Shown here: in pieces, positions 1 through 64,000 of the stretch
Position numbering within the stretch: position 1 is the first letter of the stretch
How the letters are laid out: each line of letters starts with the position of its first letter
DNA from: Promethearchaeota archaeon
GTDB lineage: Archaea; Asgardarchaeota; Lokiarchaeia; Sigyniarchaeales; SOKP01
DNA length: 64,000 bases
Direction of reading: 5' to 3'
Assembly: GCA_019058365.1 (NCBI GenBank)
Contig: JAHPZE010000002.1
Location: forward strand, 1 to 64,000
Translations under genes and position numbers: made by a program
The notes under the pieces: model-generated
The model's database searches: none
The model's input: only the letters and a program-made list of their open reading frames with translations
What the model was told of the DNA's origin: nothing

Positions 1-91
1 GGAATAAAAAAAATAAAAAATTAAAGATAAATAAATACTTCATTAGATACTGAAATAAAAAAAAGAAAATATGATTACTTGTTCAGATAAT

Positions 92-289
92 TTAGTTTTC
101 TATAATCTCTATTGCTTCCTCAGGACATTGGGTTTCACAAGCCCTACAACCTACACAATCTTCTCTGTTTTCTTCTAAAACGTTTACTTTGCCTCCTTCA
201 GGTTCACCAAAGCATTCGGAAGGGCATACTTCATAACAAGTACCACACCCAGTACATGCATCCTTATCTATTTTTATGTCAAAAGACAT
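92..289 (-). CDS. 2[4Fe-4S] ferredoxin
   Basis: A complete 65-residue bacterial-type ferredoxin, predicted to be a soluble electron carrier. Two cysteine clusters are visible, CTGCGTCYEVCP near residue 12 and CVGCRACETQCP near residue 45, each giving the CxxCxxCxxxCP spacing that binds one 4Fe-4S cubane. The stretch between them is acidic, as usual for this family. A GGAG Shine-Dalgarno lies upstream of the ATG on the minus strand. The gene stands alone at the window edge, so its redox partner cannot be named. Confidence 0.93.
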   Translation of the reverse strand: MSFDIKIDKDACTGCGTCYEVCPSECFGEPEGGKVNVLEENREDCVGCRACETQCPEEAIEIIEN

Positions 290-470
290 TATTTTTTACT
301 CCTTTATGTTCTTAATTCTTATTTTACCATTTTTGATTATTTTATAATAATCCTAACTTTGATAATAATATAAAAAATATAAATTTCGTTTTTATTAAAA
401 AAAATTATCAACAATTTATTATTTTTAAATTTAAATTAAATATTTTAACATAAAACTGTCATTTTTAACC

Positions 471-1583
471 TTGAAATTTAAAGAAATCTGGAATTTTAAA
501 TATAATAAACCTATACTTGGATTTGAATTAGGAGATATTAATTATGATGGTGAAATAGAAATAATTGCTTATACTAAAACTGGAACATTATTAATTTTGG
601 CACTTAATGGCAAGCTAATGCATCGAGAAATTATTTCGAATAATATACCAATTTGGCATATAAAATTACATGATATTGATAATGATGGAAATAATGAAGT
701 AATTTTAGGTGGAATGGATGGAATTTTAAGAGTATTTAAATGTAATTCTAATCACGATTTAGTTTTATTATGGAAACATAAATTTAATGCCTCTATTAGT
801 GGAATCCTCATAGATGATATTGACAATAATGATATAAGTGAATTAATTGTGTATTCTCTTGATAAAACAATAAGGGTTTTGAATTCGTCCGACGGGAATT
901 TAATATGGGGGCAAGTTTTTGAAGATGGTATAGGAGATGCCATAATCTATACAGATGATAAAAAAATATTATTCGCATGCGGAAATGATGGAACAATTAG
1001 GGGTTTTAATAGTATCGATGGAAACCTACTATGGTTTAAAAGATTTTCAAATAAAATACGTTTTGTTTCTTATCTGAATTCAATTAAAGGTTGCATTATG
1101 TTATGTGGTGGTGATGATAAGAAATTACATTTCATTGATAAAAACACAAAAAAAGAAATCAACACTTATGAATTTAAAGATTATGTATGGAAATGTATAT
1201 CTTACCCATTTCCAATTTTTAATAAAGCACTTGTTAGTTCTTATTCATTTACTCATTTTAATCAGTCTATACCATTTGAAAAAATTGATTATACCTCAAA
1301 TTTAATTTGCTTAAATGATTCTATTGACATTCTTTGGGAATTAAAAGGATATAATTTTGAAGTTCTCAAAGTGATAGTAATTAATGATAAAATTCTTATT
1401 TTTGCTGGTACTACTAAGGGGAATCTTATGGTTATTGAAGAAAAAACGGGTAAAATATTATTTAATAAAAAAAAAAAATCTTGTATAAATATGATTCAAT
1501 TCCTTATAGAAAAAAAGGTCCTATTTTGCTGTCATGATGATGGAACTATAAGTGCCTATAAATTAGAAGAAATATTAACATGA
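471..1583 (+). CDS. Beta-propeller protein (FG-GAP/PQQ/WD-like repeats)
   Basis: The protein has 370 residues, starts at a TTG, and has no signal peptide or membrane segment. It contains recurring blade-like units of the type GDINYDGEIEIIAYTKTG and DIDNDGNNEVILGGMDG, in which Asp/Asn-Gly turns precede hydrophobic beta strands and a DG(T/I)I(R/S) segment. This is the pattern of FG-GAP, PQQ or WD-type beta propellers, which usually act as protein-interaction platforms. It looks cytosolic. Asgard genomes carry several propellers of this sort, some compared with eukaryotic ITFG2/Kaptin proteins, but I cannot assign it to one of those families. No operon partner is evident. Confidence 0.7.
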   Translation: MKFKEIWNFKYNKPILGFELGDINYDGEIEIIAYTKTGTLLILALNGKLMHREIISNNIPIWHIKLHDIDNDGNNEVILGGMDGILRVFKCNSNHDLVLLWKHKFNASISGILIDDIDNNDISELIVYSLDKTIRVLNSSDGNLIWGQVFEDGIGDAIIYTDDKKILFACGNDGTIRGFNSIDGNLLWFKRFSNKIRFVSYLNSIKGCIMLCGGDDKKLHFIDKNTKKEINTYEFKDYVWKCISYPFPIFNKALVSSYSFTHFNQSIPFEKIDYTSNLICLNDSIDILWELKGYNFEVLKVIVINDKILIFAGTTKGNLMVIEEKTGKILFNKKKKSCINMIQFLIEKKVLFCCHDDGTISAYKLEEILT

Positions 1584-1698
1584 ACAAATTTTATATGAGA
1601 ACTAAATAATCATGCTTCAAGTTTTTTATATTTAAAAAAAGGGAAATTAACTTCTATTTACATTTAAAATGAAAAAAAAATAAAAATTTTGTTAATAC

Positions 1699-2019
1699 TT
1701 ATTCTTCAGTTTCTTCAGCAGCTAATTCCTCTTCCAATTCTTCAAGTGGAACGGGTGCTGGTGTGGTTAACATACTGTATCCAATCCAAATAGCAATAAT
1801 TGAAATCAAAATTACTAGAAGCCACATAGGTAGGACCACCATGAGTTTCCAATTTAATAAATCAATTCCCCATAACCAGCTTGAAGTAAGATCGATTCCT
1901 TTTGGACTATTCCCAAGTGTTTCCATATAAAGATCTACAACAGACCCTAATGTATAAATAATTGCGATTAAAATACCAACAATCATTACAATTGCGCCAA
2001 TAATCTTATCTTTAGCCAA
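1699..2019 (-). CDS. Small two-TM membrane protein with acidic tail
   Basis: I do not recognise this 106-residue protein. It starts at TTG with a GAGGT Shine-Dalgarno just upstream. Residues 7-28 (IIGAIVMIVGILIAIIYTL) and about 58-84 form two transmembrane helices separated by a polar loop. The C-terminus is very acidic (EELEEELAAEETEE) and is probably cytosolic. The gene is monocistronic between a propeller gene on the other strand and a divergent sugar kinase. Confidence 0.6.
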   Translation of the reverse strand: MAKDKIIGAIVMIVGILIAIIYTLGSVVDLYMETLGNSPKGIDLTSSWLWGIDLLNWKLMVVLPMWLLVILISIIAIWIGYSMLTTPAPVPLEELEEELAAEETEE

Positions 2020-2246
2020 ATGTAAAACCTCTTTGAATATTCCTTTTTATTTTTTTAATTTGATAATAATAGTTCTATTTTTATTAAGCACGTAAATTTT
2101 GCTTAATATGATTTTTAAAAAATTATTAAATTAAAACCATTCGATCAAAACTTATTGATCGAAAATAAAATATTATGATGATCCACAAATAGAAAATATA
2201 TATACAATTAAAATCATAAAATTTGTTAAAATTAAGTGCAGACTGC

Positions 2247-3215
2247 ATGACTAAGAAAGCTGAATATGTGTTAATAATTGGTTCTAGTAATATAGACTTA
2301 AATATATATTCTAAACGATTTCCAAATCCAGGAGAAACAGTCACAGGAGGAATATTTAAGCAATGTTTGGGGGGAAAAGGAGCAAATCAAGCAGTAGCAT
2401 CAGTTAGATCGGGAGCAAATACAATTTTCATAGGAAAGATTGGAATTGATTCATTTGGTAATCAGATGCTCTCTCAATTAATAGATGAAGGTATTAATAT
2501 GGAGCATATACTTAGAGATCCTCAAGAACCAAGTGGGGTTGCTTTTATATTAATTAATAAAAATGGGGAAAATATGATAAGTGTTGCGCCTGGAGCTAAC
2601 TTTAGATTAAATCCAGAAGAGATACGTTCTAAAGCAGAAATTATTAAAAATGCAAATTCTATTGTAGTTCAGATGGAAATTCCAACTGAGACAATTCAAG
2701 AAATATTTACTATAGCCTCTAAAGGAAATGGATTTAAAATTCTTAATCCAGCACCTTTGAAACTTATACCTCTTGAGGTTTTAGAGATGGTGGATATAAT
2801 TATTCCTAATGAAGGTGAACTTTATAAAATGCATTCACTTTTAGGTTTTGAAGAATTAATAAAAGTAGGAAACCAAAGGATTATTCAAGCTTCAAAGGAT
2901 ATATCTAGTCTAGGTATAGGATATATCATTACAACTTTAGGAAATAAAGGCTGTATAATCTTTGATGGAAAAAAAGATGAGTTTTTTAAAATATCTCCTC
3001 CAAAAGTTAAAGCTATTGATACTGTAGGTGCAGGTGATTGTTTCATTGGAGCCTTAGCCAGTATGTTGAATAAAGGTGAAAATATTTTAAATGCGGTTGA
3101 ATTTGCAACAGTAGCAGCTTCAATTGCAGTTACTAGAAAAGGTGCTCAAGAATCAATGCCATATTTTAGTGAAGTCCAGAACAGAATTAAAGAATTGAAA
3201 TTACAAAAGAGATAA
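2247..3215 (+). CDS. PfkB-family carbohydrate kinase (ribokinase-like)
   Basis: A PfkB/ribokinase-fold sugar kinase. The N-terminal motif VLIIGSSNIDLN is followed by the substrate-binding signature GGKGANQAVA near residue 45. The catalytic signature DTVGAGDCFIGALA near residue 260 supplies the anion hole and the general-base aspartate. It most likely phosphorylates ribose or a related nucleoside or sugar with ATP. The track begins at a TTG, but the ATG at 2247 gives the usual N-terminus. The cupin gene starts 14 nt after its stop, so the two are probably cotranscribed. The exact sugar is not decidable. Confidence 0.88.
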   Translation: MTKKAEYVLIIGSSNIDLNIYSKRFPNPGETVTGGIFKQCLGGKGANQAVASVRSGANTIFIGKIGIDSFGNQMLSQLIDEGINMEHILRDPQEPSGVAFILINKNGENMISVAPGANFRLNPEEIRSKAEIIKNANSIVVQMEIPTETIQEIFTIASKGNGFKILNPAPLKLIPLEVLEMVDIIIPNEGELYKMHSLLGFEELIKVGNQRIIQASKDISSLGIGYIITTLGNKGCIIFDGKKDEFFKISPPKVKAIDTVGAGDCFIGALASMLNKGENILNAVEFATVAASIAVTRKGAQESMPYFSEVQNRIKELKLQKR

Positions 3216-3229
3216 GAATAGTAATTAAA

Positions 3230-3904
3230 ATGAAAAAAGAACGTATTTCCGCTGAAAGAAGTACTCCATTAAGGGAAAACAATTCTCGGGAATTAAGTAT
3301 AGCTATCAATCAAAGTAATTTTCAAGATATTTTCCTAATCAATGGATCATTTTTTATTACTGAAGGAATTTCTAATTCAGATTTAACAATCAGTCCAAAT
3401 ACATATTACATGATAATAAATTATGGAAAAAGTCCACTCTATATCAATTATAATCACGACATTTCAAGCCATAAAATAATTTATGATCCTTATAAGTATG
3501 AATCTTCACAAAGAATAAATTTAAAACCAGAACTATTCCTAAAAAGATATAATATACCTGAAGGATATATAGATACACTTCCAAAATGGTATAGTTTTAA
3601 ATTTACTTATCCAGATTATAATTTGATTTTTGTTCGACCAGAATTTGGGCTTTCAATTCAAATTCATAGATATAGAAATGAGGTTTGGGAAATATTGGAT
3701 GGTAAACCTATTATTATCACTGGAAAAAAAGTGCATTATTTTGTTGAAACAGGAATAAAATTTCAAAATCCCATAAATACTTACCATTCAATTATTAATC
3801 CTAATAAAGAAAAAAACAAATTTGTAGCGATTAAAGAATATTGGAATGGAAAATTTAATGAGAATGATATAGAACGCATCTTTAATCCAAATCATTATAA
3901 ATAA
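3230..3904 (+). CDS. Cupin-domain protein, phosphomannose-isomerase-like
   Basis: This 224-residue protein has a C-terminal cupin core of the mannose-6-phosphate isomerase/mannose-1-phosphate guanylyltransferase type. HRYRNEVWEILDGKPII is the first cupin motif, with His and Glu as metal ligands, and NTYHSIIN is the second. The N-terminal half is not recognised. The gene follows a PfkB sugar kinase by only a few nucleotides, so a role in sugar-phosphate binding or isomerisation is plausible but inferred. Confidence 0.6.
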   Translation: MKKERISAERSTPLRENNSRELSIAINQSNFQDIFLINGSFFITEGISNSDLTISPNTYYMIINYGKSPLYINYNHDISSHKIIYDPYKYESSQRINLKPELFLKRYNIPEGYIDTLPKWYSFKFTYPDYNLIFVRPEFGLSIQIHRYRNEVWEILDGKPIIITGKKVHYFVETGIKFQNPINTYHSIINPNKEKNKFVAIKEYWNGKFNENDIERIFNPNHYK

Positions 3905-4132
3905 CTCTTTTTTAATCATGAAAAAGGTAGACAAAAAGCAGATTATTATTTAAGACATTAAGATAAGTGTGGTTCTCTTCAAATTTACATCTAACATTTA
4001 TAAGTTTTATGATTTTTAATTGCTTAACCTAAAAGTTAAAATTCTATTGAACACTTAAAACCTTACCGTAATAAATTGTTTGAGAAAAAAATTACAGAAT
4101 AATATAAATGGAATAAGTAGAATGGTTAAAAA

Positions 4133-4708
4133 ATGACTCCGGATGAACAATCTGATGAAAATAAATCAGAAGAATTGGAAGAAGAATTAAACAATGATTC
4201 AGAAAAAGATTCAGATTCAGAGAAAGATATAGAAACTGATATTGAGACAGAGGGAGAAGAAATATCTCAAGAAAAAGGAGATTTGGACACGGAAGCAGAA
4301 TTAGATAGGTTAAGATTTAAGTATAGAGGGTATACATTAGAAGAATTAAAGAAAATGAATATGGATCAATTTATACAATTATTACCAGCAAGAGCAAGAC
4401 GTTCATTAAATCGAGGCTTACCTCCAAGACAAAAAAAATTACTTGAAAGGTTAAGAAGGGCATATAGAGCAAAGAAAAGAGGGAAAGATTTACTCACTCG
4501 AACCCATGTAAGGGATATGATAATATTTCCTGAAATGGTTGGCTTAAAAATTGGAGTATACAATGGAAGAGTCTTTGAAATGGTTGATATAAAACCTGAG
4601 ATGATCGGTCATTACTTAGGAGAATTTTCTTTAACTCGTAAACGAGTTCAGCATGGTTCACCGGGAATTGGAGCCACAAGGAGTTCCAAATATGTTCCAT
4701 TGAAATAA
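4133..4708 (+). CDS. rpsS: 30S ribosomal protein S19
   Basis: Archaeal S19 (uS19), a small-subunit head protein. The conserved core runs from [14 protein letters not shown] through [15 protein letters not shown] and [13 protein letters not shown] to the C-terminal [20 protein letters not shown]. It is 191 residues against roughly 130-150 for most archaea, because of an extra N-terminal arm of about 55 residues made almost entirely of Glu, Asp, Ser and Asn. It is the first gene of the spc-type operon here; L3, L4, L23 and L2, which usually precede it, are not in the window. Confidence 0.95.
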
Positions 4709-4734
4709 AGATAATTAAATTGAGTTGATGTTAA

Positions 4735-5214
4735 ATGCCTACTTGGGGTTATTCTTTTGTAGAACATAAGTATGATGCTGATAGAATAGCAAAGGCATCT
4801 GGTCGAGATATTAGGATTAAACCTAAACATTCAAGAGAAATTTGTGCGGTCATTAAAGGTATGAAGGTAGATCAAGCAAAAAGCTATCTGGAAAAAGTAA
4901 TCAGAATAGAACAATCAGTGCCTTTTAGAAGGCATAAAAAAAAAGTTGCGCATAGAAATGATTTAGCGCAATTTAAATGGTATGCGGGAAGATATCCTCA
5001 AAAATCAGCAGCTAGAATTTATGAAATTCTCACATCTGTTGAATCAAATGCAGAATATAAAGGTTTAGATATTGATCTATGTCGGATTATTCATGCAGCA
5101 ACACATAGTGGCAGAATAATAAAGAGATTTATTCCAAGATCGCATGGACGCAGCACAGCAAAATTTAAACATCTTTCACATGTAGAAATAGTTATTTATG
5201 AATTCCCAAGTTAG
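4735..5214 (+). CDS. rplV: 50S ribosomal protein L22
   Basis: Archaeal/eukaryal-type L22 (uL22), 159 residues, beginning MPTWGYSFVEHKYDADRIAKA. It carries the conserved hairpin region PFRRHKKKVAHRND that lines the exit tunnel, and ends in HGRSTAKFKHLSHVEIVIYE. It lies 26 nt after S19 in the operon. Length and start match the family. Confidence 0.96.
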   Translation: MPTWGYSFVEHKYDADRIAKASGRDIRIKPKHSREICAVIKGMKVDQAKSYLEKVIRIEQSVPFRRHKKKVAHRNDLAQFKWYAGRYPQKSAARIYEILTSVESNAEYKGLDIDLCRIIHAATHSGRIIKRFIPRSHGRSTAKFKHLSHVEIVIYEFPS

Positions 5215-5264
5215 ATAATTTAATAATAAAATAGAGATTTTAATTTAACGATTATTGAGATAAA

Positions 5265-6053
5265 ATGAGTCCTCTAGTAAAGAATTTTATTGAACAAGGA
5301 ATTAAATTAATGCAAATAAATGAGTATCTACGTTCAGAGTTAGTTCGTGCAGGATTTGCAGGTGTTGAGCTACAGCGTACTCCATTGGGCGTAAGAATCA
5401 CATTGAAAACTTCCCGCCCTGGTTTAGTAATTGGTAAAGGGGGAAAGAGAATTCAAGAAATTACAGATGTCCTTCAAGACCGATTCGGTTTAGAAATGCC
5501 CCAGATTGAAGTCGAAGAGGTCGTAGAACCAGATTTAGATGCTCAAATAATGGCAGAAAGATTAGCTTATTCACTAGATCGAGGACGCCATTACCGTAGA
5601 GCAGGTTATTATATATTGAGAAAAGTGATGGATGCAGGGGCACGTGGTGTAGAGATAATTGTATCTGGAAAAGTTACTTCACAGCGTGCTCGTACACAGA
5701 TATTCAGAGCAGGTACAATGTCTAAATCAGGTCAACCAGCAGCAGCTGTTGATAAAGGTGTTGCTCAATGTATACAGAAATCAGGAGTCTTAGGAATAAT
5801 TGTGAAGATTATGCGAGCTAATATTAAAATGGGAGATGATGTTAAAATCAAGGATGATCTATTAACTAAAGCTCAAGCAGAAGAGGAAGCAAAATTGGCA
5901 AAAACACGAGTAGACTATATGATTGAACAAGAAGAGGGTGTTTTAAGTGAGGAAGATAAGAAATTACTTGATGAAGTTGATGAAGAAGAAATTTCTGAGA
6001 TTACGTTAACTCCTACTACTGAGGAGGAACATGAGGAGTCAGAGAAAGAATAA
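5265..6053 (+). CDS. rpsC: 30S ribosomal protein S3
   Basis: S3 (uS3), located at the mRNA entry site of the small subunit. The KH domain is clear (GLVIGKGGKRIQEI near residue 55), followed by the S3 C-terminal domain with YRRAGYYILRKVMDAGARGVEIIVSGK. The last 45 or so residues are acidic and rich in Glu (EEDKKLLDEVDEEEIS), a tail found in many archaeal S3 proteins. It is cotranscribed with L22 and L29. Confidence 0.96.
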   Translation: MSPLVKNFIEQGIKLMQINEYLRSELVRAGFAGVELQRTPLGVRITLKTSRPGLVIGKGGKRIQEITDVLQDRFGLEMPQIEVEEVVEPDLDAQIMAERLAYSLDRGRHYRRAGYYILRKVMDAGARGVEIIVSGKVTSQRARTQIFRAGTMSKSGQPAAAVDKGVAQCIQKSGVLGIIVKIMRANIKMGDDVKIKDDLLTKAQAEEEAKLAKTRVDYMIEQEEGVLSEEDKKLLDEVDEEEISEITLTPTTEEEHEESEKE

Positions 6054-6081
6054 TTATAATAATATAAAATTGTGGTAAAAT

Positions 6082-6279
6082 ATGGATATTTTAACAGCTA
6101 AAAAAGTACGAGAAATGGATGAGAGAGAAAGGGAGAGAAATTTGATTAGTTTGCGAGAGGAATTAATGATGTTATATTCAATGCAAACTGGTGGAGGTCT
6201 TTCTGATAATCCTGCTAAAGCAAAATTATTAAGAAAACAAATAGCAAGAATACTTACTGTGATGAAAGAAGGGGAATGA
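6082..6279 (+). CDS. rpmC: 50S ribosomal protein L29
   Basis: A 65-residue uL29 with the expected helical hairpin (REELMMLYSMQTGGGLSDNPAKAKLLRKQIARILTVMKE). The stop codon overlaps the next start, so translation is probably coupled to the RNase P subunit that follows. In many archaea SUI1/aIF1 sits between L29 and Rpp29; it is absent here. Confidence 0.94.
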   Translation: MDILTAKKVREMDERERERNLISLREELMMLYSMQTGGGLSDNPAKAKLLRKQIARILTVMKEGE

Positions 6280-6593
6280 TGTTAAATCCAAATTTTATAA
6301 TATACCATGATTTGATAGGCATTTATGCCTTAATTAAAACAAAATCAAAATTAAATGATAACAAATTCTCGCCTATAGGCGTTGTGATTGATGAAACAAG
6401 AGATATGTTAATTACTGAAAAAAATGATAAAATAAAGAAATATATTAAAAAAGATCATACATTTAGGTTTAAACTTCCGAATTACGAGAACGATGAAATG
6501 TATTGTTATGTAGAAGTTTCAGGAAATAAGCTTATTGGCCTTCCTGTAAATAGACTAAGAAGTTTAAAGAAAAAGAGAAGGTTAAAAAAATGA
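6276..6593 (+). CDS. rnp1: RNase P protein component 1 (Rpp29/POP4)
   Basis: The archaeal RNase P subunit homologous to human Rpp29/POP4, which takes part in tRNA 5' maturation. The Sm-like core is visible as LIGIYALIKTKSK, PIGVVIDETRDMLITE and HTFRFKLPN, ending in the basic LRSLKKKRRLKK. Its place between L29 and S17 is the standard archaeal location. The start overlaps the L29 stop by 4 nt and its own end overlaps the S17 start. Confidence 0.92.
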   Translation: MMLNPNFIIYHDLIGIYALIKTKSKLNDNKFSPIGVVIDETRDMLITEKNDKIKKYIKKDHTFRFKLPNYENDEMYCYVEVSGNKLIGLPVNRLRSLKKKRRLKK

Positions 6594-6943
6594 GTAGAAA
6601 TATTGGTATTCCAGGTGTAAATCCTCCTAAAGTAAAAGCAGAGGAATGTAAAGATCAATTCTGTCCCTATCATGGAAATACACGAATTAGGGGAAAAATT
6701 ACTAAAGGAATTATAGTTAGTAAAAAATCAAGAAATACAGTCATTATAAGACGTGATTATGTTCAATTTGTAAAAAAATATCAAAGATATGAGCGTCGTA
6801 ATACTCATCTAGCGTGCCATTTACCAAATTGTTTAAGTCATGAAATTGATCTTGGAGATTTAGTAAGAGTTGGCGAATCTCGAAAAATTTCTAAAACAAA
6901 AGCTTTTATTGTAATAGAAAAAATTTCTCGTGGTGCAGAATAA
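6590..6943 (+). CDS. rpsQ: 30S ribosomal protein S17
   Basis: uS17, 117 residues, with the archaeal N-terminal extension (CKDQFCPYHGNTRIRGKITKGIIVSKKS) ahead of the OB fold and the conserved YERRNTHLACHLPNC and GDLVRVGESRKISKTKAF segments. It binds the 16S rRNA 5' domain. Its ATG overlaps the Rpp29 stop. Confidence 0.95.
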   Translation: MSRNIGIPGVNPPKVKAEECKDQFCPYHGNTRIRGKITKGIIVSKKSRNTVIIRRDYVQFVKKYQRYERRNTHLACHLPNCLSHEIDLGDLVRVGESRKISKTKAFIVIEKISRGAE

Positions 6944-7369
6944 ATGGGAACTAGAAGAAAATTAGGAAGAAAAACATATACTAAACCTCGCACCAGTTAT
7001 GGTTTATGTAACGGATCAAGAATCATTATTGCTGATAATTCTGGAGCAAAAATAGCTGAAATTATTAATGTAGACGGTTTCAAGACACGATTAAGAAGAT
7101 TACCTAAAGCATCTGTTGGAAGTGTATGTACTGTTACAATAAAAAAAGGGAAACCCGAATTACGAGGAAATATAGTAAAAGCAGTAATAGTTAGACAGAA
7201 AATGATTTACAGAAGGATAGATGGTACAAGACTTTGTTTTGAAGATAATGCTGGAGTAATTGTAACAAAAGAAGGTGATCCAAAGGCTACAGAGATTCGA
7301 GGGCCAATAGCAAGAGAAGCTGCAGAAATGTTTCCAAGACTAGCATCAATATCTTCATTAATAATATAA
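6944..7369 (+). CDS. rplN: 50S ribosomal protein L14
   Basis: uL14, 141 residues. Signature segments are IIIADNSGAKIAEIINV, KASVGSVCTVTIKKGKPELR and the C-terminal RGPIAREAAEMFPRLASIS. It starts immediately after the S17 stop. A good Shine-Dalgarno (GGAGGAT) for the next gene follows its stop. Confidence 0.96.
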   Translation: MGTRRKLGRKTYTKPRTSYGLCNGSRIIIADNSGAKIAEIINVDGFKTRLRRLPKASVGSVCTVTIKKGKPELRGNIVKAVIVRQKMIYRRIDGTRLCFEDNAGVIVTKEGDPKATEIRGPIAREAAEMFPRLASISSLII

Positions 7370-7383
7370 ATGGAGGATTTAAA

Positions 7384-7812
7384 ATGAAAGTTGAATCAAA
7401 ACAACCAAGAAAGCAAAGGAAAGCTCTCTATAATTATAAAAATCATAACCGCTCAAAGTTACTCAGCACTAGGGTAGCTGATTTTCTTCGTGATGAATAT
7501 GGAATAAAAAGACTCCCACTTAGAGTTGGAGATCAAGTTAGAGTATGTAGAGGTGAATTTAAGGATTTTGAAGGTGAAGTTCTCGAGATTACAAAAAATC
7601 TAAGATGTAAGATAAAAGAATGTACTTTTGAAAAAACTGATGGAACTCAATTTCATCCTACAATTCATATAGCAAACTTGGTGATTTCTAAATTTACAAA
7701 AGAAAAGAAAATGGACCCATGGCGTGCGAATATGATTGAACGAAAAGCTTTATATGGATTTTATGAAGAGGAATTAAAAGCTCCAAAAAAAGAAAAAGAG
7801 GTAGAAAAATAA
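7384..7812 (+). CDS. rplX: 50S ribosomal protein L24
   Basis: uL24 (archaeal/eukaryal L26 type), 142 residues. The KOW motif is seen in GDQVRVCRGEFKDFEGEVLEI near residue 49. The N-terminus (KQPRKQRKALYNYKNHNRSKLLS) and the C-terminal helix with MIERKALYGF are typical. GGAGGAT upstream supports the ATG start. Confidence 0.95.
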   Translation: MKVESKQPRKQRKALYNYKNHNRSKLLSTRVADFLRDEYGIKRLPLRVGDQVRVCRGEFKDFEGEVLEITKNLRCKIKECTFEKTDGTQFHPTIHIANLVISKFTKEKKMDPWRANMIERKALYGFYEEELKAPKKEKEVEK

Positions 7813-7815
7813 AAA

Positions 7816-8571
7816 ATGACTCATCATGGTAACCAAAAAGTGTTGAAAAGGCTTAACACACCTTCTTTCTTACAAATTAAAAGAAAACATGGAAAATTTT
7901 TCATAAAACCTGCTCCTGGACCACATCCCAGTAGATTTAGCTTACCACTTCTTCATATTGTTAGAGATCTTCTCAAAACTGTTGATACTCACAGAGAAGC
8001 GAAAAAGTTAATTGGTTTAGGTTACTTTAAAGTCGATGGAAAAATAGTGAGGAATAAATCATTTCCTGTAGGTTTAATGGATGTATTGTCAATTGAGAAA
8101 ATGAATAAACATTATAGAGTACTACCAGATTCTCATCAGGGCCTAATTTTGCATGAAATTCCTGAACAAGAGAGTTTATTTAAATTGTGCAGAATAAATA
8201 ATAAAACTTCTGTAAAGGGGGGTCACATTCAATTAAATTTGCATGATGGGAGAAATATTTTAATAAAAGTTCAAGATCCTAAAAATCCTAAGGAGGATAT
8301 CTATAAACGAATGGATGTTCTTAAAATTTCTATCCCCGAACAAGAAATCAACAAAATTTTGAAATTTAAAGAAAATAATATTGCTATCATTATGTCTGGG
8401 AAAAACATCGGGCAAGTTGGAAAAATTATTAATATATTGAAACGTTTTGGTCCCAAAGCAAGTACAGTTTCAATTCAGCGTAATGGGGATCATACGGAAA
8501 CATTATATGATTATACATTTATTATTGGAGAAGATAATTCTGAAATTGATTTACCTAGTATTGAAAATTAA
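7816..8571 (+). CDS. rps4e: 30S ribosomal protein S4e
   Basis: eS4, restricted to archaea and eukaryotes, 251 residues. The order is an N-terminal segment (KVLKRLNTPSFLQIKRKHGKF), an S4-like RNA-binding domain (KKLIGLGYFKVDGKIVRNKSFPVGLMDVLSI), the central RS4 domain, and a C-terminal KOW region (SGKNIGQVGKIINILK). It starts 4 nt after L24. Confidence 0.94.
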   Translation: MTHHGNQKVLKRLNTPSFLQIKRKHGKFFIKPAPGPHPSRFSLPLLHIVRDLLKTVDTHREAKKLIGLGYFKVDGKIVRNKSFPVGLMDVLSIEKMNKHYRVLPDSHQGLILHEIPEQESLFKLCRINNKTSVKGGHIQLNLHDGRNILIKVQDPKNPKEDIYKRMDVLKISIPEQEINKILKFKENNIAIIMSGKNIGQVGKIINILKRFGPKASTVSIQRNGDHTETLYDYTFIIGEDNSEIDLPSIEN

Positions 8572-8597
8572 TAAAAAAAAAATTAAGTGAGAAAAAG

Positions 8598-9191
8598 ATG
8601 TCCACTAAAACAAAAAGAAAAATACCCGATGCTCTCTCAAAAATTTTTGAGGAAAATTGGAAAAACCCTATGGAAAAACCATATTTAGAAAAAGTAGTGT
8701 TGAATATAGGAGTTGGAAGTGGAGGAGAGGAATTAGAAAAGGCTGCAACCGTTTTAGAAACGATTACAGGTCAAAAAGCAATTAAAACACTTTCAAAAAC
8801 AAATATAAAAGAATTTAATTTAAGAAAAGGTCGTCCAATTGGGACTAAGGTAACCATTAGGGGTCAAAATGCGGAAAAATTGATTAAAAAATTATTAATT
8901 GTAAATAATAATAAAATTTTAAGAAAAAGTTTTGATAATTATGGAAATTTTGGTTTTGGAATAACAGAACATATTTCAATCCCCGGTATAGAATATGATA
9001 ACACGATTGGAATATGGGGCTTAGATTGTGTGGGAAGGATTGTAAGGCCTGGAATGAGAGTAAAATTTCGACGAAAAGCTCGTACTAAAGTTCCAAAACA
9101 TCATTACGTGTCCCGAGAAGAAACCCAATATTTTTTGATACAAAAATTAGGGGTAGAAATTGTAGAAAAACTAAATTTAGAATATATATAA
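8598..9191 (+). CDS. rplE: 50S ribosomal protein L5
   Basis: uL5, 197 residues, which contacts 5S rRNA and the P-site tRNA. Conserved parts are PYLEKVVLNIGVGSGGEEL, GQKAIKTLSKTNIKEFNLRKGRPIGTKVTIRG and the loop NFGFGITEHISIPGIEYDN. The Shine-Dalgarno GTGAG followed by six nucleotides and ATG closely resembles the S14 leader that follows. Confidence 0.95.
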   Translation: MSTKTKRKIPDALSKIFEENWKNPMEKPYLEKVVLNIGVGSGGEELEKAATVLETITGQKAIKTLSKTNIKEFNLRKGRPIGTKVTIRGQNAEKLIKKLLIVNNNKILRKSFDNYGNFGFGITEHISIPGIEYDNTIGIWGLDCVGRIVRPGMRVKFRRKARTKVPKHHYVSREETQYFLIQKLGVEIVEKLNLEYI

Positions 9192-9199
9192 ATCATTAT

Positions 9200-9204
9200 G
9201 GTGA
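9200..9204 (+). promoter_or_regulatory. Shine-Dalgarno GGTGA that decides the S14 start
   Basis: GGTGA followed by exactly six nucleotides (AAAAAG) places the ribosome on ATA at 9211. Its last three bases form an in-frame TGA, which excludes any start further upstream. The L5 leader just before has a very similar layout ending in ATG. Confidence 0.75.
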
Positions 9205-9210
9205 AAAAAG

Positions 9211-9360
9211 ATACCACAAGGTAAACATCACGGTAAAGGTCAGAGAGAGTGTAGAAGATGTCATACTCACAGAGGTGTAATCCGGCGTTATGGATTATAT
9301 CTCTGTAGAAGATGTTTTTATGAAATAGGAAAAGAAATTGGATTTAAAAGGTTTGAATAA
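9211..9360 (+). CDS. rpsN: 30S ribosomal protein S14, AUA start codon
   Basis: This gene is absent from the ORF track. Reading from ATA gives a complete 49-residue archaeal zinc-type S14 (uS14): [33 protein letters not shown] and the final GFKRFE. Four cysteines (CRRC and CRRC) bind zinc. An in-frame TGA lies two codons before the ATA, and no ATG, GTG or TTG occurs in this frame before the zinc domain, so a non-canonical start is forced unless an A in the AAAAAA run is a sequencing error. Deleting one A would create ATG-GTG-AAA-AAG in frame; against this, no Shine-Dalgarno precedes that ATG while GGTGA is ideally spaced for ATA. It sits between L5 and S8, as expected. Confidence 0.88.
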
Positions 9361-9392
9361 GAATTAAAAAGAAAGGAAAAAAGTGATAATCT

Positions 9393-9776
9393 ATGGTAAA
9401 TACAGTATCAGATGCTTGTTGTGCTCTAAAAAATGCTGAAAGAGCACGTAAAAGAGAAGTAATAATCAGTCCGGCTTCTAATCTTCTTCAACAAATTCTT
9501 CGAATATTTCAAAAACATGCTTATATTGGAGAATTCGAGAGGTATGATGATGGAAGACAGGGAAAATTCAAGATCGCTTTACTAGGTAAAATAAATGAAT
9601 GTGCTGGTTTAATAAGGTTGAATTATAAGGTATCAAAATATGACATGTTAGAAAGAAATCTATTACCTGCTCCTGGTTTAGGGATAATAATCTTAACAAC
9701 AAATCAGGGAATAATGACAATTAAGGAAGCAGAAGAAAAGCAAATTGGTGGTCACACTTTATGTTATATCTATTAA
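9393..9776 (+). CDS. rpsH: 30S ribosomal protein S8
   Basis: uS8, 127 residues, binding the central domain of 16S rRNA. It has the usual N-terminal VSDACCALKNAERARKREV, the middle IGEFERYDDGRQGKFKI, and the C-terminal LPAPGLGIIILTTNQGIMT followed by the GG(H) turn. It starts 32 nt after S14 with GTGA upstream. Confidence 0.95.
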   Translation: MVNTVSDACCALKNAERARKREVIISPASNLLQQILRIFQKHAYIGEFERYDDGRQGKFKIALLGKINECAGLIRLNYKVSKYDMLERNLLPAPGLGIIILTTNQGIMTIKEAEEKQIGGHTLCYIY

Positions 9777-9798
9777 ATTAAATTAAGGTAAAAATAAA

Positions 9799-10377
9799 AT
9801 GGTAAAAATAGCATTCTTTCAAGAAACATTGGAAATCCCTGAAAATGTTAAAGTTACTCTAGAGGGAGATCATCATATTAGAGTAAAAGGACAAAACGGA
9901 GATATTACGAAAAATTTCTCTCATATAAGAGGTATTAATGTCTCAATTAAGGGGAATAAAATTTTCTTTACAACCAATTTTCCAAAAAGTGCAACTCTCG
10001 CATTAATTAAAACTGTAGTTAGTATTATTAATAATTTAATTATCGGGGTTCAAACAAATTATAAATATATATCAAAAATTTGCTACTCACATTTTCCTTG
10101 TAATTGTGAAGTGAAATCAGATAAAAGAGAGATTCATGTCATTAATTTCTTAGGAGAAAGAGCCCCAAGAAAGGCAAAGTATCCAGAAAATGTAAATGTG
10201 GAAGTAAATGGAGATGATGTACTTTTTATAGGACCTGATAAAGAATCATTAGGACAAGCAGCAGCTAATGTTAAAAGAGCTTGTCGTATTAGGAAAAAAG
10301 ACCCACGAGTATTTCAGGATGGAGTTTATCTATACAAAAAATTACTTGGAGACGAAATTATCTGGGAAATAACTTAA
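9799..10377 (+). CDS. rplF: 50S ribosomal protein L6
   Basis: uL6, 192 residues, two repeated domains. The second contains the family hallmark, here FLGERAPRKAKYPENVNVEVNGDDVLFIGPDKESLGQAAANVKRA, seen in pieces from residue 117 to 165. It lies near the factor-binding site of the large subunit. Operon position after S8 is standard. Confidence 0.95.
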   Translation: MVKIAFFQETLEIPENVKVTLEGDHHIRVKGQNGDITKNFSHIRGINVSIKGNKIFFTTNFPKSATLALIKTVVSIINNLIIGVQTNYKYISKICYSHFPCNCEVKSDKREIHVINFLGERAPRKAKYPENVNVEVNGDDVLFIGPDKESLGQAAANVKRACRIRKKDPRVFQDGVYLYKKLLGDEIIWEIT

Positions 10378-10392
10378 AGTGAGGTATTTATA

Positions 10393-10884
10393 ATGGTACA
10401 AGAAAAAAGATTAATAGAACTACGAAAAGTAATAAATAAGAAAAAACCTTCATTTAGACGAGTTGAGTCATGGAGATATAAAAGAGTAAAAGATCCATGG
10501 AGAAAAGCTAGAGGTATTGATTCACAAACTAGAAAGAAAGAAAAATCAGGCGTTAAATCTCCTACAATAGGATATCGAACCCCAAAAAAAGTGAGAGGCT
10601 TACATCCATCTGGATATGTAGAAGCAAAAGTCACTACAATCCAAGATTTTAGGAATTTAAATAATAAACAACATGCAATTAAACTTTCTGGTAAATTAGG
10701 TGCTAAAAAACGAATTGCGCTTATAGATTATTGTCAAAAAAGAGGTTTTAAAGTATTAAATCTTGGGATATCTCAAAGAGAAATTGAAAGTTTAGAAGCA
10801 ATGGTAGAAACGCCTATTTCTGATATGGAAGAAGAAGAATTTATTGATGTTGACGAATTAGAAGAGTCTTTAGGGGGAAAATAA
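10393..10884 (+). CDS. rpl32e: 50S ribosomal protein L32e
   Basis: eL32, found only in archaea and eukaryotes. The core reads KKKPSFRRVESWRYKRVKDPWRKARGIDS then GYRTPKKVRGLHPSGY, matching the family. The 163-residue protein ends in an acidic tail (EEEEFIDVDELEESLGGK). The next gene starts one nucleotide after its stop. Confidence 0.95.
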   Translation: MVQEKRLIELRKVINKKKPSFRRVESWRYKRVKDPWRKARGIDSQTRKKEKSGVKSPTIGYRTPKKVRGLHPSGYVEAKVTTIQDFRNLNNKQHAIKLSGKLGAKKRIALIDYCQKRGFKVLNLGISQREIESLEAMVETPISDMEEEEFIDVDELEESLGGK

Positions 10885-10885
10885 A

Positions 10886-11341
10886 ATGAATTTAAAGCCA
10901 CAGAGAAGGATGGCCGCTGACATTCTTAAATGCGGAGAAAATAGAGTATACTTTGATCCATATTTAATCGAAGATGTTTCACTAGCAATTACTCGAGAAG
11001 ATGTTCGCAATTTAATAAAACAAGGCGTTATACAGAAAAAATATAAAAAAGGGATCTCAAATTATAGGAAAAATATAAACCATGCTAGGAAGAAAAAAGG
11101 AAGAGCCAGAGGATTAGGAAAAAGAAAGGGCACCAAACATGCAAGAACTCCAAAGAAAAGAGCCTGGATTAGACGCATTCGACCAATTAGACGAGAACTG
11201 AAAAAACTTAGAGAAAGAAAATTAATTACCATATCAAATTATCGGAAATTATATAGAAATGCTAAAGGCGGAATGTTTACTAGTGTAGCTCAATTAAATA
11301 GATATATTAAAGAAAAAGATTTAATAAGAAGAGGTCGCTAA
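10886..11341 (+). CDS. rpl19e: 50S ribosomal protein L19e
   Basis: eL19, 151 residues, archaeal/eukaryal only. Signatures are LKPQRRMAADILKCGENRVYFDP at the N-terminus, the basic hinge HARKKKGRARGLGKRKGTKHARTPKKRAWI, and the long helical C-terminus. It participates in an intersubunit bridge. Confidence 0.95.
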   Translation: MNLKPQRRMAADILKCGENRVYFDPYLIEDVSLAITREDVRNLIKQGVIQKKYKKGISNYRKNINHARKKKGRARGLGKRKGTKHARTPKKRAWIRRIRPIRRELKKLRERKLITISNYRKLYRNAKGGMFTSVAQLNRYIKEKDLIRRGR

Positions 11342-11344
11342 AAA

Positions 11345-11938
11345 ATGGCAAAAGGTCCAAGGTATAAAAGATCATTTCGACGGCGATATGATGGTAAAAC
11401 GGATTATCATAAAAGATTAAAATTATTAAAATCGAGAAAATTAAGAGTAGTCATACGAGCTTCAAACGATCATATAAGAGTTCAAATTGTGGAATCTAAA
11501 TTTGGAGGAGATAATGTCTTAATCTCTGCATTTTCTAAAGAATTAGCCTCAAAATACGGTTGGAGTGCTAATAGTGGAAATATTCCGGCAGCATATTTAA
11601 CTGGGTACTTAGCAGGTTTAAGGGCAAAAACTAAAAATATTCAAGATGCTATATTTGATTTAGGTATTTTTTATCATAAAAATCGAGTACTTGCTGCTTG
11701 TAAAGGATTAATAGATACTGGACTTATTATACCATATCGTGAAGAATTTTTTCCCGAAGAATTAAAGGAAAGAATTAAAGGTATTCATATTGAGAATTAC
11801 GCAAAAAACCTAAAATCAAACGAGCCGGAAAAATATGAACAGATATTCTCCGGTTACTTAAAAAAGCAAAAATTAAATCCACAGAAAATAAGCCAAATGT
11901 TTTCGGATTCATTGAAACAGATTGAAAATAAAACTTAA
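11345..11938 (+). CDS. rplR: 50S ribosomal protein L18
   Basis: uL18, the 5S rRNA-binding protein, 197 residues in the archaeal form. It has YKRSFRRRYDGKTDYHKRLKLLKSRKLRVVIRAS, the 5S-binding AYLTGYLAGLRA segment, and the archaeal C-terminal region with IPYREEFFPEELKERIKGIHI. Confidence 0.95.
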   Translation: MAKGPRYKRSFRRRYDGKTDYHKRLKLLKSRKLRVVIRASNDHIRVQIVESKFGGDNVLISAFSKELASKYGWSANSGNIPAAYLTGYLAGLRAKTKNIQDAIFDLGIFYHKNRVLAACKGLIDTGLIIPYREEFFPEELKERIKGIHIENYAKNLKSNEPEKYEQIFSGYLKKQKLNPQKISQMFSDSLKQIENKT

Positions 11939-11952
11939 AAAGTGAAAATATC

Positions 11953-12567
11953 ATGAGTCGATTAAGAAATATGGATGAAGAATGGGTTCCTAAAACCAAA
12001 TTGGGTGAACTTGTTCAACAAGGTTTAATTACATTAGATAAGATATATCAAAATAATTTAGTTGTTAAAGAAAAAGAAATCATTAATATTTTGCTTCCAC
12101 AATTACAGGAATCTGTGACGGATATAAAAATGGTTCAGCAGATGACTGCGAGCGGGCAGCGCTCAAAATTTAAAGCAGTTGTGCTTGTAGGGGCAGATGG
12201 TTTTATTGGAATCGGTTCAGCAAAGAGTAGAGAAGTTGGACCAGCAATTAGAAAGGCAATTGATAGAGCAAAACTTTCAGTTATTCCAGTTCTAAGAGGT
12301 TGTGGAAGTAAAGAATGTGGATGTGGAGGAACACATAGTATTCCTTTTAAGATTAAAGGAAAATGTGGTTCAGTTAGAATTCAACTTATTCCTGCTCCAG
12401 CAGGTGTAGGATTAGCTTGTGCAGATAAAGTAAAACCAGTATTAAAATTATGTGGGATTGAAGATATTTGGAGCAAAACTTTTGGTGATACTAGGACAAG
12501 TGAAAACTTAGTTAAAGCTACATTTGATGCTCTTAAAATAGCTCATAAATTTAACTTTAACATATAA
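11953..12567 (+). CDS. rpsE: 30S ribosomal protein S5
   Basis: uS5, 204 residues, at the mRNA entry channel and involved in decoding accuracy. The double-stranded RNA-binding domain is seen as TASGQRSKFKAVVLVGADGFIGIGSAKSREVGPAIRKAI, and the C-terminal domain as IQLIPAPAGVGLACADKVKPVLKLCGIEDIWSKTFG. An insert CGSKECGCGG near residue 117 is the usual archaeal/eukaryal region. Confidence 0.96.
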   Translation: MSRLRNMDEEWVPKTKLGELVQQGLITLDKIYQNNLVVKEKEIINILLPQLQESVTDIKMVQQMTASGQRSKFKAVVLVGADGFIGIGSAKSREVGPAIRKAIDRAKLSVIPVLRGCGSKECGCGGTHSIPFKIKGKCGSVRIQLIPAPAGVGLACADKVKPVLKLCGIEDIWSKTFGDTRTSENLVKATFDALKIAHKFNFNI

Positions 12568-12584
12568 AAAGGAGTGGTGTTTAA

Positions 12585-13109
12585 ATGTCTATGGCAAAAA
12601 AGAAATCAAAATTAAAACAAACAGAATTTACATCAAAATTGTATTTCGCTGTTCGTATTAGAGGGGCCCCGGGTATGAAGGGAAAAATTTTAGATACCTT
12701 AAAGATGCTAAGAATGCATAAAGTCAATCATGGTGTGCTTGTATGGGGTAGTCCCTCATATAAAGGAATGTTAGTAAAATGTAAAGATTATATTGCTTAT
12801 GGAGAAATTGATGAAAAAACCTTAATTAGACTATTAAGAGTACGAGGAAAAGTAGAAGGGAATGTATCACTAACAGAGGAGCATATTAAAAATTTAACCA
12901 ATTACAAAAATTTTAAAGAATTAGCAAAAGCATTACTAAATGGAGAAATAAAATATCGAGAAAAAGAAATATACAAAATTAAACCAGTATTCCGATTACA
13001 TCCTCCAAGAAAAGGACATCGCGGATCTATTAAAAAGCATTATAAGGAAGGAGGAACGCTTGGTGATATTGGACTATACATCAATGAATTAATTCATAAA
13101 ATGTTATAA
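12585..13109 (+). CDS. rpmD: 50S ribosomal protein L30
   Basis: uL30 (archaeal/eukaryal L7 type), 174 residues. The core is FAVRIRGAPGMKGKILDTLKMLRMHKVNHGVLVWGSPSYKGMLVKCKDYIAYGEI, with the C-terminal FRLHPPRKGHRGSIKKHYKEGGTLGDIG. A GGAG/GGTG stretch lies before the ATG; a second ATG two codons on is also possible. Confidence 0.95.
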   Translation: MSMAKKKSKLKQTEFTSKLYFAVRIRGAPGMKGKILDTLKMLRMHKVNHGVLVWGSPSYKGMLVKCKDYIAYGEIDEKTLIRLLRVRGKVEGNVSLTEEHIKNLTNYKNFKELAKALLNGEIKYREKEIYKIKPVFRLHPPRKGHRGSIKKHYKEGGTLGDIGLYINELIHKML

Positions 13110-13115
13110 TAAAAA

Positions 13116-13120
13116 GGTGA
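13116..13120 (+). promoter_or_regulatory. Shine-Dalgarno GGTGA that decides the L15 start
   Basis: GGTGA, then AGGAGT (six nucleotides), then ATT. The last three bases form an in-frame TGA stop, so the L15 reading frame cannot begin earlier. Confidence 0.72.
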
Positions 13121-13126
13121 AGGAGT

Positions 13127-13609
13127 ATTACAAGAAAATTTCCAAAAAAGGTCCGTAAAATGAGAGGCAGACGTACTCATGGTTATGGAAAAGTAGGTCA
13201 ACATAGAAAAACGGGACAACGCGCTGGTAGAGGTAAAACTACTCAATGGAAAAAAAGTAAAAAAAGCTATTATTTAAAACAAAAAGAACTCGGATTTCCA
13301 GACCCAGATTGGGATATGGGAAAAAAAGGGTTTAAAAGACCACAAGATATTGTTAGAATTTATCATGATAATACAATTAATGTTAAGGATTTAGATCATA
13401 GAATTGATAGTTACGTTCTGAATAATAAAGCCACAAAATCTGGAAATACTTATAACATAAACATGAATGAAATTAATATTCAAAAAGTATTGGGAAAAGG
13501 AGATGTAAATAAAGTAATTAACATAACAGTAAATAAAGCATCTCAAAAAGCTATTGAAAAAGTAGAAGCTGCTGGTGGTAAAATTACGTTATTATCTCAA
13601 GCAGATTAG
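13127..13609 (+). CDS. rplO: 50S ribosomal protein L15, AUU start codon
   Basis: uL15. The ORF track starts at an internal ATG (13160), but the conserved archaeal N-terminus RKFPKKVRKMRGRRTHGYGK continues eleven codons upstream to ATT. An in-frame TGA lies at 13118-13120, so only the internal ATG or a non-standard codon can initiate. GGTGA with a six-nucleotide spacer points at ATT, giving 160 residues. Residues 13-40 (RGRRTHGYGKVGQHRKTGQRAGRG) are the family's rRNA-binding signature. It is the last ribosomal gene of the operon; SecY, which normally follows, lies elsewhere on the opposite strand. Confidence 0.9.
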   Translation: MTRKFPKKVRKMRGRRTHGYGKVGQHRKTGQRAGRGKTTQWKKSKKSYYLKQKELGFPDPDWDMGKKGFKRPQDIVRIYHDNTINVKDLDHRIDSYVLNNKATKSGNTYNINMNEINIQKVLGKGDVNKVINITVNKASQKAIEKVEAAGGKITLLSQAD

Positions 13610-13680
13610 ATAAAATATAAATCATCATTTTTCCTTTTATATTAAAATTTTAAATATATATTTATATAAGAGATTTTAAG

Positions 13681-13818
13681 ATGGAAATAGAACACCTGAA
13701 TGAGATAGATGATGACGATGAAGATACAAAGAGGAAAAAAACATGCTTGTTATTTTGTATTATACTAATTCTAGTGATGATGTTGCCAGCAACTATTGCA
13801 TTTTTAGCTATTTTTTAA
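13681..13818 (+). CDS. 45-aa single-TM protein, unknown
   Basis: A short ORF missing from the track. It encodes an acidic N-terminus (EIEHLNEIDDDDEDTKRKKT) followed by one transmembrane helix (LLFCIIILILVMMLPATIAFLAIF-like) up to the stop, which suggests a tail-anchored topology. It lies 71 nt after L15, where SecY usually sits, but is not related to SecY. Function unknown. Confidence 0.45.
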   Translation: MEIEHLNEIDDDDEDTKRKKTCLLFCIILILVMMLPATIAFLAIF

Positions 13819-13832
13819 AACCTTAATTCTTT

Positions 13833-14450
13833 TTAATAGAGCATCTTGTTTATTAGCTGGATTAATCCAGGTAATATAAAAATAAATCCCAGCGTATTTC
13901 CAATTATATGGACAACAGTAAATAATGCACCCGTTAGGAAATATGGTACGAATTCACTAATAGTACCAAAATAAGATAAAACATAAATTAATGAAGAAAA
14001 AATTTGAAAGCTCAAAGTAATTAATGCCCCAATCACTGCAAATATACCCATTACAGAAACTTTATACAAATCATCATCTACTTTAAACGTTCTTTTCTTT
14101 TGTAAAAGACCACTCAATAAAGCTCCTAATAATCCAGTTATAGAATAATGAATTATTTGGAAAGCTAAAAGTGGTAATGGAGATGGTCCTAAAGGATTAA
14201 AAAAGCAGAATATTAATGAACTTAGAAATCCAATTATCATTCCATCTCTTTTGCCGAGTATAAAGCCAGATAAAAAAATTGTTAGAGTAAATATCTCTAT
14301 ATTAGGGATAAATGCTAATAAATACCCTAAAACAATTGCTAAAGCAGAAAATGTGCTAATTAAGACTATACGGAAAGATTTTCTCTCAAGCCAAGGTGAA
14401 TGGTTTGATCTTTCTTGATCAAGTTCTTTTATTTCAGAATCTAATTCCAA
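13833..14450 (-). CDS. ECF transporter S component-like membrane protein
   Basis: A 205-residue integral membrane protein with about six helices. The pattern SALAIVLGYLLAFIPNIEIFTLTIFLSGFILGKRDGMIIGFLSS is characteristic of substrate-binding (S) components of energy-coupling factor vitamin transporters. The hydrophilic N-terminal 25 residues are charged. No ATPase or T component is adjacent, which is common for group II ECF systems that share a module. The substrate cannot be told. Confidence 0.7.
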   Translation of the reverse strand: MELDSEIKELDQERSNHSPWLERKSFRIVLISTFSALAIVLGYLLAFIPNIEIFTLTIFLSGFILGKRDGMIIGFLSSLIFCFFNPLGPSPLPLLAFQIIHYSITGLLGALLSGLLQKKRTFKVDDDLYKVSVMGIFAVIGALITLSFQIFSSLIYVLSYFGTISEFVPYFLTGALFTVVHIIGNTLGFIFILPGLIQLINKMLY

Positions 14451-14611
14451 TTAAATCTCATTTTTTTTTTTAATAATATAAATAAATTAATTTTTATAAA
14501 TTTTAGGAAACTTGTACTAGTTTTAGATCTTTAAATTCTAAGGGTTTTAAAGGTAAATCGTTTACATTATTATGTAATATAATTAAATTATTGTCTAAAA
14601 GGTAACTTGAC

Positions 14612-15076
14612 ATGGAAAACATTATTCTCATTAAAGAAAAGCTAGATTGTGATATATCTACAGCATTTAATTTATTTACTGCCAACGATTTATTAGAGGG
14701 TTGGTTAACTGAAAAAGCTGAGGTAGATCCAAAGGTTGGAGGAAATTATGAACTATTTTGGGACCCTAAAAACAAAGAAATTAATAGTACTATTGGATGT
14801 AAAATCACTGGAATTGAAACGGATAAATTTCTTTCATTTGATTGGAAAGGCCCTATTGATTTTCAAGCTTTTATGAATGATGCTGATCCTCTAACACATG
14901 TAATAATTTATTTTTCTCAGAATGATAATGATCCATATAAAACAACTATTCATTTATTCCATACTGGCTGGAGAAAGGATCCAGACTGGCAAAAAGCTCG
15001 CAACTATTTTGAGAAGGCTTGGTCAAAGGCACTTCAAGGATTGAAGGAAAAATTAAAGCATAAAATTTTACCATAA
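14612..15076 (+). CDS. AHSA1/SRPBCC-domain protein
   Basis: A 154-residue member of the START/Bet v1-like SRPBCC superfamily, Aha1-C/CalC branch. The N-terminal IKEKLDCDISTAFNLFTANDLLEGWL and VDPKVGGNYELFWDP are typical, as is the C-terminal HTGWRKDPDWQKARNYFEKAWSKALQGLKEKL. Such domains bind hydrophobic ligands or act on Hsp90-type chaperones. It starts with ATG on its own transcript. Confidence 0.8.
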   Translation: MENIILIKEKLDCDISTAFNLFTANDLLEGWLTEKAEVDPKVGGNYELFWDPKNKEINSTIGCKITGIETDKFLSFDWKGPIDFQAFMNDADPLTHVIIYFSQNDNDPYKTTIHLFHTGWRKDPDWQKARNYFEKAWSKALQGLKEKLKHKILP

Positions 15077-15089
15077 TTTAAAAAATTTA

Positions 15090-15215
15090 CTCTACAATCT
15101 CAATTTCTTCTCTTTCGAGCGATACTTCTTCCCTTTTCATGTCTTCTCATACTAATAGCACTATTTCGGCATGAAACTGAATATAAACCACACCCCATAC
15201 ATCTATTAAAATAAT
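15090..15215 (-). pseudogene. Remnant of a ferredoxin C-terminal domain
   Basis: On the minus strand one frame reads DYFNRCMGCGLYSVSC then RNSAISMRRHEK, which is a CxxCGxC-type iron-sulfur half domain in which the third cysteine has become Tyr and the CP has become CR. A single-nucleotide shift after RRHEK moves to a frame reading EEVSLEREEIEIVE and a stop, the usual acidic ferredoxin tail. No start codon or first cluster is present. It therefore looks like a decayed gene end. Confidence 0.5.
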
Positions 15216-15277
15216 CAAGATTAGAGATTTAATTCAATTTCGAAAATTTAAAAATAGAAAAATCATTTTTATATATT

Positions 15278-15305
15278 AGGAAAGTTAGACTAGGTTAACT
15301 TTCCT
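15278..15305 (+). repeat. Perfect 10-bp inverted repeat
   Basis: AGGAAAGTTA and TAACTTTCCT flank an 8-nt spacer, about 85 nt upstream of the secreted-protein gene at 15389. It is too AT-rich and lacks a following U-run, so it is more likely an operator or a chance hairpin than a terminator. Confidence 0.4.
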
Positions 15306-15388
15306 ATATATCTTTATCTATTATTAATCAACAATAAACAGTATTTATATATTATTATAAAAGAATCTGAACAAAGGAGTGTATAATT

Positions 15389-16201
15389 GTGAAATTTAAG
15401 CATATTTCAAGCAAAAAGTTAATCATTTTTTTAGTAATTCCGTTGTTGTTCTCTTTAACAATTAATTCAACAAGAGCAAATATTACAATTCCCATAAATT
15501 ATTCTCAGCAATTAGAATTAAATAGAACGTATATTTACAATGTCACACAATTTGATTCAAAATTTACATGGCTTGATTTAAATTGGTTTCCGCGAGGTGA
15601 TGCAATTACAAATTCAGGTGGCCAGATTGTTGTTAATTTTACAGGATTTTATGATGATGATGCTTCGGCATTTTCAGCATCATGTTTTAACAATCCTATT
15701 CCTTACATTAACATATCTTTCATAGAAAATATAACTGGAATGTTGGTTACTAACACTACATTCTATAATGTATCTAATAGCGAAGCAGGATTATCTTTAG
15801 CTATTGGGTATAATTCGTTTCATTCTGGTTTTCTAATTCAAATTAACAATTTAGTAAACTTAACAACCTTAGCTGTGGAACAGGTATTAGATACGGGATT
15901 CTTACCAGGAGAATTCATTTTTAAGGGATATGATTATATGGTTGAATTTACTTTTAAACAAGATAATAAGAATCAAAATAGTACGATGATTTATGATAGA
16001 ACAACTGGTATTCTTGTATATAGTAAAGTCCAGAGTATTTTTGGCCCTGATCTAGAGATACAATTAAGTGGTTATGAATTAAATTTTCAAAAGACTGGAC
16101 TAGGAATTCCATCGTTTCCCTTATTTTTACTTGGTGCTATAAGTACTACGACTTTAATAGTAATGATTTCCAATTTAATCAAGAAAATAAGAACGACCTA
16201 A
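15389..16201 (+). CDS. Secreted, C-terminally membrane-anchored protein
   Basis: I do not recognise the family. The 270-residue protein starts at GTG with GGAG upstream. Residues 1-30 form a signal peptide (KKLIIFLVIPLLFSLTINSTRAN). The extracellular part is rich in Asn-x-Ser/Thr sequons and aromatic beta-strand segments. A C-terminal helix (FPLFLLGAISTTTLIVMISNLI) followed by KKIRTT anchors it to the membrane. The next gene, another secreted protein, follows by about 40 nt and may be cotranscribed. Confidence 0.6.
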   Translation: MKFKHISSKKLIIFLVIPLLFSLTINSTRANITIPINYSQQLELNRTYIYNVTQFDSKFTWLDLNWFPRGDAITNSGGQIVVNFTGFYDDDASAFSASCFNNPIPYINISFIENITGMLVTNTTFYNVSNSEAGLSLAIGYNSFHSGFLIQINNLVNLTTLAVEQVLDTGFLPGEFIFKGYDYMVEFTFKQDNKNQNSTMIYDRTTGILVYSKVQSIFGPDLEIQLSGYELNFQKTGLGIPSFPLFLLGAISTTTLIVMISNLIKKIRTT

Positions 16202-16242
16202 AAATTAAAAATTTTTTTTTTTAAAATTAGTGAACCCAATCT

Positions 16243-16635
16243 ATGAATAAGAAATTGAAATTTTTCTTTATAGGAATTGTGGGAATAGCCAGTTTTTCAT
16301 TGCTTTTAATAGTTAACTTCAACTTAAATTATAATCCTACTACTCTACCTAAAGAAAGCGTTAACAATATTACTTTAATAGTTGATTATAAAAATGGTAC
16401 CATTAAAGTTCAAGAAAATTTTACTTTAGATAATCAGAAAACAACAGCTTTTGATGCGTTAGATAAATGGTGTGATGTTAAATACGTTGATTTTGGTTGG
16501 GGATTATTTGTGAATGAAATTGATGGGATTAGTGGGGGGTGGATTTATTTGGTTAATAACAATACACCGAATGTAGCTGCTCCTGACTATCCATTAAATG
16601 ACGGAGATGAGGTAAAATGGCTGATAAAAGAATAA
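16243..16635 (+). CDS. Secreted DUF4430/transcobalamin-like domain protein
   Basis: A 130-residue protein with an N-terminal signal anchor (FFFIGIVGIASFSLLLIVNF). The rest matches the DUF4430 or transcobalamin C-terminal-like fold, seen in TAFDALDKWCDV, GWGLFVNEIDGISGGWIYLVNNN and the final LNDGDEVKWLIKE. Such domains are extracellular and sometimes bind corrinoids or act as adhesion modules. Its ligand is unknown. Confidence 0.65.
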   Translation: MNKKLKFFFIGIVGIASFSLLLIVNFNLNYNPTTLPKESVNNITLIVDYKNGTIKVQENFTLDNQKTTAFDALDKWCDVKYVDFGWGLFVNEIDGISGGWIYLVNNNTPNVAAPDYPLNDGDEVKWLIKE

Positions 16636-16729
16636 CATTATTTAAAAAGTTAGTATTATATTAACATTAAATTTTAACTCCAATACTTTCTTTTATATAA
16701 ATAAAAAATTCGAAAATAAACAAGATAGT

Positions 16730-17173
16730 CTAATAAGTCATATCTTTTGTTTCAATTTTTTGTAAAACGGGTTCCATTTCTCTAAATGATTTTCTAATTT
16801 TGTGAAAATAATACCCTAACTTGTATCCTTTTTTACAATTAGTAAATAACATAAAATTATTCTCTGCAGATCCAACCAAAATAATTGTATATCCTTTAGT
16901 TCCTCTAATGACAATGTCTCTTAATTCACCTTGTTGTAAACCTTGGCTAATTTTTTCCCCTAGGGAAATTAAAGTAGCTGGACTAGCGCTATAGATATCC
17001 CAAACAACATCAGCAGTTTCAGAACTAGCAATTCTTAATCCTGTTTTTGAAACTACAGCCGTTCCTTCCAAATCGGTTGAAGCTTCTAGCCTCTCTAAAG
17101 TACGCATTAATTCATCTAGAATATCTTGGCTGATGTCGATTTCAGAATCATTAGCTTTTTCCAATTTTAACAC
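16730..17173 (-). CDS. Roadblock/LC7 domain protein
   Basis: A 147-residue protein with a Roadblock/LC7 fold: an N-terminal helix (DISQDILDELMRTLERLEAST), then DLEGTAVVSKTGLRIASS, the central helix with ATLISLGEKISQGLQQGE, and strands DIVIRGTKGYTIILVG. In archaea and eukaryotes these domains dimerise and act as scaffolds or regulators of small GTPases. Asgard archaea have many copies. It follows the SelB gene by 31 nt on the same strand, so the two are probably cotranscribed. Confidence 0.88.
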   Translation of the reverse strand: MLKLEKANDSEIDISQDILDELMRTLERLEASTDLEGTAVVSKTGLRIASSETADVVWDIYSASPATLISLGEKISQGLQQGELRDIVIRGTKGYTIILVGSAENNFMLFTNCKKGYKLGYYFHKIRKSFREMEPVLQKIETKDMTY

Positions 17174-17204
17174 CTCTGTTAAGATAATATTAATTTTTAG
17201 TAAT

Positions 17205-18623
17205 TTAAATGTTTTTTAGTTTAAAACTTCTTAATTCTTTTAAAAATACGGGATCTCCTTTTTTTATCTTCTTGTTTTCATTTTTAAAACCCACAATAAC
17301 AGCCCCTTTAGTGCCAAAAGTGTTTAAAACCTTTGTAAACGGGGGTTCTAAGATTTTTCCAATAATTTTTTTTGCACCAATAGCGCTTTGCGCTAATCCT
17401 AAGCAGATAATTCCTTGAGGATGTTCAGGATTCTTTATTATACCTTTTTTAGTTTTGTATTTATAAAATAAAGGGAGATCTTTATATATTTTCAATAACT
17501 CTGCTGATCCTAATATCCTTAAAGTAGTAGGAGGTAAATCTAATCGACTTAGGAGCATAATTGTTCTCTCTTTTCTTATTAGAACTTTTTCTTTAAATAA
17601 AATTAAAGCATTAAACCCTCGATCCGTATTTTTGATTGTAGTTTCAATTCTTTTTCCATCTAATTCATAATATGGATAAATTTTACCAGTAGTTGTTACC
17701 ATTCCAATCGTAATATGAATTTGTGTGCCAAACTTTGTCTTGGATTTGAATAACTTATTGGTATTTACCTTTATTTCAATAATATTGCAATAATCAAAAT
17801 CATTTGGGTTATTTGTAGCATAACAGCCCCGATAAACTTTTTTCAAATCTAATCCTTTTATATTGATGCCAATCCTATCACCAGCTTTTGCAATTTCAAC
17901 ATTATGGTGAAAGATTTGAATGTTTTTTACTCTCCCAGACATATTTACTGGTAATACCTCTAAATTTTGATTTAACCTTAGGGTTCCATTTAAAAGTGTA
18001 CCTGTTAATATTGCTCCCATACCTTTTATAGGGAAATGATGATCAATAGGAATTATAATATCTCCTTCACTATGTCTTTCAATTTTTAATGAATTAATCA
18101 TCTCTAATATTCCATTTTTTAGTTCTTCAAATCCATCTTCCTTTTTTGCAGAAACCGCAAAAATTGGAACATCATGACCGAAGGAGGTCGAATCAAAAAA
18201 TTCTCTTGTTTTATTGATTTCTATTTCAAGGTTTCCAGTAAAAAGATCAATTTTATTGAGAATCACAAGGATCTTATCGATTTTAAGTGATTCGATCATA
18301 ATAAGATGCTCTCCTGTTTGAACTTGAGGGCCTTTATTAATATCTATGACAATTAAAGCACAATCAATAATTTCTACTGAGGATGCACTAATTTTTATTA
18401 GATCTGCATGACCGGGGCCATCTACTAAGGTAATTAGATACTTATCCAATAAAAAACTTGTAAAACCCAGATCTATTGTTATCCCTCTTTCTTTGCTTTG
18501 GGGATGTGCATCAATACCAGCTGTAGAAATTATTTCACTAATTACTTTTGCTATAGCCGTCTTCCCAGAGTCGATATGTCCAAACAATCCAATGTGTATT
18601 GGGATTTTCTTTTCAATATCCAT
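17205..18623 (-). CDS. selB: Selenocysteine-specific elongation factor SelB/EFSec
   Basis: An EF-Tu-like GTPase of 472 residues. G1 is GHIDSGKTAI, G3 is DGPGHADLI, G4 is NKID and G5 is SAK. After the G domain and beta-barrel domains II and III comes a short fourth domain ending in GDPVFLKELRSFKLK, as in archaeal and eukaryal EFSec rather than the four winged helices of bacterial SelB. The insert HPQSKERGITIDLGFTSF is the switch I region of SelB (RGITIDLGF). It delivers Sec-tRNA(Sec) to UGA codons. tRNA-Sec and SepSecS lie 4.5 kb away. PSTK and SelD are not in the window. Confidence 0.9.
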   Translation of the reverse strand: MDIEKKIPIHIGLFGHIDSGKTAIAKVISEIISTAGIDAHPQSKERGITIDLGFTSFLLDKYLITLVDGPGHADLIKISASSVEIIDCALIVIDINKGPQVQTGEHLIMIESLKIDKILVILNKIDLFTGNLEIEINKTREFFDSTSFGHDVPIFAVSAKKEDGFEELKNGILEMINSLKIERHSEGDIIIPIDHHFPIKGMGAILTGTLLNGTLRLNQNLEVLPVNMSGRVKNIQIFHHNVEIAKAGDRIGINIKGLDLKKVYRGCYATNNPNDFDYCNIIEIKVNTNKLFKSKTKFGTQIHITIGMVTTTGKIYPYYELDGKRIETTIKNTDRGFNALILFKEKVLIRKERTIMLLSRLDLPPTTLRILGSAELLKIYKDLPLFYKYKTKKGIIKNPEHPQGIICLGLAQSAIGAKKIIGKILEPPFTKVLNTFGTKGAVIVGFKNENKKIKKGDPVFLKELRSFKLKNI

Positions 18624-18787
18624 CTCTAATTACATTAAAAATGACTTAAATTTATAGATTGTTATTGAGTTTGATTAAAAATTTAACATAATATAAGGAA
18701 TTTCAAAAATCGGACTCAATTAATTTTAATTATAATTTTAATTTAAGATAACATATAATTTACTAACTATATTTTTATGGTGAAGTA

Positions 18788-19669
18788 ATGAGCCCAAAGT
18801 TTTGTGTCTATTGTGGTAGTCCTGTAAAAGAAACAGATAAATACTGTATCATCTGCGGTAAACCAATGCTTACAGACATTCCAAAAGCAGCAAAAAGATT
18901 AGATAGAAAAGAAGAGATAAAAAAGGAAGAAGAATTTAAAGTTGAAGAAAAAATAGAAGAAAAGGAACAAAAGGATGAGGAACAGAAGGATAGAATTTTA
19001 GATATGGAAGAAACAGATAAAGATAAGAAGATTTCAAAACAAAAAAAAGAAAAAGGGGGTATAAAACCTCTTCCTGAAGAAGTAAAAGAACAAATGGTTT
19101 ATTATATTGAATATAATGATATTCAATTGAATAAACAAGTCCTTGCTGAAAAATTAACTGATATTTCAAAATCAACGAAAGATGAGAAGTATGATTATGA
19201 CATGGAATTTAAAAAAGAAGTAAATTTAAAATTAGAGGCAATAAAAACCTTAATAAGTGAATTAAAACAAAAAGAGAATGCAATTAAGCAGAACTTAGAA
19301 GAACCTTTCATTGTTCAAAGGATCCAAAATGATATCGATACTAAAATATTTCAACTTGAAAATTTAGCGAGAGAACATAAATTGCATAAAGTTGATAAAG
19401 AAACTTTTGAAAAGTTAAAAGAAAAATATAAACAAGAAAAAATTGAGCTAGAAACTGAAAGAGAAGAGTTAATAGAAGGGATGAAATTATGGATTCAAGA
19501 TTTAAAATTAGAGAAAGCAGAAGTATCTGGAGAGAGAAAACTTAGTAAGGGTAGATATCATGCGAAAGAGCTTACGGAGGATGAATTCAATGAAAAAGAT
19601 AAAGAATTTGACCTTAAATTGAAAAAAATTAATACTAAAATTAGCACATTAGAAAAATTAACAAAATAG
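18788..19669 (+). CDS. Zinc-ribbon protein with long charged coiled coil
   Basis: Residues 5-26 are a zinc ribbon (FCVYCGSPVKETDKYCIICG). From about residue 35 onward the protein is dominated by Lys and Glu and predicted coiled coil (KRLDRKEEIKKEEEFKVEEK), with a later helical pair around LKEKYKQEKIELETEREEL and KGRYHAKELTEDEFNEKDKEF, a SHOCT-like pattern near the C-terminus. There is no membrane segment. Function is unknown; a scaffold role is a guess. Confidence 0.6.
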   Translation: MSPKFCVYCGSPVKETDKYCIICGKPMLTDIPKAAKRLDRKEEIKKEEEFKVEEKIEEKEQKDEEQKDRILDMEETDKDKKISKQKKEKGGIKPLPEEVKEQMVYYIEYNDIQLNKQVLAEKLTDISKSTKDEKYDYDMEFKKEVNLKLEAIKTLISELKQKENAIKQNLEEPFIVQRIQNDIDTKIFQLENLAREHKLHKVDKETFEKLKEKYKQEKIELETEREELIEGMKLWIQDLKLEKAEVSGERKLSKGRYHAKELTEDEFNEKDKEFDLKLKKINTKISTLEKLTK

Positions 19670-19721
19670 AAATTTATAGTTAAAATATTTTTATTAAGAA
19701 ATATTAAAAGTTACAATAAAC

Positions 19722-19847
19722 ATGAGAAATAAATTAATTGCTATTATAATTTTATTAATAGGAATATCACTCATAACAATTGGAGTTATTCAAGGGCAGT
19801 ATAGTTTAATAAATTCTACTTATAAGCAAATGGTTCTAATCCCTTAA
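19722..19847 (+). CDS. 41-aa single-TM peptide, unknown
   Basis: An ORF too short for the track: MRNKLIAIIILLIGISLITIG then a short polar tail with VIQGQYSLINSTYKQM. The hydrophobic stretch after two basic residues is a signal anchor. Its 3' end overlaps the tail of the convergent gene by a few bases. Coding status is supported only by this composition. Confidence 0.35.
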   Translation: MRNKLIAIIILLIGISLITIGVIQGQYSLINSTYKQMVLIP

Positions 19848-20144
19848 TGAATCCCATTTTCCCTTTTTAACGGCATTCGAATTGTCTAAAAATCCTTTTT
19901 TCTGAAACATCTTTTCTTGTGATTTCCTAATTTTATTTGATTGATTATAATGGATTTTACATAAAAATATCTTATGTCGTGAATTAGTATTATATTTTAA
20001 GCCCGCTTTTTCTACATATTTTTTCCAAGAGTTTTCTGAAAGCGATCTTACAGCAATTTCACGACAATCATTTATCGAACATTTTTTATTTTTAGCTAAA
20101 TCACCTAAATCTTTTTTTTCTCTAAGCTCCTTCGGAAATTTCAT
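19836..20144 (-). CDS. Small Cys/His protein, unknown
   Basis: This is a 102-residue, strongly basic protein. A possible zinc site is formed by CSINDC near residue 22 and FLCKIHY near residue 61, the pattern of several small archaeal zinc proteins without known function. No membrane segment. It is transcribed convergently to the 41-aa peptide gene and divergently from the Nudix gene. Confidence 0.5.
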   Translation of the reverse strand: MKFPKELREKKDLGDLAKNKKCSINDCREIAVRSLSENSWKKYVEKAGLKYNTNSRHKIFLCKIHYNQSNKIRKSQEKMFQKKGFLDNSNAVKKGKWDSLRD

Positions 20145-20216
20145 GGTAAACCACTTGCTAAAAACTTTATTAGAATAAAATATTATGTTTTTTAAATAAT
20201 TATTATCTTAAAATTT

Positions 20217-20939
20217 TTGCTAAAACAAATGGATTCAGCAAACTTGATCTTTGATGGAAATATAATAAAAAAAGCTTTATATCAATGTAATTCACCTCTA
20301 AGAATTTCCATAAAAGATAATTTTTTTACAAGTTCAGCTGTTCTTTTTTCAATAATTCCCTTTAAAGATAAACCATATGAATTAATTTTAATTCATCGTT
20401 CAGATAAGGGGATAAGACATAGAGGTGAAATGTCCTTCCCTGGAGGAAAATTTGACCCTCGATTAGATGGATCTTTACGAGATACTGCTCTAAGGGAAAC
20501 AGAAGAAGAAATAGGTGTGCCTCCTGAAAAAGTTAAAATATTAGGGTGCCTTGATGATTTTCCAACAATGACAAGATACATAATTACACCCTTTGTAGGA
20601 ATTATTGATAAAGATCAAAAATTAGTAAAAGATGACAGAGAAGTACAGGAAATTGTTAGAATTCCAATTGACTTTTTCACAAGTAAGATTAACTTTAAAG
20701 AACAAGCTGTTGATATTAATGGGAGTAAATTTCCTATATTTTATTTTAATTATACAAAAAAAGAAAACGGAAAAATCTTTACAGTGTGGGGTGCTACCAG
20801 TTACATGATTTCAAATTTTATTGAAAGAGTGTATGGTTATAATCTTTCAGAAATCAACTTAAAAAGATTTAAACTTGATAAAATAAAACTAATTAAAGAA
20901 TACATCAAATATAGAAACCAAATTACAAGTAAATTTTAA
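20217..20939 (+). CDS. Nudix hydrolase, CoA pyrophosphatase-like
   Basis: A 240-residue Nudix enzyme. The Nudix box reads GGKFDPRLDGSLRDTALRETEEEIG, with the REXXEE catalytic glutamates present. Just before it is HRSDKGIRHRGEMSFPGG, the pattern typical of the CoA pyrophosphatase (NUDT7/NudL) subgroup. It would cleave CoA or related dinucleoside pyrophosphates. The ORF start is TTG-like; the codon used (20217) is followed by a second candidate ATG a few codons on (KQMDSAN). Confidence 0.78.
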   Translation: MLKQMDSANLIFDGNIIKKALYQCNSPLRISIKDNFFTSSAVLFSIIPFKDKPYELILIHRSDKGIRHRGEMSFPGGKFDPRLDGSLRDTALRETEEEIGVPPEKVKILGCLDDFPTMTRYIITPFVGIIDKDQKLVKDDREVQEIVRIPIDFFTSKINFKEQAVDINGSKFPIFYFNYTKKENGKIFTVWGATSYMISNFIERVYGYNLSEINLKRFKLDKIKLIKEYIKYRNQITSKF

Positions 20940-20962
20940 AATGTAAAAAAGCAATAGTTTCA

Positions 20963-21115
20963 CTATCTGATTTTTTCTACTTTAGAAATATAGTCAGGAC
21001 AATTTCTGCAATTGGGAATTTTACATAAGAACTGAATTTTTGGGAGTCCGCATATTGGAAGAAATGGGCATTCTGTCAGCTCTAATTTAATTGTTAATTT
21101 TAGATCAATACTCAT
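20963..21115 (-). CDS. 50-aa Cys-rich protein, unknown
   Basis: The ORF is too short for the track. It encodes an N-terminal beta-like stretch (MSIDLKLTIKLELTE), then CPFLPICG, and then CKIPNCRNCPDY: six cysteines in about 25 residues. A GGGAAAA-type purine stretch precedes the ATG. The cysteine spacing suggests metal binding. No family is recognised. Confidence 0.45.
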   Translation of the reverse strand: MSIDLKLTIKLELTECPFLPICGLPKIQFLCKIPNCRNCPDYISKVEKIR

Positions 21116-21322
21116 ATAATTTTCCCTTTTTCTAAAAAAATTATTTTAAAAAAAAATAACAATTTTGAATTTATAAAAAGAAAAACACTCAAAATTTAGT
21201 AATTCTTCATTCAAATTACTCTTATTTTAAAAGCGAACTTTAAAAAAACTTATAATATGTACACAATTGATTTTGCAAAAAATAATAGATATAAAATAAG
21301 ATAAAAAACTTATGAATATAAT

Positions 21323-22540
21323 ATGAAATATAGGAAAATGGGATCCCTTGGTTGGGATGTATCTGTTCTGGGATTTGGGGCAATGCGACTCCCTATGATT
21401 GATCAAACAACGGTAAATGAAGAAGAAGCTATTAAAATGCTTCGTTATGCTATAGATAATGGAGTAAATTATATTGATACTGCTTATCCTTACCATAATG
21501 GGGAAAGTGAAGTAATTGTGGGAAAAGCCCTCCAAAATGGTTATCGCGAGAAAGTTCATCTTACAACGAAATTACCCATCTGGTTAGTTAAGAAAAGGGA
21601 GGATTTTGATAAATTTCTTAGTGAACAGATTGAAAGATTACAAACTAAACCTGATATTTATCTTTTCCATGGTTTAACTAAAAGTCGACTAGAGAAAATC
21701 AAAAATCTTAATTTAATTGAAAAAATAGAGGATGCAAGGGAGGGAGGTTTATTTCAATATACAGGGTTTTCCTTTCATGATAATTTTGAAGTCTTTAAAG
21801 ATATACTCGATTATTATAATTGGGATTGTTGTCAAATTCAATTTAATTATCTTGACATTGATTATCAAGCAGGCATAAATGGAGTCAAATATGCCGGAAG
21901 TAAGAAAATTGCGTTAATAATTATGGAACCTATTCGTGGTGGGAAGTTGGCTATTCCGGAGAAGAAATTAGATACTAGATCAGAAATTAAAAATATTCTA
22001 GATAAATCAAAAGTTAAGAGATCTATGGCCGATTGGGCATTACAATTCGTCTGGAACCATTCTGAAGTTTCAGTTGTATTAAGTGGAATGAGTAATATGC
22101 AACAAGTTAAAGAAAATATCGAATCTGCTAATAAGGCTGTAAATAATAGTTTAATTGAAGAAGAAATGCAAACAATTTCTGAATTACGTAAAGTTTATGA
22201 TAAATACGATCTTGTCCCCTGTACTAGTTGTAGATATTGCTTACCATGTCCAAATGGAGTATCTATTCCATGGGTTTTTAGACTTTTAAATGATCTAGGA
22301 TATTGGGGCGAAGACAGTAAAGTTAGAATTTCATTTTTTTATGATAGGATGGCAAAAACTCCAGAAGAATTGGAAAAAAGGCTTTCTGAAGAAGAAGAAG
22401 TTGAAGGAGCGGCAAGTTTATGTATTCAGTGTGGTGAGTGTCTTGAAAAATGCCCTCAACAAATTGATATCCCTGATATTATGAAGAAAGCTAATGGAAT
22501 TTTTGAAGAAGGGAAAGAGATCTCAGAACTTTTCTTTTAA
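21323..22540 (+). CDS. Aldo/keto reductase with C-terminal 4Fe-4S domain
   Basis: A 405-residue fusion. Residues 1-280 are an aldo/keto reductase barrel: GFGAMRLPMID, NYIDTAYPYHNGESE (the catalytic Asp and Tyr), KLPIWLVK, and the HG of the catalytic His region. Residues 300-395 hold cysteines in CTSCRYCLPCPNGVSIP and CIQCGECLEKCPQQIDIP, ferredoxin-like clusters. This architecture is widespread in anaerobes as a predicted ferredoxin-linked oxidoreductase. Monocistronic. Confidence 0.9.
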   Translation: MKYRKMGSLGWDVSVLGFGAMRLPMIDQTTVNEEEAIKMLRYAIDNGVNYIDTAYPYHNGESEVIVGKALQNGYREKVHLTTKLPIWLVKKREDFDKFLSEQIERLQTKPDIYLFHGLTKSRLEKIKNLNLIEKIEDAREGGLFQYTGFSFHDNFEVFKDILDYYNWDCCQIQFNYLDIDYQAGINGVKYAGSKKIALIIMEPIRGGKLAIPEKKLDTRSEIKNILDKSKVKRSMADWALQFVWNHSEVSVVLSGMSNMQQVKENIESANKAVNNSLIEEEMQTISELRKVYDKYDLVPCTSCRYCLPCPNGVSIPWVFRLLNDLGYWGEDSKVRISFFYDRMAKTPEELEKRLSEEEEVEGAASLCIQCGECLEKCPQQIDIPDIMKKANGIFEEGKEISELFF

Positions 22541-22629
22541 TTTTCCTTAATATTACAGTACCATTATTTATAATCAAAAATTTCTTTTAGAAAGATAAGT
22601 AATTTGAATTAAAAATAAATTTTGCGTAT

Positions 22630-22657
22630 GGCTCCTTGACGGTTAGAGTGGTCACCC
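22630..22657 (+). pseudogene. Intron-less 5' fragment resembling tRNA-Sec
   Basis: GGCTCCTTGACGGTTAGAGTGGTC matches the 5' end of the tRNA-Sec located 400 nt downstream (GGC-CCTTGACGGTCGGA then GTGGTC) once the proposed 34-nt D-loop intron of that gene is removed. There is no anticodon arm or 3' half. It is either a truncated duplicate or a chance match. Confidence 0.4.
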
Positions 22658-22908
22658 TTTATCTAAATAATATTAATAATACTCAACATTTTTGGAAAGA
22701 ATTCCTAAAAAGACGTGATTTTATAAAATATAAAGGTATAGAATCCTTTATTAGAACCTATTATCCTGATATCGTCACACGATTTTATAAAGATGTTCCA
22801 AGAGGTCAGCTGAAATCTGCAATCAAATAAATGATTCAAAATTGGATTAATGATGGAAATCCAATACCTATACTTCCGAAGTATTTACAAAATCTTCTTA
22901 TTCATTAA
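22636..22908 (+). pseudogene. Degenerate coding-like remnant, unknown
   Basis: An ORF of about 60 codons (WKEFLKRRDFIKYKGIESF, RTYYPDIVTRFYKD) ends in TAA and is directly followed in frame by ATG and a further 25 codons (MIQNWINDGNPIPILPKYL). The two parts read like one short protein split by a stop. The 5' end overlaps the tRNA-Sec-like fragment, with no ribosome-binding site. It could be the remnant of an element inserted near tRNA-Sec; I do not recognise it. Confidence 0.3.
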
Positions 22909-23045
22909 AAAAATGATTGGATATGAATATAATATGCAGATAAAAAGAGAAATTTATTAAAAAAGTTTCAAATTTTAAAATATAAACAGTAAATTTCTTT
23001 TAGAACTGTATACTTTATTACTCAAAATGGCCCTTGACGGTCGGA

Positions 23046-23079
23046 ATTGCTTTTAGATCGTATCGATCTGCAACGATAA
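23046..23079 (+). other. D-loop intron of tRNA-Sec (34 nt)
   Basis: A canonical bulge-helix-bulge can be drawn: central helix GTCG/CGAT, bulges GAA and AAG cut after the second base, and an inner stem TTGC/GCAA topped by AGATCG/CGATCT. Excision yields GTCGGA-GTGGTC-TCTGAC. The intron-less fragment at 22630 shows the same junction. Confidence 0.82.
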
Positions 23080-23137
23080 GTGGTCTCTGACGCTGGGCTT
23101 CAAACCCAGTTATCCTGCGGAGGGGTAGGAGTTCGAT

Positions 23138-23167
23138 AACGGTTAGAAATAATCTGATCTTCGAAAA
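23138..23167 (+). other. T-loop intron of tRNA-Sec (30 nt)
   Basis: Central helix TTCG/CGAA with 3-nt bulges ATA and AAT; cuts after the second base give the standard T loop TTCGATT closed by GGAG/CTCC. The inner stem TTAGA/TCTGA includes one wobble pair. Confidence 0.82.
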
Positions 23168-23218
23168 TCTCCTCGAGGGCCGCCATTATATCAAAAAAAT
23201 AATTACATTGTGTTTTCA

Positions 23219-24580
23219 ATGGTTGACTTTAACAAAATTATTGAATTTTTTGAAACTTTGAATATTCCTGAAAATATGCTTAAGAGAGGACAACTTGTTT
23301 TAAATGAGTTCATGAATCCAATAAAAATTTTATTTGAACAAAGATCTGTACCTAATAAACCTTGGACTGATGAACAAATCGAATTCTTACTTCAAACACT
23401 TTCAAATATGGATACAGATAAAGATATTAATGCTGCTAGAGTAGGTGAAAGAGAAGGAAGAATCGCTTCAAAATTACATTTAAGAACGTCAGCAGGATTC
23501 TGCCATGGTGTGGGAAGAAGTGGATTTTTAACAGCACCTCAACCTAAGGCACCTGGTGGATCAATAATGTATGAACTTTCTAATTACTTAGCTCGTAATA
23601 TTTTAAGAAATACGGGATTACCAAACATAAAGGAGGCAATTGTAGTCCCGTTATGTACGGGAATGTCTTTATCTTTAGCATTGAGCGCTTTAAAATTTAG
23701 TAAGAGTGAAAGAGAATTGAATCATAAAAGAACAGTCTTAGTTCCTCAAGTAGATCATAAATCTCTTTTAAAAGCGATTGATTTTGCAGGTTTTAAAGCA
23801 AAAATTATTCCCGGACAGATTTTTGGAGATGCGGTTAGGATTCCAATAGATGATATAAAAAATCATTTTGATAATGACTGTTTTGCTATCATCTCAATTA
23901 CTAGTTTTTTTCCCCCTCGTGAACATGATAATATTAAAGAAATAAGTAAATTCGCTCAAGAAAAGAATCTTGTACATATCGTTATAAACGCATACGGGGT
24001 TCAAAGCCCAGAATGGATGAAATTAATTCGTTCTGCAATTGATGCAGGGAAGATAGACGCAATAATTCAATCAACAGATAAAAATTTCCTTACTCCTATA
24101 GGTGGAGCTGTAATAGCATCACCGTTAAAAGAAAATATAACTAAAATCAGCCAAGCATACGCGGGTCGCGCCTCAGCCACACCTATTGTGAATTTCTTAA
24201 TTTCAATGTTATCAATAGGAATAAAGGGTTATCAAAAACTACTCAAAGAACAACAACATAATCGTGAAATTCTCGAAAGAAAATTAAGGGAAATTGCTGA
24301 AAAACTAAATGAAAGAATTCTTGATATATATAATCCCGTTGCTGTAGCACTATCATTACAAAATCTAAGTGAAAAAAAATTGTATGCCCTTGGTGGAGCA
24401 TTGTATAACTTAAGAGTAACAGGACCAAGAGTATATAACCCAAAAGAAAACCCATTTGGAACATGTTGTAGCAATTATCCAACCCCATATATCGTAATGA
24501 ATGCTGCAATTGGAGCATCAGAAAAAGATATCATTTCTGCTGTCGAGAGATTTGAAAAAGCATATAACCAAATAGAATAA
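23219..24580 (+). CDS. spcS: O-phosphoseryl-tRNA(Sec) selenium transferase
   Basis: SepSecS, the PLP enzyme that converts phosphoseryl-tRNA(Sec) to Sec-tRNA(Sec) using selenophosphate. The protein is about 453 residues from the ATG at 23219 (the track uses an upstream GTG). Family segments seen are the N-terminal VGEREGRIAS, then FCHGVGRSGFLTAPQPKAPGGS, VVPLCTGMSLSLAL, VPQVDHKSLLKAI, and the PLP-lysine region STDKNFLTPIGGAVI. The C-terminal half is AGRASATPIVNFLISMLSIG. The gene follows tRNA-Sec by 33 nt. The pathway needs PSTK and SelD from elsewhere in the genome. Confidence 0.93.
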   Translation: MVDFNKIIEFFETLNIPENMLKRGQLVLNEFMNPIKILFEQRSVPNKPWTDEQIEFLLQTLSNMDTDKDINAARVGEREGRIASKLHLRTSAGFCHGVGRSGFLTAPQPKAPGGSIMYELSNYLARNILRNTGLPNIKEAIVVPLCTGMSLSLALSALKFSKSERELNHKRTVLVPQVDHKSLLKAIDFAGFKAKIIPGQIFGDAVRIPIDDIKNHFDNDCFAIISITSFFPPREHDNIKEISKFAQEKNLVHIVINAYGVQSPEWMKLIRSAIDAGKIDAIIQSTDKNFLTPIGGAVIASPLKENITKISQAYAGRASATPIVNFLISMLSIGIKGYQKLLKEQQHNREILERKLREIAEKLNERILDIYNPVAVALSLQNLSEKKLYALGGALYNLRVTGPRVYNPKENPFGTCCSNYPTPYIVMNAAIGASEKDIISAVERFEKAYNQIE

Positions 24581-24706
24581 TAATAAATTTAAAACAAATA
24601 TTTTGATGTTCTATTTAAACAGAAATAAAAATAAATAAAAACTAGAAGTTCTATATTTTAATAAAAATTATACGAACAATACTAAATCGACAGAAAGGGA
24701 TTCATA

Positions 24707-25387
24707 ATGGAAAACCGGCTACTAAACCAATTTAATAATGTCATTACTTCTCAATGGCTTTCTAAACAAATAGAAGAGCCATATAGTCCTTTAATTCCTC
24801 GAGAATTGTTTGAAATCGCATATCACACATGTAATTCCGTGACTATGAGAAATATTTATATAAAACAATCTTCAAGTGAAGAACAAGGTGGTTCTAAAGC
24901 AGTTTTATATTCGAATAACAAAAAATTTATAGCAATAGAAGGTTTAGAAAATTCTTTAAAAATTACAAAATATTTTAACGAAGAAACTACTGGTGATAAA
25001 ATTGTAACAGAAATTCAACCGCTACTTACAAAACGAAAAGCGAATTTTACCTCTAAGGATGCAGAAATAAAAATTCAGATTTTAAAAAGCATTTTGGTTG
25101 AGAGAAAACTCGATGAATGTGTAAATTTAGTATTCTTAAAAGGTATAAATCGAAAAATATATTTTGCTATTGGGGATGCTAGAGAATCAGCAGCTGTCGT
25201 TCCAATATTTATGGAAGCTGAAGGCGCCAGTTTGGTTCAATTAGCTTTAAATAAGTGGATGGAAACAGCTCAGAGACTAGAACAAGAACATAATTTTCCT
25301 GATAATCTTGTTCCCGGTATTCTCAAAAATCTTACCCAGATAAAGAAATGGCTCCTTGATTTAATTAGTACATTTCTAGATAAATAA
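24707..25387 (+). CDS. Conserved-looking protein, unknown
   Basis: I do not recognise this soluble 226-residue protein. It has mixed alpha/beta character, a central polar part with STSKDAEIKIQILKSILVERKLDEC-like helices, a strand-rich stretch INRKIYFAIGDARESAAVVPIF, and a C-terminal helical region (ALNKWMETAQRLEQEH). The pattern around AAVVPIFMEAEGASLVQLA slightly recalls longin or Roadblock-type folds, but this is weak. It lies between SepSecS and tRNA-Ile on its own. Confidence 0.5.
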   Translation: MENRLLNQFNNVITSQWLSKQIEEPYSPLIPRELFEIAYHTCNSVTMRNIYIKQSSSEEQGGSKAVLYSNNKKFIAIEGLENSLKITKYFNEETTGDKIVTEIQPLLTKRKANFTSKDAEIKIQILKSILVERKLDECVNLVFLKGINRKIYFAIGDARESAAVVPIFMEAEGASLVQLALNKWMETAQRLEQEHNFPDNLVPGILKNLTQIKKWLLDLISTFLDK

Positions 25388-25518
25388 GTATTTTTTCTTC
25401 AAGAATTATTTTTGACTTACATCTAAGAATATATTAATTGAAAACATATTAAAGTAATATTTAGGTGTATAAAGAAAATCGTAAAATAGATGTTTCACGA
25501 TCAAAAAAAATAAAAATA

Positions 25519-25694
25519 TGGGCCATCGGGGAATTGAACCCCGGATCTCAGGTTTTTACTATATACGGACATTTCTAATTTTTTGTCTGTCCGTTGGCCA
25601 TTTATAAGACCTGCGCTTGTTGACCAAGCTTGTAAACCTGTTAACCATTTCAGTTTAGGAAAGAAACCTTCGAAAAGAGCTGAGCTAATGGCCC
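25519..25694 (-). tRNA. tRNA-Ile(UAU) with two introns
   Basis: Acceptor GGGCCAT pairs with ATGGCCC, discriminator A, T arm CGGGG-TTCAATT-CCCCG, anticodon stem CAGGT with ACCTG, and loop CTTATA-A giving anticodon TAT at 25604-25606. The gene is 176 nt. A 48-nt intron fits at the canonical 37/38 position, and about 54 nt of extra sequence sits in the D loop between GCTC and AAGC. After removal about 74 nt remain, the normal tRNA size. No CCA is encoded. The GGGCC start and A73 fit isoleucine identity. Confidence 0.75.
25555..25602 (-). other. Anticodon-loop intron of tRNA-Ile (48 nt)
   Basis: It lies between A37 and A38 of the tRNA. Its core is a 6-bp hairpin CGGACA/TGTCCG, with TATA able to pair with the anticodon region. 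Exact borders may shift by one or two bases because of flanking A runs. Confidence 0.6.
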
Positions 25695-25872
25695 TGCGAA
25701 ACTATTATATAAGGTACTTTATTTTAAACTTTAAAACATTGTACTTTACTATCTCAAAAGGTATAAAAAGATAAAAATTTTTTTATTGGTGTAATCTGTT
25801 ATATTTATAATTGATATGATAAATAGAGACATTTTTATATTAATAAAAAAAACTTGAAAAAGTTGAATTCTT

Positions 25873-26286
25873 ATGGCTGAAATGTTAACGGATCTCCTTC
25901 AAAATATCTACAAACGGATTGCTCAACTTGGATCCGCAATACAAGAGCTTAAAACATCTCTAGATGGGCTTAATCAAAACATAGAAGATAAAATTTCAAA
26001 TTTAACTGGAAAATTAGAAGAATTTTCTAATGAAATTTTTGTTACTCAAACTAAACATATTGATGTAGTAAAAGAAATTGGAGCAGGAACAACTAAGGAA
26101 TTAAAAGTGATTCAAGAAGGCTTAGGATTGGATGCTCTTACTAATTTAATTAAAAAGCTTGAGGATTTTTCTAAATTATCTGAAAGTGTTCTTAATCAAG
26201 ATACTGTAAATTTATTATTATCTGAAGCGATCGATTCTGTTAAAAGCCTTAAAGAATCTATTAAAGAAGAAGAGGTATTAGAATAA
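25873..26286 (+). CDS. Coiled-coil protein, unknown
   Basis: A 137-residue all-helical protein with heptad-like hydrophobic spacing (LLQNIYKRIAQLGSAIQELKTSLDGLNQNIEDKISNL). The middle has a short non-coiled turn at KEIGAGTTKELK. It shows no membrane segment or catalytic motif. The next gene, only 31 nt downstream, encodes a similar coiled-coil protein, so they may form a heteromeric rod. Function unknown. Confidence 0.6.
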   Translation: MAEMLTDLLQNIYKRIAQLGSAIQELKTSLDGLNQNIEDKISNLTGKLEEFSNEIFVTQTKHIDVVKEIGAGTTKELKVIQEGLGLDALTNLIKKLEDFSKLSESVLNQDTVNLLLSEAIDSVKSLKESIKEEEVLE

Positions 26287-26317
26287 AATATCTTAAAATC
26301 ATGATTAGGTGAGAAAA

Positions 26318-26740
26318 TTGGCAGAAAAACTACTTGAAGAAATGATTCAAAAGATAAATCAAATTATGGCTTCACTAGACGGAACAATAGCTCAAATTAA
26401 CCAAATGAGGGGAGCAATTAATCAAATGAGTCAAAATTTCTCTGAACAGACAGTTGCTATGACAGAAAATATTAGATTAATCGTAGAAGTCTTAAAACAA
26501 TTCAGGGTTCAATCTGGTAAAAGTCTTCAGGAACTTTCAGATGATTTTAACCACCAAATAAAAGAGCTTTGGGATAAAAAGGCTATTGAAGCCATAACTG
26601 AAGAAGAAAAGAAGGCTATAGAGATTATAAGACAAGCTTCGAAAACAGTAGCAGACAATCTATATTTTGCTCAATTACTAAACATAATCTCCTCGATTAG
26701 AGAAGAAACTAATAGAATTATTAGTGCAAGTCAATTATAA
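26318..26740 (+). CDS. Coiled-coil protein, unknown
   Basis: A helical protein of about 140 residues. The track starts at GTG, but GGTGA followed by five nucleotides and TTG (26318) fits the local Shine-Dalgarno pattern better, giving MAEKLLEEMIQKINQIM. The repeats QINQMRGAINQMSQNFSEQ and the following helices suggest an extended coiled coil. It pairs in sequence style with the upstream gene and is likely cotranscribed. Confidence 0.6.
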   Translation: MAEKLLEEMIQKINQIMASLDGTIAQINQMRGAINQMSQNFSEQTVAMTENIRLIVEVLKQFRVQSGKSLQELSDDFNHQIKELWDKKAIEAITEEEKKAIEIIRQASKTVADNLYFAQLLNIISSIREETNRIISASQL

Positions 26741-26810
26741 AATTATAAAATTTTATTATTTTAACATTTATATTAATTTAAAAAAATTAACCGAAAATAG
26801 ATGATTAAAT

Positions 26811-27716
26811 ATGCCATCAGGCTGTTTTGTAATATTGCTTCCAACTGATTCTGATTATAAGATAATGGGGTATTATTTTAAAGAAGGAAAAATAGATTTT
26901 GAAATTTCAAATGATTTGTTTCTTAGATTAAATCTTGATCACTCAAAAAATGAGTATAATTTGTTAAAAATAAAGGATCTTCAAATTTTTTCATATATTT
27001 ACAAATTCAAAGGAAAAATAACGCGTAAAGCATATGGAATTATAATAGGGTTATTCTTAAATGAGAACGATAAACCAGAGAAATTTCGTTCATCTCTTAA
27101 AGAAGCGGCAGAAGCCTTTGAGATTCCAAGTCTTCATATTCTTACGAAATCAAGAGAAGAATTTGAAATAATATTAAAGGATGTATATCTGGAGCATTTA
27201 GAACCGTTAATTGATATTCTTCAACCTGAAGCGTTAAAAGATAGTATTATTAACATAACTAAATTTATGCTAAGTGGTGAGAAACAAGAAAGAAAAATCG
27301 CTCAAGATCTTGTACAGAAGATTGAAAACGGAGAACATACAAAAATTTCAGAAAACTACAAAATAGCTGAAAAGGCAGTAAAAGCTTTAGATTATGAAAA
27401 AGCAGCTAAATTTTACAATAAAGCAGCTGAAATCGCAGAAAGCCTCTATATAATGGATATAGCTACTTCACTTAAAGAAAAAGGTGATTTCTCTCAACGA
27501 ATTCCTGAATTGTCTAAAGAAAGGGAAAGAATTGTACAAGAAGCCAGAAATGCTCTTAGAAATGAAGATTTTCATACCGCTTATACCTCTTATAGAAAAG
27601 CAGGTGATATTTCTAAAAAATTGGTCCAATTCGATAAAGAGGAGGAATACAGATTAAAATCAAAAGCACTAGAAGATTTTTATAATATCGATCAAAAATA
27701 TAGAAAAAATAAATAA
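26811..27716 (+). CDS. Two-domain protein, longin-like N-terminus and TPR-like C-terminus
   Basis: A 301-residue soluble protein. Residues 1-130 alternate strands and helices (GCFVILLPTDSDYKIMGYYF, SYIYKFKGKITRKAYGIIIGLF) in a manner that recalls longin or profilin-like folds. Residues 175-290 contain helical hairpins of TPR character (AEKAVKALDYEKAAKFYNKAAEIAESL and ARNALRNEDFHTAYTSYRKAGDISKKL). This combination suggests a trafficking or scaffold adaptor, but I cannot name a family. Confidence 0.55.
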   Translation: MPSGCFVILLPTDSDYKIMGYYFKEGKIDFEISNDLFLRLNLDHSKNEYNLLKIKDLQIFSYIYKFKGKITRKAYGIIIGLFLNENDKPEKFRSSLKEAAEAFEIPSLHILTKSREEFEIILKDVYLEHLEPLIDILQPEALKDSIINITKFMLSGEKQERKIAQDLVQKIENGEHTKISENYKIAEKAVKALDYEKAAKFYNKAAEIAESLYIMDIATSLKEKGDFSQRIPELSKERERIVQEARNALRNEDFHTAYTSYRKAGDISKKLVQFDKEEEYRLKSKALEDFYNIDQKYRKNK

Positions 27717-27776
27717 ATTCCAGTTTCTTTATTTGTTATAAATATTTCTTATTAAATATCTTGTTTTCCTCTTGAA

Positions 27777-28607
27777 ATGGTAGATTTCAATCAAAAAATA
27801 ATATGCTTAATAACTGATTTTGGCTCAAAAGGTCAACATTATATAGCTAGTATGAAAGCAGTTATATTAAGTGTTAATCCTAATATAAGAATAATAGATC
27901 TTTCGCATAATATTGCTCCATATTCAATAATAGAAGCTTCTTATGTATTAAAAACAACCTATAAATATTTTCCTGAAGGAACAGTTTTTATAGTCGTAGT
28001 TGATCCCGGAGTTGGAAGTTCTCGTGAAATTTTGGTATTAAAAACGCAATCAAACTACTATTTTATCGGGCCTAATAATGGAATATTTTCTCATATTTTT
28101 ACTAATAGCATTGCTGAGTGTAGAAAAATTCAAAATGATTTATTTTTTAATAAACCAATTTCAAATACATTTCATGGAAGAGATATTATGGCTCCAATAG
28201 GTGCACATTTATTATCTGGGATTCCACTGCAAGAATTCGGTCCTGCTTTTGATCTTACTAAACTACAAGAATTTAAGCTTACACATGATGTTGATATTAA
28301 AAACCAAGTTATTCAATGCTCAATTCAATATATTGACTCTTTTGGAAATGGAACAACTAATATTCAATTAGTAAATAATACCATCAAAGATAGTAGATTT
28401 ATAATAAATGAAGGTCAAGAGATTAATGTTAAATTTAAGGAAAAATCATATAAAGGATTCTTTACTTCACACTTTTCAAGTGTTCCCATTAAATCACTTT
28501 TATTTATTGTTGGATCAACTGGTTTTCTTGAACTTTCAATTAATCAAGGAAATGCCTCTAAGAAATTGGGTTTTTCAGTAGGAGATATTTTAACTTTAAG
28601 GTTATAA
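27777..28607 (+). CDS. SAM hydroxide adenosyltransferase (DUF62 family)
   Basis: A 276-residue member of the SAM hydrolase/chlorinase/fluorinase superfamily. Seen are LITDFGSKGQHYIASMKA, the strand with VFIVVVDPGVGSS, the FIGPNNGIFS loop, and FHGRDIMAPIGAHL, which carry the conserved Asp, Arg and His residues of the hydrolase group. Archaeal members convert S-adenosylmethionine to adenosine and methionine with water. It begins with ATG and is followed closely by the Nudix-NadM gene. Confidence 0.88.
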   Translation: MVDFNQKIICLITDFGSKGQHYIASMKAVILSVNPNIRIIDLSHNIAPYSIIEASYVLKTTYKYFPEGTVFIVVVDPGVGSSREILVLKTQSNYYFIGPNNGIFSHIFTNSIAECRKIQNDLFFNKPISNTFHGRDIMAPIGAHLLSGIPLQEFGPAFDLTKLQEFKLTHDVDIKNQVIQCSIQYIDSFGNGTTNIQLVNNTIKDSRFIINEGQEINVKFKEKSYKGFFTSHFSSVPIKSLLFIVGSTGFLELSINQGNASKKLGFSVGDILTLRL

Positions 28608-28623
28608 AGAGAAGAGTATAGAT

Positions 28624-29757
28624 ATGGATAAAGAAATATTGGCTTGTATTGATAAAAAAAATAAAAAATTTTTACAAACTGGTCAGATTTCTAAATATAT
28701 CTTTCCAATGGAAAGAACAGAGGCTCATAAGAAAAATGTAAGCCATTTAATTACAAGGTTTTTTATTTTATCAATAGCACCAGATGGTACGATATCATAT
28801 TTAGTACAAAAACGCGGAAAAAATAAAAAAGCATTCCCAGACTATTTTACTGATTCATCTTCTGGACATATAAATTGGGCGATAAATTTAGATCTAATTA
28901 AAATTAAGAAAAATGCGTTAAGAGAACTTGAAGAAGAATTTGGAATTCCTCCAAGAGAAGTTCAGAAGGTAATATTTTATGATTTAAATACTGAAAGTGA
29001 TGAAATAGCATACATTTTTTTAGGGATTGTTGATTGGAATGTTCCTTTACGTCCGGATCAGAACGAGTTAGATGTTAGATTTAGTAGATTCTATACTAAA
29101 ACTGAGCTTGAAAAATTGTTGGAAAAAGAAAAATGTATAGATTACTCAAAAAAAATTTGGGAAAAACTCTTAAATGCAAATATTTCATCTCTCTTCGAGA
29201 AAAAAATAGAACAATCTATTGAAAAAAAAAATGGAATTGCGCTTTTTATTGGAAGATTTCAGCCTTTGCATCATGGACACATTTATGTTATAAAACAAAT
29301 TTTAAAGTCTAAAAAAAAAATTAAAATTGGAATAGGTAGCTCTCAATTATCCCATACTATAAATGATCCATTTACAAGTGATGAAAGAAAAATGTTCATC
29401 AAAAAGGCCTTACAAAAAAGAGGTATCTCCTCTCAACGGTTTACAATATATAATATCCAGGACATTTATAATGCTAAAAAATGGGTTGATCATGTTATCT
29501 CAATTGTAGGAGAATTTGATTCAGTTTATACTAATAGTGATTGGGTCAGAGAATTGTTTTTTGATAAGGGAATTAAAGTTGAGAAAAAAATAACTATATT
29601 TAAAAAGCATTTCAATGCTAACAATATTAGGAATTTAATCAACAAGAATGATAAAAAATGGAAAACACTAGTACCTAAAGAAGTAGTTCAGCTAATTGAA
29701 AAATTTAATGGTATCAATCGAATTAAATCATTAAATGATAAAAGTAATACTCCATGA
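28624..29757 (+). CDS. nadM: Nudix domain fused to NMN adenylyltransferase
   Basis: A 377-residue fusion. Residues 1-180 are a Nudix domain of the isopentenyl-diphosphate-isomerase-like or NADH-pyrophosphatase style (FPDYFTDSSSGHINWAINLD then ALRELEEEFGIPPREV, with the REXXEE glutamates). Residues 205-365 are archaeal-type NadM: ALFIGRFQPLHHGHIYVIK holds the GxFxPxHxGH nucleotide-binding motif, and the ISxTxIR-like region appears as NANNIRNLI. It would make NAD from NMN and ATP, while the Nudix part may sanitise dinucleotides. RtcA overlaps its stop by 4 nt. Confidence 0.85.
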   Translation: MDKEILACIDKKNKKFLQTGQISKYIFPMERTEAHKKNVSHLITRFFILSIAPDGTISYLVQKRGKNKKAFPDYFTDSSSGHINWAINLDLIKIKKNALRELEEEFGIPPREVQKVIFYDLNTESDEIAYIFLGIVDWNVPLRPDQNELDVRFSRFYTKTELEKLLEKEKCIDYSKKIWEKLLNANISSLFEKKIEQSIEKKNGIALFIGRFQPLHHGHIYVIKQILKSKKKIKIGIGSSQLSHTINDPFTSDERKMFIKKALQKRGISSQRFTIYNIQDIYNAKKWVDHVISIVGEFDSVYTNSDWVRELFFDKGIKVEKKITIFKKHFNANNIRNLINKNDKKWKTLVPKEVVQLIEKFNGINRIKSLNDKSNTP

Positions 29758-30830
29758 CTACAACTAAATTTTTAGAAATTGATGGTTCTTTCGGAGAAGG
29801 TGGAGGCGCAATACTTCGAATAGGAGCGGGATTTTCAATATTATTCAAACGCCCAATTCGAATAAAAAATATAAGAGCTAATAGACCTAAACCTGGTCTA
29901 AGATTACAGCATTTGATTGGATTAAGAACCCTAGCAGAATTAACAAATAGTAATTTATCTAATTGTGCGGTTGGAACTAAAGAAATCACTTTAAGTCCTA
30001 AGCAATCCATAAAAGATAATATACGGGTTGAAATTGGAACCGCTGGAAGTATAGGATTATTACTCCAGCCGATTCAAATTGCTTGTTTGGGATTCAATAC
30101 ACCAGAAAAAATTGAAATAATTGTGAACGGTGGAGGTACATTTGGTAAATGGGCTCCTGGTCTTAATTATCTTAGTGAAATTACTTATAAAATTTTTAGA
30201 ACTCATGGTTTTAAAATTGATGTTGATATTCAAAAGCATGGTTTTTATCCTAAAGGAGGTGCTCTTGTAAAATGTAATCTATATCCTTCTAAAAGTAAAT
30301 TGAGACCAATATGTTTAACTGAATTAGGGAATGTTGAATTAATTCAAGGCGAAATAGTTACTGCTAACCAACTAAAAAAAAATAAAGTGAATGAAAGAAT
30401 AAAAAAAACTGCTCAAGAACAATTAAAGAAAGAACTCAAAATGGATATTGAAATTAATTCTAAATATGTAAATTCATTAAGTCCTGGAGTGGGTTTTTAT
30501 TTATGGGCAAGTTCTGATACTGGAGCTTCTATTTCTTCTGGAACGATACTTGGTGAATATAACATTACTTCTGAAAATCTTGCTAAACGGACTGCTAATG
30601 AGTTTATAAAATATATTAAAAAAGAGATTCCTGTGGATAATTATCTAAGTGATCAATTAATACCTTTTATGGGTTTCATTAAGGAATCATCGAGAATAAA
30701 AGTACTTGAGATTACTAACCATACTAAAACTAACTTAGAACTAATTAAATTGTTTTTAAAAAGAAATTATAGAATTTTACACGATAATAATAATTTCATA
30801 ATAGAACTTCAAGAGTTAGATAAAAATTAA
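29754..30830 (+). CDS. rtcA: RNA 3'-terminal phosphate cyclase
   Basis: A 358-residue RtcA. The start LEIDGSFGEGGGAILRIG is the family signature, followed by KNIRANRPKPGLRLQHL and the adenylation-site region FYPKGGALVKC. It converts RNA 3' phosphates to 2',3'-cyclic phosphates through an adenylate on the enzyme's histidine. The ATG overlaps the end of the upstream gene. An RNA-end enzyme is of interest here because the genome appears to splice RNA extensively, although RtcB is the usual archaeal tRNA exon ligase. Confidence 0.93.
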   Translation: MTTTKFLEIDGSFGEGGGAILRIGAGFSILFKRPIRIKNIRANRPKPGLRLQHLIGLRTLAELTNSNLSNCAVGTKEITLSPKQSIKDNIRVEIGTAGSIGLLLQPIQIACLGFNTPEKIEIIVNGGGTFGKWAPGLNYLSEITYKIFRTHGFKIDVDIQKHGFYPKGGALVKCNLYPSKSKLRPICLTELGNVELIQGEIVTANQLKKNKVNERIKKTAQEQLKKELKMDIEINSKYVNSLSPGVGFYLWASSDTGASISSGTILGEYNITSENLAKRTANEFIKYIKKEIPVDNYLSDQLIPFMGFIKESSRIKVLEITNHTKTNLELIKLFLKRNYRILHDNNNFIIELQELDKN

Positions 30831-30939
30831 TATATAAACAAAGTTATAATTATGGTTAGGTTAAAAAATTTCAAGAAATTTTTATAAGATTATTTTATTA
30901 TATGATTATTATAAAAATTAATAAAACTTACTTATAAGA

Positions 30940-31866
30940 ATGTCCAAGACAGTTGCAGCATTCCAACGTTGTCCAAGATGTGGAAATGAGAATACTGCTG
31001 ATAGTTTTGCATGCAATTTCTGTGGTATTAGACTAAAAACCGAAAGAATTGAAAATATTAGGTTTTTTAGACGATATGAAGCAGAATGGTCTACGCCATA
31101 TCCATGGTATTTCAAAATTCTCTATCTTTTCGTGAATCCTCCAAAAGCTTTTTTTGATATAAATCATAAAAGAAGTAAAGCTCCTGGATGGTTAATTTTA
31201 TTATTCTCTTCATTATTATACGGTTTAATGGGTTTGGCATTTTTATCACATTTTAATTTTGTTGGTGTTGATATTTTTGATCCAATCATAGCCGCCATTA
31301 GTTTCAGTTTTTTTAGTGCTTTTTTCATGTTTGGATTTTGTTTTCAATTAATATTTTTTGCAATTTTAATATGGTTATTTAGTAAGGGTGCCAATTATGC
31401 TGTAGGGTTCACAGATAAATTAGAAAAACGGTTTGGAGGAATAAAAGAACAAAGAGAAAAGTATGGACAAACAGATGTAAGCCCATTTAGTATTTATAAA
31501 GGTGGGACAATGCTTCAATTAGAGGGCTCATATAAATTCAAAATGATGTTATGTGCGTTTACACCATTCTTATTAATAAATGGTATTAAAATTTTAATTG
31601 TACTTGCCGGCTTTCCACCAGTTAGTCTCACTGATTTTTCATCTTTTAATCAAGCATTACTTGATACGTTGTTTAATTCTAAAACTTGGGCAATATTAGA
31701 TATAATTGATGCGTTAACTATAGCTGTATGGGTACCTATTTTAATGACCTTAGCTATAAGAGAATTAAGTAATTCTTCTACTACTCGAGTCTTAATCCCT
31801 ACAATTATTATTGGTGTTTTGGTCGCTATATTCTTCTATTTTTTGCGACCAACCCTATTTGGTTAA
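30940..31866 (+). CDS. Zinc-ribbon Yip1-domain membrane protein
   Basis: A 308-residue protein. Residues 11-32 are a zinc ribbon (RCPRCGNENTADSFACNFCG). Residues 60-300 contain about five transmembrane helices in the Yip1 arrangement, starting after NPPKAFFDINHKRSKAPGW, a motif typical of Yip1 domains. In eukaryotes Yip1 proteins partner Rab GTPases; archaeal ones are uncharacterised. It begins with ATG and appears monocistronic. Confidence 0.75.
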   Translation: MSKTVAAFQRCPRCGNENTADSFACNFCGIRLKTERIENIRFFRRYEAEWSTPYPWYFKILYLFVNPPKAFFDINHKRSKAPGWLILLFSSLLYGLMGLAFLSHFNFVGVDIFDPIIAAISFSFFSAFFMFGFCFQLIFFAILIWLFSKGANYAVGFTDKLEKRFGGIKEQREKYGQTDVSPFSIYKGGTMLQLEGSYKFKMMLCAFTPFLLINGIKILIVLAGFPPVSLTDFSSFNQALLDTLFNSKTWAILDIIDALTIAVWVPILMTLAIRELSNSSTTRVLIPTIIIGVLVAIFFYFLRPTLFG

Positions 31867-31931
31867 ATTTATTAACTCTTATTCCAAATGTTATATAAAA
31901 ATTTTGATTATTTTAAATATTTAATTGTGAT

Positions 31932-32555
31932 ATGGTAGAAAATAATAAGAACAATTCAGATGTGGAATTTAAAATTGAATCTGAACTATTTGCGTTAGTT
32001 AAATCCATAACAAATTTAAATAATAAATATCAAAAAGGCACAGTTAATGATAATTTTTTCAGAAAAGCTTTGAAAAGTACTATGAATAATTTTTTAAAGT
32101 TAAGTTTTATTATAAAAGAAAATAACCTTCAGTTACCAGATCTATTAAACAAAATGAACATATCTCGAGAGTACAATTCCGTGTTGGATCTTATCAATCG
32201 TATTTACACTCTAAATTTATCCGACAATAAAATAATTACTAAAAATCATAGTTTTTTGGAGTTACCTGGCATTACTTCAGAAATTACCTCCTCTTTTATA
32301 ACACTTATGGATGCTTTAACTTTAGATGGTCTAACAAAAAAAGAAATAATTTTTAATTTATTTGATGAATTAAATCATAACTTGGGTAATTTTCCAGGAT
32401 TAGATGATACACTAGATAAAGTCAAGTCAGTACAAAAAAGTGCTGCAAATCAAATTGATTTACTAAGATCCGATGCAAAATTAAGAGAAAAATTAATAAA
32501 TGAGTTATATCAAATATTTAAAGAATTTCAAAATAAATTGAATCTCAAATCCTAA
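31932..32555 (+). CDS. Helical protein, unknown
   Basis: This 207-residue soluble, all-helical protein has no recognised motif. N-terminal and C-terminal helices (KSVQKSAANQIDLLRSDAKLREKLINELYQIFKEF) are amphipathic. It sits 66 nt after the Yip1-like gene and 47 nt before L34e, and might be cotranscribed with either. Confidence 0.5.
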   Translation: MVENNKNNSDVEFKIESELFALVKSITNLNNKYQKGTVNDNFFRKALKSTMNNFLKLSFIIKENNLQLPDLLNKMNISREYNSVLDLINRIYTLNLSDNKIITKNHSFLELPGITSEITSSFITLMDALTLDGLTKKEIIFNLFDELNHNLGNFPGLDDTLDKVKSVQKSAANQIDLLRSDAKLREKLINELYQIFKEFQNKLNLKS

Positions 32556-32601
32556 GTAAAATAATAAAATTAATATTTTTTCTCTTATTTAAAATCACAT
32601 A

Positions 32602-32871
32602 ATGCCCCGTCCCGGTTTAAGATCTAAAACCCAAGCAAGGAAAAAATTAAGCACGCCTGGGAATCAAAATGTCACCCATTATTGGAGAAAAAAACCCAAA
32701 AGAGCAAATTGTGCGATTTGTAAAAAACCTCTTCAGGCTGTTCCAAGATTACGACCTTCCAAAATGGTTAAAACCCAATTAACCTCAAGAAGGGCAAATA
32801 GAATGGAAAGTGGAAGGTATTGTGCAAACTGTCTTCAGACTTTAATAAAAGAGACCGTTTGGAGTCAATAA
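32602..32871 (+). CDS. rpl34e: 50S ribosomal protein L34e
   Basis: eL34, 89 residues, archaeal/eukaryal only. It begins MPRPGLRSKTQARKKLSTPG, has a zinc site CAICKKPL and CANC, and ends near TLIKETVWSQ. It lies just upstream of cytidylate kinase and L14e, the usual archaeal neighbourhood of SecY. Confidence 0.93.
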   Translation: MPRPGLRSKTQARKKLSTPGNQNVTHYWRKKPKRANCAICKKPLQAVPRLRPSKMVKTQLTSRRANRMESGRYCANCLQTLIKETVWSQ

Positions 32872-32973
32872 AATTTCTCTGATTTTTTTTAATTTCTTTT
32901 GCTTTAATAATAAAAATCATAAATATTCTTCTTCTTAATTGAATTAATATTTAAATTAAAATAACCAAATAAA

Positions 32974-33507
32974 ATGATTATAACAATTTCAGGACCTCAT
33001 GGAACTGGAAAATCTACAATAGGAAAATTAATTGCAGAAAAGTTTGGAATCCAATATTATAGTACTGGACAAGCTTTCAGAGATCTAGCACAAGAAATGA
33101 ATATGACTTTAGAAGAATTTACTAAATATGCAGAAAAACATCCTAAAATTGATGAAAAGCTAGATGATAAAATAAATGAAATTGCTCAAAGAGGGAATAT
33201 AATTATTGATAGTCAATTAAGTGGGCATATTCTGAAAACTATAGCAGATTTGAAAATACTGTTAATATGCCCTTTAGAAATCAGAGTTAAACGGATGGCT
33301 GAAAGAGATAATACAAATTATGAAAAAAAGTTAAAAGAAACCAAATTAAGAGAAAAATCAGAATTGGAACGATTTCATAGTCTCTATGATATCGATTTGA
33401 GTGATCAAGAGGCTTTAAAAAAAATATATGATCTTATCATAAACACAGAAAACCTCACAATCGAAGATATCGTAGAAAAAATTCTTACAAAATTAAAAAA
33501 ATTGTAA
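32974..33507 (+). CDS. cmk: Cytidylate kinase (archaeal Cmk2 type)
   Basis: A short archaeal CMP kinase of 177 residues. The P-loop is ISGPHGTGKSTIGKLIA. The CMP-binding region is YYSTGQAFRDLAQEMN followed by the family's long helix, and the LID region is RVKRMAERDNTNYEK. It phosphorylates CMP/dCMP with ATP. The association with L34e and L14e is conserved in archaea. Confidence 0.92.
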   Translation: MIITISGPHGTGKSTIGKLIAEKFGIQYYSTGQAFRDLAQEMNMTLEEFTKYAEKHPKIDEKLDDKINEIAQRGNIIIDSQLSGHILKTIADLKILLICPLEIRVKRMAERDNTNYEKKLKETKLREKSELERFHSLYDIDLSDQEALKKIYDLIINTENLTIEDIVEKILTKLKKL

Positions 33508-33647
33508 AAATCTTTTTAGTTTTGAAAAACACAAAAATTTTATTTTAATATTGATTTATAATAATACTATAAATTAATTACGTTTACTGGATGTTAAAAA
33601 TAGCCAGTAATTAAGAATTATTTAAAAATAATTTGGTGACAAATTAT

Positions 33648-33920
33648 ATGAGCGTATATGATATTGGTAGACTATGCGTTAAAACTATGGGAAGAGAAGC
33701 AGGATTTCACTGTGTAATTGTTGATATCATTGATAAAAACTACTTGCTAATTGATGGATTAAAAGTCCGAAGAAGAAGAGTAAATTATAGACATATCGAA
33801 CCAATCACAGAAACAATAGAAATTAAAAAAGGAGCATCACATGAGCATGTAGAAACTGCGATCAAAAAGTCTAAATTAGAAAAGAAAATGAATGAAGTTA
33901 TCTCTATCCCAATCAAATAG
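33648..33920 (+). CDS. rpl14e: 50S ribosomal protein L14e
   Basis: eL14, with a KOW-like fold: VYDIGRLCVKTMGREAGFHCVIVDIIDKNYLLIDGLKVRRRRVNYRHIEP. The ATG at 33648 is preferred over the TTG/GTG chosen by the track, because GGTGA lies just upstream of it and the protein then starts like its relatives. The tRNA-Ser gene follows within about 50 nt and may share the transcript. Confidence 0.92.
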   Translation: MSVYDIGRLCVKTMGREAGFHCVIVDIIDKNYLLIDGLKVRRRRVNYRHIEPITETIEIKKGASHEHVETAIKKSKLEKKMNEVISIPIK

Positions 33921-33968
33921 TCAGAATAAAGATTAACATAAAAAACATTTTATTTTCATTTTTTAAAT

Positions 33969-34101
33969 GCAACGGTTGCCTAGCCCGGTACGGCGCTGGC
34001 TTGGAGTGGGAAGTTTCACCCAGAAAGCCAGTGTGTGAATGCACTCGGGGGTTCAAATAATAAGAATCATCTTCTTATTGGAATAAATCCCTCCCGTTGC
34101 G
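33969..34101 (+). tRNA. tRNA-Ser(GGA) with two introns
   Basis: Acceptor GCAACGG pairs with CCGTTGC, discriminator G, D arm GCC-TAGCCCGGTAC-GGC, anticodon stem CTGGC with GCCAG, anticodon GGA at 34003-34005, a long class II variable arm, and T stem GGGGG with CCCTC. The gene is 133 nt. A 19-nt insert is placed at 37/38 (34007-34025) and a 30-nt insert in the T loop. The spliced product is 84 nt with T loop TTCAAAT. No CCA is encoded. Confidence 0.88.
34057..34086 (+). other. T-loop intron of tRNA-Ser (30 nt)
   Basis: A full bulge-helix-bulge fits: central helix GTTC/GAAT (one wobble), bulges AAA and AAA cut after the second base, and a 9-bp inner stem TAATAAGAA/TTCTTATTG. Excision yields TTCAAAT. 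It has the same length as the T-loop intron in tRNA-Sec. Confidence 0.85.
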
Positions 34102-34126
34102 TATTTTTCTCTATAGATTTATTGGA

Positions 34127-34729
34127 CTAAACATCGGGAAATTCTAAAGATTTTGCTTTTTGCCCTGCGAACATTCCACCCATACCACCAGAAGCCTGTG
34201 ACTGAAGCTTTAGCAATCTTTGTGTTAATGTATTAATTCCTAATGAACATAGGAAATACCACGAAGTAAAATTAATCCAAACTGAACCAGCACGGATAAA
34301 ATTTCCTATTAAAGGAATATCATTAGCATTCATAGGACTAAGGGCAACTGGAGCTCCTCTAAACAACATATTCACAATACCAAAAATTATTATCATTGGA
34401 ACAAACGTAATACAAGTTGGTTTCATCCTTTGAAGTGTCATTTTTTGTTGAGACTTTTTTATCATTGTATCTTTCCTTTCCCATCTTTTTCTAGCTTTTT
34501 TATAACGTTCAGGGTCTATTTCAGCCAAATCTATGATCTTTTGTTTTTCTTCTTCATGAGCTTTGGTTTGTGTTTGTTTACGATTTATCTCATTTGTATC
34601 TACCAACCACCTTGTTAAAAGAGTGCTTATTAATGCTGTTGTTATAGCTAATAATAAAACAAATATCATTGTTCCCGGAGGAGTGGTAATCAAATCCAAA
34701 AATGCATTTTGCAAGATTGAAAACAACAT
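34127..34729 (-). CDS. EMC3/TMCO1/DUF106 membrane insertase-like protein
   Basis: A 200-residue three-TM protein of the archaeal DUF106 group, part of the Oxa1 superfamily with eukaryotic EMC3, TMCO1 and Get1. TM1 is MIFVLLLAITTALISTLLTRWLV. It is followed by the charged coiled coil (DPERYKKARKRWERKDTMIKKSQQKM), then TM2 and TM3 (SVWINFTSWYFLCSLGINTL). It ends in a methionine/glycine-rich tail (ASGGMGGMF). It lies downstream of SecY on the same strand, consistent with a role in membrane protein insertion. Confidence 0.88.
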   Translation of the reverse strand: MLFSILQNAFLDLITTPPGTMIFVLLLAITTALISTLLTRWLVDTNEINRKQTQTKAHEEEKQKIIDLAEIDPERYKKARKRWERKDTMIKKSQQKMTLQRMKPTCITFVPMIIIFGIVNMLFRGAPVALSPMNANDIPLIGNFIRAGSVWINFTSWYFLCSLGINTLTQRLLKLQSQASGGMGGMFAGQKAKSLEFPDV

Positions 34730-34890
34730 ATCAATATTTATTTATATTGAAATGGTAATAAACTTTTCAGATGAGGTTCTCTTCAGAAAAATCTATCAAG
34801 AATTTTAAATATTCTAATTAAAGGTATTTTTATCGTTATAATATTTACCATTTTGGCTATAATTGCCAACTATAACAGAAAAAATATTTT

Positions 34891-36369
34891 TTAGTCCATT
34901 CCTAGCAGGGCTCTCATACCCGGATACTGACTTGCAGCTAATTCTTTCGAAATCGTCTCGGCATAATTGTGGATGATTCCGATGGCAATTAGTAATCCCG
35001 TGCCTGAAGACAATGCTCTTAAAGTGTCGGCAGAAAAACTTATCACCGCAATAATGATTCCGTTTAATATAATTAATGTTGGGATATATCGTTTTAAAAT
35101 TCTCTCGATTATTTTTGATGAACTTCGGAATCCAGGAACTTCCATTTTTGAATCTATTATTTGATCCGCGATGTCACGGGGGGCGAGTCCTGAGACTTCA
35201 ACCCAGACTCGGCCGAGCAATATACAAAGAAAAATCAATACTACCAGATAAAAGATTGCTCGGAATGGATCTGCTACTACTTGATCAATTCCCAATGGTG
35301 GAGTAAGTAAATATATCAACCCAGATGTAGGTATGAGTTGGTTTCCTGAAACAGTACCAGTCCCTTCTTGAATACGAAATACTCCTATCAAATTGACCCA
35401 AAAATCAGGAATGAGTCCTCCATTTTTCGCTCGTATTCCTGAATAAGGTCCCGCGAACAATTGCCCAAAGAATAAAACGTTAGCATATAATGCATTAACC
35501 AAAATTACGGGAATATTTGAAACATAAAGCAATTTCATTGGATATTTCGATTTAAAACCTCGATAGCCTCGATATGCAAGAGGGATTTCAATGCGCGTAG
35601 ATTCAAACCAAATTACCACTAGAAAAATAATTATGGTGGTAACGATACCTAATAACGAGGGAAATGAACCTCTTAATAAAATCTGCCCTAGATTTGTGTC
35701 AGATTTTCCATCAAATAACACGGTAAAGAAAGCGATAACTATACCTCTAGGGAGATTATCTTGAGCAGGAATCCAACTGAAACAATTCCAAAATATTTGA
35801 CCGGAAACACCTGCTGCTATAAACAAGGAAACTCCGCTGCCAAGACCCCATCCTTTTTGAAGCAATTCATCTAATAATATTATTATTATTCCTGCAAACA
35901 GTAATTGAAAGAAAATAAAAAAAGCTCCCTGTATGCCTATTTCTGACAATTTCCCAAATGCTCCTCCCGCAATATATGCTATAGAATTGAAAATGGTTAA
36001 AAACACTGCCATCACTTTTTGAGCTCCACTAAACATAGCTCTGTCGTATGGATCGGACATGTTTACATTAATTATTTTAGACCCTAGAAGCAGTTGCATA
36101 ATAAGACCCGCTGTGACTATCGGACCTATACCTAATTCCGTTAATGTTCCTCTCTGACTAGCAAGAATAACTCTTAACCAATAGAAATAATCAGTTGAAT
36201 CTGCAAGGTTTACACCATATAGAGGAATATTACTTAATATTATATAAATAATAAGTACAACAGCTGTCCAAATAAACTTTTCTTTAAAAGTAACCTCGCG
36301 TTGCGGCTGTTTGATTTCCGGCATTGCTTTTACGAATGGTGTGAAGAATTTAAGGAACTTTCCAGCCAT
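34891..36369 (-). CDS. secY: Preprotein translocase subunit SecY
   Basis: The central channel of the Sec translocon, 492 residues, archaeal/eukaryal Sec61-alpha type with about ten transmembrane helices. The start FLKFFTPFVKAMPEIKQPQREVTFKEKFIWTAVVLIIY and the plug region (YGVNLADSTDYFYWLRVILASQRGTLTELGIGPIVTAGLIMQLL) are distinctive, and the cytosolic loop YRGYRGFKSKYPMKLLYVSNIPV contacts the ribosome. It is detached from the spc operon, where it would usually follow L15. Confidence 0.96.
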   Translation of the reverse strand: MAGKFLKFFTPFVKAMPEIKQPQREVTFKEKFIWTAVVLIIYIILSNIPLYGVNLADSTDYFYWLRVILASQRGTLTELGIGPIVTAGLIMQLLLGSKIINVNMSDPYDRAMFSGAQKVMAVFLTIFNSIAYIAGGAFGKLSEIGIQGAFFIFFQLLFAGIIIILLDELLQKGWGLGSGVSLFIAAGVSGQIFWNCFSWIPAQDNLPRGIVIAFFTVLFDGKSDTNLGQILLRGSFPSLLGIVTTIIIFLVVIWFESTRIEIPLAYRGYRGFKSKYPMKLLYVSNIPVILVNALYANVLFFGQLFAGPYSGIRAKNGGLIPDFWVNLIGVFRIQEGTGTVSGNQLIPTSGLIYLLTPPLGIDQVVADPFRAIFYLVVLIFLCILLGRVWVEVSGLAPRDIADQIIDSKMEVPGFRSSSKIIERILKRYIPTLIILNGIIIAVISFSADTLRALSSGTGLLIAIGIIHNYAETISKELAASQYPGMRALLGMD

Positions 36370-36735
36370 ATTTAATCAGCAACGTAAGTATTTTTGAATA
36401 GTTAGCGATAATTGCACTAACTTATTAATATCAAATTCTTAAATTTGAAGTGTAATTTTAAAAAAATAGAATTTTAAAAAAAGTTTGCGATTTAATAATG
36501 TATCTGATATGATGATGATTCAAATATTTAAAGTAGAATTATGAAATATAAAAAAAGTAAATAAAAAAATATCTATCTTTTATGTTATAAAAACCAAAAT
36601 TAATTAAATAAAATTCTAAAGATTTAATTTAAAATTGGTTTATATAAATCTTCCTTTTCTTTTATTTTTTTATTAATATTTATTATTTTATTTGCCAAAT
36701 TGCTTTCTTAGTTAATGAATTGTTTATTAGTGTCC
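36370..36735. other. Gene-free spacer between SecY and L12
   Basis: 366 nt of very AT-rich sequence. It must hold the SecY promoter (near 36370-36450, minus strand) and the end of the L12 transcript, but I see no clear TATA box, ORF, repeat or RNA gene. Confidence 0.6.
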
Positions 36736-37026
36736 TTAGAAAAGGGATCCAATCCCCGTAGGCTCTTCTTCGACTGCTTCTTCTTTTTCCTTCTTTTTTT
36801 CCTTCTTTTTTTCAGTTTTTTCTCCGGCAGGAGCTACCATTACCGGCATAGACCCAGCAGATTTTATAATTTCATCAATATCTGCTTGTTTTAGACCAGC
36901 AATTAATTTAACGATTTGATCTTTATCAACTTTCGCACCTGCGGCAGTTAATACTTTTTCTACATTCGCTTCGTTAATTTTTCCTCCAGCTTTATGTAAT
37001 AATAAGGCAGCGTAAATACTTTCCAT
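36736..37026 (-). CDS. rpl12: 50S ribosomal protein L12 (P1/P2 stalk)
   Basis: Archaeal P1-type stalk protein, 96 residues. It has the N-terminal dimer domain (YAALLLHKAGGKINEANVEKVLTAAGAKVD), the alanine/charged hinge with runs of Lys and Glu, and the C-terminal GIGSLF tip that binds translation GTPases. Last gene of the L11-L1-L10-L12 operon. Confidence 0.95.
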   Translation of the reverse strand: MESIYAALLLHKAGGKINEANVEKVLTAAGAKVDKDQIVKLIAGLKQADIDEIIKSAGSMPVMVAPAGEKTEKKKEKKKEKEEAVEEEPTGIGSLF

Positions 37027-37101
37027 AATATCTAACCTCTTTTTTATTTTTTTATCTTAATATTAGTAATTTTAATTGAAATATCAAAAAATCTTAATTT
37101 T

Positions 37102-37995
37102 TTATCCAAAAAGACCTCCAATACCAACTTCTTCTTCCTCCTCGGTTTCATCTTCAGCTTTTTTTTCTTCAACTTTAGATTCTGGTTCAGCCGATAATTC
37201 GATCTCCTCTCCAAAGATCATTGCTTTTATTGTATTAACCTCAGATACAGCTTTCCGAATATATTCTTCTGTCATTTCCTCTAAATAGAATGGCATTTCA
37301 AAAAGAATTCCTAGTGCCTCTCTATAAACTTTAGTGAAATCTTGTTTGAATTTTATCATATCCATATATAAGATTTCTTCAGGGATTATTTCACCGTCGT
37401 TCCAAGCAAAGTGAATTTTTATCAATGATTCTATTGGTGTAATTCCCAGCTTTTTTAAAACCGCTGCTTGCTTAACATTAACCAAATCACCAGCTTTATG
37501 GGTTCTTGTATCTTCACGAACATGTATCGTATCATTCATAATTCTCGTTGGCAATCGCAATGTCATATTCAATTCACTAATTACTTGTCCTGTGGGTAAA
37601 CCAGTATCACCTGCAGGAACCCATATATCTACAGGAGTAACTTCATTGGGTTTTGCTGGTACCATCCACTCATTTTCAAGAAATATCTTTTTTAATTCAA
37701 ATAGATCAATATTTGTAAATACAAGACTAGATTGCCCAGGAATATGATTTGCAAATTCATCCAAGTTTTTCTTTTTAGCTTCACTTTTAAATTGTTCTAT
37801 TGCTCGTAATTGAAGTGATTTTTTAGACATTCTAAATACTGCTTTTCCTCTCAAAATTTTCCTCATTGTTTGAAATTGCATGTCGCTTATATGAGCAACA
37901 TCAATTACAGCGATGTTCTTATAATTTTTAAATAAATCAACTAAATGATTAATTTCATCTATCTTCCATTGTGGTATATGTTTTTTTTTAATCAT
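37102..37995 (-). CDS. rplJ: 50S ribosomal protein L10 (P0)
   Basis: Archaeal P0, about 297 residues. The N-terminal rRNA-binding domain (IPQWKIDEINHLVDLFKNYKNIAVIDV) is followed by the P0-specific insertion (VTPVDIWVPAGDTGLPTGQVISELN), helical spine and a C-terminal EVGIGGLFG tip. The track starts at an ATG five codons upstream, but GGTG with seven nucleotides before the ATG at 37995 fits better. Confidence 0.94.
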   Translation of the reverse strand: MIKKKHIPQWKIDEINHLVDLFKNYKNIAVIDVAHISDMQFQTMRKILRGKAVFRMSKKSLQLRAIEQFKSEAKKKNLDEFANHIPGQSSLVFTNIDLFELKKIFLENEWMVPAKPNEVTPVDIWVPAGDTGLPTGQVISELNMTLRLPTRIMNDTIHVREDTRTHKAGDLVNVKQAAVLKKLGITPIESLIKIHFAWNDGEIIPEEILYMDMIKFKQDFTKVYREALGILFEMPFYLEEMTEEYIRKAVSEVNTIKAMIFGEEIELSAEPESKVEEKKAEDETEEEEEVGIGGLFG

Positions 37996-37999
37996 TATT

Positions 38000-38728
38000 T
38001 CACACCTCAATACTTTTTAGGAACTCTTCTGTCACTTTCACGGGTTTTCCCATTGTAGATTTAAGATACATAGATTTAAAGTTGTTAAATTTGTGTGGCA
38101 TTTGATCAGCAATGAAATTCACTACAGCTTTCATATTTTCATATAACTTTTGCCTATCCAGAGATTTTTTACCGATCTTAGCGAAGATAATGGGTTGCTT
38201 TTTCATTTGAATCCTAATTATTTTTTTATATCGTTCATAAGCTACATTTAAATCTTCTACGCTAGAAATAATCCCATATCCAGTAGGAAAAGGTTTTGGC
38301 ATTTTACCAACGGGTCCAAGATATCTAGCTAAATATCGAGCGACATCTCTCATCATTTTATCTTCCACAACAAAAAATTCATATCTTTTAGCAAATTTTT
38401 TCTTGTATTTTTTCTCTTCATTATTCAAATTAATCAAACCGCTTGAATCTAAAGTTTCCACCCCAAGTTTTTTCGCTTCTTGTAAAATCTCATCTGACGC
38501 AATTACACAAATATTAGGTCTGTCATTTGTAATTACTTCATTTGATAAGATAATTTCTTTATCAATTCTGCTTTTTGGATCGTTTAGATTAATATCTTTA
38601 ATATTAATGATGATATCAATAGACTCATCGAATTTTCTGACTTTGCCTTTAAACCCTTCTTTCTTCATTATAGAAAAATCAATAGCAGCGTTTAATGATT
38701 TCTTTAATAATTTATCATCGACTTTCAA
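38000..38728 (-). CDS. rplA: 50S ribosomal protein L1
   Basis: uL1, 242 residues, of the L1 stalk, and in many archaea an autogenous repressor of its own operon. Seen are GKVRKFDESIDIIINIKDINLNDP, the middle domain with ARYLGPVGKMPKPFP, and the C-terminal KFNNFKSMYLKSTMGKPVKV. It starts at TTG. The GGTGA Shine-Dalgarno overlaps the end of L11 and an in-frame TAA just before excludes earlier starts. Confidence 0.95.
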   Translation of the reverse strand: MKVDDKLLKKSLNAAIDFSIMKKEGFKGKVRKFDESIDIIINIKDINLNDPKSRIDKEIILSNEVITNDRPNICVIASDEILQEAKKLGVETLDSSGLINLNNEEKKYKKKFAKRYEFFVVEDKMMRDVARYLARYLGPVGKMPKPFPTGYGIISSVEDLNVAYERYKKIIRIQMKKQPIIFAKIGKKSLDRQKLYENMKAVVNFIADQMPHKFNNFKSMYLKSTMGKPVKVTEEFLKSIEV

Positions 38729-38734
38729 ATTTTC

Positions 38735-39330
38735 TTAATCACCTCTTAAGATGTCATCAAATTCCCCTTTATCTATTTTTTTTTGGATAGCTCTTGGATC
38801 TTGTCCTTCTACTGTTAACCCCACTGATAATGCTGTTCCTAACACTGTTTTTATGCCTGCTTTAATTGTTTTATCTAAAAATTTATCTCTTTTAGCCTTC
38901 ACTACATTTTGAACTTGATCAAGTGTCAAATTTCCTATTTTTGTTTCTGAACAACTAGCACTCCCTTTTTCAACACCTACCTCTTTCAGCAATAATGATG
39001 CAGTAGAAGGTGTTTCTATAAAAATTTCAAATTGCTTTGTCTCCGGATCACATTCAATTCTAACGGGTACGGTTAGTCCCCTAAATACCATTGTCTGCTT
39101 GTTGATTTCGTCAACCACATCTTTAATATGTGCATCGAAAATCGAAATAATTTTCGTTTATGCCTGTGGGACCAACAGCAGGACCTTTACCATAATTTGA
39201 CAAAAGCGATATGCTTTATGCAATAGGCGGCCCTCCTGATGCATTTGGGGTCTAATCGAAATGATTATTAAAGATATACACTCCCACCAGTCACAAGAGC
39301 CTTTACAACAATTTTTCCTTTTTCACTCAC
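38735..39330 (-). CDS. rplK: 50S ribosomal protein L11, split by three short introns
   Basis: The ORF track shows only exon 4. Reading from GTG at 39330 (GGTGA six nucleotides upstream) gives SEKGKIVVKALVTGG, then runs into a TAA. Removing inserts at 39244-39280, 39185-39220 and 39130-39157 joins exons of 50, 23, 27 and 395 nt, total 495 nt, to give a 164-residue L11 with the universal GGSASGGPPIGPAVGP and TGINIKDVVDEIN regions and a normal C-terminal domain (LGTALSVGLTVEGQDPRAIQKK). The expected L11 sequence is present in full but dispersed, which is best explained by spliced introns, since frameshift error or stop-codon recoding cannot add 28-37 nt. Heads the L11-L1-L10-L12 operon. Confidence 0.9.
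39130..39157 (-). other. L11 intron 3 (28 nt)
   Basis: A textbook bulge-helix-bulge: helix GCAT/ATGC, bulges AAA (AA^A) and ACA (AC^A), and a 7-bp inner stem CGAAAAT/ATTTTCG. Excision gives GGC-ATA-A joined to AT-ATT-AAA-GAT, reading GINIKD. The outer helix is weak. Confidence 0.82.
39185..39220 (-). other. L11 intron 2 (36 nt)
   Basis: It separates CCG-CCT-ATT-G from GT-CCT-GCT, the conserved PPIGPA. Stems CATAA/TTATG and AAAGC/GCTTT fold the insert into a hairpin, but I could not draw a strict 4-bp helix with two 3-nt bulges. The border may shift by a base because G flanks both sides. Confidence 0.7.
39244..39280 (-). other. L11 intron 1 (37 nt)
   Basis: Central helix TGGG/CCCA with bulges AGT and AAT, cut AG^T and AA^T, joins GGT-GGG-AG to T-GCA-TCA and reads GGSAS. 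The inner stem is weak (GT/AC plus an inner TAATC/GATTA hairpin). There is no GT-AG consensus. The unspliced frame meets TAA. Confidence 0.75.
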
Positions 39331-39534
39331 ATACTCTCACCGTTTTTTTTAATAATTCTTGGTTTAAAAAATATCCTAAAAGGTAAGAACGCGAAATTAC
39401 TAATTATTCCTATTTCAATATTTTTATTATATCGAAACCGCATTAATTTGCGTCCTAAGTTTCTTAGAATAATTTTTTTTAAACTTAGTAAGTTTTAGAA
39501 TAAAGCAACCTTAAAAAATTTTTCCAGAATTAAA

Positions 39535-39720
39535 TTAAAATCTACAACATAGCCTACGACCATGATTTAGATCACACTTTAAATATTCTTCAGATAAAAT
39601 ATTCATTATTGTATCACGATCCAAGTTTACTTTCTTGATAATATCTTCAATCTCAATTCCAGGAGTCGATATTAAGTCAAAAATCTTTTTCTTAACTTCT
39701 TCACTAATTTCTGAGCTCAT
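39535..39720 (-). CDS. 61-aa HTH-like protein with Cys tail, unknown
   Basis: The helical N-terminal part (SEEVKKKIFDLISTPGIEIEDIIKKVNLDRDTIMNILSEEYL) has the spacing of a small winged-helix or HTH domain. The last residues KCDLNHGRRLCCRF contain three cysteines and a histidine that could bind metal or a cluster. It lies about 200 nt upstream of L11 on the same strand but is probably independent. No family recognised. Confidence 0.5.
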   Translation of the reverse strand: MSSEISEEVKKKIFDLISTPGIEIEDIIKKVNLDRDTIMNILSEEYLKCDLNHGRRLCCRF

Positions 39721-39803
39721 TATGATGAAATATAGATTTTCCTTAATAAATTTTAACTATTAAATCTGATTATTTCGTAAGCAATTTACTAATTAAGTAT
39801 TAT

Positions 39804-39915
39804 TCAATCTGCGACTCCACTCTCAGCAACACTTTTAGGCATTCCAAAAGGTATATTTGTCACTTTAGATTCTGTTAGTGTTTTTACACATTCTGTATAG
39901 GAACGAAAAAGTATC
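39804..39915 (-). pseudogene. Coding-like fragment downstream of an FAH gene
   Basis: One minus-strand frame reads LILFRSYTECVKTLTESKVT and NIPFGMPKSVAESGVAD before TGA. Codon use looks protein-like, and a TTG could serve as start, but no ribosome-binding site is evident. It may be a 3' remnant of a lost gene or an unrecognised exon. Confidence 0.25.
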
Positions 39916-39943
39916 AATTCTAAGAAACTTGAATTATGCCGTT

Positions 39944-40627
39944 TTAATCCCCTTCTTCTAAGATTACCTTATGTGCTATTTTACCAATTTTTTCTATCGA
40001 TGCTTCAATTAAGTCTCCTGGTTGAATCGGGCCTACTCCACTAGGAGTTCCAGATGCAACAATATCTCCAGTGAATAATGTGACAAATTTGGAGAGATAT
40101 GAGAGAATTTCAGGAATTTTGAAAATCATATATTTTGTATTTGATTGTTGACGAACTTCTCTATTAATTTGTAATTTAATATTTAAATTATGAGGATCTT
40201 CAATCTCACTAAAAGGTACAATTCTCGGGCCAATTGGTCCAAATGTATCGAAATTTTTGCTTCTATACCATGGTAAATTAATATTTCTATCACTTATCTG
40301 CATTTTCCTCGCGGTTATATCTAGAAAAATAGTGTATCCTTCGATATATTCATGAGCGTGCTCAATTTGAATATTCTTACATTTCTGAGAAATTATAAAT
40401 GCTAATTCTACTTCGTGATCTACTTGATTATATTCTTGACTATCATACAGTATTTTAGGATAGATAATTGGATTCCCATCAGTCACCAATGTATTTACAG
40501 TTTTCCCGAAGAATACTGGATCTTTTGGTACTCGTGCCTTCATCTCCCTTGCATGATCTACATAATTACGTCCCAAACAAATTATTTTTGTAGGACTTAT
40601 CTCATTTTCTCCAATTTTGATAATAAT
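39944..40627 (-). CDS. Fumarylacetoacetate hydrolase-family protein, AUU start
   Basis: A FAH/acylpyruvase-fold enzyme. The track starts at TTG inside the conserved ICLGRNYVDHARE. The upstream codons IIKIGENEISPTK align with the paralog next door (MKIGLQTINPTKIICIGTNY), and an in-frame TGA limits the extension, leaving ATT at 40627 or the next ATT as start, seven nucleotides after GGTGA. Metal-binding residues are in EVELAFIIS (the Glu of the E-x-E motif) and DITARKMQ, and SGTPSGVGPIQPGD is the family C-terminal motif. It likely cleaves or hydrates an acylpyruvate-like acid. Confidence 0.82.
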   Translation of the reverse strand: MIIKIGENEISPTKIICLGRNYVDHAREMKARVPKDPVFFGKTVNTLVTDGNPIIYPKILYDSQEYNQVDHEVELAFIISQKCKNIQIEHAHEYIEGYTIFLDITARKMQISDRNINLPWYRSKNFDTFGPIGPRIVPFSEIEDPHNLNIKLQINREVRQQSNTKYMIFKIPEILSYLSKFVTLFTGDIVASGTPSGVGPIQPGDLIEASIEKIGKIAHKVILEEGD

Positions 40628-40630
40628 TTT

Positions 40631-41305
40631 TCATTCACCTTCCATAACTACTTTATTTGTAAGCGTTCCTATCTTTTCTATTGTTGCTTCAATAAGATCG
40701 CCTGGTTGTATAGGCCCAATTCCACTTGGAGTTCCTGTAGCTATAATATCTCCAGGCTCAAGGGTAAAAAATGTCGTAATATACTCCATAAGTTTGGGAA
40801 TTTTGAATAATAGATGCTTAGTATTAGAAAATTGTTTAATCTCTCCATTTAACATCAATTCAATATTTAAGTTATGAGGATCTTTGATTTCATCAGTATC
40901 AACTATTCTTGGACCTATCGGCCCAAAAGTATCAAATGATTTAGAACGAAACCATGGTAATTTAGATACTATATCTATTGCTTGCATTTTTCGTGCAGTA
41001 ATATCATTAAATATTGTATATCCAAGAATATAGTTATATGCTTCATCTTTTGGAACAAATTTACATTTATCTTTTATAATAAATGCCAATTCTACCTCAT
41101 AATCCACTCTATTATATTTGTGTTGGTTAAATAAAAATTTAGGATAAATTATCGGCTCTCTATCTGAAATCAGGCAGTTTAAAGTTTTTGGAAAAAGAAC
41201 CGGCTCTTTTGGAATGTTCAAACCTGTTTCTTCAATATGGTCCATGTAATTTGTACCGATGCAAATAATCTTCGTCGGATTTATCGTTTGGAGCCCAATT
41301 TTCAT
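40631..41305 (-). CDS. Fumarylacetoacetate hydrolase-family protein
   Basis: A 224-residue FAH-fold enzyme, paralogous to the next gene. It starts MKIGLQTINPTKIICIGTNY. The metal site is in RVDYEVELAFIIKDKC (Glu residues) and DITARKM, and the C-terminal family motif is TGTPSGIGPIQPGD. Archaeal members act on acylpyruvates, oxaloacetate or hydroxy-dienoates. The gene is four nucleotides from the downstream copy, so they form an operon produced by tandem duplication. Confidence 0.85.
   Translation of the reverse strand: MKIGLQTINPTKIICIGTNYMDHIEETGLNIPKEPVLFPKTLNCLISDREPIIYPKFLFNQHKYNRVDYEVELAFIIKDKCKFVPKDEAYNYILGYTIFNDITARKMQAIDIVSKLPWFRSKSFDTFGPIGPRIVDTDEIKDPHNLNIELMLNGEIKQFSNTKHLLFKIPKLMEYITTFFTLEPGDIIATGTPSGIGPIQPGDLIEATIEKIGTLTNKVVMEGE
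40635..40639 (-). promoter_or_regulatory. Shine-Dalgarno GGTGA for the AUU-initiated FAH gene
   Basis: GGTGA inside the last codons of the upstream paralog, seven nucleotides before ATT at 40627. The in-frame TGA four nucleotides before the ATT is also the stop of the upstream gene. Confidence 0.6.
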
Positions 41306-41508
41306 AATACATTTACAATTTTTTGAAAAAATTGAAAAACTCAGTCTAATTCTTTATGATTTTAAATACTTTAATAGATTAAAACTCTTTAATTTCATAA
41401 ATCTTTGATATCTTCCTTAACAAAATTTAATTTTTCACTCGTTTTAAAAAAAAATATAGTAAAAAAAATTAATAATATAAGAAAAATTGTTAAAATCAAG
41501 TGAGAAAA

Positions 41509-42081
41509 ATGAGTGAGCAGAAACCTTACAATGATGAAGAAAAGAAAAAGTTATTACATAGTACTTTAAACAAAAAGATAGCTGCCTCAGGTATTTTCAT
41601 TGCAGTTGGATTAATTTTGAGTTATCTTAATCCATTTGGATATTTCTTCATATTTGGTACGAAAATAAATCCATTTGCTCATTTTATTAATGCTATAACC
41701 GGTGTTTTGATTGGTTTAATTTTTTCATGTATAACAGCACTAGGGATTGCCATCCTTCGATTTTCATTCGCAATTGGGACAATACATGCGTTTCATGGAG
41801 GTATTACCGGTGCTTTTGTAGTTGGAATTGTTTCTCACTTTTTACGTAAAAAATTTCCTAAATATGTCGAGTTAGCTGCTTTTACAGAACCATTGGGAAC
41901 AATCTTCCTAGGAGGAACTATTGGGCATTTAATTGCTCCAATAGGAAGCATTTTTGCGATTGAGAGTCTCTATACATATTGGGGACTATTCGCATTAAGC
42001 TGTATTCCTGGAAGTATTATGGGATTCATAATTCTAATGGTTTTAAAACAAGCAAAAATAACATGGGAGGATTTTTTTTAA
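41509..42081 (+). CDS. thiW: ECF transporter S component ThiW
   Basis: A membrane protein of about 190 residues with five to six helices. The N-terminal IAASGIFIAVGLILSYLNPF and GTKINPFAHFINAITGVLIG, together with AIGTIHAFHGGITGAFVVG and EPLGTIFLGGTIG, match ThiW, the S component for the thiazole precursor of thiamine. GTGAG and four nucleotides precede the ATG used here; the track starts at the GTG itself. No thiamine genes are adjacent. Confidence 0.85.
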   Translation: MSEQKPYNDEEKKKLLHSTLNKKIAASGIFIAVGLILSYLNPFGYFFIFGTKINPFAHFINAITGVLIGLIFSCITALGIAILRFSFAIGTIHAFHGGITGAFVVGIVSHFLRKKFPKYVELAAFTEPLGTIFLGGTIGHLIAPIGSIFAIESLYTYWGLFALSCIPGSIMGFIILMVLKQAKITWEDFF

Positions 42082-42108
42082 AAATCAATAATTAATGAAG
42101 CAATTTTT

Positions 42109-42696
42109 ATGAAATTTGATTCATCTTTGCGTTATGAGGAATTTATTGGACATCAGACTTTTCTTTACGGAGAAACAAACACCAAAAAGACTTATTTTAC
42201 AGCAAAATTTATTCAATTCCTCATAGAATCAAAATATTTCGATCCAAAAGAAATTAGTATCTTAGATTTTGCTCCGCCACAAAGTATTATTAATAATAAC
42301 AAAATTGGTGGTAAAATCAAAGATTTTTATAAAGGCAGTACTAAATGTAATACTTTTTTTTTTAAAGGAGAAATTGTCCCACCCCGCCTTAAAGCTAAAA
42401 ATGTTAGAGAATTATATGATAATGCTTGTAAAAATTTTAAAAAAACTTATATAATATTAACTTTATTCAACGATAATCCAACTTCGATATTAATCATCAA
42501 TGATATATCAATTTATCTTCACATAGGGAATAAAAAATTATTATTAGACTCAATAAAGAAATCAGATACTTTTTTTGGGAATTCTTATTACGGTTCTTCT
42601 ATAACAACAGATTTCACAAACCTATTTAGCTTAAGAGAAAAAAGATTAGTAGAATATTTGGTAAGGAAAATTAAAAATTCTTATTTTACGGGATAA
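42109..42696 (+). CDS. Protein with a degenerate P-loop, unknown
   Basis: A 195-residue protein with FLYGETNTKKTYFTAKFIQFL near residue 18, which is a Walker A-like turn in which the usual Gly before the Lys is replaced by Lys. A possible Walker B is SILIINDISIYLH near residue 128, with Asn-Asp rather than Asp-Glu. It may be an NTPase of the RecA/KaiC type that has drifted. It sits between ThiW and adenylate kinase. Confidence 0.5.
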   Translation: MKFDSSLRYEEFIGHQTFLYGETNTKKTYFTAKFIQFLIESKYFDPKEISILDFAPPQSIINNNKIGGKIKDFYKGSTKCNTFFFKGEIVPPRLKAKNVRELYDNACKNFKKTYIILTLFNDNPTSILIINDISIYLHIGNKKLLLDSIKKSDTFFGNSYYGSSITTDFTNLFSLREKRLVEYLVRKIKNSYFTG

Positions 42697-42784
42697 ATTT
42701 TGTTAAAAAATATTTAGGCAAAATAATTTTAATTAATGTCCAATTAATTTATCTACAAATTATATTTATAACTAATTGACGAAG

Positions 42785-43429
42785 ATGAAAAAATTAATAT
42801 TATTTGGACCACCTGGAGCAGGAAAAGGCACCTTTTCGGGGCAGATAAAAAAAGTAGCACCTGAAATCATTCATATTAGCACTGGAGATATATTTCGGGA
42901 AAATTTAAAAAACGAAACACCTTTAGGATTAAAAGCAAAAAGCTATATGGATAAGGGAGAATTAGTACCCGATAATGTTACTATTGAAATGGTTAGAGAT
43001 AGGTTAAATAGAGAGGATGTTAAAAAAAATGGTTTTATTCTTGACGGCTTTCCTAGAACATTCGCTCAAGCAGAAGCATTAATGGATATAACTGAAATAG
43101 ATTTACTTCTTTTATTACAAGTTCCCCGAGATATTATATTTAAACGAATTTTGGGCAGATATGGGTGTAATAAGTGTGGGGAGATATACAATAAATACAC
43201 ACTTCCGCCAAAAGTAGAAGGAAAATGCGATAAATGTGGAGCTGAGATTAAATTTGAACAAAGAGCTGATGATAATGAAGAGACATTGAAAAATAGACTA
43301 GATGCTTACGAAAAAAATGCCAAGCCATTAATTAAATATTATAAGAAAAGGGGAAAATTAAAAAAAGTTGATGCTAGAGACACTCTGAGTTTCACTGAGG
43401 ATGATATAAAAAAAATTATCGAAATATAA
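42785..43429 (+). CDS. adk: Adenylate kinase, bacterial/mitochondrial type with zinc LID
   Basis: A 214-residue long-form adenylate kinase. The P-loop is ILFGPPGAGKGTFSGQI, the AMP site ISTGDIFRENLKNETPLG, and the LID contains four cysteines (CNKCGEIYNKY and CDKCG) for zinc. It catalyses ATP + AMP = 2 ADP. Many archaea use the unrelated short AdkA, so this type suggests ancestry shared with bacteria or eukaryotes. The ATG at 42785 is preferred to the upstream TTG. Confidence 0.94.
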   Translation: MKKLILFGPPGAGKGTFSGQIKKVAPEIIHISTGDIFRENLKNETPLGLKAKSYMDKGELVPDNVTIEMVRDRLNREDVKKNGFILDGFPRTFAQAEALMDITEIDLLLLLQVPRDIIFKRILGRYGCNKCGEIYNKYTLPPKVEGKCDKCGAEIKFEQRADDNEETLKNRLDAYEKNAKPLIKYYKKRGKLKKVDARDTLSFTEDDIKKIIEI

Positions 43430-43456
43430 AATTTTCTTTTAAATTCATTCTAAATT

Positions 43457-44209
43457 ATGAAATTCAATCTTTGTGTCCCGATACCTATCAAATACACAAG
43501 TATAAAAGAAGTTAGACCAATAATTGAGAAAGCAATAAAATCAAAACCTGACCTAATTGAATTAAGATTTGATTATATTTCTAATATTAAAACTCTTTCT
43601 AAAGAATTTGTAAGAGATTTATTAAATATTATTCATCCTCATGCTGCTGTTATCTTTACCTTAAGAGACTCATCTGAAGGTGGTCTCCTCAAAATGCATC
43701 AAAGAGAACGCTTTAAAATCTTGAAAATGTTAATAGAGACTAAATCCGATTATCTTGACATTGAAATGAATACTGATAAAAACATTTTAGGTGAGATTAT
43801 TAATTTGGCTCTCCAAAATGAAGTAAGAATAATTTTTTCATATCACAATTTTGAAAAAACGCTAACTTTCGATGAATCAATCCAACTTGTACAAAATTTC
43901 AATGAAAAGCTAACTCAAGAATTATCTTTAAATTCAAAATTACTTGAAGATATTATATATAAAGTTATCTTTACAGCTCAAAATTTTGAGGATAATTTAA
44001 TACCATTAAAGCTTTGTAAAGAATTATCGAATTCCAATCAAAAAATTATCTCATTCTGTATGGGACCATTAGGTATCTTCTCAAGAATTATGTGTGTCCT
44101 TACCGGCTCTTTTTTAACGTATACGTCTTTAGAAGAAAAGACTGCGCCGGGACAAATTAATATTTCAATAATGAGAGAATTTTACAGTTTAATCTTAAAT
44201 AATTGTTGA
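43457..44209 (+). CDS. aroD: 3-dehydroquinate dehydratase, type I
   Basis: A 250-residue class I enzyme of the shikimate pathway. The barrel motifs are DLIELRFDYI, VIFTLRDSSEGG, IIFSYHNFEKT with the catalytic His, and IIYKVIFTAQNF with the Schiff-base Lys. The end IISFCMGPLGIFSRIMC then SFLTYTSLEEKTAPGQI is typical. AroK and AroE are 15 and 17 kb away in this window. It follows adk by about 30 nt. Confidence 0.93.
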   Translation: MKFNLCVPIPIKYTSIKEVRPIIEKAIKSKPDLIELRFDYISNIKTLSKEFVRDLLNIIHPHAAVIFTLRDSSEGGLLKMHQRERFKILKMLIETKSDYLDIEMNTDKNILGEIINLALQNEVRIIFSYHNFEKTLTFDESIQLVQNFNEKLTQELSLNSKLLEDIIYKVIFTAQNFEDNLIPLKLCKELSNSNQKIISFCMGPLGIFSRIMCVLTGSFLTYTSLEEKTAPGQINISIMREFYSLILNNC

Positions 44210-44239
44210 ATTCATCAATCTTTAGAATCTTACATTTGT

Positions 44240-44851
44240 TCAAGAAAGGATATCAAAATCAGATTTTAAGAAGTAACCAATCAATTTTGTAAGAAATTTT
44301 ACGAGTTCCTCATCAGATTCAAAAATAGGGTCTATAAATACATGTTGGAAGATATATGCATTACAAGTGTGACTTATAAGCATAAAGGCTTTTAATAAAT
44401 CAGCCTCAGGTATATCCTTAAAAGCTTCATAGTTTTTCCGCAAATTTCTAATGATTTTTGTGTAATAATACTTAGAAAGCGTGCCACCATCTTTAAAAAA
44501 ATCAGGATTGGATAAAATAGCTTGAGTTAGAGCAGAATAGTAAGATCTATGTTCTCGGGTAGTTTTTACTAGATTATCAATAAATTCACCAAGATAATTT
44601 GGATTTAAAATCATTTCTGATGCTAACGTTTTATCTGTTTTTGTAATTTCATTCGCAAAATAAATTATTAAAGCTTTCATTATTGCTGATTTTCCTTCTG
44701 AAAAATGATGGTAGATTGTACCTATAGCAACATTTGCTTTATCACGAATATCTCTTACACTAATATTATCATATCCTTTTTCAATTATTAGTTTATAGAA
44801 AGCTCGGATAATATCCTTTCTGTGATCTCTTTTTTTATTTGAATTTTCCAT
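44240..44851 (-). CDS. TetR-family transcriptional regulator
   Basis: A 203-residue TetR repressor. The N-terminal HTH is DIIRAFYKLIIEKGYDNISVRDIRDKANVAIGTIYHHFSEGKSAI, with the recognition helix VAIGTIYHHF. The C-terminal part is a helical ligand-binding domain. It is transcribed away from a small membrane-protein gene, and two copies of a 17-bp palindrome flank the intergenic promoter, which indicates autoregulation and control of the neighbour. The inducer is unknown. Confidence 0.92.
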   Translation of the reverse strand: MENSNKKRDHRKDIIRAFYKLIIEKGYDNISVRDIRDKANVAIGTIYHHFSEGKSAIMKALIIYFANEITKTDKTLASEMILNPNYLGEFIDNLVKTTREHRSYYSALTQAILSNPDFFKDGGTLSKYYYTKIIRNLRKNYEAFKDIPEADLLKAFMLISHTCNAYIFQHVFIDPIFESDEELVKFLTKLIGYFLKSDFDILS

Positions 44852-44863
44852 CTTTAATTCTTC

Positions 44864-44880
44864 CTAGAACATTGATCTAG
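44864..44880. promoter_or_regulatory. Probable TetR operator 1
   Basis: CTAGAACATTGATCTAG, a palindrome with CTAGA/TCTAG arms, 12 nt upstream of the tetR start. It is the exact reverse complement of the second copy 37 nt further on. Confidence 0.75.
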
Positions 44881-44916
44881 ATATTTATATATGAGAAATT
44901 ATTTTATATTATTAAA

Positions 44917-44933
44917 CTAGATCAATGTTCTAG
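44917..44933. promoter_or_regulatory. Probable TetR operator 2
   Basis: CTAGATCAATGTTCTAG, an inverted exact copy of operator 1. Between the two lies ATATTTATATATG, a good TATA-like element for one or both divergent genes. Confidence 0.75.
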
Positions 44934-44991
44934 TATTTTAATTTAATTTTAAAACATAAGTTTAAACTCTATTTATATTAAAAAAACTGAG

Positions 44992-45426
44992 ATGATAAAA
45001 ATAATTGATCAAAAATTAAATCAAAATGAATCTTTAAAGGTAGCCGCTTTAATTCTATTCATATATGGTATTGTTGAAATTCAACAAAGTATAACGAATT
45101 TGTTAATAGCTTCTGGAATCATTCCAAACTTTAATCTCATATTTTTTGAATTCTTATTTCCTGGAGGAGAAGTCTCTGAATGGACAACAGAACCAATTCT
45201 TTATGTTCCAGCAATTATCATGTTTACCATTATAAGATTTATGTCTGGAATTGCTCTATTGAAAAATAAATTATATGGATTCTGGCTAGGAATAATTGGA
45301 TCACTTTTAACCATCTTTATGATAGTATCAACACTTAAAATTAATGCTTTTATGATGCCTTTTCATGCAATAATAATTATATTGCTTCTTCATGGATATT
45401 TTAAAGATCGTTCAATTGTAGAATAA
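44992..45426 (+). CDS. Four-TM membrane protein, probable TetR target
   Basis: A 144-residue protein with about four helices (ALILFIYGIVEIQQSITNLLIASG, PAIIMFTIIRFMSGIALL, LGIIGSLLTIFMIVST, MPFHAIIIILLLHGYF). No known family is recognised. Its divergent arrangement with tetR and the shared palindromes make it the likely regulated gene. Confidence 0.6.
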   Translation: MIKIIDQKLNQNESLKVAALILFIYGIVEIQQSITNLLIASGIIPNFNLIFFEFLFPGGEVSEWTTEPILYVPAIIMFTIIRFMSGIALLKNKLYGFWLGIIGSLLTIFMIVSTLKINAFMMPFHAIIIILLLHGYFKDRSIVE

Positions 45427-45811
45427 TTAAATATATCTTTTTTTTTTTAAATTTTATGTATAATTAAGACGGTATAAATTTACTAATTTTTAGAGTCGTA
45501 ACAATGAAAGAAATTTACAGAATAATACTAGATAATCAGTATTTATGACACCCATTTAAAATTAGAACTATGAAGATTAAAAAGTAGGTGTTTTTTACAT
45601 AATAATATGGTAGTTTATTTTGGCTTTTATCTCATAATGCTATAGAATCAATTATCATTTAAGTTAATTATAATCTTTCAAGAATATTTAACTGCTTTGG
45701 ATATAAATAGATGATCACATTTATAAAAGAACTGTTCCTACTATTTTTTAAGACAAATTTACTAAAATGTAAAACCAATTTAATAAAAAAAGGGAGGAAG
45801 AAATCGAAATA
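45427..45811. other. Gene-free region
   Basis: About 385 nt without a convincing ORF. It contains the leader of the secreted protein at 45812 with GGGAGGA Shine-Dalgarno. A 20-nt stretch near 45608 reads ATGGTAGTTTATTTTGGC, like the start of the GH57 gene at 47745, but the match is short and soon stops. Confidence 0.5.
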
Positions 45812-46516
45812 ATGAAGAATAATTTTCTGCTAGTCTGCAAATATTTCATAATATGTGTCGCTATATTAGCTTTTATACCACTTCCCGCAGTTAATGCCCG
45901 TGCTGCTTCTAGATCACGTTATTATGCCGGATACTATTATATTGGAGAGGCTGGAGAAGCTCCTTGGGGTGTTAAACCTAATGTTCTCACTAGATTCCCT
46001 AGTGTTCCTCTTGCTCACCATCTTTTTCAGTGGGGATCCGTAGTAATGAGTTATAGTCCATTATATTGGGTACAATTAGGATACGAGAGAATGTTTGTTT
46101 GGATTATTTTTCCAATAGTTATTAATACATTTTATTGGGAGAAAGTAGATGCTTTGGGCTCAACCCATACTTGGTTACTTGGCCTAAGCCCACTTGGTGA
46201 CCATACGTACACTTATGCGATATGGTGGGATTCTGTTAACCTAGAGTGGATATGGGCTGTATTAGAAGGATCAACTTGGCTTATGAGTGGAAAGCAGCCT
46301 ACATTTCCTCATAATTCAGTTGATCTTCAAGTCTTCGTAGAGACAACAAATTGGCAAATCAATATCGATGGAAGCCATTTTACTAAAATTAACTATTATG
46401 ATCCATCAGCACCTTTAAATTGGCGTTTATGGGATGATCATTTACCCAATGACACTTATCCATACTATGTAGTCGAAAGGGGTGATTATGAGTTTTATGC
46501 ACATTCTGTATTTTGA
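45812..46516 (+). CDS. Secreted protein, unknown
   Basis: A 234-residue protein with a clear signal peptide (LLVCKYFIICVAILAFIPLPAVNARA, cleavage near ARA-AS). The mature part is rich in Trp and Tyr (SRSRYYAGYYYIGEAGEAPWG, YWVQLGYERMFVW, YAIWWDSVNLEWIW), typical of a beta-sandwich or jelly-roll surface protein. A strong purine-rich ribosome site GGGAGGAAG precedes the ATG. The next secreted gene follows by 6 nt, so both form an operon. Confidence 0.6.
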   Translation: MKNNFLLVCKYFIICVAILAFIPLPAVNARAASRSRYYAGYYYIGEAGEAPWGVKPNVLTRFPSVPLAHHLFQWGSVVMSYSPLYWVQLGYERMFVWIIFPIVINTFYWEKVDALGSTHTWLLGLSPLGDHTYTYAIWWDSVNLEWIWAVLEGSTWLMSGKQPTFPHNSVDLQVFVETTNWQINIDGSHFTKINYYDPSAPLNWRLWDDHLPNDTYPYYVVERGDYEFYAHSVF

Positions 46517-46522
46517 GGTGAT

Positions 46523-47128
46523 ATGATAATGAGAAAAAAAGAAAAATCTTTTTTTGAAGCACTATTAATCCTAATCCCTCTACTGTTGTTAGTGTTAACT
46601 GTTTTCAATACAGTGGAGCCAAGATTAGAATATGGAGAACCTCTTGATTTCTATGGAACTTCTAGAGAGGTATCTTTAACTGAAATGGTCGAAGTAGCCA
46701 GTAAATTTAATATGTCAGTATATTTACCATCTGAATTGCCTAACAATCTTAAACATACCACTATATATCTCAAAGATAGCCCTTTCGTAGCGATAATTGT
46801 CTTTAGTGCTGAAAGTAATAAAGATTACAAGACTGCTGAGCTGACAATCCAGATATCTCCATCAAGTTCACCACCAACATATAATCAGTTGATTTCTCAA
46901 GCTGAGAATAATGAATATGAAACAGTTCTAGAAATCAAAGGCAATCCAGTATTAATCAATGAGAAGGCATACTCTGGTGGTGAAGAGAAGTTCAAAGAAA
47001 AATATGGAGATTATATACTCCTAGTATTGGCATGGATTGATGGAATGAGATATACGATATGTTGTCCAACTCTTATGACTGACGAAGCGATACAATTGGT
47101 GGAGGACATGTATTTACTGACATCATGA
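46523..47128 (+). CDS. Membrane-anchored secreted protein, unknown
   Basis: A 201-residue protein with an N-terminal membrane anchor (FFEALLILIPLLLLVLTVF). The rest is extracellular, with a fold suggested by VASKFNMSVYLPSELPNNLKHTTIYLKDSP and IDGMRYTICCPTLMTDEAIQLVEDMY, similar in style to DUF4367-like beta domains, though this is not certain. It is translated from the same transcript as the preceding secreted gene. Confidence 0.55.
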   Translation: MIMRKKEKSFFEALLILIPLLLLVLTVFNTVEPRLEYGEPLDFYGTSREVSLTEMVEVASKFNMSVYLPSELPNNLKHTTIYLKDSPFVAIIVFSAESNKDYKTAELTIQISPSSSPPTYNQLISQAENNEYETVLEIKGNPVLINEKAYSGGEEKFKEKYGDYILLVLAWIDGMRYTICCPTLMTDEAIQLVEDMYLLTS

Positions 47129-47257
47129 TTATGATCTCAAAATAGTATTTGGTACAAAAGTACTATCTTAAATTTTAAATTTTTTTTTAGTTGAGGAAAA
47201 TGAGCCCTTTTTCCTATCTTGCAAAGATTTGAATTTTTTTATTTAGAGGAACTTTTT

Positions 47258-47629
47258 ATGGCAAATAAGAATGTAGGTAATAAGTTAATTAAAATTGGCT
47301 TAATAGTGTTTGTTTGGAGTATGTGCTTAAATATTATTTTCGTATTATTAGCAGGTACAGTTACACCTTATTTGTGGATAATTGTAGTTTTAGCTTTTAT
47401 TGGTATTATTTGTATAGTAATTGGAGCTTTAAAAGGAAAGAAAGACGCAGGAGTATTGTTAGTAATAATTGGATTTATTCAGATTTTTTTGAGTCTTGAA
47501 TTAAGTGTTATTTCCAATCTTTTTGGGGGGACAATAACTTTTTTATTGATAATAATTCCGCTTTTAATTATTGCAGGAATTATTTGCATAGTAATTGGCG
47601 GATTAATCCCAGAAAAAAAAAATAATTGA
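47258..47629 (+). CDS. Four-TM membrane protein, unknown
   Basis: The track starts at TTG, but GAGGA and seven bases precede the ATG at 47258. The 123-residue product has four hydrophobic helices (IGLIVFVWSMCLNIIFVLLAG, WIIVVLAFIGIICIVIGAL, VLLVIIGFIQIFLSL, FLLIIIPLLIIAGIICIVIG) with a repeated GIICIVIG motif in helices 2 and 4, suggesting internal duplication. No function assigned. Confidence 0.55.
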   Translation: MANKNVGNKLIKIGLIVFVWSMCLNIIFVLLAGTVTPYLWIIVVLAFIGIICIVIGALKGKKDAGVLLVIIGFIQIFLSLELSVISNLFGGTITFLLIIIPLLIIAGIICIVIGGLIPEKKNN

Positions 47630-47744
47630 ATAAATCCTCAAAATCTACCTTCTCTTAATTAATCTCAATTAATCCATAAGTTTTTGATTGTTTTAATAAG
47701 CTAAAAAATGAAAAATAAAAAGATATAAAATTAATATATATATC

Positions 47745-48950
47745 ATGGTAGTTTATTTCGCTTTTTTATTTCATATTTATCAACCACCAGTTCAAATTCC
47801 CGTTGTAGTTAAACAGATTGTTAATGAATCCTACAGACCAATAATTGAAGCTTTGAGAGACCATCCAGATGCAAAAATTACTTTAAATATTAACGGCACG
47901 TTAACGGAGCAATTACATGATTTTGGATATAATGATTTAATAGAAGCTATCACCACACTTGCGTCAAGGGGGCAAATAGAATTTACGGGTTCTGGTAAGT
48001 TTCACCCTCTACTTCCGCTTATTCCCGAACCTGAAATCAAACGCCAAATTAAATTAAACAATGAAACTAATCAACAATTTTTCGGGAAGCTTTATAACCC
48101 TCGTGGATTTTTTCCCCCCGAAATGGCAGTTTCAGAAGAAGTTTTTAAAACTGTCAAAAAAGCAGGTTTTGATTGGATGATTATGAGTGGAATTGCCAAT
48201 ACTTTACCAGAATTTCCTACAAATCATATATCCGTGCATCCAAATGGATTAAAAGTATTATTCAGAGATGATTACACCTCAATTGATTGTGCATTTGATA
48301 AAATCAACAATATCGATGCCTTTGTTTCTCGATTGTATTATAAGCACACTTCCGAAGATTATTATGTTATACTTGCAATGGATGGCGAAACATTTGGACA
48401 CCATGTAAAACATGCGATCAATGATTTTTTAATCCCATTGTTCCAAGCATTACCACATCGAAATGATGTAAAATTATGTAATATTTCAGAACTCGTTGAT
48501 AGATTCCCTAAGGGATTTACTCAAATTCCACGAGATTCTAGCTGGTCAACAATGCCATATGATATTGCGAGTGATATCCCGTTCCCTTTATGGCTCGATC
48601 CTAATAACGAAATTCATAGAGAGCAACATAGATTTTTCATGTATGCCCTTACCTTAATTCATTTAGCAGCAAAATATCGGGATGGTATGAATGACGGTAA
48701 AAAAAGAATTTTCGATAATGCCAGAAACTTTTTGGATCGCGGAATTCACAGTTGCCAGCAATGGTGGGCATCTCAACGGCCATGGTACAGTCCAGACATG
48801 ATCTTGCGCGGATTAAATGAAGTTTTAATGGCAAGTGTCAATGCTAAGCGTAGTGTTCCTGAAAATAATCCTGACATAAAAGACGCTATGGAGCTTATTA
48901 TGAAAGATATGTTAAAAGCACAGAATAAAATTGTTTTATCTTTAATCTAA
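47745..48950 (+). CDS. Glycoside hydrolase family 57 protein
   Basis: A 401-residue GH57-type barrel. The start VYFAFLFHIYQPP carries the conserved HxxQP motif. Later come INGTLTEQL, GQIEFTGSGKFHPLLPLIP, RGFFPPEMAVSEEV with the likely catalytic Glu, and LAMDGETFGHHVKHA with the likely Asp/Glu pair. Members are alpha-amylases, 4-alpha-glucanotransferases or branching enzymes. It has no signal peptide and is probably intracellular glycan metabolism. Confidence 0.85.
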   Translation: MVVYFAFLFHIYQPPVQIPVVVKQIVNESYRPIIEALRDHPDAKITLNINGTLTEQLHDFGYNDLIEAITTLASRGQIEFTGSGKFHPLLPLIPEPEIKRQIKLNNETNQQFFGKLYNPRGFFPPEMAVSEEVFKTVKKAGFDWMIMSGIANTLPEFPTNHISVHPNGLKVLFRDDYTSIDCAFDKINNIDAFVSRLYYKHTSEDYYVILAMDGETFGHHVKHAINDFLIPLFQALPHRNDVKLCNISELVDRFPKGFTQIPRDSSWSTMPYDIASDIPFPLWLDPNNEIHREQHRFFMYALTLIHLAAKYRDGMNDGKKRIFDNARNFLDRGIHSCQQWWASQRPWYSPDMILRGLNEVLMASVNAKRSVPENNPDIKDAMELIMKDMLKAQNKIVLSLI

Positions 48951-49124
48951 TATACGAAACAATGAAATGAATCAAAAACCTAAAGCCTATTCAATTTAGT
49001 AGAATAAAATTAGAAAATAAGAAAAAAAAAATTATCGTAAAAGAATTATTCTATTTTCAAAAAATTTCTCAAAACTAAAGCTTTATCCGTAATTTAATGC
49101 TGGAAGAAAATACTTAATTCTAAT

Positions 49125-49472
49125 TTAATAATTCTTGGACCGAATTTCATGGAACCATTGATTCCAAAAATTTAATAATTTTTCAAACTTTTCTCTGGAG
49201 ATAGAGTATTCCTTGAATTTACCTTGCTTTGAACTATGAATAAATTTGTGTTCCTCCAAAATTCTAACATGATGGGAGATGGAAGGTTGACTTCTATTCA
49301 AGCTTTTTTCAATATCAGAGAGTAAACATGGTTTAGCATTTAATAAATTTAAAATTAAAAATCTGTCTTCATTACCTATGATTTCCATACATTCTCGTAA
49401 AAACTTATTAGAGGAATTATTCTTGAATTCTTTTTTTATAGTTTTAATTTTATTCTTTGTTAATTCTTCCAT
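49125..49472 (-). CDS. ArsR-family HTH regulator
   Basis: About 115 residues from the ATG at 49472; the track adds 27 basic residues that overlap the upstream gene. The winged helix is seen in NEDRFLILNLLNAKPCLLSDIEKSLNRSQPSISHHVRILEEHKFI, and the wing in SSKQGKFKEYSIS. The C-terminal LLNFWNQWFHEI resembles the C-terminus of the upstream response regulator, so the two HTH domains are paralogous. No metal-binding cysteines are evident. Confidence 0.82.
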   Translation of the reverse strand: MEELTKNKIKTIKKEFKNNSSNKFLRECMEIIGNEDRFLILNLLNAKPCLLSDIEKSLNRSQPSISHHVRILEEHKFIHSSKQGKFKEYSISREKFEKLLNFWNQWFHEIRSKNY

Positions 49473-49509
49473 GTTTTTCTTTCTCTTCTTTCTATTAATT
49501 TTTATACAA

Positions 49510-50355
49510 TTAAGACGAGAGATTTTTAATCCAATTCTCCCATAAATGCACAAATTCCATTATTTTTGGCTTATTTAATGAATAATAAATGTATTTTCCA
49601 TCTTTCCACCCCTTAATGAATCCTGTTTTCTCTAATTTCTTAATATGATGTGAAGAGGTGGATTGAGATTTACCGATAAACATCTGTATCTCATCCAATT
49701 TTAAAGATTGAGATTTTAATATTTCCAATATTAAAAACCTTTCTGGATTTGAGAATGATTTCAACCATTTGACTAAATTGACTTTATTCCCAGAAACGTC
49801 TATTTCAAGCATAGGATCTATGTCTTCATTTGCTTGTTCAAGATAATTTCTTTTTTCTAAGGGACTATCAACCTGGGAGGATAAAATATTTTTATCTGGT
49901 TGAATTAATTGTTTAATTTGTTCAAATTTTTCATTGCCTTTCTTAAGTTTATTTTTCACTTGATGATTATATATTGCGAGTTCTATTGTCGGTAGAAGGT
50001 CATCTTCATTCGTGATAGGTTTTACTATATATCCATAAGGTTCCGATAATTTGGCTCTATCTAAGGTTTTTTTATCTCCATATGCAGTTATAAATATAAT
50101 GGGAATATTATAGTTTGTATTAATAATTTTCGCGGTTTCAATTCCATCCATAGTTCCCGCTAGAATTATATCCATTAATATCAAATCAAGATTTAAATTC
50201 TTGATTTCGGAAATTGCTTCTTCTCCGGAAGAAACTATAGCAATTGGATTATAGTTTAACTTTTTTAAAAGAACCGCTATTGCTTCAGCAGTAATTAATT
50301 CGTCTTCAACGATCATAACTTTTATTTGTGGTATTTTATTATTTCTCATAATCAT
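49510..50355 (-). CDS. Response regulator fused to ArsR-type HTH
   Basis: A 281-residue two-domain regulator. Residues 10-130 are a receiver domain: VMIVEDE acidic pair, LILMDIIL with the phospho-acceptor Asp, FITAYG with the Thr and YIVKP with the Lys. Residues 195-280 are an ArsR-like winged helix (NPERFLILEILKSQSLKLDEIQMFIGKSQSTSSHHIKKLE). The gene follows the histidine kinase by 8 nt, so the pair is one system. REC fused to an ArsR HTH is an uncommon output. Confidence 0.88.
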   Translation of the reverse strand: MIMRNNKIPQIKVMIVEDELITAEAIAVLLKKLNYNPIAIVSSGEEAISEIKNLNLDLILMDIILAGTMDGIETAKIINTNYNIPIIFITAYGDKKTLDRAKLSEPYGYIVKPITNEDDLLPTIELAIYNHQVKNKLKKGNEKFEQIKQLIQPDKNILSSQVDSPLEKRNYLEQANEDIDPMLEIDVSGNKVNLVKWLKSFSNPERFLILEILKSQSLKLDEIQMFIGKSQSTSSHHIKKLEKTGFIKGWKDGKYIYYSLNKPKIMEFVHLWENWIKNLSS

Positions 50356-50363
50356 TTTTAAAA

Positions 50364-52655
50364 TTACCAGGTAATTATAACATGAGTTCCCTTATTTTTT
50401 TCAATAAAAATCTTTCCATCCATTTGTTTGGTTATAGTGGATATAAGTTTTAACCCCATTGTATCTGAATTGTTATAATCTACATCTTTTGGAAACCCTA
50501 TTCCATTATCATACACATCTAATAATATTCTATTGTATATGGTTTTTTTCAGTGTAACAATAATTTTTCCTTTATCATTTTTAGAAAATGCGTGTTTTAA
50601 TGAGTTAGATACAAGTTCATTTATAATTAAGCCACAAGCAATAGCTTTGTCTAGACTGAAATCAATATCTTCAATATTCAATTGTAGTTTAATATGTTTG
50701 GAATTTGCTAAATAAGCTTTAAATAGATTATTAACAAGGTTTTTTATGTATTTTGAAAGACAAATCTTATTCAAGTTTTCGGAGTTGTATAATGCTTGGT
50801 GTATTAGTGCCATAACTTTAATACGATTTTGGAAATCCTTAAAAATATGGAGAATTCTTTCATCTTTTACATATTGTTCTTGTAGTACTAATAAACTTGA
50901 AATTATTTGTAAATTGTTTTTCACTCTATGATGGATTTCTTTCAGGAGTATTTCTTTTTCTGCTAGGGAAGATTCCAGTAGGGATTCATTCTTTTTCTGC
51001 TCAGATATATCAATTATATTTATATGTATGGCAGAAACTCCTTGAAATTGAATCTTTTGTAAAAATTGTCGAATATATAAATAATTGCCATTTTTATGCT
51101 TCATTCGGATATCGGATTGAAATGAGGATATATCTTCGTTTAAAATTTGATTATATTTTTCAATAGTCGTTTGTAAATCTTCAGGATGAATATGCTGGGT
51201 TATGGTGTTTAGATTCCAAAATAAGAGTTCATTTATTGAAAATCCTAAAATACTAGATATCCCTTTGTTTGCAAAAATTATTCGTCCATCAGCAATGATA
51301 AGTGTACCTAATAAGGATTGCTCTATAAGCATTCGATATTTTTCTTCACTTTCTCTTAATTCTCTTTCAGTAGAATCACGAACAATAACACCTGCAAGAA
51401 CATTGGCTATAGATTGTAAAAAATTGATATCATCTTTTGAAAATATCCGATGTTCTTTTGTATGAGCTCCTAAAATACCAAATGGGGTGTTTGTTCCTTG
51501 AATAATAACACTCATTCCGCTTATAACATCATGATCCGCAAGAAGTTTTGGGGCATAAAATCGAGTTTCCGTCTTTAGGTTTTCTACTATTACTGGAGTA
51601 GTTTTTAGTAATGTAAAACCTGCTTGTGAATTTATATTATTTTCAACAGTTGCATTTCCAACTAATCCTTTATGCCAACCCACTCCTGCCCGTAATTTTA
51701 AAAATTTCTTATCAGGAAGAATTTCAAGTACCTTTGTAAACTCAACATCCAATATTTCTGCAAGTAAAGATGTTGCTTTTTTAAATAAATTATCAATTTT
51801 TTTTTCTGTAATTGTTTCCAAACCAAATTTGGCAATTAAAGCTTGTCTATGGATATGATTTTCAATGAATTGTTGGATTTTTATGCTTTTCGTTAAATCT
51901 TGGGAAACACAGAGAATTCTGACTATTTTATTTTGTTCATCAAAAATCGGTGCTAGATTTGATGAAAGTTGTATATAATTTCCATTCTTTTTTTTAAATT
52001 GATATTCAATATTTTTAACAAATGTGCCTTCCAATACTTTTTTAATTCCGTCGGTAAGAATCATTTTATCATTAGGATGAATTAACTTATAAATGCTTAA
52101 TGAATCAAGGGTTTCTTCTTTATTATATCCTAAAAAATCAGTAAAAGCATTATTAACATCAAGAAAATTTGTGTTTAGATCTAAGGTATAAATCATAAAT
52201 TTAGAAGTTTTAAGCAATGTTTGAAATTTCTCTTCAGGTAAACATTGAGAACAATTAAAATCTTTTTGCTTATTGTAGGAATTTGTATTTTTTATCTCCC
52301 GTTTAATAGTTGGAATTAAGCGATTTAGATTATCTTCATTAATATAATCATTTACTCCAGTTTCTATCAATGAAATCATCGCTTTTTCATCTATTTCTTT
52401 TCCAATAACAATATAGGGAAGTAATATTTTTTTTTCTTTAATGATTCTTAATATTTCTATTCCGTAAAGAGTCCATGCGTCATAGTCGGATAATAAAATA
52501 TCCCACGCTTTTTTAGATAACACTGAATATAAATTGATATGATTTTCGATGAATTCCAATTGCACTTTGAAGTTATATACTTCTAACTTTTGTATTATTG
52601 AAGATGCCACATCTTTAGAATCAGAAATAAATAATATCTCACATTTTTCACTCAA
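50364..52655 (-). CDS. Cytosolic sensor histidine kinase (REC-PAS-GAF-PAS-HisKA_2)
   Basis: A 763-residue kinase with no membrane segment. The order is a receiver-like N-terminus (LFISDSKDVASSIIQKL, with Asp in LLSDYDAWTL), PAS 1 (TSKFMIYTLDLNTNFLDVNNAFTDFLGY), GAF (residues 270-430), PAS 2 (EEKYRMLIEQSLLGTLIIADGRIIFANKGISSILGF), then HisKA_2 (EIHHRVKNNLQIISSLLVLQ with the phospho-His) and HATPase (GLIINELVSNSLKHAF and DNGIGFP). It likely senses a soluble ligand and phosphorylates the adjacent regulator. Confidence 0.9.
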   Translation of the reverse strand: MSEKCEILFISDSKDVASSIIQKLEVYNFKVQLEFIENHINLYSVLSKKAWDILLSDYDAWTLYGIEILRIIKEKKILLPYIVIGKEIDEKAMISLIETGVNDYINEDNLNRLIPTIKREIKNTNSYNKQKDFNCSQCLPEEKFQTLLKTSKFMIYTLDLNTNFLDVNNAFTDFLGYNKEETLDSLSIYKLIHPNDKMILTDGIKKVLEGTFVKNIEYQFKKKNGNYIQLSSNLAPIFDEQNKIVRILCVSQDLTKSIKIQQFIENHIHRQALIAKFGLETITEKKIDNLFKKATSLLAEILDVEFTKVLEILPDKKFLKLRAGVGWHKGLVGNATVENNINSQAGFTLLKTTPVIVENLKTETRFYAPKLLADHDVISGMSVIIQGTNTPFGILGAHTKEHRIFSKDDINFLQSIANVLAGVIVRDSTERELRESEEKYRMLIEQSLLGTLIIADGRIIFANKGISSILGFSINELLFWNLNTITQHIHPEDLQTTIEKYNQILNEDISSFQSDIRMKHKNGNYLYIRQFLQKIQFQGVSAIHINIIDISEQKKNESLLESSLAEKEILLKEIHHRVKNNLQIISSLLVLQEQYVKDERILHIFKDFQNRIKVMALIHQALYNSENLNKICLSKYIKNLVNNLFKAYLANSKHIKLQLNIEDIDFSLDKAIACGLIINELVSNSLKHAFSKNDKGKIIVTLKKTIYNRILLDVYDNGIGFPKDVDYNNSDTMGLKLISTITKQMDGKIFIEKNKGTHVIITW

Positions 52656-53125
52656 ATTTCATACACTACACTAAATTTTCATTTTTTTATTAACTTTAAT
52701 ACTCTATAGAATTCCTTTATTTATAATATTGGAATTTTCATTAAAAAAATATCTGTTTATATTAGCTTCATCCAAGCTTTCATTCTAATTTTCTTAATAA
52801 TATTAACAATATGCTTTAAAATAAATCTTTTGGATACAAATCGAAGTTGGTTAATACTAGTTATCTAAGATAGATAAAGTAAAAAGGAAGACTTAATTAT
52901 TAATTTAACAAAGGATTTTTATGCTAATATAACTTTCAAGGACATTATTCCATTTTTCAATCGTATTCTATCAAATTTATCAGTTTAAAAAATTTATTAA
53001 TATAGTAAAATTTATAAATGAAAAAATGTAAGCAAAACTCATATAAAGAATTTTGATTTTTCATTCAAAATTTTTTATTTCAAAAAAAATAAAATAATAA
53101 AAATAGGAAAATAGGAGAAAAAAAA
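52656..53125. other. Gene-free region between kinase and PPOX operon
   Basis: 470 nt of AT-rich DNA. It must contain the divergent promoters of the histidine kinase and of the PPOX-like gene. I see no ORF, RNA gene or clear repeat in it. Confidence 0.5.
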
Positions 53126-53611
53126 ATGGTAAAACTAACAAATGAAATGAAGGAAGGTTTACGTGTTCCCGGAAAAGGGGGCAGTTTGATTTATTTAGCA
53201 ACATCATCCATAGATGGAAAACCAAATATAGCCGCAATGCGCTACGTAGATTCATATAAAGATGATAAAATTCTAGTTTCAGATATGTTTTTACTAAAAA
53301 CTAAAGCGAATCTTAAAGAGAATCCTGAATGCATTATAACAATATGCCATCCAATGGATTCTGGAAGAGACTGGGTATTTAAAGGTAAGGCAATTGATAT
53401 TGAATACGGTTTTCCTCCAGATTTCGATTGGTATGGTGCTAAAGCTAAAGATATCTTAGATGGTTGGGGTGATTGGCATCATAAAGAACCTCCAGATGAG
53501 GTTCCTCCAGATGTTGTATATTCAAAACCAGCACAACGTGGTGTTGTTGTACTACATGTAGAGGAAATATATTCTATTGAAAAAGGAAAAGTAGGTGAAA
53601 AAATACAATAG
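53126..53611 (+). CDS. Pyridoxamine 5'-phosphate oxidase-fold protein
   Basis: A 161-residue FMN or F420-binding split-barrel protein: MKEGLRVPGKGGSLIYLATSSIDGKPNIAAMRYVDSYKDDKILVSDMFLLKTKANLKENP. The region after residue 95 contains WHHKEPPDEVPPDVVYSKPAQRG, which is a less common insertion. It starts the 53-58.6 kb redox cluster and is followed by a second split-barrel gene 12 nt on. The substrate is unknown. Confidence 0.82.
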   Translation: MVKLTNEMKEGLRVPGKGGSLIYLATSSIDGKPNIAAMRYVDSYKDDKILVSDMFLLKTKANLKENPECIITICHPMDSGRDWVFKGKAIDIEYGFPPDFDWYGAKAKDILDGWGDWHHKEPPDEVPPDVVYSKPAQRGVVVLHVEEIYSIEKGKVGEKIQ

Positions 53612-53623
53612 GAGGGAAGAAAA

Positions 53624-54040
53624 ATGGTAGTAAAACTAACTGATAGAATGAAAGCTTGGATTAAAATTGGTTGTCATTTGAATGTGGCAACAAAAAAGGG
53701 GATCCCATTTGTCACGGTTTCAAGAAATGTGAAATCTGTTTCTGATGATGAGGTAGTATTTGCTTTATCTCAGGATGAATATTCTGTTATTAAATCAGCT
53801 TTATCTGAAAATCCCTGGGTCGCATTTGGAGTATCTCGAGCAGGAGGTATTCGTGCTTGTTATCAATTCAAAGGTAAAGGAACAGTTGACAAAAAAGGAG
53901 ATATCTATAATTTAAAAGTAAAAATATCTGAATTGTATTGTACCAAACCAGGATGTTATGCTGGACAAAGACTTGATACTAAACCCGCTAAAGAATGTGA
54001 AGAATGGGAACATGGTCTCTGGACCGATTTACCAAAATAA
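53624..54040 (+). CDS. PPOX-fold protein with C-terminal cysteines
   Basis: A 138-residue flavin/F420-type split barrel (HLNVATKKGIPFVTVSRNVKSVSDDEVVFALSQDEYSVIKSALSENPWVAFGVSR). The C-terminal tail contains CTKPGCYAGQRLDTKPAKECEEWE, with three cysteines that are unusual for this fold and could bind metal or take part in redox. It pairs with the upstream copy. Confidence 0.78.
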   Translation: MVVKLTDRMKAWIKIGCHLNVATKKGIPFVTVSRNVKSVSDDEVVFALSQDEYSVIKSALSENPWVAFGVSRAGGIRACYQFKGKGTVDKKGDIYNLKVKISELYCTKPGCYAGQRLDTKPAKECEEWEHGLWTDLPK

Positions 54041-54137
54041 TAAACTTATTACTTAAATATAATTTTTTTTTGAAAATAAATTAGGATTGAAATTGAAATT
54101 TTATTGGATTATATAATTAAAGGATAATACAAATAAG

Positions 54138-54455
54138 ATGACTGATATTGAAACTGAAGAAGGAAAAGAAATTAAAGAAAAAGTGAAGAAGAAACCAAAA
54201 AAACCTCCAAAACAAATGCCGTGGTTTATGCCCTTTATGTGTGATGGGTGTGGTGATTGCGTTGATGCTTGTCCACAAGGCGGTATTGCATTATTAGGTC
54301 TCAATAGAAAGGTTCCATCTGCTTGGTTAATTGCTCCAGATTATTGTATTGGATGTGCAAAGTGTGCAGAAGCTTGTCAAAGCTCAGCTGTTCAAATGAC
54401 GGCATATGTGGAACGAGCTATTGAAAGATATAAGACAAAAAAACCTTTCCAATAA
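54138..54455 (+). CDS. 2[4Fe-4S] ferredoxin-like protein
   Basis: A 105-residue protein. After a lysine-rich N-terminus there are two clusters, CDGCGDCVDACPQGGIA near residue 35 and CIGCAKCAEACQSSAV near residue 73. The second ends in CQ instead of CP. Electron carrier for the neighbouring HdrB-like and AOR enzymes is the likely role. The next gene starts 52 nt on. Confidence 0.88.
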   Translation: MTDIETEEGKEIKEKVKKKPKKPPKQMPWFMPFMCDGCGDCVDACPQGGIALLGLNRKVPSAWLIAPDYCIGCAKCAEACQSSAVQMTAYVERAIERYKTKKPFQ

Positions 54456-54507
54456 AGTTTTGTAAAATAAATAAATTTTGAACTGAAAATAAAAGAGGAA
54501 ATGAAAA

Positions 54508-55572
54508 ATGGTATTTGATTTAAGAAGATGTGATTTTTCAAAATGCAAGGGAGAATGCCTTGCAAGATGTTTATTCGTAGATTACGATGAAAAACAAGCT
54601 AAAGCAGATATGGCCAAATTAATTCATCAGCAACCCGCGGATATACTTGCTAAATGTGTAACATGTTATGCGTGTAATGAATTTTGTCCGCGAGGAGCCA
54701 ATCCATGGGATTTGATTAACCAAATGCAAGAAAAAACAGGACTATACATATATCCGGAAGAGGCTAAAAAAACAGCATTAGGGTGGGCAAAAAAAGAGGA
54801 TAAGATTATTAAAGGAGATCCTGGTAAACCAGCAGTGTCCATAGGAGGTTTTGCTGATGCTCTTCCATATGATAAAGTATTTAAAGGCAAATTATTTGAG
54901 GGTTTATCTTTAATAATGGGAGGATCATACGCGTGTAGAGCACCCGAAACTCATATGTGTGATGCGAATTCTTGTTTAGATAATCTACCTTCAATGATTA
55001 AAAATCTTACAGACACAGGTTATAAAGAGATAATTTTCTACCATGATGCTTGCTATGGGTTTGTAACCTCAGAAGCATTAGCAATGATGATTGAAGTTCC
55101 TTTTAAACCTATACACATTATGGAATATATTAGAAATTGGCTCCGTGATCACAAGGATCTTATTACACCATTGAATATGAAAATTGCTTATCAACGACCA
55201 TGTACATCACGATATAACCCCCATGGAGAACTTAAAGAAAATTTTTATGATTGGGTAGAACAAACTTTTGAATTACTGGGTTGCGAGCTTTTAGACCGAA
55301 AATATCAAAAGGAGAACTCTATGTGTTGTAGTTCTGGTATTTTTCCAACCCAGAAAAATCGAGCTATGGGTTACGTTAAAAAAAACCTTCAGGATGCTAA
55401 GGATGCTGGAGCTGAAGCTTACATTACATTTTGTCCAATTTGTACTGCAGTAATGCGGCAAACAGCTAAAAGTATGGAAATGGAACCATATTATATTATT
55501 ATGCTAGTGCAAAAAGCTCTTGGAGAAGATTTACCTATAGGTGGCGCTGGAATAGGTGTACCTGTTCATTAA
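54508..55572 (+). CDS. HdrB/HdrD-like iron-sulfur protein (CCG domains)
   Basis: A 354-residue protein. Near the N-terminus are cysteines of a cluster region (CDFSKCKGECLARC and CVTCYACNEFCPRG). The later region holds cysteine-rich motifs of the CCG type (YHDACYGFV, QRPCTSRYNP, SMCCSSGIFPTQ and FCPICTAVM), as in HdrB, HdrD and glycolate oxidase GlcF. Its redox centre may act on disulfides, or this is the electron-transfer subunit of a tungsten enzyme. It is likely cotranscribed with the ferredoxin. Confidence 0.82.
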   Translation: MVFDLRRCDFSKCKGECLARCLFVDYDEKQAKADMAKLIHQQPADILAKCVTCYACNEFCPRGANPWDLINQMQEKTGLYIYPEEAKKTALGWAKKEDKIIKGDPGKPAVSIGGFADALPYDKVFKGKLFEGLSLIMGGSYACRAPETHMCDANSCLDNLPSMIKNLTDTGYKEIIFYHDACYGFVTSEALAMMIEVPFKPIHIMEYIRNWLRDHKDLITPLNMKIAYQRPCTSRYNPHGELKENFYDWVEQTFELLGCELLDRKYQKENSMCCSSGIFPTQKNRAMGYVKKNLQDAKDAGAEAYITFCPICTAVMRQTAKSMEMEPYYIIMLVQKALGEDLPIGGAGIGVPVH

Positions 55573-55617
55573 TATTTTTCTAAATTTTTTTTTTTTTAAA
55601 AACATAGGTGAATGATG

Positions 55618-56367
55618 TTGAGAGTTTTGATTAGTGTTCGTTCATTAGAAGAAGTATTACCTGCAACAAGGGGTGGTGCAGATATTATTGATCTTAAAAA
55701 TCCTAATGAAGGTTCATTAGGAGCTGCTTTTCCCTGGATTATAGATGAATTAAGAAATTTTGATACGAATATGAGATTAAGTGTAGCAATAGGAGATATG
55801 CCAAATTTGCCAGGAACAGCGTCTCTCTCAGCATTAGGAGCTGCTTATTCTGGAGCTAATATAATAAAAGTTGGACTTCTTGGCCCTAAAACTGTAGAGG
55901 AGGGAATATTTTTATTAAAAAAAGTCGTACAAGCAGTAAAAGATTATGATCAAAACATTTTAGTTGTGGGAGCAGGTTATGCAGATTTTAAAACTTTTAA
56001 TGGAATTGATTCATTGAAAATTCCTGAAATATGTAGGTCAGCTGGAGCAGATGTAGCAATGTTAGATACTTTCTCAAAGGATGGGAAGAAATTGTTTGAT
56101 TTCTTAGATTTAAAAAAGTTAAAACTGTTTGTGGATAAAGCTCATAAACTTAATTTATTTGCAGCTCTAGCGGGATCACTCGAATCAAAAGATATTAAAA
56201 CTATCAATAGTCTAGGAACAGATATTATTGGATTCAGAGGTGCTGCTTGCAGTGGATCCGATAGGAAAAATGGAGTTGTAGAAATTAATAGGGTAAGGAA
56301 AATTGTAGAAATCTCACAAAATCTAAATAATAATGGTAGAATTTTAAGCTCTACAACAATAATATAA
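55618..56367 (+). CDS. mfnB: (5-formylfuran-3-yl)methyl phosphate synthase MfnB
   Basis: MfnB joins two glyceraldehyde-3-phosphates to make the furan precursor of methanofuran. Family signatures are GGADIIDLKNPNEGSLGAAFPW near residue 20, MLDTFSKDGKKLFDFLD, and the end IIGFRGAACSGSDRKNGVVE. The start is uncertain: the track uses ATG at 55612, but GGTGA plus six nucleotides points to TTG at 55618, giving MRVLISVRS. It implies a C1 pathway with methanofuran, and its place in a redox operon is unusual. Confidence 0.9.
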   Translation: MRVLISVRSLEEVLPATRGGADIIDLKNPNEGSLGAAFPWIIDELRNFDTNMRLSVAIGDMPNLPGTASLSALGAAYSGANIIKVGLLGPKTVEEGIFLLKKVVQAVKDYDQNILVVGAGYADFKTFNGIDSLKIPEICRSAGADVAMLDTFSKDGKKLFDFLDLKKLKLFVDKAHKLNLFAALAGSLESKDIKTINSLGTDIIGFRGAACSGSDRKNGVVEINRVRKIVEISQNLNNNGRILSSTTII

Positions 56368-56438
56368 TTTTTTTTTAAAGAAAATATATTTTATTACAAA
56401 AATTTAATTCAAAATTGATAAAAGTTAGGTTAAAAATT

Positions 56439-56693
56439 ATGAATAATATTAAAATTAAGCATTTTCCTGAAAAATGTTATGCTTGTAAAACTTGTGAATT
56501 AATATGTTCTTATCATCATACGAAAACTTTTCAACCATCAATTTCAAGTATTTCTGTTGAGAGAGACCATATTAACGGGATTTGGCACTGGACTTTGAAA
56601 GATACATGTGATAAATGCCAAGATGAAGAACAGCCTTTATGTGTAAAATTTTGTTTCTATGACGCAATTACTATTGAGGAGGGTGTAGATTAA
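56439..56693 (+). CDS. AOR-associated 4Fe-4S protein
   Basis: An 84-residue iron-sulfur protein. The first cluster is CYACKTCELICSYHH; the second is split as CDKCQDEEQPLCVKFC. The CELICSYHHTKTFQPSISSI pattern is typical of ferredoxin subunits partnered with aldehyde ferredoxin oxidoreductase family enzymes. The AOR gene follows its stop after one nucleotide, so the two form a complex in all likelihood. The track start TTG is replaced by ATG at 56439. Confidence 0.88.
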   Translation: MNNIKIKHFPEKCYACKTCELICSYHHTKTFQPSISSISVERDHINGIWHWTLKDTCDKCQDEEQPLCVKFCFYDAITIEEGVD

Positions 56694-56694
56694 G

Positions 56695-58614
56695 GTGAGT
56701 AGATATAATATTAAGGGTGGTATCACTGGAAAAATACTTAGAGTGAATTTAAGTGACGAGAATGTAAGAGTAGAAGATAATAAATACGCAGAGAGATGGA
56801 TTGGAGGGAGAGCTCTAAGTAGTTGGATTCTCCTAAATGAATTAGAACCTAATACAAAATGGTCTGATCCAGAAAATTATCTTATCCTTGGTGCAGGTGC
56901 CCTAGTAGGAACGATTGCACCCGCAGCATGTCGAATGAATATTGATACTTTAAATGTCTTCAATAATGGTAAAGGATCATCTAATTTTGGGGGTCATTTC
57001 AGCCCTGAAATGAAATTTGCTGGTTTTGATCAGATTGTTATCAGTGGAAAAGCTGATAAACCAATATACCTCTTTGTAAACGATGGAAAAGCAGAAATAC
57101 GTGATGCTAATCATTTATGGGGTAAAACTACATATGAGACAGAAAAAACACTTAAAAATGAGCTAAATGACAATAAAATTGAAGTTGGGTCAATAGGACC
57201 AGCTGGAGAAAATTTAGTTCATGGTTCTTCTATCATAGTAGATTGTGGCCGAACAGCTGGAGGGTCTGGTGTTGGTTGTATAATGGGTGATAAAAAAATA
57301 AAATCAATTGTAATCCGCGGCAATAAGGAAGTTAGGGTTGCTTACCCCGAGAAATTTGTTGAAAGAGTATATGAAGCATTTCAAAAAATTATGAAACGCC
57401 CTACAGCTAAATTATTTAGAAAAAAAACACTTGGAGGACTAGTATATAACGATTCTGAACAATTCGATGAACTCTGGGAGATGATGCATACTGTAAGAAA
57501 TGCTCAAGATGTACATTGGTCCCGTGAAAAAAGAACAAAAATGATGGGAAAGAATGGCGTTGGTAAGTTTTTCAAGAAAATTCAGGCGTGCTATATCTGT
57601 CCAGTGGGGTGCCAGCCATATTCAGAAATTGAGGAAGGTAAATTCAAAGGTGCTAAGGGTTTAGGATATTGGATAAACTCTGTAATGTGGTCAGGTAAAA
57701 TGGATATTACTGATCCAGATGCATCATTAAAATATCATCTTCGTGCCAATCAGTTAGGTTTGGATGGAGATAACTCTTCCGTCGTGATGGCATGGGCATT
57801 TGAGGCATATGAGAAAGGATTATTAACGAAGGACGATACTGACGGTCTAGAACTAACATGGGGAAATGTAGATGCTATGATGGAATTACAAGAAAAAATT
57901 GCGTACCGTAAAGGATTTGGAGATTATCTCGCAAATGGCGTTATTGAGGCAGCAAAAAAACTAGGAAAAGGTTCAGAAAAATTTGCTATTCACCAAAAAA
58001 ATCAAGACACTCTTGATCCTTATCGAATTGCAAAAGGTTGGTCTCTAGCATGCGCAACATCACCCGTGGCAGGGCGTCATATGAGAGGTAGTATTAATAT
58101 ACCGATTGCATTTGGTCCTAAAGGAGCTAAATTTAATCCATATTCTTATGAAGACCAGCCTCCAATAGTATTCTGGGAATTGCGTTCAAAAGAAATAGAG
58201 GATATAATTGGAATTTGTGTATATGTTGGTACTTGGTCAGGAGTATATGCACTTGAACCCTCTGATTATGTTAGCTTAACTAATTTAGCACTTGGAACTA
58301 ATTTAAATGAAGAAGAATTTATGTTGCTTGGACAGAAATCATATAACTTAGAAAAAGCTTTTAATACATTACATGTGGGATTTACCCGTAAGGAAGATTT
58401 ACCGCATCGAAGATTTTTTGAAGACCCAATTCAATCTGGACCCCATAAAGGTGAGAAATTAGATATCAATAAGTATAATTCAATGCTGGATAAATTTTAT
58501 GAACTTCATGGTTGGGACAAAAAAACTGGATGGCAAACCCGTGAAACTTTAGAAACTTTAGGATTAAAGGATGTAGCTGAAAAATTAGCTAAAGCAGGAC
58601 GTTTAATTGAATAA
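56695..58614 (+). CDS. Tungsten aldehyde ferredoxin oxidoreductase family enzyme
   Basis: A 639-residue AOR. The N-terminal domain includes GKILRVNLSDENVRVED, WIGGRALSSWILLNELEP and the molybdopterin-binding RMNIDTLNVFNNGKGSSNFGGHF. The 4Fe-4S cluster cysteines are CYICPVGC near residue 302 and the later C in DIIGICVYVG. It would carry a tungsto-bispterin and oxidise an aldehyde or reduce an acid with ferredoxin. The start is GTG. Its operon partner supplies the small iron-sulfur subunit. Confidence 0.92.
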   Translation: MSRYNIKGGITGKILRVNLSDENVRVEDNKYAERWIGGRALSSWILLNELEPNTKWSDPENYLILGAGALVGTIAPAACRMNIDTLNVFNNGKGSSNFGGHFSPEMKFAGFDQIVISGKADKPIYLFVNDGKAEIRDANHLWGKTTYETEKTLKNELNDNKIEVGSIGPAGENLVHGSSIIVDCGRTAGGSGVGCIMGDKKIKSIVIRGNKEVRVAYPEKFVERVYEAFQKIMKRPTAKLFRKKTLGGLVYNDSEQFDELWEMMHTVRNAQDVHWSREKRTKMMGKNGVGKFFKKIQACYICPVGCQPYSEIEEGKFKGAKGLGYWINSVMWSGKMDITDPDASLKYHLRANQLGLDGDNSSVVMAWAFEAYEKGLLTKDDTDGLELTWGNVDAMMELQEKIAYRKGFGDYLANGVIEAAKKLGKGSEKFAIHQKNQDTLDPYRIAKGWSLACATSPVAGRHMRGSINIPIAFGPKGAKFNPYSYEDQPPIVFWELRSKEIEDIIGICVYVGTWSGVYALEPSDYVSLTNLALGTNLNEEEFMLLGQKSYNLEKAFNTLHVGFTRKEDLPHRRFFEDPIQSGPHKGEKLDINKYNSMLDKFYELHGWDKKTGWQTRETLETLGLKDVAEKLAKAGRLIE

Positions 58615-58726
58615 TAAATATAATAATGAGATTATATATCTACTTCAATTATTCTCTTTATTATAATCGAATAAATCATTACAAATAAAAATTAAAATAA
58701 AAAAAATAATATTTCTCTTAGATGAA

Positions 58727-58926
58727 TTACTCCTTTTTAAATAGATTTCCACATCCCCCACACTTTACATTTTTTGCATAAACCGGAGTACCCTGCTTTA
58801 GCAGTATGCTGAAAGAGCAATACTTATACTGTAGTAAAGTACATTACTTTTATCCGGTTCTTCATGAAGCATGCGTGGATTATCATTTCCACATTTAGGA
58901 CATTTTACTCTTTTATAATCAGCCAT
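58727..58926 (-). CDS. Small zinc-ribbon protein, split by one short intron
   Basis: Not in the ORF track. The frame from ATG reads MADYKRVKCPKCGNDNPRML and goes on to SNVLYYS, then hits TAA. A second frame reads QGTPVYAKNVKCGGCGNLF and ends at the stop. Removing 29 nt (58797-58825) joins exons of 101 and 70 nt into a 56-residue protein, with CPKC and CGGC as zinc ligands. The TAA cannot be recoded as selenocysteine. It resembles small archaeal nucleic-acid-binding zinc ribbons, but function is unknown. Confidence 0.82.
58797..58825 (-). other. Zinc-ribbon gene intron (about 29 nt)
   Basis: The inner stem AGTAT(T)GC/GCATACT is clear. CAGT before it can pair with ACTG or partly with GCTA, giving two possible splice registers, 29 or 26 nt, both in frame (SMQG or SIKQG). 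Splice borders are therefore uncertain by a few bases. Confidence 0.65.
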
Positions 58927-58985
58927 ATTAGCCTAACTCTGTTATTAATTATTTTACATAATTAGTAGATTATAATAATATAAAT

Positions 58986-59516
58986 TTAGGTTTTTAAGTG
59001 GGTTTTTATAACAATCTCTCTTACAATTTGCTGGACTTTTTTCTTAGTTGTATCAATAACTATTTCTGCTGCTTCTTCATATAAGGATAATCGAAAATTT
59101 AGAATTTTCTTTATTTCTCTCTTAAAATTTTCTTTATTTATGAGAGGTCTTATTTCTATTCCATTATTTTTTGATCTTTTATAAATTTCCTCCAAACTAG
59201 CCTTTAAGAGGATAATATGACAATTTTTCTTTAAATTATCTAAATTAATCTTATTCAGAACTACGCCACCCCCACATGAAATTACAACTTTGTCTAATTC
59301 AGAGACTTTTTCATAGACAGAACTTTCATATTCTCTAAATTTGCTTTCTCCCTCTTCATCAAAAATTTGTGGAATAGTTTTTCCAGTTTTTTGAATTATT
59401 AGCTGATCAGTTTCAATAAATAGATAATCATCACCAAGATATTTAGCTAAAGCTCTACCTACAGTTGTTTTTCCAGTAGCCATAAAACCAATAAGAGCAA
59501 TGGAATCTTTAAGCAT
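58986..59516 (-). CDS. aroK: Shikimate kinase, bacterial P-loop type
   Basis: A 176-residue AroK-type enzyme: LIGFMATGKTTVGRALA is the P-loop, DQLIIQKTGKTIPQIFDEEGESKFREYES the shikimate site, and VVISCGGGVVL the shikimate-binding glycines. The LID contains RSKNNGIEIRPLI. Most studied archaea use a GHMP-type shikimate kinase, so this bacterial-type enzyme suggests transfer. The other genes of the pathway here are aroD and aroE. Confidence 0.92.
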   Translation of the reverse strand: MLKDSIALIGFMATGKTTVGRALAKYLGDDYLFIETDQLIIQKTGKTIPQIFDEEGESKFREYESSVYEKVSELDKVVISCGGGVVLNKINLDNLKKNCHIILLKASLEEIYKRSKNNGIEIRPLINKENFKREIKKILNFRLSLYEEAAEIVIDTTKKKVQQIVREIVIKTHLKT

Positions 59517-59562
59517 TTTGAATTACTTTCAATATCTTATTGAGTAGGTTAAACTTTTCTTT

Positions 59563-60126
59563 TTAGAATGATGAATCTAATGTAAATCCATGTTTTGCTA
59601 AAACACCCTTTTTTAATTCAAGGTAATTACTCGATATATATACCGGAAAGTTAAATTTTTCTGGATCTAGAGTTTCATTTTTTACATAGATAGGATCAGA
59701 ATGTGTCGCAACAACTTTACCAAAATAACAGATATGTGAACCAAGTTCTATTCTTTTAATAACTTTACATTCCATATTCCATGGAAACTCTTTTATCATT
59801 GGAACTTGTATAACAGAAGCATCTTGTTTTGTTAAATTTAATTTTTTCCATTTATTAACTTCTCTTCCAGAACGTGTTCCACAATAATCAGATTCTCTTA
59901 ATTGTTCTATTGTAGGATAATTAATAACAAATTCACCATATTTTTCAATTAAATGAAAAGAATATCGTTTAGGTTGGATAGAAATAGCAATAATAGGAGG
60001 ATCAAAGCAGACTTTCCCTACATATGCTAATGTTATTAAATTAGCGTCTTCGCCTGTTCCTACAGAAATAACTGCCACTGGCATAGGAAAAGTTGAGATT
60101 TTTGGACTTAAATCTACTTTTTTCAT
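59563..60126 (-). CDS. Flavin reductase-like FMN-binding protein
   Basis: A 187-residue protein of the flavin reductase/flavoredoxin family: PMPVAVISVGTGEDANLITLAYVGKVCFDPPIIAISIQPKRYSFHLIEKYGEFVINYP, and a C-terminal part with HICYFGKVVATHSDP. It binds FMN and passes electrons between carriers in anaerobes. Its upstream region is shared divergently with the carbonic-anhydrase-like gene. Confidence 0.88.
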   Translation of the reverse strand: MKKVDLSPKISTFPMPVAVISVGTGEDANLITLAYVGKVCFDPPIIAISIQPKRYSFHLIEKYGEFVINYPTIEQLRESDYCGTRSGREVNKWKKLNLTKQDASVIQVPMIKEFPWNMECKVIKRIELGSHICYFGKVVATHSDPIYVKNETLDPEKFNFPVYISSNYLELKKGVLAKHGFTLDSSF

Positions 60127-60275
60127 TCTAATCTCATTTTATTAGTTTGAATTATTAATTATTTTAATTGTTAACTTTTTAAATAGTTTTAATTTGAATT
60201 ATATCAAATTTTCCTATAAAACTCTTAAATAATAAAAAATTAGTAAATAATCAAAATCCGTTGAAAATTATATAA

Positions 60276-60280
60276 GGTGA
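60276..60280 (+). promoter_or_regulatory. Shine-Dalgarno GGTGA for the gamma-CA-like gene
   Basis: GGTGA, six nucleotides (AAGAGA), then ATT. TGA is in frame, so translation cannot begin further upstream. Confidence 0.72.
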
Positions 60281-60286
60281 AAGAGA

Positions 60287-60907
60287 ATTATAATAAAACA
60301 TCGGGGTTTCGAACCTAAATTTGATTCCTCTGTATTTATAGCACCCACAGCAGCAGTTGTAGGTAACATTTCGATTGGAAAAGATTCAAGGATAATGTAC
60401 GGTTCTGTTCTTGATTCAGAAGGTTCTACAATCGAAATTGGTGAATGTTCAATAATATGTGAAAATGCTGTTCTTAGGGCTACAGCATCAGGAAATCGCG
60501 AGTATCCTGTAATAATTGGGGATCATGTCTTTGTTTCACCGCAATCAACTATTATAGGTTGTGAAGTTGAATCTAATTCATATATAGCAACGGGTGTCAC
60601 TGTTCTGCAAGGTGCTATTGTTCAATCTGGTGCCGCGGTAGCTGTTGGAGCTTTTGTTCATGCGAATACAGTTATTCCCGCAAATTCGTTTATTCCTCCA
60701 AATAATATAGCTATTGGAGATCCAGTTAGAATCTATAGTCCTAAAGAGAAAGAAGGCTTGATTAAAGCAATAAAATCAATTGAGTTTGCTAAAGTTGCAT
60801 TTAATGTTGAAGCAAATTGGGAAAATCGCTTTGAGAGGTATAGACAAGCTACGATGGTTCGTTCAAAAGAATTTGAGAGCCATTTTAATGATGAGATAAT
60901 AGTTTGA
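60287..60907 (+). CDS. Gamma-carbonic-anhydrase-like hexapeptide protein, AUU/AUA start
   Basis: A left-handed beta-helix protein of about 206 residues. The track starts at an internal ATG (60395), which removes the first hexapeptide turns (FIAPTAAVVGNISIGKDSRI). The in-frame TGA upstream leaves ATT-ATA-ATA as the only start region, and GGTGA plus six points to ATT. The zinc-ligand histidines of catalytic gamma-CAs are not seen (VLRAT and VSPQSTIIG occupy the matching turns), so catalysis is doubtful. The IIGDHVFV turn slightly recalls dynactin p25. Confidence 0.8.
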   Translation: MIIKHRGFEPKFDSSVFIAPTAAVVGNISIGKDSRIMYGSVLDSEGSTIEIGECSIICENAVLRATASGNREYPVIIGDHVFVSPQSTIIGCEVESNSYIATGVTVLQGAIVQSGAAVAVGAFVHANTVIPANSFIPPNNIAIGDPVRIYSPKEKEGLIKAIKSIEFAKVAFNVEANWENRFERYRQATMVRSKEFESHFNDEIIV

Positions 60908-60932
60908 GACAAAAATAACTTAAATAATTAAT

Positions 60933-61802
60933 ATGATCGAGAACGATTTTGTTACTGCTCATACAACAGTTCTTTGTATTATTGGGTATCCAATTGAACA
61001 TTCTATGAGTCCAATAATGCATAATGCTGCGATCCGTGAATTAAACCTTGATTATATTTATTTAGCATTCAACATTTTTCCTGCTAATTTGAACCTTGCT
61101 GTGAAAGGAATTAAAGCATTTAATATCATTGGAATTAATGTGACAATTCCCTTTAAACAAAAAATTATGAAATATTTAGATGAAATTGATCCTATAGCAA
61201 AGAAAATTGGTGCTATAAATGCAATTAAAAATGATAAGGGATATCTAACTGGGAAAAATATAGATGCGGAAGGAGCTATGAAAGCATTATTAAATGCAGG
61301 GTACACCGTTTCAGGAAAAAATATCTTATTGCTAGGTGCTGGTGGGGCAGCAAGAGCATTAGCCTATATAATGGCGGAAGATGTTCACAAAATAGTTTTT
61401 GTAAATAGAACTGAAAAACGAGCATTGAAACTTTCGAATCAAATAAAAAAATATTTTGGGATAAATGCTGAAGCAAAGAAAATGAGTAAAAATGTTTTAA
61501 AAGATGAATCTAAAAAAGCCGATATTATCATTAATACCACTCCAGTTGGTATGTATCCTAATGTTGATAAATCGCCAATCCCCGCAGAATGTTTGCATGA
61601 AGATTTAATTGTCTATGATATTGTGTACAACCCATTAAAAACTAAATTAATAACAGATGCTACCCAAAAAGGATGCAAAACACTAGGAGGTTTAGATATG
61701 TTAGTTAATCAAGGAGCTTTAGCATTTGAATGGTGGACAAACAAAAAACCTGATACTAGTTTAATGAAAAAAAAAATAATTGAATTTCTTGGGAAGAGCT
61801 AA
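60933..61802 (+). CDS. aroE: Shikimate dehydrogenase
   Basis: A 289-residue AroE. The substrate domain has GYPIEHSMSPIMHNAAI and INVTIPFKQKIM with the catalytic Lys, and the NADP domain has LLGAGGAARALAYIMAED. The end LGGLDMLVNQGALAFEWW is family-specific. It reduces 3-dehydroshikimate. It starts 25 nt after the beta-helix gene and probably shares its transcript. Confidence 0.95.
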   Translation: MIENDFVTAHTTVLCIIGYPIEHSMSPIMHNAAIRELNLDYIYLAFNIFPANLNLAVKGIKAFNIIGINVTIPFKQKIMKYLDEIDPIAKKIGAINAIKNDKGYLTGKNIDAEGAMKALLNAGYTVSGKNILLLGAGGAARALAYIMAEDVHKIVFVNRTEKRALKLSNQIKKYFGINAEAKKMSKNVLKDESKKADIIINTTPVGMYPNVDKSPIPAECLHEDLIVYDIVYNPLKTKLITDATQKGCKTLGGLDMLVNQGALAFEWWTNKKPDTSLMKKKIIEFLGKS

Positions 61803-61885
61803 TAAATTTTAAAATTTTGATTGATTATAGCAATAAATACGATAAATTTACAAATATTTTAAAAGAAAAAAAAAACAAAAAAAAA

Positions 61886-62254
61886 TTATTGTATTGAACT
61901 TCCACAAAGTGCACAGAATTTAGCATTCTCACTTTGATCTAACTCAGTTCCGCAATTATAACAAAATACTGCTTTCTCTTCAATTTGTTGCGATTTTTTA
62001 ATAACTTTTGGTCTCTCTGGTTGATGAGAAATATTTATTACTTGATATTTTGAACTTTGTTGATCAGTTTCTTTTTGTTCATAACATACTGAATCACAAT
62101 GAATACAACGAGGTTTATGTTCCTTATCTAAATAGATTGCAACATAAATCAATAGGCCAATACCCCCAGTGAAAATAGCTAAGATAATCGCCAAACCAAT
62201 ATTGAATTCATTCTTTTTTGTATAAACATTCATATTACATTTTGGACAATACAT
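61886..62254 (-). CDS. Two-zinc-ribbon membrane protein, paralog 1
   Basis: A 122-residue protein: an N-terminal zinc ribbon (MYCPKCNMNVYTKK) is followed by one hydrophobic hairpin (GLAIILAIFTGGIGLLIYVAIYL), a second C-pair (PRCIHCDSVCYE), a linker, and a C-terminal zinc ribbon (VFCYNCGTELDQSENAKFCALCG). It is one of three tandem related genes. The topology suggests zinc ribbons on the cytosolic side of a membrane hairpin. Confidence 0.7.
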   Translation of the reverse strand: MYCPKCNMNVYTKKNEFNIGLAIILAIFTGGIGLLIYVAIYLDKEHKPRCIHCDSVCYEQKETDQQSSKYQVINISHQPERPKVIKKSQQIEEKAVFCYNCGTELDQSENAKFCALCGSSIQ

Positions 62255-62387
62255 ATTTTTATCATACCAAATTGTTTTATTTTTATTTAATTAAAAGAAG
62301 ATTTTAATTGAATTAAAAAAATTTGGAGTCCAATTTTTAAAATTAATATGCAAAAACGCCTATACTAAGTAAAAATACGTAAAAAAA

Positions 62388-62771
62388 TTAATTTTCGGAA
62401 ATTTGACTCCCACAGTTCGGACAATAACTTGTTCCTGGATTTAATTTTTCTCCACAAAGAGAACAAAAATTCGGTCTAGAGCCAGTTATTTCTTCAGATA
62501 TGTTTACAGGTGTTGAATATGATGATTGTTGAATTTGAGGTTGAGGTTGATAAGTATAGGGGCTTGGAGTTTGGAAGGTTGTAATTTTATTCCCACAATG
62601 CACACATCTATCTTCAGGTTTACTGTAATATATTGCGAGGTAAATCAATAAACCAATTCCCGCTGTAAAAATCAACAATACTATTGCGAGACAAGTATCA
62701 ATATCTTCACGTTTTAACAAAACTTCTTGGTTACAGCGGTTGCAATATCCTGTAGGATTTGTAGTTGTCAT
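62388..62771 (-). CDS. Two-zinc-ribbon membrane protein, paralog 2
   Basis: A 127-residue protein, paralogous to its neighbours. GYCNRCNQEVLLKREDIDTC is the first ribbon, CLAIVLLIFTAGIGLLIYLAIYY the membrane hairpin, and NFCSLCGEKLNPGTSYCPNCG the C-terminal ribbon, joined by a Pro/Gln/Ser-rich linker. The ATG at 62771 is preferred because the first codons then resemble the paralogs. Confidence 0.7.
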   Translation of the reverse strand: MTTTNPTGYCNRCNQEVLLKREDIDTCLAIVLLIFTAGIGLLIYLAIYYSKPEDRCVHCGNKITTFQTPSPYTYQPQPQIQQSSYSTPVNISEEITGSRPNFCSLCGEKLNPGTSYCPNCGSQISEN

Positions 62772-62847
62772 TTTACGCAATTATGTAAAATTTTAATTTT
62801 ATTCCTTTAGACTTTAAGATTATGAATATAAATATTAATTTAAATTT

Positions 62848-63237
62848 TTATTCTATTAGGTAAGCACCACAACTTGGACAGTTTTCTACCTCTTTTAATA
62901 TTTCTTGTTTACAATATGGACAGTAAACCTTGGACTTTTCTTTTTTTTCATCTTCAATTTTTTGAAGTATTCGGCTAATTTGAGCTTTTGGATCTGGAAT
63001 CTCTTCATGAGAATTATAAATACTTAATTGATTTTGGCAATTTGGGCAAATATTTCTTTTTAAAATTACATAACGATAAATGAGAAAGGGAACTATTGCA
63101 AAACCTAATGAAGAAATAATTGCTAGAATCCAGATATTAATGTACATATTCTCTATGGATTTTCTTTTAGGTTTTAAAATTTCTTTCTCACAATTCTTGC
63201 AGTATGCGAATTTATTATGTTTACGCATTACTCTCAT
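62848..63237 (-). CDS. Two-zinc-ribbon membrane protein, paralog 3
   Basis: A 129-residue protein with FAYCKNCEKEILKPKRK as the first ribbon, a hydrophobic stretch (YINIWILAIISSLGFAIVPFLIY), a third C-pair (NICPNCQNQL), and VYCPYCKQEILKEVENCPSCG as the C-terminal ribbon. The order matches the other two copies but the sequence has diverged more. The ATG three codons inside (63228) is an alternative start. Function unknown. Confidence 0.65.
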   Translation of the reverse strand: MRVMRKHNKFAYCKNCEKEILKPKRKSIENMYINIWILAIISSLGFAIVPFLIYRYVILKRNICPNCQNQLSIYNSHEEIPDPKAQISRILQKIEDEKKEKSKVYCPYCKQEILKEVENCPSCGAYLIE

Positions 63238-63437
63238 TTTAAATAAGAATATTTAATTATTTTAATTTATGTAGTAGATTCTATAAGAATTTATTATAAT
63301 ATTCTAATATGCTTTAATTTGTTAAAAATTTAATAAAATGAGGTAATTAAAAATAAAACGAATAAGTCCTTATTGATAATAATTTAGTAAATCTTAGTTG
63401 AATTATTGCTAAAATATAATACATTTTTTGATTTAAT

Positions 63438-64000
63438 TTGAAGCAAAAATCTTTGTTTATTGCATTAGAAGGGATTGATGGATCAGGCACAAGCACTCAT
63501 AGTCACCTTCTTAAAGGTTTTTTAGAAAGCAAGGGATTCAAAGTTCATTTAACGATGGAACCGTCTGAAAGCGATATTGGGAAATTAGTCAGGAAATATC
63601 TAAAAGATAAAAATGTACCGCCTGCCGCTGATGCATTATTATTTGCTACTGACAGAAACTTACATTATCATAACGAAATCAAGAAAAAACTAGAAGATAG
63701 GTATATTGTTATATCCGATCGTTATTTAGAATCTTCGATAGTATATCAATCGTTACAATCAGATAAAATCTCTGTTGAATGGGTTATGGAAATCAATAAA
63801 TTTGTAGCACTACCTGATATAACAATTATTTTAGATGTCGATCCAAAAACGGCATTAGCAAGAAAAGAAGAAGCTGATTTGGAAAAATTTGAGGATAACT
63901 CATTTTTACATAAAGTAAGAAATCTTTATCTCAGCCGCGCTAAACAAGAAGGGTATTCTATTGTTAACTCTGATGATATTATAGAATTTGTTCAAGAAAA
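63438..64000 (+). CDS. tmk: Thymidylate kinase, partial at window end
   Basis: Not in the ORF track because it runs off the window. From TTG at 63438 it reads FIALEGIDGSGTSTHSHLLK, the P-loop of dTMP kinase, with Ser/Thr in place of the last K-Q, then MEPSESDIGKLVRKYLK, LLFATDRNLHYHNEI and VISDRYLESSIVYQS, the TMP-binding and DR(Y) motifs. The 187 codons present include the LID-side region with DVDPKTALARKEE. It phosphorylates dTMP in dTTP synthesis. Confidence 0.9.
   Translation, partial: MKQKSLFIALEGIDGSGTSTHSHLLKGFLESKGFKVHLTMEPSESDIGKLVRKYLKDKNVPPAADALLFATDRNLHYHNEIKKKLEDRYIVISDRYLESSIVYQSLQSDKISVEWVMEINKFVALPDITIILDVDPKTALARKEEADLEKFEDNSFLHKVRNLYLSRAKQEGYSIVNSDDIIEFVQE

Follow-up and report, generated by a model that had tools for sequence, protein, structure and literature searches.

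Third-base-mismatch start codons are normally very rare. In animal mitochondria, AUU, AUA and AUC are used as starts besides AUG, without Shine-Dalgarno (SD)-directed initiation and with a modified tRNA-Met. In E. coli, the gene for IF3, infC, starts at AUU, and a change of this codon to AUG abolishes its autocontrol (Butler et al., 1987), while eIF1 controls its own synthesis by way of a start codon in poor context (Ivanov et al., 2010); both papers stand in the references of PMC9845219. The archaeal factor aIF1 resembles IF3 in its start-codon proofreading function; the two have different fold topologies and probably no common ancestor (PMC7531240).

We analyzed a 64,000-nucleotide stretch of a Lokiarchaeial genome (the window), in which the initial annotation had judged that ribosomal protein uL15 probably starts at AUU. 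Judging from sequence, with no proteomic or ribosome-profiling data to draw on, uL15 of this archaeon almost certainly starts at AUU and not at AUG. As in animal mitochondria, AUU, AUA and AUC (together, AUH) appear to serve as starts in this genus; unlike in mitochondria, they appear to be SD-directed and used with a CAU initiator, the anticodon seen in four genus members. Like the GUG and UUG codons from which some bacterial and archaeal genes start, they are near-cognate codons behind an SD, but GUG and UUG mismatch at the first base and AUH at the third. The elements at uL15 are as follows.

13116..13120, + strand: uL15 SD element GGTGA, conserved in relatives and complementary to the 3' end of this genome's 16S rRNA (GGATCACCTCC)
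13127..13129, + strand: uL15 start codon ATT (AUU), with no other near-cognate codon from the stop to the conserved N-terminus; ten genus members keep it
13127..13609, + strand: uL15 gene, 160 aa from AUU, PF00828, single copy in the genome

The gene follows uS5 and uL30 in the uS19-uL15 ribosomal protein cluster (spc operon), and its product matches the PF00828 profile with 57.8 bits against a curated cut-off of 21.5. Two features that had been put forward for this start, an in-frame TGA at 13118 and a GGTGA separated from ATT by six bases, were both confirmed: the frame is closed upstream by the TGA at 13118-13120, which itself forms part of GGTGA (13116-13120), and the spacer from there to ATT 13127 is exactly six bases. 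As uL30 ends at 13109, this TGA is not the stop of the upstream gene. Beyond it, the codons run AGG, AGT, ATT (13127), ACA, AGA, AAA, TTT, CCA and onward to an ATG at 13160, with no ATG, GTG or TTG in the uL15 frame between the TGA and that ATG. Another element, AAGGAG (13120-13125), was considered as the uL15 SD and rejected, as it is not kept in relatives, unlike GGTGA.

No canonical start codon precedes the ATG at 13160 in the frame, and translation from this ATG would yield a product beginning MRGRRTHG and 11 residues shorter. We consider this very unlikely. Such a start would drop the conserved KKVRK residues of uL15; indeed, the residues lying 5' of and spanning this ATG, already singled out in the initial annotation, are genuine conserved uL15 sequence (KKVRKMRGRRTHGYG). 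Moreover, there is no conserved SD at 13160. An alignment to archaeal uL15, which had been suggested as a check, places residue 1 of the AUU product opposite residue 1 (Met1) of the archaeal uL15 of solved structure, 9e6q_AL.

Across the genus, ATT follows GGTGA at uL15 in 10 of 18 members, the window genome (G000) included; the other nine are G010, G014, G001, G004, G002, G012, G009, G013 and G018, with a spacer of five bases in G013. These ten genomes form one clade on the tree. The bases between the SD and the start differ among relatives (AAGAGT, ATGATC, ATAATT, GTAATT, ATTATT, ACCATT), while ATT and GGTGA remain constant. In the remaining genus members, uL15 has an ATG one codon past the ATT position, at residue 2 of the window protein, so that the ATG-started relatives have their ATG adjoining the AUU position and not at 13160, and in other genera the gene starts with ATG. 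Three of the ten are ambiguous, because a canonical codon also lies between the SD and ATT (ATG in G014 and G002, GTG in G018).

The annotation had described the geometry at uS14 as the same as that at uL15. This held for the SD and its six-base spacer but not for the codon, which is ATA and not ATT.

9200..9204, + strand: uS14 SD element GGTGA, six bases before the start codon
9211..9360, + strand: uS14 gene, start ATA at 9211-9213, no canonical codon in frame, AUH in 16/16 genus members, single copy

The uS14 frame in the window contains no ATG, GTG or TTG anywhere, a situation that initiation of uL15 at ATG 13160 would leave unexplained. In all 16 genus members the uS14 start is AUH (ATA in 7, ATT in 8 and ATC in 1), never ATG; outgroups have ATG, GTG or TTG. 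Every genome with a match has a single uS14 copy. On the tree, the start codon changes only three times within the genus, always among A, T and C and never to G. The operon neighbours of uS14 start almost throughout with ATG, GTG or TTG, showing that the method itself does not generate spurious AUH starts.

The uS10 gene starts with ATA in every one of 16 genus members, and an in-frame TAA or TGA usually lies two codons before it. In 51 Lokiarchaeal MAGs drawn from many assemblies, the codon at this position is ATA in 20, ATG in 16, TTG in 7, GTG in 6 and TCG in 2. As ATT differs from ATG by one base, a sequencing or assembly error could in principle have created the uL15 ATT. Yet ATT recurs at uL15 in 10 genomes, AUH at uS14 in 16 and ATA at uS10 in 20 MAGs produced by separate projects; with independent assemblies agreeing, we regard an error as in practice already refuted, and its probability as negligible. 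The TCG at uS10 (~998) stands behind GGTGAGAAAAAC in two MAGs, L310 and L311, of the genus of G024. In neither does any ATG, GTG or TTG occur between this position and the preceding stop, 17 codons away; an ATT lies 15 codons up. Their uS10 starts at UCG or else is extended at the N-terminus.

For aIF1 (SUI1), the start is ATT in all 14 genus members in which it is readable. Beyond the genus, it is ATT in G019, G021 and G023, ATC in G022 and ATA in G028 and G032, so that the start is non-AUG across two families; it is probably TTG in G030, G034 and G037, and ATG in family f4. The basic loop of aIF1, judged by eye from sequence, showed no obvious loss. Almost every genus member has ATA or ATT at the start of IscU, as do G019-G022, and G003, G023 and G024 have ATG; on the tree, the IscU start codon has changed at least 8 times, among AUA, AUU, AUC and AUG. 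The eL21 start varies within one genus among ATA, ATC, CTG, TTG and ATG. Its apparent CTG start was seen in G017 (L213), as AAGGTGCAAAGCG-CTG.

The TGA upstream of uL15 might instead be recoded, with readthrough from a start farther 5'. Two genes of the window, named by eye, are relevant here, SelB-like (17205-18623, - strand) and SepSecS-like (23210-24580, + strand), and the organism probably encodes selenocysteine. The uL15 TGA, however, belongs to the SD; before the starts of uS10, aIF1 and IscU, the stop in relatives shifts in position and may be TAA, TGA or missing, and the sequence upstream of these three starts is not conserved as protein. Thus, we give readthrough hardly any credence. 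Separately, G006 has an IscU-like frame with one internal TGA (C85:74238-74642, L193), possibly selenocysteine or two joined genes.

Two further genes of the window look AUH-started, judged from its own sequence with no relatives compared.

39944..40627, - strand: FAA hydrolase family gene, likely ATT start at 40627-40625, with GGTGAATGAAAA upstream
60287..60907, + strand: hexapeptide-repeat transferase-like gene, likely ATT start at 60287-60289, with GGTGA and six bases upstream

With uS14 and uL15, this makes four such genes in the window, which agrees with an AUH share of several per cent. The wider survey took in about 555 kb of G000, whose 54 contigs total 4.74 Mb (29.5% GC over the portions read), along with 400 kb of G004, so that neither genome was covered in full. 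In the G000 portion, the in-frame codon 7 bases past GGTG was ATH in 12 of 28 cases and ATG in 6, compared with same-frame controls of 2/28 ATH at spacing 4 and 3/27 at spacing 10 (5/55 in total; Fisher p=6e-4). With uS14 and uL15 removed and G004 added, the contrast persisted (14/40 vs 5/82 controls, p=9e-5). Outside the genus, in G030 and other operons, there was no such enrichment (1/34 vs 6/62 controls). We also fitted start codons by an unconstrained EM model in which the 61 sense codons were equal at the outset. For G000 and G004 pooled, it returned ATG 0.75, TTG 0.087, GTG 0.031, ATT 0.030, ATA 0.026 and ATC 0.012, so that the three AUH codons rank straight after the canonical ones. Together the ATH codons reached 0.068 (bootstrap 0.021-0.068), compared with 0.013 for the next NNH family. 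Applied to G030, the model found no ATH starts; G030 and G024 are too noisy for codon ranking. The bootstrap range is broad (2-7%), and figures for any one codon in a single genome carry little weight. In the Lokiarchaeial lineage, AUH starts are systemic, and the initial annotation had caught only a small part of them. Its proposal for uL15 itself is supported by the conservation of ATT and GGTGA, the alignment to Met1 of 9e6q_AL and the genus-wide AUU, AUA and AUC starts. As far as sequence can establish it, in-frame stops leave no choice but AUH at these starts, and the starts are conserved.

The initiation machinery seems ordinary. G000 has a canonical 16S 3' end (GCTGGATCACCTCC), complementary to GGTGA. 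The initiator tRNA anticodon is CAU in G001, G008, G011 and G016 by pattern search, which does not exclude extra initiators; with the patterns used, the initiator of G000 was not recovered, and the first tight pattern was also blank for G004. Some initiator tRNA genes, found in G001, G011 and G016, are interrupted by an intron after anticodon position 37, and that of G030 (L345) seems to carry a D-arm intron; such introns hide these genes from simple scans. Given a canonical anti-SD and a CAU initiator, the simplest mechanism, which leaves room for a modified C34 or an altered aIF2 or aIF1A, is an ordinary initiator with a third-position mismatch and a strong SD holding it. In this model, GGUGA at 13116-13120 would pair with the 16S anti-SD (UCACC), setting AUU in the P site; the normal initiator Met-tRNA (CAU) would then pair at two positions, with the third-base mismatch tolerated, and uL15 would consequently begin with Met. 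In the genus, and to some extent in its family, a small share of genes (some 2-7%) would regularly start at AUU, AUA or AUC, as a rule with a GGTG-type SD around 7 bases before the codon. Overall, we hold it very likely that uL15 starts at AUU 13127 by way of the GGUGA SD and the ordinary initiator, within this regular use of AUH codons. Met insertion at AUH, SD-based tolerance of AUH and regulatory retention of non-AUG starts are all inferred, without experiment.

Why the lineage retains these codons is less clear. Like E. coli infC, this genus has AUU behind an SD in an essential translation gene, and aIF1, the functional analogue of IF3, has AUU across the genus; unlike the situation at infC, many further genes start at AUU, AUA or AUC, and there are no data on aIF1 autoregulation. 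The parallel with eIF1 is that a homologous fidelity-factor gene has a suboptimal start, but eukaryotes use the context around AUG, whereas in Lokiarchaeial aIF1 the codon itself is non-AUG. By analogy, the persistent lack of AUG, most notably at aIF1, suggests control that depends on initiation fidelity, as at infC. The strongest hint of such regulation is aIF1 itself, whose role in start-codon proofreading resembles that of IF3. As aIF1 has a conserved non-AUG start of its own, AUH genes may be tuned by its activity, an inference for which we have no direct demonstration. A tentative and on balance doubtful extension is that aIF1, uS14, uS10, uL15, eL21 and IscU form a fidelity-sensitive regulon governed by aIF1, in a loop separate in origin from that of bacterial IF3 and infC. 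Alternatively, the AUH starts may be real but the product of neutral drift under relaxed start-codon selection, which would bear on the regulatory part only. IscU and eL21 switch among AUA, AUU, AUC and AUG, and the three changes at uS14 are too few to prove avoidance of AUG; on the other hand, AUG is never seen at uS14, uS10 or aIF1 in the genus. With only three changes among A, T and C at uS14 and free switching at IscU, neutral relaxation remains possible, and we put its chances at about even.

AUU at infC and AUN starts in mitochondria were already known. A literature search for AUU starts in Asgard or other archaea, covering open-licence papers only and no preprints, found nothing, and conserved, systematic AUH initiation in archaea was not found in the literature searched. 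If it is borne out, standard gene callers, limited to ATG, GTG and TTG, cut short or overlook essential Asgard genes such as uS14, and N-terminal comparisons between Asgard and eukaryotic proteins will have to be corrected. With its conserved AUU, aIF1 makes the parallel to bacterial infC and eukaryotic eIF1 directly testable.

The codon usage described above extends to an actin paralogue, which has an ATT start in G000, G010 and G012. This second actin gene (in G000 at C34:311881-313020, L145) has its ATT behind GAGGTGGTTTTAAA; the main actin gene has ATG in relatives.
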